Assembly (NCBI GenBank): GCA_013042125.1 | Contig: JABDQS010000203.1 | Span: forward strand, 1 to 10,929 | Origin: Eudoraea sp. | Lineage (GTDB): Bacteria > Bacteroidota > Bacteroidia > Flavobacteriales > Flavobacteriaceae | Reading direction: 5' to 3' | Length of the DNA stretch: 10,929 nucleotides | Part shown: piece after piece, positions 1 to 10,929 of the stretch | Numbering within the stretch: the first letter of the stretch is position 1 | Layout of the letters: each line of letters opens with the position of its first letter | Translations under genes and position numbers: made by a program | Notes under the pieces: model-generated | The model's input: only the letters and a program-made list of their open reading frames with translations | Databases searched by the model: none | What the model was told of the DNA's origin: nothing

Positions 1-291
1 GGCCATAGTACCATCAGCGGGGGTTGCGGGGAAGCCTTAAAATTATGGACAGGAAATGACCATTTTGGAGAAAAGGTGACCATGGTTGCAGGAGCCCTCA
101 CAGAACCGGACAATTTAGGTGATACTGTGGTCCTCGAATTTCCAACCTTTACTGAAACAGCAGAAATGGCAGGTATCTCCCGTGTTATGGGTGGATATCA
201 TATCCAGGCAGACAACGTTGCCGGATTACAACTAGGCCGCGATGTTGCCCATGAAGTATGGAATTTCTACCAAAAACACCTGGGCAATTAA
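1..291 (+). CDS. Vanadium-dependent haloperoxidase (PAP2 superfamily), C-terminal fragment
   Basis: Only the last 96 codons are present; the reading frame is open from base 1 and stops at 289-291. The fragment begins with Gly-His-Ser, the end of the PSGHS motif of the PAP2/vanadium haloperoxidase superfamily, whose His is the acid-base residue. It ends with the second hallmark, SRVMGGYHIQADN at fragment residues 60-72. There, Arg61 fits the oxyanion-binding Arg and His67 fits the His that binds vanadate (or takes the phosphoryl group in phosphatases), followed by the usual D-N-x-x-G. Enzymes of this family oxidise halides with hydrogen peroxide, and many are exported in marine flavobacteria. 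Acid phosphatase activity cannot be excluded because the parts that set halide specificity lie outside the window. The family call is strong and the substrate is unknown. Confidence 0.85.
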   Translation, partial: GHSTISGGCGEALKLWTGNDHFGEKVTMVAGALTEPDNLGDTVVLEFPTFTETAEMAGISRVMGGYHIQADNVAGLQLGRDVAHEVWNFYQKHLGN

Positions 292-372
292 ATGCTTTGA
301 AGTTGATCACCCATAAAATTGGAACTATTTCCGGAAGAAATCCCAAAAACTCCCGGCTGAAGATACCAAGTA

Positions 373-404
373 TTTGAATGCTGCGTTAACAAGGTATACT
401 TTCA
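373..404 (+). promoter_or_regulatory. Weak promoter candidate for the thioredoxin-apbE operon
   Basis: TTTG at 373-376 could be a -33 element and TACTTTCA at 397-404 a degenerate -7 element, 20 bases apart; the Bacteroidetes consensus is TTTG, about 19-21 bases, TAnnTTTG. The start of transcription would fall nearly on the ATG at 409, so the mRNA would be almost leaderless. The -7 match is poor. The rest of 292-408 shows no gene and no convincing terminator. Confidence 0.25.
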
Positions 405-408
405 GAAA

Positions 409-846
409 ATGAAGCGTTTATTGCTCACCGGATACTTCTTGTTTCTATTGCTACCTGCCACGTCCCAGGAATGGCAAACAGATCTTACAACGGCCCAAAA
501 ACTGGCTTCGGTGCATGATCTGCCTATTGTCCTGGTCTTTCAGGGATCGGACTGGTGTGCACCTTGCATAAAATTAGATCGTGAGATTTGGAGTACTGAC
601 AAATTTAAGGCATATGCCCGGCAACATTTTGTGATGCTAAAGGCAGATTTTCCCAAAAAGAAAGCGAACGCTCTCACAGTAGAACAACAAGAAAAAAATA
701 ACGCACTAGCCGAAAAGTACAATCAAAACGGTTATTTTCCTTATGTAGTGGTTATGAATAAAGATGGGGAGGTTTTAGGGACAACAAGCTATAAAAAAAT
801 GGATCCTACTGAGTATATTTCACTTCTGGAATCCTTTAAATCCTGA
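409..846 (+). CDS. Exported thioredoxin-family protein
   Basis: A 145-residue protein with a signal peptide (residues 1-19, hydrophobic core LLLTGYFLFLLL, ending near ATSQ) and one thioredoxin fold. The active site is WCAPC, with redox cysteines Cys50 and Cys53, inside GSDWCAPCIKLDREIW. This sequence is typical of the Thioredoxin_7-like group rather than of classical TrxA. The expected cis-proline region is near residue 111 (NGYFPYVVVMNKDG, residues 107-120). The protein should act in the periplasm as a thiol reductase or oxidoreductase. The ATG follows an A-rich stretch and no Shine-Dalgarno is seen, which is normal for this phylum. It lies 7 bases upstream of apbE and is the first gene of the apbE-DUF4266-DUF3570 operon, so its client is probably a cysteine protein of that set. 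The DUF4266 lipoprotein is the obvious candidate by inference. Confidence 0.88.
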   Translation: MKRLLLTGYFLFLLLPATSQEWQTDLTTAQKLASVHDLPIVLVFQGSDWCAPCIKLDREIWSTDKFKAYARQHFVMLKADFPKKKANALTVEQQEKNNALAEKYNQNGYFPYVVVMNKDGEVLGTTSYKKMDPTEYISLLESFKS

Positions 847-853
847 TCGGAGG

Positions 854-1837
854 ATGTATAGAATACTTTTTTTCTTAATTGTTTTAGGTGTTTCAAACCC
901 TCTTAGCTCACAAGAGGCCTATACCCAAACCCTGAAACTAATGGGCAGTAAGTTTGATATCACCGTAGTGGCCAATGATGAAACTGTAGGTGCCGGATAT
1001 ATTGATCTGGCTGTGAATGAGATCCGTAGAATTGAAAAACTTATTTCTTCCTGGGATCCTTATTCTGAGACCTCCAGAATTAACCAGAATGCCGGCGTTC
1101 AACCGGTACAGGTTTCTACGGAATTATTCGATCTGATAAACAGAGCTCTTGAGATCTCTAAAATAACGGATGGGGCTTTTGACATAAGTTATGCTTCCAT
1201 GGATAAGATCTGGATATTTGATGGGAGTATGACTCAAATGCCAACAAAGGAAGAAATACACAACTCTGTTGAAAAAGTAGGTTACCAGCATATTCTGATG
1301 GACAAGGATCAAAAAACCGTATTCCTGGCAAAAAAAGGGATGAAAATAGGTTTTGGGGGTATAGGTAAAGGCTATGCAGCAGACAAAGCAAAAGCGCTTC
1401 TTATAGATCAGGGAGTAATTGCCGGGATCATCAATGCTTCAGGGGATATGAATACCTGGGGCAAACAACCCAATGGTGAAGAATGGCAGGTGGCCATTAC
1501 CAATCCTTTGAACCAGCATAAGGTCTTTGCAATACTTCCCATAAAAGAAGGTGCGGTGGTAACCTCCGGGAACTATGAAAAATATGTCAGTTTCAACGGC
1601 ACTCGCTATAGCCATATCATAGATCCAAGAAGCGGTTATCCTTCCTCAGGGATCATAAGCGCTACGGTTTTTGCTCCCAGCGCAGAATTAGCGGATGCCC
1701 TTGCCACAGCTATTTTTGTCATGGGTACCGAAGTGGGGATAGACCGGATCAATCAACTGCCGCAGATAGAATGTATTATAATAGATGATAAAGGAGGAAT
1801 AATTACCTCAGAGCATATAAAAATCCAAAAGACATGA
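854..1837 (+). CDS. apbE: FAD:protein FMN transferase (ApbE family)
   Basis: ApbE enzymes use FAD and a divalent metal to attach FMN through a phosphoester bond to a Ser or Thr of a target protein outside the cytoplasm. This 327-residue protein has the family length and motifs in order: MGSKFDITV (30-38), the FAD-contacting GGIGKGYAADKA (168-179), NASGDMNTWG (194-203), TSGNYEKY (237-244), SHIIDPRSGYP (253-263) and the metal-site segment ELADALATA (278-286) with Asp281. No key residue appears lost. The first 20 residues form a signal peptide ending LSSQ. There is no lipobox cysteine, unlike many proteobacterial ApbE lipoproteins, so it should be soluble in the periplasm. The only in-frame ATG before the catalytic region is at 854. 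Its stop overlaps the next start (ATGA, 1834-1837), implying translational coupling. No RnfG, NqrC or other known flavinylation target lies in the window, so the client must be a neighbour or be encoded elsewhere. Confidence 0.95.
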   Translation: MYRILFFLIVLGVSNPLSSQEAYTQTLKLMGSKFDITVVANDETVGAGYIDLAVNEIRRIEKLISSWDPYSETSRINQNAGVQPVQVSTELFDLINRALEISKITDGAFDISYASMDKIWIFDGSMTQMPTKEEIHNSVEKVGYQHILMDKDQKTVFLAKKGMKIGFGGIGKGYAADKAKALLIDQGVIAGIINASGDMNTWGKQPNGEEWQVAITNPLNQHKVFAILPIKEGAVVTSGNYEKYVSFNGTRYSHIIDPRSGYPSSGIISATVFAPSAELADALATAIFVMGTEVGIDRINQLPQIECIIIDDKGGIITSEHIKIQKT

Positions 1838-2046
1838 TAAAAAAAGTGATACTGTTCCCTGTCTTCTTACTATTATTTAGTTCCTGCGTTGTAGTAAAGG
1901 AATACGAAAAGGTATACCTGAATGATCCGGACATGGTTTTGGCAGATAGGAAGTGCGATCGTAACCTAACCATCTTTCATTCGTACCGGGAAGCATCTGC
2001 AGGTGCCAATGGTGGCAAAACAGGTGGGGGTTGTGGCTGTAATTAA
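1834..2046 (+). CDS. DUF4266 small lipoprotein with Gly/Cys tail
   Basis: A 70-residue protein. A lipoprotein signal peptide ends in the lipobox LFSSC, so Cys18 should be lipidated and the mature part would have 53 residues. The mature part contains LNDPDM (29-34) and SYREASAGANGG (50-61), and ends in GGGCGCN. This layout is characteristic of DUF4266, a family of unknown function. After the lipidated residue there are three cysteines, Cys41, Cys67 and Cys69, plus His49. The terminal C-x-C could bind a metal, form a disulfide or be modified. The ATG overlaps the apbE stop by four bases, so the two are probably translated in a coupled way. The DUF3570 gene begins 9 bases after its stop. From memory, DUF4266 genes commonly travel with apbE, thioredoxin-like and DUF3570 genes, which suggests they act together. 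Family assignment is firm; function is not known. Confidence 0.88.
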   Translation: MIKKVILFPVFLLLFSSCVVVKEYEKVYLNDPDMVLADRKCDRNLTIFHSYREASAGANGGKTGGGCGCN

Positions 2047-2055
2047 TTAAATGGA

Positions 2056-3372
2056 ATGAAGCCGAAAAGACTATATTTTATTCTCATAGGTTCACTTGTA
2101 TTAGTCTCTCTTAATACTCTGGAGGCTCAGGAAACCTATAAAAAAAGGGTTCTTGAAGTAGCAGAAGTTGCCTTCCTCAGCAGCTACTATACACAAGATG
2201 GCAGCAACGCAGCCGTAAGCGGTGGTATTGGAACAGAGGATCTGACAGATGCTACCGGAACCTTTGTGGTATCTATCCCCTTGAATGACGATGATGTCTT
2301 AACCGTAGATGCGGGAATTTCTGCGTATACCTCGGCTAGTTCGAGCAATGTTAACCCATTTGATGGTTCTGGTCCTGCAGATGCATTTCAGGCCTCCTCA
2401 GGTGCTTCCGGTAATGATATATGGAGCAATCTAACCCTGGGGTATAGCCATAACTCGGACGACCGTAATACTATTTGGACAGCAAAACTTGCTGTGGCCA
2501 CTGAATACGATTATTTCTCGCTTGGTCTTGGTGGTAGTTTTACGCGGCTCTTCAATGAAAAAAATACAGAATTGGGGATCAACACCAATATTTACCTCGA
2601 CAAATGGAACGCTATATACCCAACAGAATTACGCCCTTTTATATCCGGAGGTGATGGAATCAACGATCCCTTCTTTTCAGTGAATACAATAAGTGGAAAT
2701 CCAAATTACGATCCGTCGTTCACTGCTTTTGACCAAGAGAACCGAAATTCATATTCCCTGGGGGTAAACCTTTCTCAGATCCTCAGCAAGAAATTACAGG
2801 GCGCCCTGATAGCCGATCTGGTATTACAAGAAGGATTACTTTCTACTCCCTTTCAGCGTGTTTATTTTGGTGATGTGGCAGATTCCTTTATCCAAAACTT
2901 TCAATTGGCCGATGATATTGAACGGCTTCCGGAAACAAGATGGAAAGTGGCCTTAGGAGGCCGACTTAATTACTATCTGAATGAAATTGTGGTTATTCGC
3001 AGCTACTACAGATATTATTCTGATGACTGGGGTATTCGTTCACACACTGCCAACCTCGAAATACCTGTTAAGATCTCTGACTCTTTTACACTGTACCCTT
3101 CCTACCGCTATTATACGCAAACCGCGGCTGATTATTTTGCCGCTTATGAAGAAAATCTTTCTTCTGATATCTTTTATACATCAGATTATGACCTTTCAGA
3201 ATACAACGCCAACCAGTTTGGAATGGGAATCACTTATACCGATATCTTTACGAATCTGAGGATCTGGAAAATAGGCCTTAAGCAGATCGATCTGAAATTT
3301 GATCACTACGAGCGCAATTCCGGCTTAGCAGCAAATATTGCCTCTCTGTCATTTACCTTCCTGATGGATTGA
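2056..3372 (+). CDS. DUF3570 protein, probable outer-membrane beta-barrel
   Basis: A 438-residue exported protein; the signal peptide runs to about residue 24 (NTLEA). After a conserved N-terminal stretch (YKKRVLEVAEVAFLSSYYTQDG, residues 28-49, near the start of the mature protein), the rest is rich in alternating aromatic/polar strands separated by turns. Examples are VVIRSYYRYYSDDW (312-325) and FTLYPSYRYYTQ (344-355), as expected of an outer-membrane beta-barrel. Residues 83-121 form a Ser/Ala/Gly-rich segment with TSASSS (92-97) and SSGAS (114-118); SGAS fits the [S/T]-G-A-[S/T] core that ApbE modifies, although the usual upstream Asp is not at its canonical spacing. It is the last gene of the operon and is followed by 70 bases before the converging rny gene, with no clear hairpin terminator. 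Family call is confident, barrel topology is inferred, and the role is unknown. Confidence 0.85.
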   Translation: MKPKRLYFILIGSLVLVSLNTLEAQETYKKRVLEVAEVAFLSSYYTQDGSNAAVSGGIGTEDLTDATGTFVVSIPLNDDDVLTVDAGISAYTSASSSNVNPFDGSGPADAFQASSGASGNDIWSNLTLGYSHNSDDRNTIWTAKLAVATEYDYFSLGLGGSFTRLFNEKNTELGINTNIYLDKWNAIYPTELRPFISGGDGINDPFFSVNTISGNPNYDPSFTAFDQENRNSYSLGVNLSQILSKKLQGALIADLVLQEGLLSTPFQRVYFGDVADSFIQNFQLADDIERLPETRWKVALGGRLNYYLNEIVVIRSYYRYYSDDWGIRSHTANLEIPVKISDSFTLYPSYRYYTQTAADYFAAYEENLSSDIFYTSDYDLSEYNANQFGMGITYTDIFTNLRIWKIGLKQIDLKFDHYERNSGLAANIASLSFTFLMD

Positions 3373-3442
3373 GCATCCTTAGGAAAACCTCAGAGAGTTA
3401 TACAACGTAGTTGGGAATTTGAGCTTTGCTTGTAACTTCTTC

Positions 3443-5011
3443 TTATTTGGCAACGTTCACTGACCGGGTTTCCCTTATCACAGTTACTTTTACCTGCCCG
3501 GGATATGTCATATCTGTCTGAATCTTTTGTGAGATCTCAAAGGATAATTGTGCGGCTTTCTCATCACTTACCTTTTCGCTCTCCACTATTACCCGGAGCT
3601 CTCTTCCTGCCTGAATTGCATAGGCTTTTTGAACCCCACCGAATCCAAAGGCAATATCCTCAAGATCTTTGAGTCGTTGTATGTAGGAATCGAGTACCTG
3701 TCTCCTGGCTCCCGGTCTGGCGCCGCTAATAGCATCACACACCTGAATAATTGGAGAGATAAGCGTCTTCATTTCGATCTCATCATGGTGAGCACCAATG
3801 GCATTGCACACGTCTGGTTTCTCCCCGTATTTCTCTGCCCACTGCATACCAAGGATGGCATGCGGAGTTTCTACTTCAGTTTCAGTATTAGGTACTTTTC
3901 CTATATCGTGGAGGAGTCCGGCTCTTTTGGCTAATTTTGGATTCAGTCCTAATTCCGCTGCCATGACGCCACAAAGTTTTGCAACTTCCCGTGAGTGCTG
4001 TAGTAAGTTTTGCCCATAAGAAGAACGATATTTCATTCTCCCCACCGCTTTGATCAATTCGGGATGCAATCCATGAATGCCCAGATCAATAACTGTTCTT
4101 TTCCCAATTTCAACGATCTCCTGCTCTATTTGCTTTTCGGTCTTACGCACCACTTCCTCTATTCGCGCGGGATGAATTCTTCCATCTGTTACCAACTTGT
4201 GAAGAGAGAGCCTTGCTACTTCCCTGCGCACTGAATCGAAACAGGAAAGGATAATAGCTTCCGGGGTATCATCTACTATGATCTCCACACCGGTGGCAGC
4301 TTCAATAGCCCTGATGTTTCTTCCTTCACGACCTATGATCCTCCCTTTCACATCATCAGATTCCAAGTTGAATACTGACACGCAATTTTCAACAGCTTCT
4401 TCAGTTCCAATGCGCTGAATGGTATTGATCACTATTTTCTTAGCCTCCTGCTGAGCGGTAAGTTTTGCCTCTTCCAGCGTGGTCTGCATATAGGCCATCG
4501 CCTCAGTTTTCGCTGTCTCCTTCAGTGATTCCAAAAGTTGATCGGTAGCATCCTCTGCGGATAGTCCGGATATAACCTCTAATTGCTGTACCTGGTTCTT
4601 GTGTAATTTTTCAAGCTCAGAATGCTTTTTGTCATATAATTCTACCTTGTGATCCAGATCTTTGATCTTACCCTCCATTTGGTCATTCAACTTCTTTTTT
4701 CGTGCTAACTCACTGCTAACCTGGGATTCTTTATCCCTGGTGCGCTTTTCGGATTCAGAAATCTTCTTATCCTTATTGATGATCACTTTTTCATGTTCCG
4801 CTTTTAATTCCAGAAACTTTTCTTTGGCCTGGAAGATCTTATCCTTCTTGATATTCTCTCCTTCACTTTCAGCGTTTTTAAGAAGCATTGCGGCTTCTTT
4901 TTTTGCATTCGCTAGTGTTTTGGAAGCTTTCCCTTTTTCAAGGAATTTAGCAATTACAAAGCCTATTAGCAATCCTACGGCCCCTGCGATTATTATTGTT
5001 GTAGTATCCAT
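3443..5011 (-). CDS. rny: Ribonuclease Y
   Basis: RNase Y is a membrane-anchored endoribonuclease that starts mRNA decay. From the chosen start the protein has 522 residues, the usual length. Its parts in order are an N-terminal membrane helix (about 4-22, [16 protein letters not shown]), a long charged coiled coil (about 25-190), a KH RNA-binding domain with the GxxG-type loop [10 protein letters not shown] (about 223-232), and an HD phosphohydrolase domain. The HD domain has HSREVA at 339-344, the catalytic LLHDIGK with His368-Asp369, and AHHDE at 407-411. I chose the ATG at 5011 (protein start MDTTTIII); GTG at 5053 and ATG at 5038 are also in frame, but they would put 9-14 extra residues before the membrane helix and fall in the leader hairpin. 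It is downstream of zapA and the 6S RNA, with a leader of about 134 bases, and converges on the DUF3570 gene. Confidence 0.97.
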
Positions 5012-5030
5012 GAGTATGTTTAGATTTAAA

Positions 5031-5045
5031 ATGGGCATGGCCCAT
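5031..5045 (-). promoter_or_regulatory. Perfect hairpin in the rny leader
   Basis: On the minus strand ATGGGC-CAT-GCCCAT forms a six-pair stem with a three-base loop, followed directly by TTTAAA and, about 19 bases on, by the rny ATG. It lies between the 6S RNA 3' end and rny. It could be a processing or stability element, a weak terminator, or a site for control of rny by its own product. Only the inverted repeat is seen; the role is inferred. Confidence 0.4.
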
Positions 5046-5145
5046 ATGTGCACTTATTTTGAAGAGTTCATTTTGATCGATTCAAGTAAGAATTCTCCAT
5101 TGCTCATCTTTATTCTTCCCGTTCACTATCAGTAAATCGGGGTAT

Positions 5146-5161
5146 AAAAAAACCCACATTG
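5146..5161 (-). terminator. 3' end of 6S RNA: closing-helix strand plus U7
   Basis: The 3' arm CAATGTGGG is followed by TTTTTTT on the minus strand. The stem is formed with the far 5' end of the same RNA, not by a local hairpin, so intrinsic termination may be partial. Read-through into rny remains possible. Confidence 0.5.
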
Positions 5162-5313
5162 ATGGAAGTTTTGTACAAACTCCTATGAACAGGTTTAGGG
5201 CTAACAGACTGCTCAAGGATCCTTTACGAGAAGGCCTGCTTTTACAATCTAAACTCACCCTTTTTAAACTAATTAATGTTGAGTTTGTCAAAAATTAAAT
5301 ACCAATGTGGGCA
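5146..5313 (-). ncRNA. ssrS: 6S RNA (Bacteroidetes/Flavo-1 type)
   Basis: 6S RNA mimics an open promoter and binds the RNA polymerase holoenzyme. No plausible protein is encoded between zapA and rny. On the minus strand the segment begins with CCCACATTG (5303-5311) and ends with its exact complement CAATGTGGG (5153-5161), followed by seven U (5146-5152), giving an RNA of about 166 bases closed end to end. A second perfect helix pairs ACAAACTC (5281-5288) with GAGTTTGT (5175-5182). A third pairs GTTTAG (5249-5254) with CTAAAC (5193-5198). The apex is a hairpin, CAGGCCTT / AAGG-AT-CCTTG (5214-5238). Between helices two and three lies a large asymmetric bubble, 26 bases on one side and 10 on the other, as 6S RNA requires. 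The position beside zapA matches the well-known zapA-ssrS neighbourhood of proteobacteria and, from memory, that of flavobacteria. The exact 5' end is uncertain because no consensus promoter is visible directly upstream. Confidence 0.82.
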
Positions 5314-5338
5314 GTAACTTTGATGTATGTTAAAGAAC

Positions 5339-5635
5339 TTATTTTAAGCTAAGCCTGGCATTTACCAATTCGTCAAGAGCGGTTAAACGCTCCACAACAT
5401 CTTTGGTGTCCTCCATTTTATCTATACCGCGTTGTTCGATCTTTGAGGCAAACTGCAAGGCACACATGGCCAATACATCCTGTTTATCTCTAACGGCATA
5501 ATTTTGCTCAAATTTTTTAGCGAGTTGCTCAATATTCTTTGCTGCTTTTCTCAAGCCTTCTTCCTGACTTGGATCTATTGTCAGTGGATATACCCTGTCT
5601 GCAATAGATAGCTTTATTTTTAACTTCTCGGCCAT
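5339..5635 (-). CDS. zapA: Cell division protein ZapA
   Basis: ZapA binds FtsZ, bundles its filaments and stabilises the Z ring. The 98-residue length is typical. An N-terminal beta-rich head (KLKIKLSIADRVYPLTID, residues 4-21) is followed by SQEEGLRKAAKNIEQLAKKF (23-42), the characteristic ZapA pattern. The long C-terminal helix that dimerises begins in QDVLAMCALQFASKIEQ (52-68). The ATG at 5635 lies 12 bases after the stop of a coiled-coil gene, so the two form one transcription unit. The 6S RNA follows 25 bases downstream. Confidence 0.93.
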   Translation of the reverse strand: MAEKLKIKLSIADRVYPLTIDPSQEEGLRKAAKNIEQLAKKFEQNYAVRDKQDVLAMCALQFASKIEQRGIDKMEDTKDVVERLTALDELVNARLSLK

Positions 5636-5647
5636 AATCTGAGTCCA

Positions 5648-5938
5648 TTATTCAGCGAGCTGCGCGATGCAATGATCTAACTCTCTGACCAATGTATTTA
5701 TTTTGAGCTTGGCTTCTGTTTTATTTGTTTCACTGCCCAGCATCGTACTTGCCATTTTCAGGGATTCGTATTTCTCCTCCCATTCCAACACGGAATTCTT
5801 TGTGATTTCATGGTCTGCCTTTAGCTGTACCAATTCATCTTCCAGCTTTCCTTTAGCTTGATTGAGCAATTCTAACTTGTGTAATAACTTGCTAATCTTA
5901 TTCTCAAGAGAATCAACTATTTCAACCAATTCGCTCAT
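5648..5938 (-). CDS. Small coiled-coil protein upstream of zapA (possible ZapB-like partner)
   Basis: A 96-residue cytoplasmic protein without signal peptide or membrane helix. It is almost wholly helical coiled coil: regular Leu/Ile spacing runs from SELVEIVDSLENKISKLLHK (2-21) through LELLNQAKGKLEDELVQLK to VRELDHCIAQLAE at the end. The start is the ATG at 5938; a TTG two codons upstream is less likely. I do not recognise a named family. Its place directly upstream of zapA in the same operon, its small size and its coiled coil make a ZapB-like ZapA/FtsZ-ring partner a fair guess. The evidence is context and composition only, since ZapB itself has no strong motif. It is the first gene after a good promoter candidate. 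Confidence 0.7.
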   Translation of the reverse strand: MSELVEIVDSLENKISKLLHKLELLNQAKGKLEDELVQLKADHEITKNSVLEWEEKYESLKMASTMLGSETNKTEAKLKINTLVRELDHCIAQLAE

Positions 5939-5962
5939 GGGCAAATATCAATGCATTCTTAA

Positions 5963-5994
5963 CAAAGTTAACACACCTCGAACGACTTAGCAAT
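5963..5994 (-). promoter_or_regulatory. Promoter for the coiled-coil/zapA operon
   Basis: Read on the minus strand, ATTG (5991-5994) is followed after exactly 20 bases by TAACTTTG (5963-5970), a perfect match to the Bacteroidetes -7 consensus TAnnTTTG with a near-perfect -33 element. Transcription would start near 5955, giving a leader of under 20 bases before the ATG at 5938. A second TAACTTTG on the same strand at 6109-6116 lacks a -33 at the right distance. Confidence 0.6.
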
Positions 5995-6105
5995 AGTTTT
6001 TTCAATTATTCCTGAACAGACTGAAATTCTTCCTAGTGTGCTTAAGAAACATCTTAATTCTTGAGGATCAAGTAGTCTAACAAATACACCTAGGCCGTAT
6101 ATTTA

Positions 6106-6137
6106 TTTCAAAGTTAAGCCGCTATTTTTTAATTTCG
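6106..6137 (+). promoter_or_regulatory. Promoter candidate for the M23 peptidase operon
   Basis: TTTC at 6106-6109 and TAATTTCG at 6130-6137 are 20 bases apart, each one base from the Bacteroidetes TTTG and TAnnTTTG elements. The start of transcription would be near 6144, just before the ATG at 6153. This makes the 214-base region between the zapA and M23 genes a divergent promoter region. Confidence 0.4.
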
Positions 6138-6152
6138 TGCCAATAATTGTCT

Positions 6153-7844
6153 ATGAAAAACCTAGTTGTCCCTATTTTTCTGATACTGTATACTTTGTCA
6201 TTTGGACAAGAACAGTATCCTAAAGATGCCTTCCGATCACCTCTGGAAATTCCCCTTATCCTGGCCGGCACATTTGGTGAGTTGCGTTCTAATCATTTCC
6301 ATTCCGGAATTGATATAAAGACCCAACAAAGACAGGGCTTACCGGTAGTCGCTATTGGCGATGGCACAGTTACGAGGATCAAGATATCCCATTGGGGATA
6401 TGGAAAAGCGCTATACATTGCGCATCCAAATGGGTATACTTCCGTGTACGGACACTTACAAAAATTTAGTCCCCAAATAGAGGCCTATGTAAAAAAAATA
6501 CAATATCAAAAACGTTCCTATGAGATCGAGGTGTTTCCTGAATACGGTGAACTTAGGGTATCCCAGGATTCACTGATTGCCTATACCGGTAATACAGGAG
6601 GTTCATCCGGCCCTCATCTTCATTTTGAGATCAGGAGCAGCATCTCAGAAAAACCCACCAATCCCCTGCTGTATGGGTTAGACGTGCGCGATGCCACCAA
6701 CCCTTCGATCCAAGCTTTATATGCGTATCCCCTGTCACAGAATTCGATCGTGAATCAAAGCAATGACAGAATTGAGATCCCATTCAGCAGACAAGCAGAT
6801 GGGACGTATCTTGCCGAAAAGGTGAAGGCTTTAGGCACCATAGGTTTTGGGATTGCTGCCTATGACAGACAAGATCTGGCTGCGAATCAAAATGGACTTT
6901 ACTCACTTAAGCAAAAGGTAAATGGCACTCTCCTTACCGCCTTTAATTTTGAGAAATTCTCCTTTGGAGAGACCAGACTTATCAATACACTTATAGACTA
7001 TGAATATTTTGCCAAATACAGAAGAAGAATTCAGCGTTGCTTTCTAACAGAAGGAAACAATTTAAGTATTTACACTACCCTTAAAAATGAAGGCAAGATA
7101 AGGGTCAATGAAGGATCGGACTATACAGTGGAAATTGAAATGAGTGATCTTAAAGGTAATTTAACCAAGCTTATCATTCCGATAGCAGGTCAAAGAGAGA
7201 CACTCATAAACAAGAAAACACCTGTTAAAACTGAGCACTATATTGTTGCCGGAAAACCCAATAATTTTGACCTAGGCAATGCCAAGGTATATTTTCCGGC
7301 CAATACTTTCTACAAGGACTTTTATATAGATCTTGAAGATCAAGGAGATAAAATTACCATACATAACAACAGCGTTCCTGCACATAAGAATTTCACCCTA
7401 ACGTTTAATACAACTCACCTGCCGGAAGATTACCTGAAAACTGCTTTTATCGCTCGTTTAGACAAGGACAACAAGCCAAATTATGTAAAAACGTATAAAC
7501 GGGGAGAAACATTCACTACTCGTACCAGGAACCTCGGAACATATACCATTGCCCAGGATACCGTACCTCCGATGATCAGACCAAAGAATTTTAAAACCAA
7601 GCAATGGCTCACCAATTACAGATATCTTAGTTTGATCATTGGAGATAACCTCAGTGGGATTGCAAACTATGAGGCTACTTTGAACGGAGAATGGATACTG
7701 ATGGAATACGAACCCAAGACCAGAACACTTACTTATAATTTTGATGATAAAATCCTGGATAAAAAGCAGTATGACCTGCAGGTTATAGTGACCGATAATG
7801 TTGGGAATTCTACTACCTTTACGAGTAGTTTTTATAGAAATTAA
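6153..7844 (+). CDS. Exported M23-family (LytM-type) metallopeptidase
   Basis: A 563-residue protein, probably a zinc endopeptidase cutting peptide cross-bridges of peptidoglycan, or a binding protein derived from one. The signal peptide runs to about residue 18 (ILYTLSFG). The M23 domain occupies about 30-180. The zinc ligands are intact: HSGID gives His50 and Asp54, and GPHLHFEI gives His157 with the catalytic His155. The core signature GDGTVTRI (69-76), WGYGKALYIAH and VYGHL (98-102) is also present, so it should be active, unlike degenerate EnvC/NlpD types. An insertion, about 104-140, separates the two halves. The C-terminal 400 residues are beta-rich, ending in an Ig-like domain (about 473-563). 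Start: ATG at 6153; a TTG two codons upstream is less likely. Divergent from the zapA operon, which fits a role in wall cleavage at division, by inference. The next gene begins 4 bases after its stop. Confidence 0.9.
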   Translation: MKNLVVPIFLILYTLSFGQEQYPKDAFRSPLEIPLILAGTFGELRSNHFHSGIDIKTQQRQGLPVVAIGDGTVTRIKISHWGYGKALYIAHPNGYTSVYGHLQKFSPQIEAYVKKIQYQKRSYEIEVFPEYGELRVSQDSLIAYTGNTGGSSGPHLHFEIRSSISEKPTNPLLYGLDVRDATNPSIQALYAYPLSQNSIVNQSNDRIEIPFSRQADGTYLAEKVKALGTIGFGIAAYDRQDLAANQNGLYSLKQKVNGTLLTAFNFEKFSFGETRLINTLIDYEYFAKYRRRIQRCFLTEGNNLSIYTTLKNEGKIRVNEGSDYTVEIEMSDLKGNLTKLIIPIAGQRETLINKKTPVKTEHYIVAGKPNNFDLGNAKVYFPANTFYKDFYIDLEDQGDKITIHNNSVPAHKNFTLTFNTTHLPEDYLKTAFIARLDKDNKPNYVKTYKRGETFTTRTRNLGTYTIAQDTVPPMIRPKNFKTKQWLTNYRYLSLIIGDNLSGIANYEATLNGEWILMEYEPKTRTLTYNFDDKILDKKQYDLQVIVTDNVGNSTTFTSSFYRN

Positions 7845-7848
7845 CCTC

Positions 7849-10317
7849 TTGAACCGTATCCGGATTTTACTTCGCTTACTCCTCCTGTGCACTGCTAACC
7901 TCATCTCGGCGCAATCTGCTACCATAACCGGTATTATTTTAAATGAGGAAAACAGGGCCTTATCCAACGTTTCTATTGTATCGGGAAATAGAGGCACAAT
8001 CTCAGATAATACAGGCTATTATTTGCTTGAGGTGCAGGCAGATTCCGAAATTACCATACTTTTTTCTCATCTGGGTCATGAAAGAATTGAGTTAAGAGGG
8101 CTTGTCCTGACCACCAATCAGGTCTTTGCATTCAATCCGGTAATGAAAACAAGTGTCATCCAAATAGATAGTGTTGAAGTTTCTGCAACAGGTGAGAAGT
8201 CGGTCTCGGGCATCACCAATCTATCGCCTGTCCTGGCAAGAAAGATCCCCGGCGCTAATGCCGGTATCGAAAATGTGTTGAAATTGCTCCCCGGGGTATT
8301 TTCAAATAATGAGCTAAGCACACAATATGGTGTGCGCGGTGGCAATTACGACGAGAATCTGGTCTACGTGAATGAGATAGAAGTTTATCGGCCATTTCTA
8401 ATTCGCACAGGACAACAGGAGGGTTTTAGTTTTGTAAATAGTGATATGGTAGAAAAGGTGTCCTTTTCACCGGGAGGGTTTCAGGCAAAATATGGAGATA
8501 AACTTTCATCTGTATTAGACATTACCTACAAGACACCTACGCGTTTTGCCCTCCAGGCAGAAGCAAGTTTACTAGGGGCCGGCACTACCTTGGAAACCAT
8601 TTCAAAAAATAAAAATTTTAGTAGTGTTACAGGATTGCGATATCGAAACAACAGCCTCCTGGTGAATAGCCGACAAACAAAGAGCAACTTTAATCCAATT
8701 TTTGTAGACCTGCAGAGTTTCCTCACCTACAGGTTCTCACCGAGATTACAACTTCATTTTTTAGGAAATCTTGGGTTGAATGAATACCGGAACCAGCCCC
8801 AATCCCGGCAAACAAATTTTGGCACAATCGCCAACCCGCAAGCTTTACAGATCTTTTATCTCGGACAAGAAAAGAACACCTATGTCACAGCATTGGGTGC
8901 TCTGAAAGCAGATTATTTTGTCAGTGAATATCTTCGTCTAAATTTTATTACTTCGCTTTACCATACAACAGAGGAAGAATATTCCGATGTTATTGCGCAA
9001 TACGAATTGGGTGAGATTGAGACCAACCTAGGCAGCAATGATTTGGGAGAGGTTACCTCTTCAAGAGGCATCGGTGCCCAATACAATCGTTCACGAAATG
9101 ACCTGGATGCACTTATCCATACCTTGTCTCACAAAGGTGAATATCAAAAAAACAGTTCTGTGCTTACCTGGGGACTTCGTTATACCTATGAAGATGTCAG
9201 GGACCAGATACGTGAATCTGAATTTATAGATTCGGCTGGCTTCTTTATCAGGCCTCCCAGAGAGGAATTTATTAATAATCAACCTGAAGAACCCTTTGTG
9301 GCCCCTTTGGTTGCCTACCAGAGTATAAATGCCAGAAATACTACCCAAACACAACGATTGGCTGGCTATGTGCAGTTAAGTACACGAACTAATCTAGGAA
9401 AACACAGGTTCTCCTATAACCTTGGGATCAGAGCTCAGCACTGGACATTAAAAGGCGATGGATTTTCCCAAAACTCTCAGTTTATCTTTAGTCCAAGAGC
9501 TCAATTAGCGATTAAACCGGCTTGGGAAAAAGACATCGTATTTCGTCTTAGTTCGGGAATTTATCAGCAACCACCCTTCTACAGGGAATTAAGAGATTTT
9601 GAAGGCACCATAAGGCCGGAGGTAAAAGCTCAAAAGGCATTTCATCTCCTCTTAGGGAATGAATACAGCTTTCAATTATGGAACAGGCCGTTCAGTTTAC
9701 AGTCTGAGGCATATTACAAAAGCCTTTGGGATGTAAATACCTATACCTTAGATGATGTTCGTTTGCGCTACGTGGCTAATAATAATGCTAAGGCCTATGT
9801 GTATGGTCTGGATCTTCGATTGTATGGCGCATTTGTCCCCGGTACTGAGTCCTGGATAAGCTTGGGATACCTGACAACCAAGGAAAACAGCGAGGAAAGG
9901 GGCTATATTTCCAGGCCAACGGACCAACGTCTGAAAGCAGCCGTCTTGTTCCAGGATTACGTTCCTGACATACCCAATTTAAAAATGTATTTAAATTTGG
10001 TGTATAGTACAGGTGTGCCCGGAGGTTCTCCCAGTTATGCGGATCCTTATGTCTTTCAAAATAGATTACGGGATTATAAACGGGCCGATCTGGGAATTTC
10101 TCATATTTTTGTAGATGAAGATCAAACTTTTCCTGAGGGTCATTGGTTACATCATTGTAAGGAATTGCAACTGGGATTCGAGATTTTCAATCTTTTTAAC
10201 AACCAAAATGCCATTACCAATACATGGGTAAGAGATGTGGATAGCAAAAATGAGTTTGCAGTTCCCAATTTTATGACCTCACGTATACTGAATATAAAAT
10301 TACGAGTACGATTTTAG
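7849..10317 (+). CDS. TonB-dependent receptor with carboxypeptidase-like regulatory domain
   Basis: An outer-membrane transporter energised by TonB. From the TTG at 7849 it has 822 residues and a clean signal peptide (NRIRILLRLLLLCTANLISA, cut near residue 21). An in-frame ATG at 7798 would overlap the peptidase gene by 47 bases and put extra residues ahead of the signal peptide, so I prefer the TTG. A carboxypeptidase-regulatory-like beta-sandwich (about 24-100, ITGIILNEENRALSNVSI) is typical of Bacteroidetes receptors. The plug domain is about 128-230 (LARKIPGANAGIENVLKLLPGV, then YGVRGGNYDENLVYVNEIEVY), and a 22-strand barrel fills the rest, closing with LNIKLRVRF. The terminal Phe is the usual signal for barrel assembly. 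There is no SusD partner, so it is not a SusC glycan importer; its substrate is unknown. It shares an operon with the M23 peptidase and the following gene. Confidence 0.9.
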   Translation: MNRIRILLRLLLLCTANLISAQSATITGIILNEENRALSNVSIVSGNRGTISDNTGYYLLEVQADSEITILFSHLGHERIELRGLVLTTNQVFAFNPVMKTSVIQIDSVEVSATGEKSVSGITNLSPVLARKIPGANAGIENVLKLLPGVFSNNELSTQYGVRGGNYDENLVYVNEIEVYRPFLIRTGQQEGFSFVNSDMVEKVSFSPGGFQAKYGDKLSSVLDITYKTPTRFALQAEASLLGAGTTLETISKNKNFSSVTGLRYRNNSLLVNSRQTKSNFNPIFVDLQSFLTYRFSPRLQLHFLGNLGLNEYRNQPQSRQTNFGTIANPQALQIFYLGQEKNTYVTALGALKADYFVSEYLRLNFITSLYHTTEEEYSDVIAQYELGEIETNLGSNDLGEVTSSRGIGAQYNRSRNDLDALIHTLSHKGEYQKNSSVLTWGLRYTYEDVRDQIRESEFIDSAGFFIRPPREEFINNQPEEPFVAPLVAYQSINARNTTQTQRLAGYVQLSTRTNLGKHRFSYNLGIRAQHWTLKGDGFSQNSQFIFSPRAQLAIKPAWEKDIVFRLSSGIYQQPPFYRELRDFEGTIRPEVKAQKAFHLLLGNEYSFQLWNRPFSLQSEAYYKSLWDVNTYTLDDVRLRYVANNNAKAYVYGLDLRLYGAFVPGTESWISLGYLTTKENSEERGYISRPTDQRLKAAVLFQDYVPDIPNLKMYLNLVYSTGVPGGSPSYADPYVFQNRLRDYKRADLGISHIFVDEDQTFPEGHWLHHCKELQLGFEIFNLFNNQNAITNTWVRDVDSKNEFAVPNFMTSRILNIKLRVRF

Positions 10318-10330
10318 TGAATATATCTGC

Positions 10331-10929
10331 ATGAAACGACTTTTTTACATACTGCTTTTTATCCCCTTGTTTTCATTGCAGGGGCAAAAGAATATTTACG
10401 AAAGTGATAAATTTGAGGCCCTCAGTGAGAATCATAAGATATTAGCTATCCTCCCTTTTTTTACAGATCTTGAATTAAAAGAAGAAGTAAGTGAATCTGA
10501 TTTGGTTAGGCTGAAAGAACGCGAAGGTTATGCTGTTCAGGATGCCCTGGAAACCTACTTTGGACGAGGTAAGAAGCGGAAAAAGTTTTCCGTAGATTTT
10601 CAAAACACCAAGAATACCAATGCCATCCTGGCTCAAAAGAATATCACCTACGAAAATATTGATACCTATACCATTAAGGAATTAAGTGAAATTTTAGGGG
10701 TAGACGGGATCGTAAGCGGCAATATAAACCTCAATATTTTGCTCTCTGAAGGAGTTACCTCCAATTTTAGTTTTATTGATTATATCCTCGGTGATGCCAA
10801 CTACGGAAGGATAGGGATCAAAGTAAGTGATGGCAATACAGGTAAACTATTGTGGAAATATGAAAAGGAGATCAATAAAAAATCGGGTAGTAATACCACA
10901 GATCTCATTGAATCCATGATGAAAAAAGC
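10331..10929 (+). CDS. Exported protein of unknown function, CsgG/LpoB-like pattern (3' truncated)
   Basis: The first 199 codons are present; the frame is still open at the window end. The ATG at 10331 lies 13 bases after the receptor stop, so it is in the same operon. A signal peptide spans residues 1-18 (LFYILLFIPLFSLQG), without a lipobox Cys. The mature part begins with ILAILPF (38-43), then EGYAVQDALETYF (65-77), YTIKELSEILGVDGIVSGNIN (113-133) and VSDGNTGKLLWKYEKEI (165-181). The order 'lla-VLPF ... vQ-al ... ia-lGVDgvv-G-i ... v-l-D--tG-lLW' resembles the anticodon-binding-like fold of CsgG, LpoB and TolB N-terminal domains. This is a pattern reading, not a family assignment. I do not recognise a named gene. 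Confidence 0.75.
   Translation, partial: MKRLFYILLFIPLFSLQGQKNIYESDKFEALSENHKILAILPFFTDLELKEEVSESDLVRLKEREGYAVQDALETYFGRGKKRKKFSVDFQNTKNTNAILAQKNITYENIDTYTIKELSEILGVDGIVSGNINLNILLSEGVTSNFSFIDYILGDANYGRIGIKVSDGNTGKLLWKYEKEINKKSGSNTTDLIESMMKK

Follow-up and report, generated by a model that had tools for sequence, protein, structure and literature searches.

The four-gene cassette and its occurrence

Why would a flavobacterium encode an FMN transferase and a thioredoxin together with members of the DUF4266 and DUF3570 families, which of these proteins receives the flavin, and where could the electrons go? The window, i.e. the whole stretch of 10,929 nucleotides analysed here (Eudoraea sp., contig JABDQS010000203.1), carries the genes for thioredoxin, ApbE, DUF4266 and DUF3570 at positions 409-3372, all on the + strand and separated by 7, -4 and 9 bases. 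The compact four-gene run that a preliminary description had recognised was borne out by the open reading frames and by a Pfam search of the window ORFs, in which all four proteins scored above the curated cut-offs. The N-termini of the four proteins look like signal peptides (judged by eye). The features are as follows.

409..846, + strand: exported thioredoxin-like protein (Thioredoxin_7), 145 aa, with a CAPC active site; Pfam 46 bits
556..567, + strand: CAPC active site, the only two Cys of the thioredoxin
854..1837, + strand: exported ApbE, FAD:protein FMN transferase, 327 aa; Pfam ApbE 288.8 bits
1834..2046, + strand: DUF4266 small lipoprotein, 70 aa, with a 4-base overlap with apbE; Pfam 67.6 bits
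2023..2043, + strand: GGGCGCN C-terminus of DUF4266, glycine-rich, with a Cys-Gly-Cys pair
2056..3372, + strand: DUF3570, 438 aa, without Cys, an outer-membrane beta-barrel of 16 strands in the model; Pfam 118.5 bits
2329..2340, + strand: predicted FMN site 1, T-S-A-S, residues 92-95, acceptor Ser95, a Gly-to-Ser variant of [ST]GA[ST]
2398..2409, + strand: predicted FMN site 2, S-G-A-S, residues 115-118, acceptor Ser118, canonical core

A scan for sigma-70 promoters and terminators gave counts near those of shuffles. The sequence TANNTTTG, which we take to be a Bacteroidetes -7 element, was found 15 times (10.5 expected) and is absent between positions 292 and 409.

The conservation of gene order exceeds chance. 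By our own crude greedy gene calls, on which all order and neighbour counts rest and by which genes are missed or shadowed, the consecutive order of the window recurs in 62 of the 80 named relatives. A further 20 loci come from 18 other genomes that belong to the window's class or are nearer, and 11 of these loci share the order; it is kept in none of 20 deeper loci, 11 of which have ApbE downstream of DUF3570. DUF4266 was uncalled in L130 and L140, apbE was masked in L080 and thioredoxin was uncalled in L110, L118, L122, L132, L134, L137 and L141; none of these was treated as a loss. DUF3570 and DUF4266 share exactly the same 54 of the 198 genomes sampled from the phylum, which suggests a shared job, and ApbE accompanies them in 53, the lone genome with no ApbE match being G181. 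Occurrence of the two families without any ApbE match, which if frequent would, according to the preliminary description, help to refute its reading, is confined to 1 of 54 genomes.

DUF3570 as the probable client of ApbE

A flavinylation cluster of ApbE, DUF3570, thioredoxin and DUF4266 was described in 2021 by Méheust et al., who also showed that ApbE of Chlorobium luteolum flavinylates the DUF3570 protein of that species (PMC8238504). The cluster and its client have thus been published since 2021 and the system is not new; new here are the genome co-occurrence, the barrel model, the glycine-free site 1, the neighbour survey and the Cys-free client. As far as the cluster is set out in that paper, the window shares with it all four families, the ApbE-type motifs on DUF3570 and the C-terminal CXC of DUF4266, and corresponds to the form lacking DsbD, of which 316 are counted (PMC8238504). 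In the main text of the same paper the words "Rieske" and "ferritin" are absent, and "outer membrane" appears once, about TonB receptors (PMC8238504).

The proposal that the client of ApbE lies within the four-gene set gains support, because the Chlorobium DUF3570 is an ApbE substrate (PMC8238504). The accompanying statement that no standard client is present holds for the window and fails for the genome, where contig C91 carries the one FMN_bind match, nqr-like ORFs and a second ApbE. The nqr genes have an adjacent ApbE of their own, and the case in which clients elsewhere would account for all flavinylation, named as refuting in the preliminary description, is thus not borne out. The window ApbE aligns with solved FMN transferases across the SGNYEKY...HIIDPRSGYP stretch, and no lipobox was seen in it (by eye).

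Compared with the published motif [S/T]GA[S/T] (PMC8238504), site 2 of the window (S-G-A-S) fits, whereas site 1 (T-S-A-S) lacks the glycine. This glycine is kept in none of 340 Bacteroidia-type proteins (339 relatives and the window), in which the better-conserved site is [STA]SAS. In the named loci L133, L145, L146, L149 and L150, all with apbE, site 2 is damaged and site 1 intact; L045, L046, L048 and L051, also with apbE, depart at site 2 and have ASAS or TSAS at site 1, in a less sure alignment. Joint loss of apbE and the flavin motif, a natural test of the link, is not seen. The Aquimarina cassettes L125, L131, L136 and L139 have no local apbE, yet both flavin sites are intact; these four cassettes limit the support for the preliminary reading.

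An outer-membrane barrel model of DUF3570

The predicted structure of the window DUF3570 is a 16-stranded outer-membrane barrel (pLDDT 86.8), in agreement with the suggestion that the cassette forms an outer-membrane-associated flavoprotein system. The protein has the marks of such barrels: a signal sequence (by eye) and, in the model, an even strand number and termini on the same side. Sixteen strands were again obtained when DUF4266 and DUF3570 were folded as one chain (built on an overlapping alignment, with an in-frame stop read as a residue). Structure matches to solved barrels run along the whole chain; the Foldseek matches listed are barrels with TM (query) 0.32-0.44, and no flavoprotein was recognised among the 50 matches listed, a negative that carries no weight as to absence. 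The modelled fold is shared with PgaA (4y25) over 252 and with PelB (9h80) over 269 aligned residues, at 15% and 13% identity, respectively; we take both to be polysaccharide export barrels without flavin. A PDB sequence search with the DUF3570 profile gave no match at E <= 1.

Conservation is highest in the upper lumen of the modelled barrel, and the invariant charged residues would occupy lumen positions. The outer loops as a specially conserved class were rejected on recount: they are near average and the upper lumen alone stands out. Of their 151 residues 26 are among the top 60 conserved (17% versus a base rate of 15%), their mean conservation is 2.89 versus 2.72 for the periplasmic turns, and L4 is variable. 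Both predicted FMN sites fall in loop L2, a locally low-confidence part (mean pLDDT 63 for block 91-100 around site 1; below 50 for residues 115-119 at site 2), which by the general topology rule is predicted to be extracellular. The window DUF3570 has no Cys, and the proteins of the family are mostly without Cys.

The thiol partners and a proposed mechanism

The lipobox Cys of DUF4266 is residue 18 (by eye); it and the CGC tail are invariant in an 11-row alignment (A4). The CGCN terminus is present in all 120 homologues listed of the 4650 found and in 78 of 78 copies called in named loci, while deeper copies may terminate in CGCG or CGCAK. A PDB sequence search with DUF4266 gave a single match (E 0.75). 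The tail of DUF4266 stays below pLDDT 50 in the fused model, which gives no support for docking on the barrel. A RiPP-like role for the tail was dropped because no maturation enzyme was seen among the four genes. By sequence, the nearest solved structure to the window thioredoxin is 2ju5, deposited as a thioredoxin disulfide isomerase. The Pfam search of the window ORFs gave no DsbD, and the same genome has one DsbD, on another contig.

We tentatively propose that the cassette is a thiol-driven outer-membrane flavoprotein, the reduced FMN of which would pass electrons on, perhaps to metals. Judging from motif and homology, periplasmic ApbE would attach FMN to loop L2 of DUF3570, probably before barrel insertion, and from the model and the topology rule the barrel would hold FMN at its extracellular mouth or in the upper lumen. 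Electrons would pass from DsbD to the CAPC thioredoxin and on to DUF4266, a lipoprotein with a flexible Cys-Gly-Cys at its C-terminus that may serve as a swinging dithiol arm towards the flavin. The arm would reduce FMN directly, because the barrel has no Cys to extend a thiol relay. Reduced FMN would then hand its electrons to an acceptor in the barrel or at the surface of the cell; judging from the neighbouring genes only, this acceptor would most likely be a metal, for example ferric iron.

Several observations speak against this mechanism: both flavin sites lie in low-confidence parts of the model and the DUF4266 tail is undocked in the fused one; four Aquimarina cassettes are without apbE and the outer loops are near average in conservation; VIT1 and DsbD are scarce near the cassette in the 80 named relatives (2 each), CusA/CzcA is common anyway and the window contig is without such neighbours.

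As described in PMC11508645, high-Mr thioredoxin reductase likewise has a flexible C-terminal Cys pair linking a flavin system and thioredoxin. The arm proposed here differs in being a separate lipoprotein, the flavin in being covalent FMN on a barrel, and the direction in running from thioredoxin to flavin with no NADPH. The reductase arm may be regarded as a works-alike and is no relative of DUF4266.

Alternatively, thiols could pass electrons through FMN to oxygen, forming envelope disulfides as in eukaryotic Erv/Ero1. A flavin adjoining a mobile Cys pair, with a thioredoxin beside them, is the layout of these enzymes, and since DUF3570 is mostly Cys-free, FMN would be the terminal group. 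We consider such an oxidase very improbable. Green sulfur bacteria, which are strict anaerobes, have the DUF3570 family and its link to DsbD, and this rules out oxygen as the general acceptor; among the genomes tested, the FMO antenna protein was found in the six f16 genomes and in G005, and was not found in three others. DsbD, moreover, supplies reductant, and the window thioredoxin has some resemblance to the reductase DsbH, its score with the NCBIfam model (80.6 bits) falling short of the cut-off of 190.

Neighbouring genes and a possible electron acceptor

VIT1, CusA/CzcA, Rieske, ferritin or DsbD genes lie near the cassette in some lineages, and none on the window contig. In 9 of 121 loci a gene for a small Rieske protein lies no more than about 3.1 kb from DUF3570, always on the cassette strand, and the three Rieske proteins read keep CxH...CxxH; L060 has cytochrome c genes ahead of DUF3570. 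Together with the undocked DUF4266 of the fused model, these neighbours are consistent with two separate jobs, in which thioredoxin and DUF4266 would carry out envelope disulfide work and the FMN barrel would be reduced by another carrier (a Rieske protein, a c-type cytochrome or soluble flavins outside). The identical distribution of DUF3570 and DUF4266 and the 112 of 121 loci without Rieske argue against this division, which we regard as unlikely.

Across the 121 loci, VIT1 was found near 9 (each time on the same strand, one of them broken), ferritin near 7 (all Aquimarina), an RND pump near 19 and its adaptor near 18. The single RND pump tested is CusA/CzcA by TIGR00914, a family that is common (about two above the cut-off per genome) and whose cassette-neighbour matches clump by genus. 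These metal-related neighbours, the 25 VIT1-containing clusters of Méheust et al. (PMC8238504) and the modelled lumen positions of the invariant charged residues could also point to a reductive metal porin, in which the Cys-Gly-Cys of DUF4266 would bind iron or copper, the barrel would admit the metal and FMN would reduce it, thioredoxin and DsbD merely keeping the Cys pair reduced. We consider this doubtful: such metal-related neighbours are missing from the window and from most of the named relatives, and the DUF4266 tail, a candidate metal signature of two Cys alone, would suit a plain dithiol shuttle as well.

Implications

The thiol-driven flavoprotein proposed above invites comparison with MtrCAB-type porin-cytochrome conduits, which place redox cofactors at or across an outer-membrane barrel. 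Both would combine a redox cofactor with such a barrel, the cofactor of the cassette being FMN and not haem; the CxxCH haem motif is absent from all four window proteins. In a bolder version, which seems to us rather improbable, the cassette would be a haem-free trans-outer-membrane conduit, the DUF4266 tail reaching up through the barrel to reduce FMN at the mouth and the ApbE of Bacteroidia accepting the glycine-free xSAS.

The cluster is common, being present in 54 of the 198 genomes sampled from the phylum, and the single paper found to deal with it does not settle its function. The barrel model, the xSAS site and the Cys-free client make that function testable in specific ways. If the flavins sit outside an outer-membrane barrel, electron export could dispense with haem and be driven by thiol chemistry; were the conduit true, cytoplasmic reducing power would reach the cell surface via thiols and flavins alone.

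Cassette and client

The window, the entire contig C174 of a genome of 2.24 Mb (344 contigs, 74% complete), carries a real cassette of four genes, each above its Pfam cut-off and separated by gaps of 7, -4 and 9 in gene order:

409-846, + strand, thioredoxin-like protein
854-1837, + strand, ApbE
1834-2046, + strand, DUF4266 lipoprotein
2056-3372, + strand, DUF3570 protein

ORFs and Pfam matches thereby reproduce the genes, order and gaps of the preliminary description. The calls of signal sequences and of the lipobox in DUF4266 rest on inspection by eye. The SGNYEKY...HIIDPRSGYP stretch of ApbE aligns with solved FMN transferases. Elsewhere in the window, a 6S-Flavo RNA (RF01685; 105.5 bits, gathering threshold 85) lies at 5177-5284 on the minus strand, flanked by zapA and the gene for RNase Y.

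The proposal that the ApbE client lies inside the gene set is borne out by the available part of a published study, in which Chlorobium luteolum DUF3570 is flavinylated by its own ApbE at two [S/T]GA[S/T] sites (PMC8238504). The cluster and its client are thus already published: the same source lists ApbE, DUF3570 (227), a thioredoxin-like protein (183) and DUF4266 (221) as typical partners in DsbD clusters, counts 316 four-gene clusters without DsbD, and terms the function uncertain, 25 clusters with VIT1 hinting at iron (PMC8238504). The words "barrel", "thioredoxin" and "DsbD" do not occur in the main texts of the later ApbE papers PMC12052999 and PMC11334425. Our literature search, whose reach excluded many subscription papers and preprints, found no paper on a DUF3570 barrel. 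For DUF3570 and DUF4266 themselves it gave PMC8238504 alone, and its sole match since 2021 for ApbE and FMN in connection with an outer-membrane barrel is a copper-stress transcriptome, judged by its listing (PMC8836040).

Two predicted flavin sites

In an alignment of 362 DUF3570 proteins, the two predicted FMN sites fall at residues 92-95 (site 1, T-S-A-S) and 115-118 (site 2, S-G-A-S) of the window protein, both in loop L2 of its predicted 16-stranded barrel, a loop that is extracellular by the general topology rule but of low local confidence in the model. Site 1 is [ST]GA[ST] in 19 and [ST]SA[ST] in three of 22 deep sequences. Among 339 Bacteroidia-type proteins (119 + 120 database proteins and 20 + 80 loci; the grouping is our own) 336 have [ST]SAS and the other three ASAS at site 1, and site 2 is [ST]GA[ST] in 199, [ST]SA[ST] in 128 and otherwise in 12. 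Since site 1 never has glycine in this set (0/339), the better-conserved site does not match the published motif, D-x-x-[S/T]-G-A-[S/T] in a review, the accessible part of which reports that Gly-to-Ala replacement lowers flavinylation to about 50% and that loss of Asp has little effect (PMC12052999). Neither site of the window protein has Asp three residues before the Ser/Thr. Five named loci combine a damaged site 2 (SGES or SGQS) with an intact site 1 and a retained apbE. We predict from these alignments that the cassette ApbE would accept xSAS.

The 60 most conserved residues of the Bacteroidia-type part of the alignment were placed on the barrel model, in which lumen and lipid facing were set by hydrophobic parity (ambiguous for strands 1, 8, 14 and 15) and strand 12 was lengthened by hand to 341. 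Thirty fall on lumen-facing strand positions (of 109), 26 in extracellular loops (of 151), four on lipid-facing positions (of 109) and none in periplasmic turns (of 33), with mean scores of 3.38, 2.89, 2.60 and 2.72, respectively. The lumen of the modelled barrel is thus clearly conserved. The extracellular loops as a class are not (17% in the top 60 versus a base rate of 15%): L1, L3, L5, L6 and L7 score 3.2-3.8, L2 3.0 and L4 2.2. For lumen positions the score rises from 3.05 in the inner half of the barrel to 3.72 in the outer half (one-sided p 4e-7), and the top 60 include 20 of the 36 such positions in the outer third, a gradient that fits a chamber near the predicted outer mouth.

Proposed thiol relay and likely reductant source

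The only cysteines of the thioredoxin-like protein are those of CAPC; DUF4266 has four, including the lipobox Cys and a terminal CGC, and the window DUF3570 has none. Beyond residue 30, 340 of the 362 DUF3570 proteins lack Cys, 17 have one and five have more, so a thiol relay must generally stop before the barrel, whose only known redox group is FMN. The DUF4266 end CGCN recurs in 120/120 of the homologues listed and in 78/78 copies called in named loci. Its nearest functional parallel, on the accessible part of the source, is the flexible C-terminal dithiol of a thioredoxin reductase (PMC11508645); CXC potentials cited in the part available of PMC3173608 are -167 mV for a CGC peptide and -200 mV for a thioredoxin CGC mutant. 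The best PDB match of the thioredoxin-like protein is 2ju5, and its best NCBIfam match, below cut-off, is the reductase DsbH. We favour an electron direction toward the barrel: electrons would pass from DsbD through the thioredoxin-like protein and the CGC arm to FMN, and from there to a surface acceptor.

A reductant source likely exists in the genome, given its one DsbD_TM match, a 667-aa protein on contig C65 that ends in what looks like a thioredoxin domain and scores 128.6 bits against NCBIfam DsbD, below the cut-off of 330. The genome has two ApbE copies, that of the window and one on contig C91, the second lying alongside the only FMN_bind match and ORFs read as NqrB, NqrD, NqrE and NqrF, which points to an nqr cluster with its own ApbE. 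The assembly is incomplete, and absences from it carry little weight. An NqrC-like ORF of this genome (L154, 1096-1842) reads D-A-L-A-G-A-T at the expected flavin site, with Ala where the motif has Ser/Thr.

Distribution and gene order

Co-occurrence, which the preliminary description had proposed to check, is exact for two families: in a sample of 198 genomes from the phylum, one of them the window's own, DUF3570 (54) and DUF4266 (54) occupy the same 54, and ApbE (131) is present in 53 of these, the exception being G181 (97% complete, about 100 contigs). The hypergeometric probability of identical sets, 6e-50, ignores kinship, 31 of the 54 belonging to one family, f16. The FMO antenna protein occurs in all six f16 genomes tested and in G005 (not in G055, G138 or G184), and f16 is therefore taken to represent green sulfur bacteria, to which the species with demonstrated flavinylation belongs. 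Several f16 genomes (e.g. loci L071 and L072) have at least two DUF3570 paralogues and one ApbE, some paralogues lacking site 2.

The four genes are consecutive in 62 of 80 named loci (the best 80 of 577 confirmed candidates); the remaining 18 comprise contig edges (two, L100 and L109), an inserted Rieske gene (one, L105), shadow calls (two, L080 and L096), uncalled DUF4266 (two), uncalled thioredoxin (seven) and four Aquimarina loci with no room for apbE between the thioredoxin and DUF4266 genes. These four (L125, L131, L136, L139) keep intact flavin sites; a ferritin gene lies upstream in the first three, and the L139 sequence starts near the thioredoxin gene. The exact order recurs in 11/20 loci taken from 18 further genomes that share the window's class or are nearer, and in 0/20 deeper loci, 11 of which have ApbE downstream of DUF3570. 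Of the 16 f16 loci L057-L072, nine include a DsbD gene within the sequence covered. Between DUF3570 and ApbE of L053, L054 and L056 stands a protein whose start looks Tat-like by eye; in L053, where this was tested, it has a NusG_II domain.

Neighbouring genes

Across 121 loci (the window, 40 genome loci and the 80 named loci), VIT1 and a small Rieske protein each neighbour the cassette in nine, always on the same strand, ferritin in seven, all Aquimarina, an RND pump in 19 and its adaptor in 18, many in Maribacter, and DsbD in 11; none of these is on the window contig, and the genome's one VIT1 is on contig C86. The single pump/adaptor pair tested matched CusA/CzcA and a periplasmic adaptor. 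In Maribacter ulvicola (L105), VIT1 is followed on one strand by Trx-Rieske-ApbE-DUF4266-DUF3570-DsbD.

The 18 genomes that share the window's class or are nearer have about one VIT1 each, three having none; in eight of them the gene sits no more than 10 kb from DUF3570, one copy being broken. Random placement gives a probability of 9e-15, too small a value because several genomes share a genus. Against a VIT1 link counts its presence in only 2/80 named loci (the best 80 of 577) within the 8 kb covered. Five of the 18 have Rieske within 10 kb of DUF3570, and five have CusA/CzcA there, each genome holding about two copies of either gene (for CusA/CzcA, above cut-off). The broken VIT1 (G021, C26:277751-278020) has an internal TGA and lies upstream of the cassette. 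In G182 a Rieske domain adjoins another ApbE (C6:646432-648085), on a contig other than that of the DUF3570 gene.

To the published cluster, the present analysis adds a barrel model with the predicted flavin sites in an outer loop, a glycine-free site in Bacteroidia-type proteins, the exact co-occurrence of DUF3570 and DUF4266, and several neighbouring genes that are specific to lineages.
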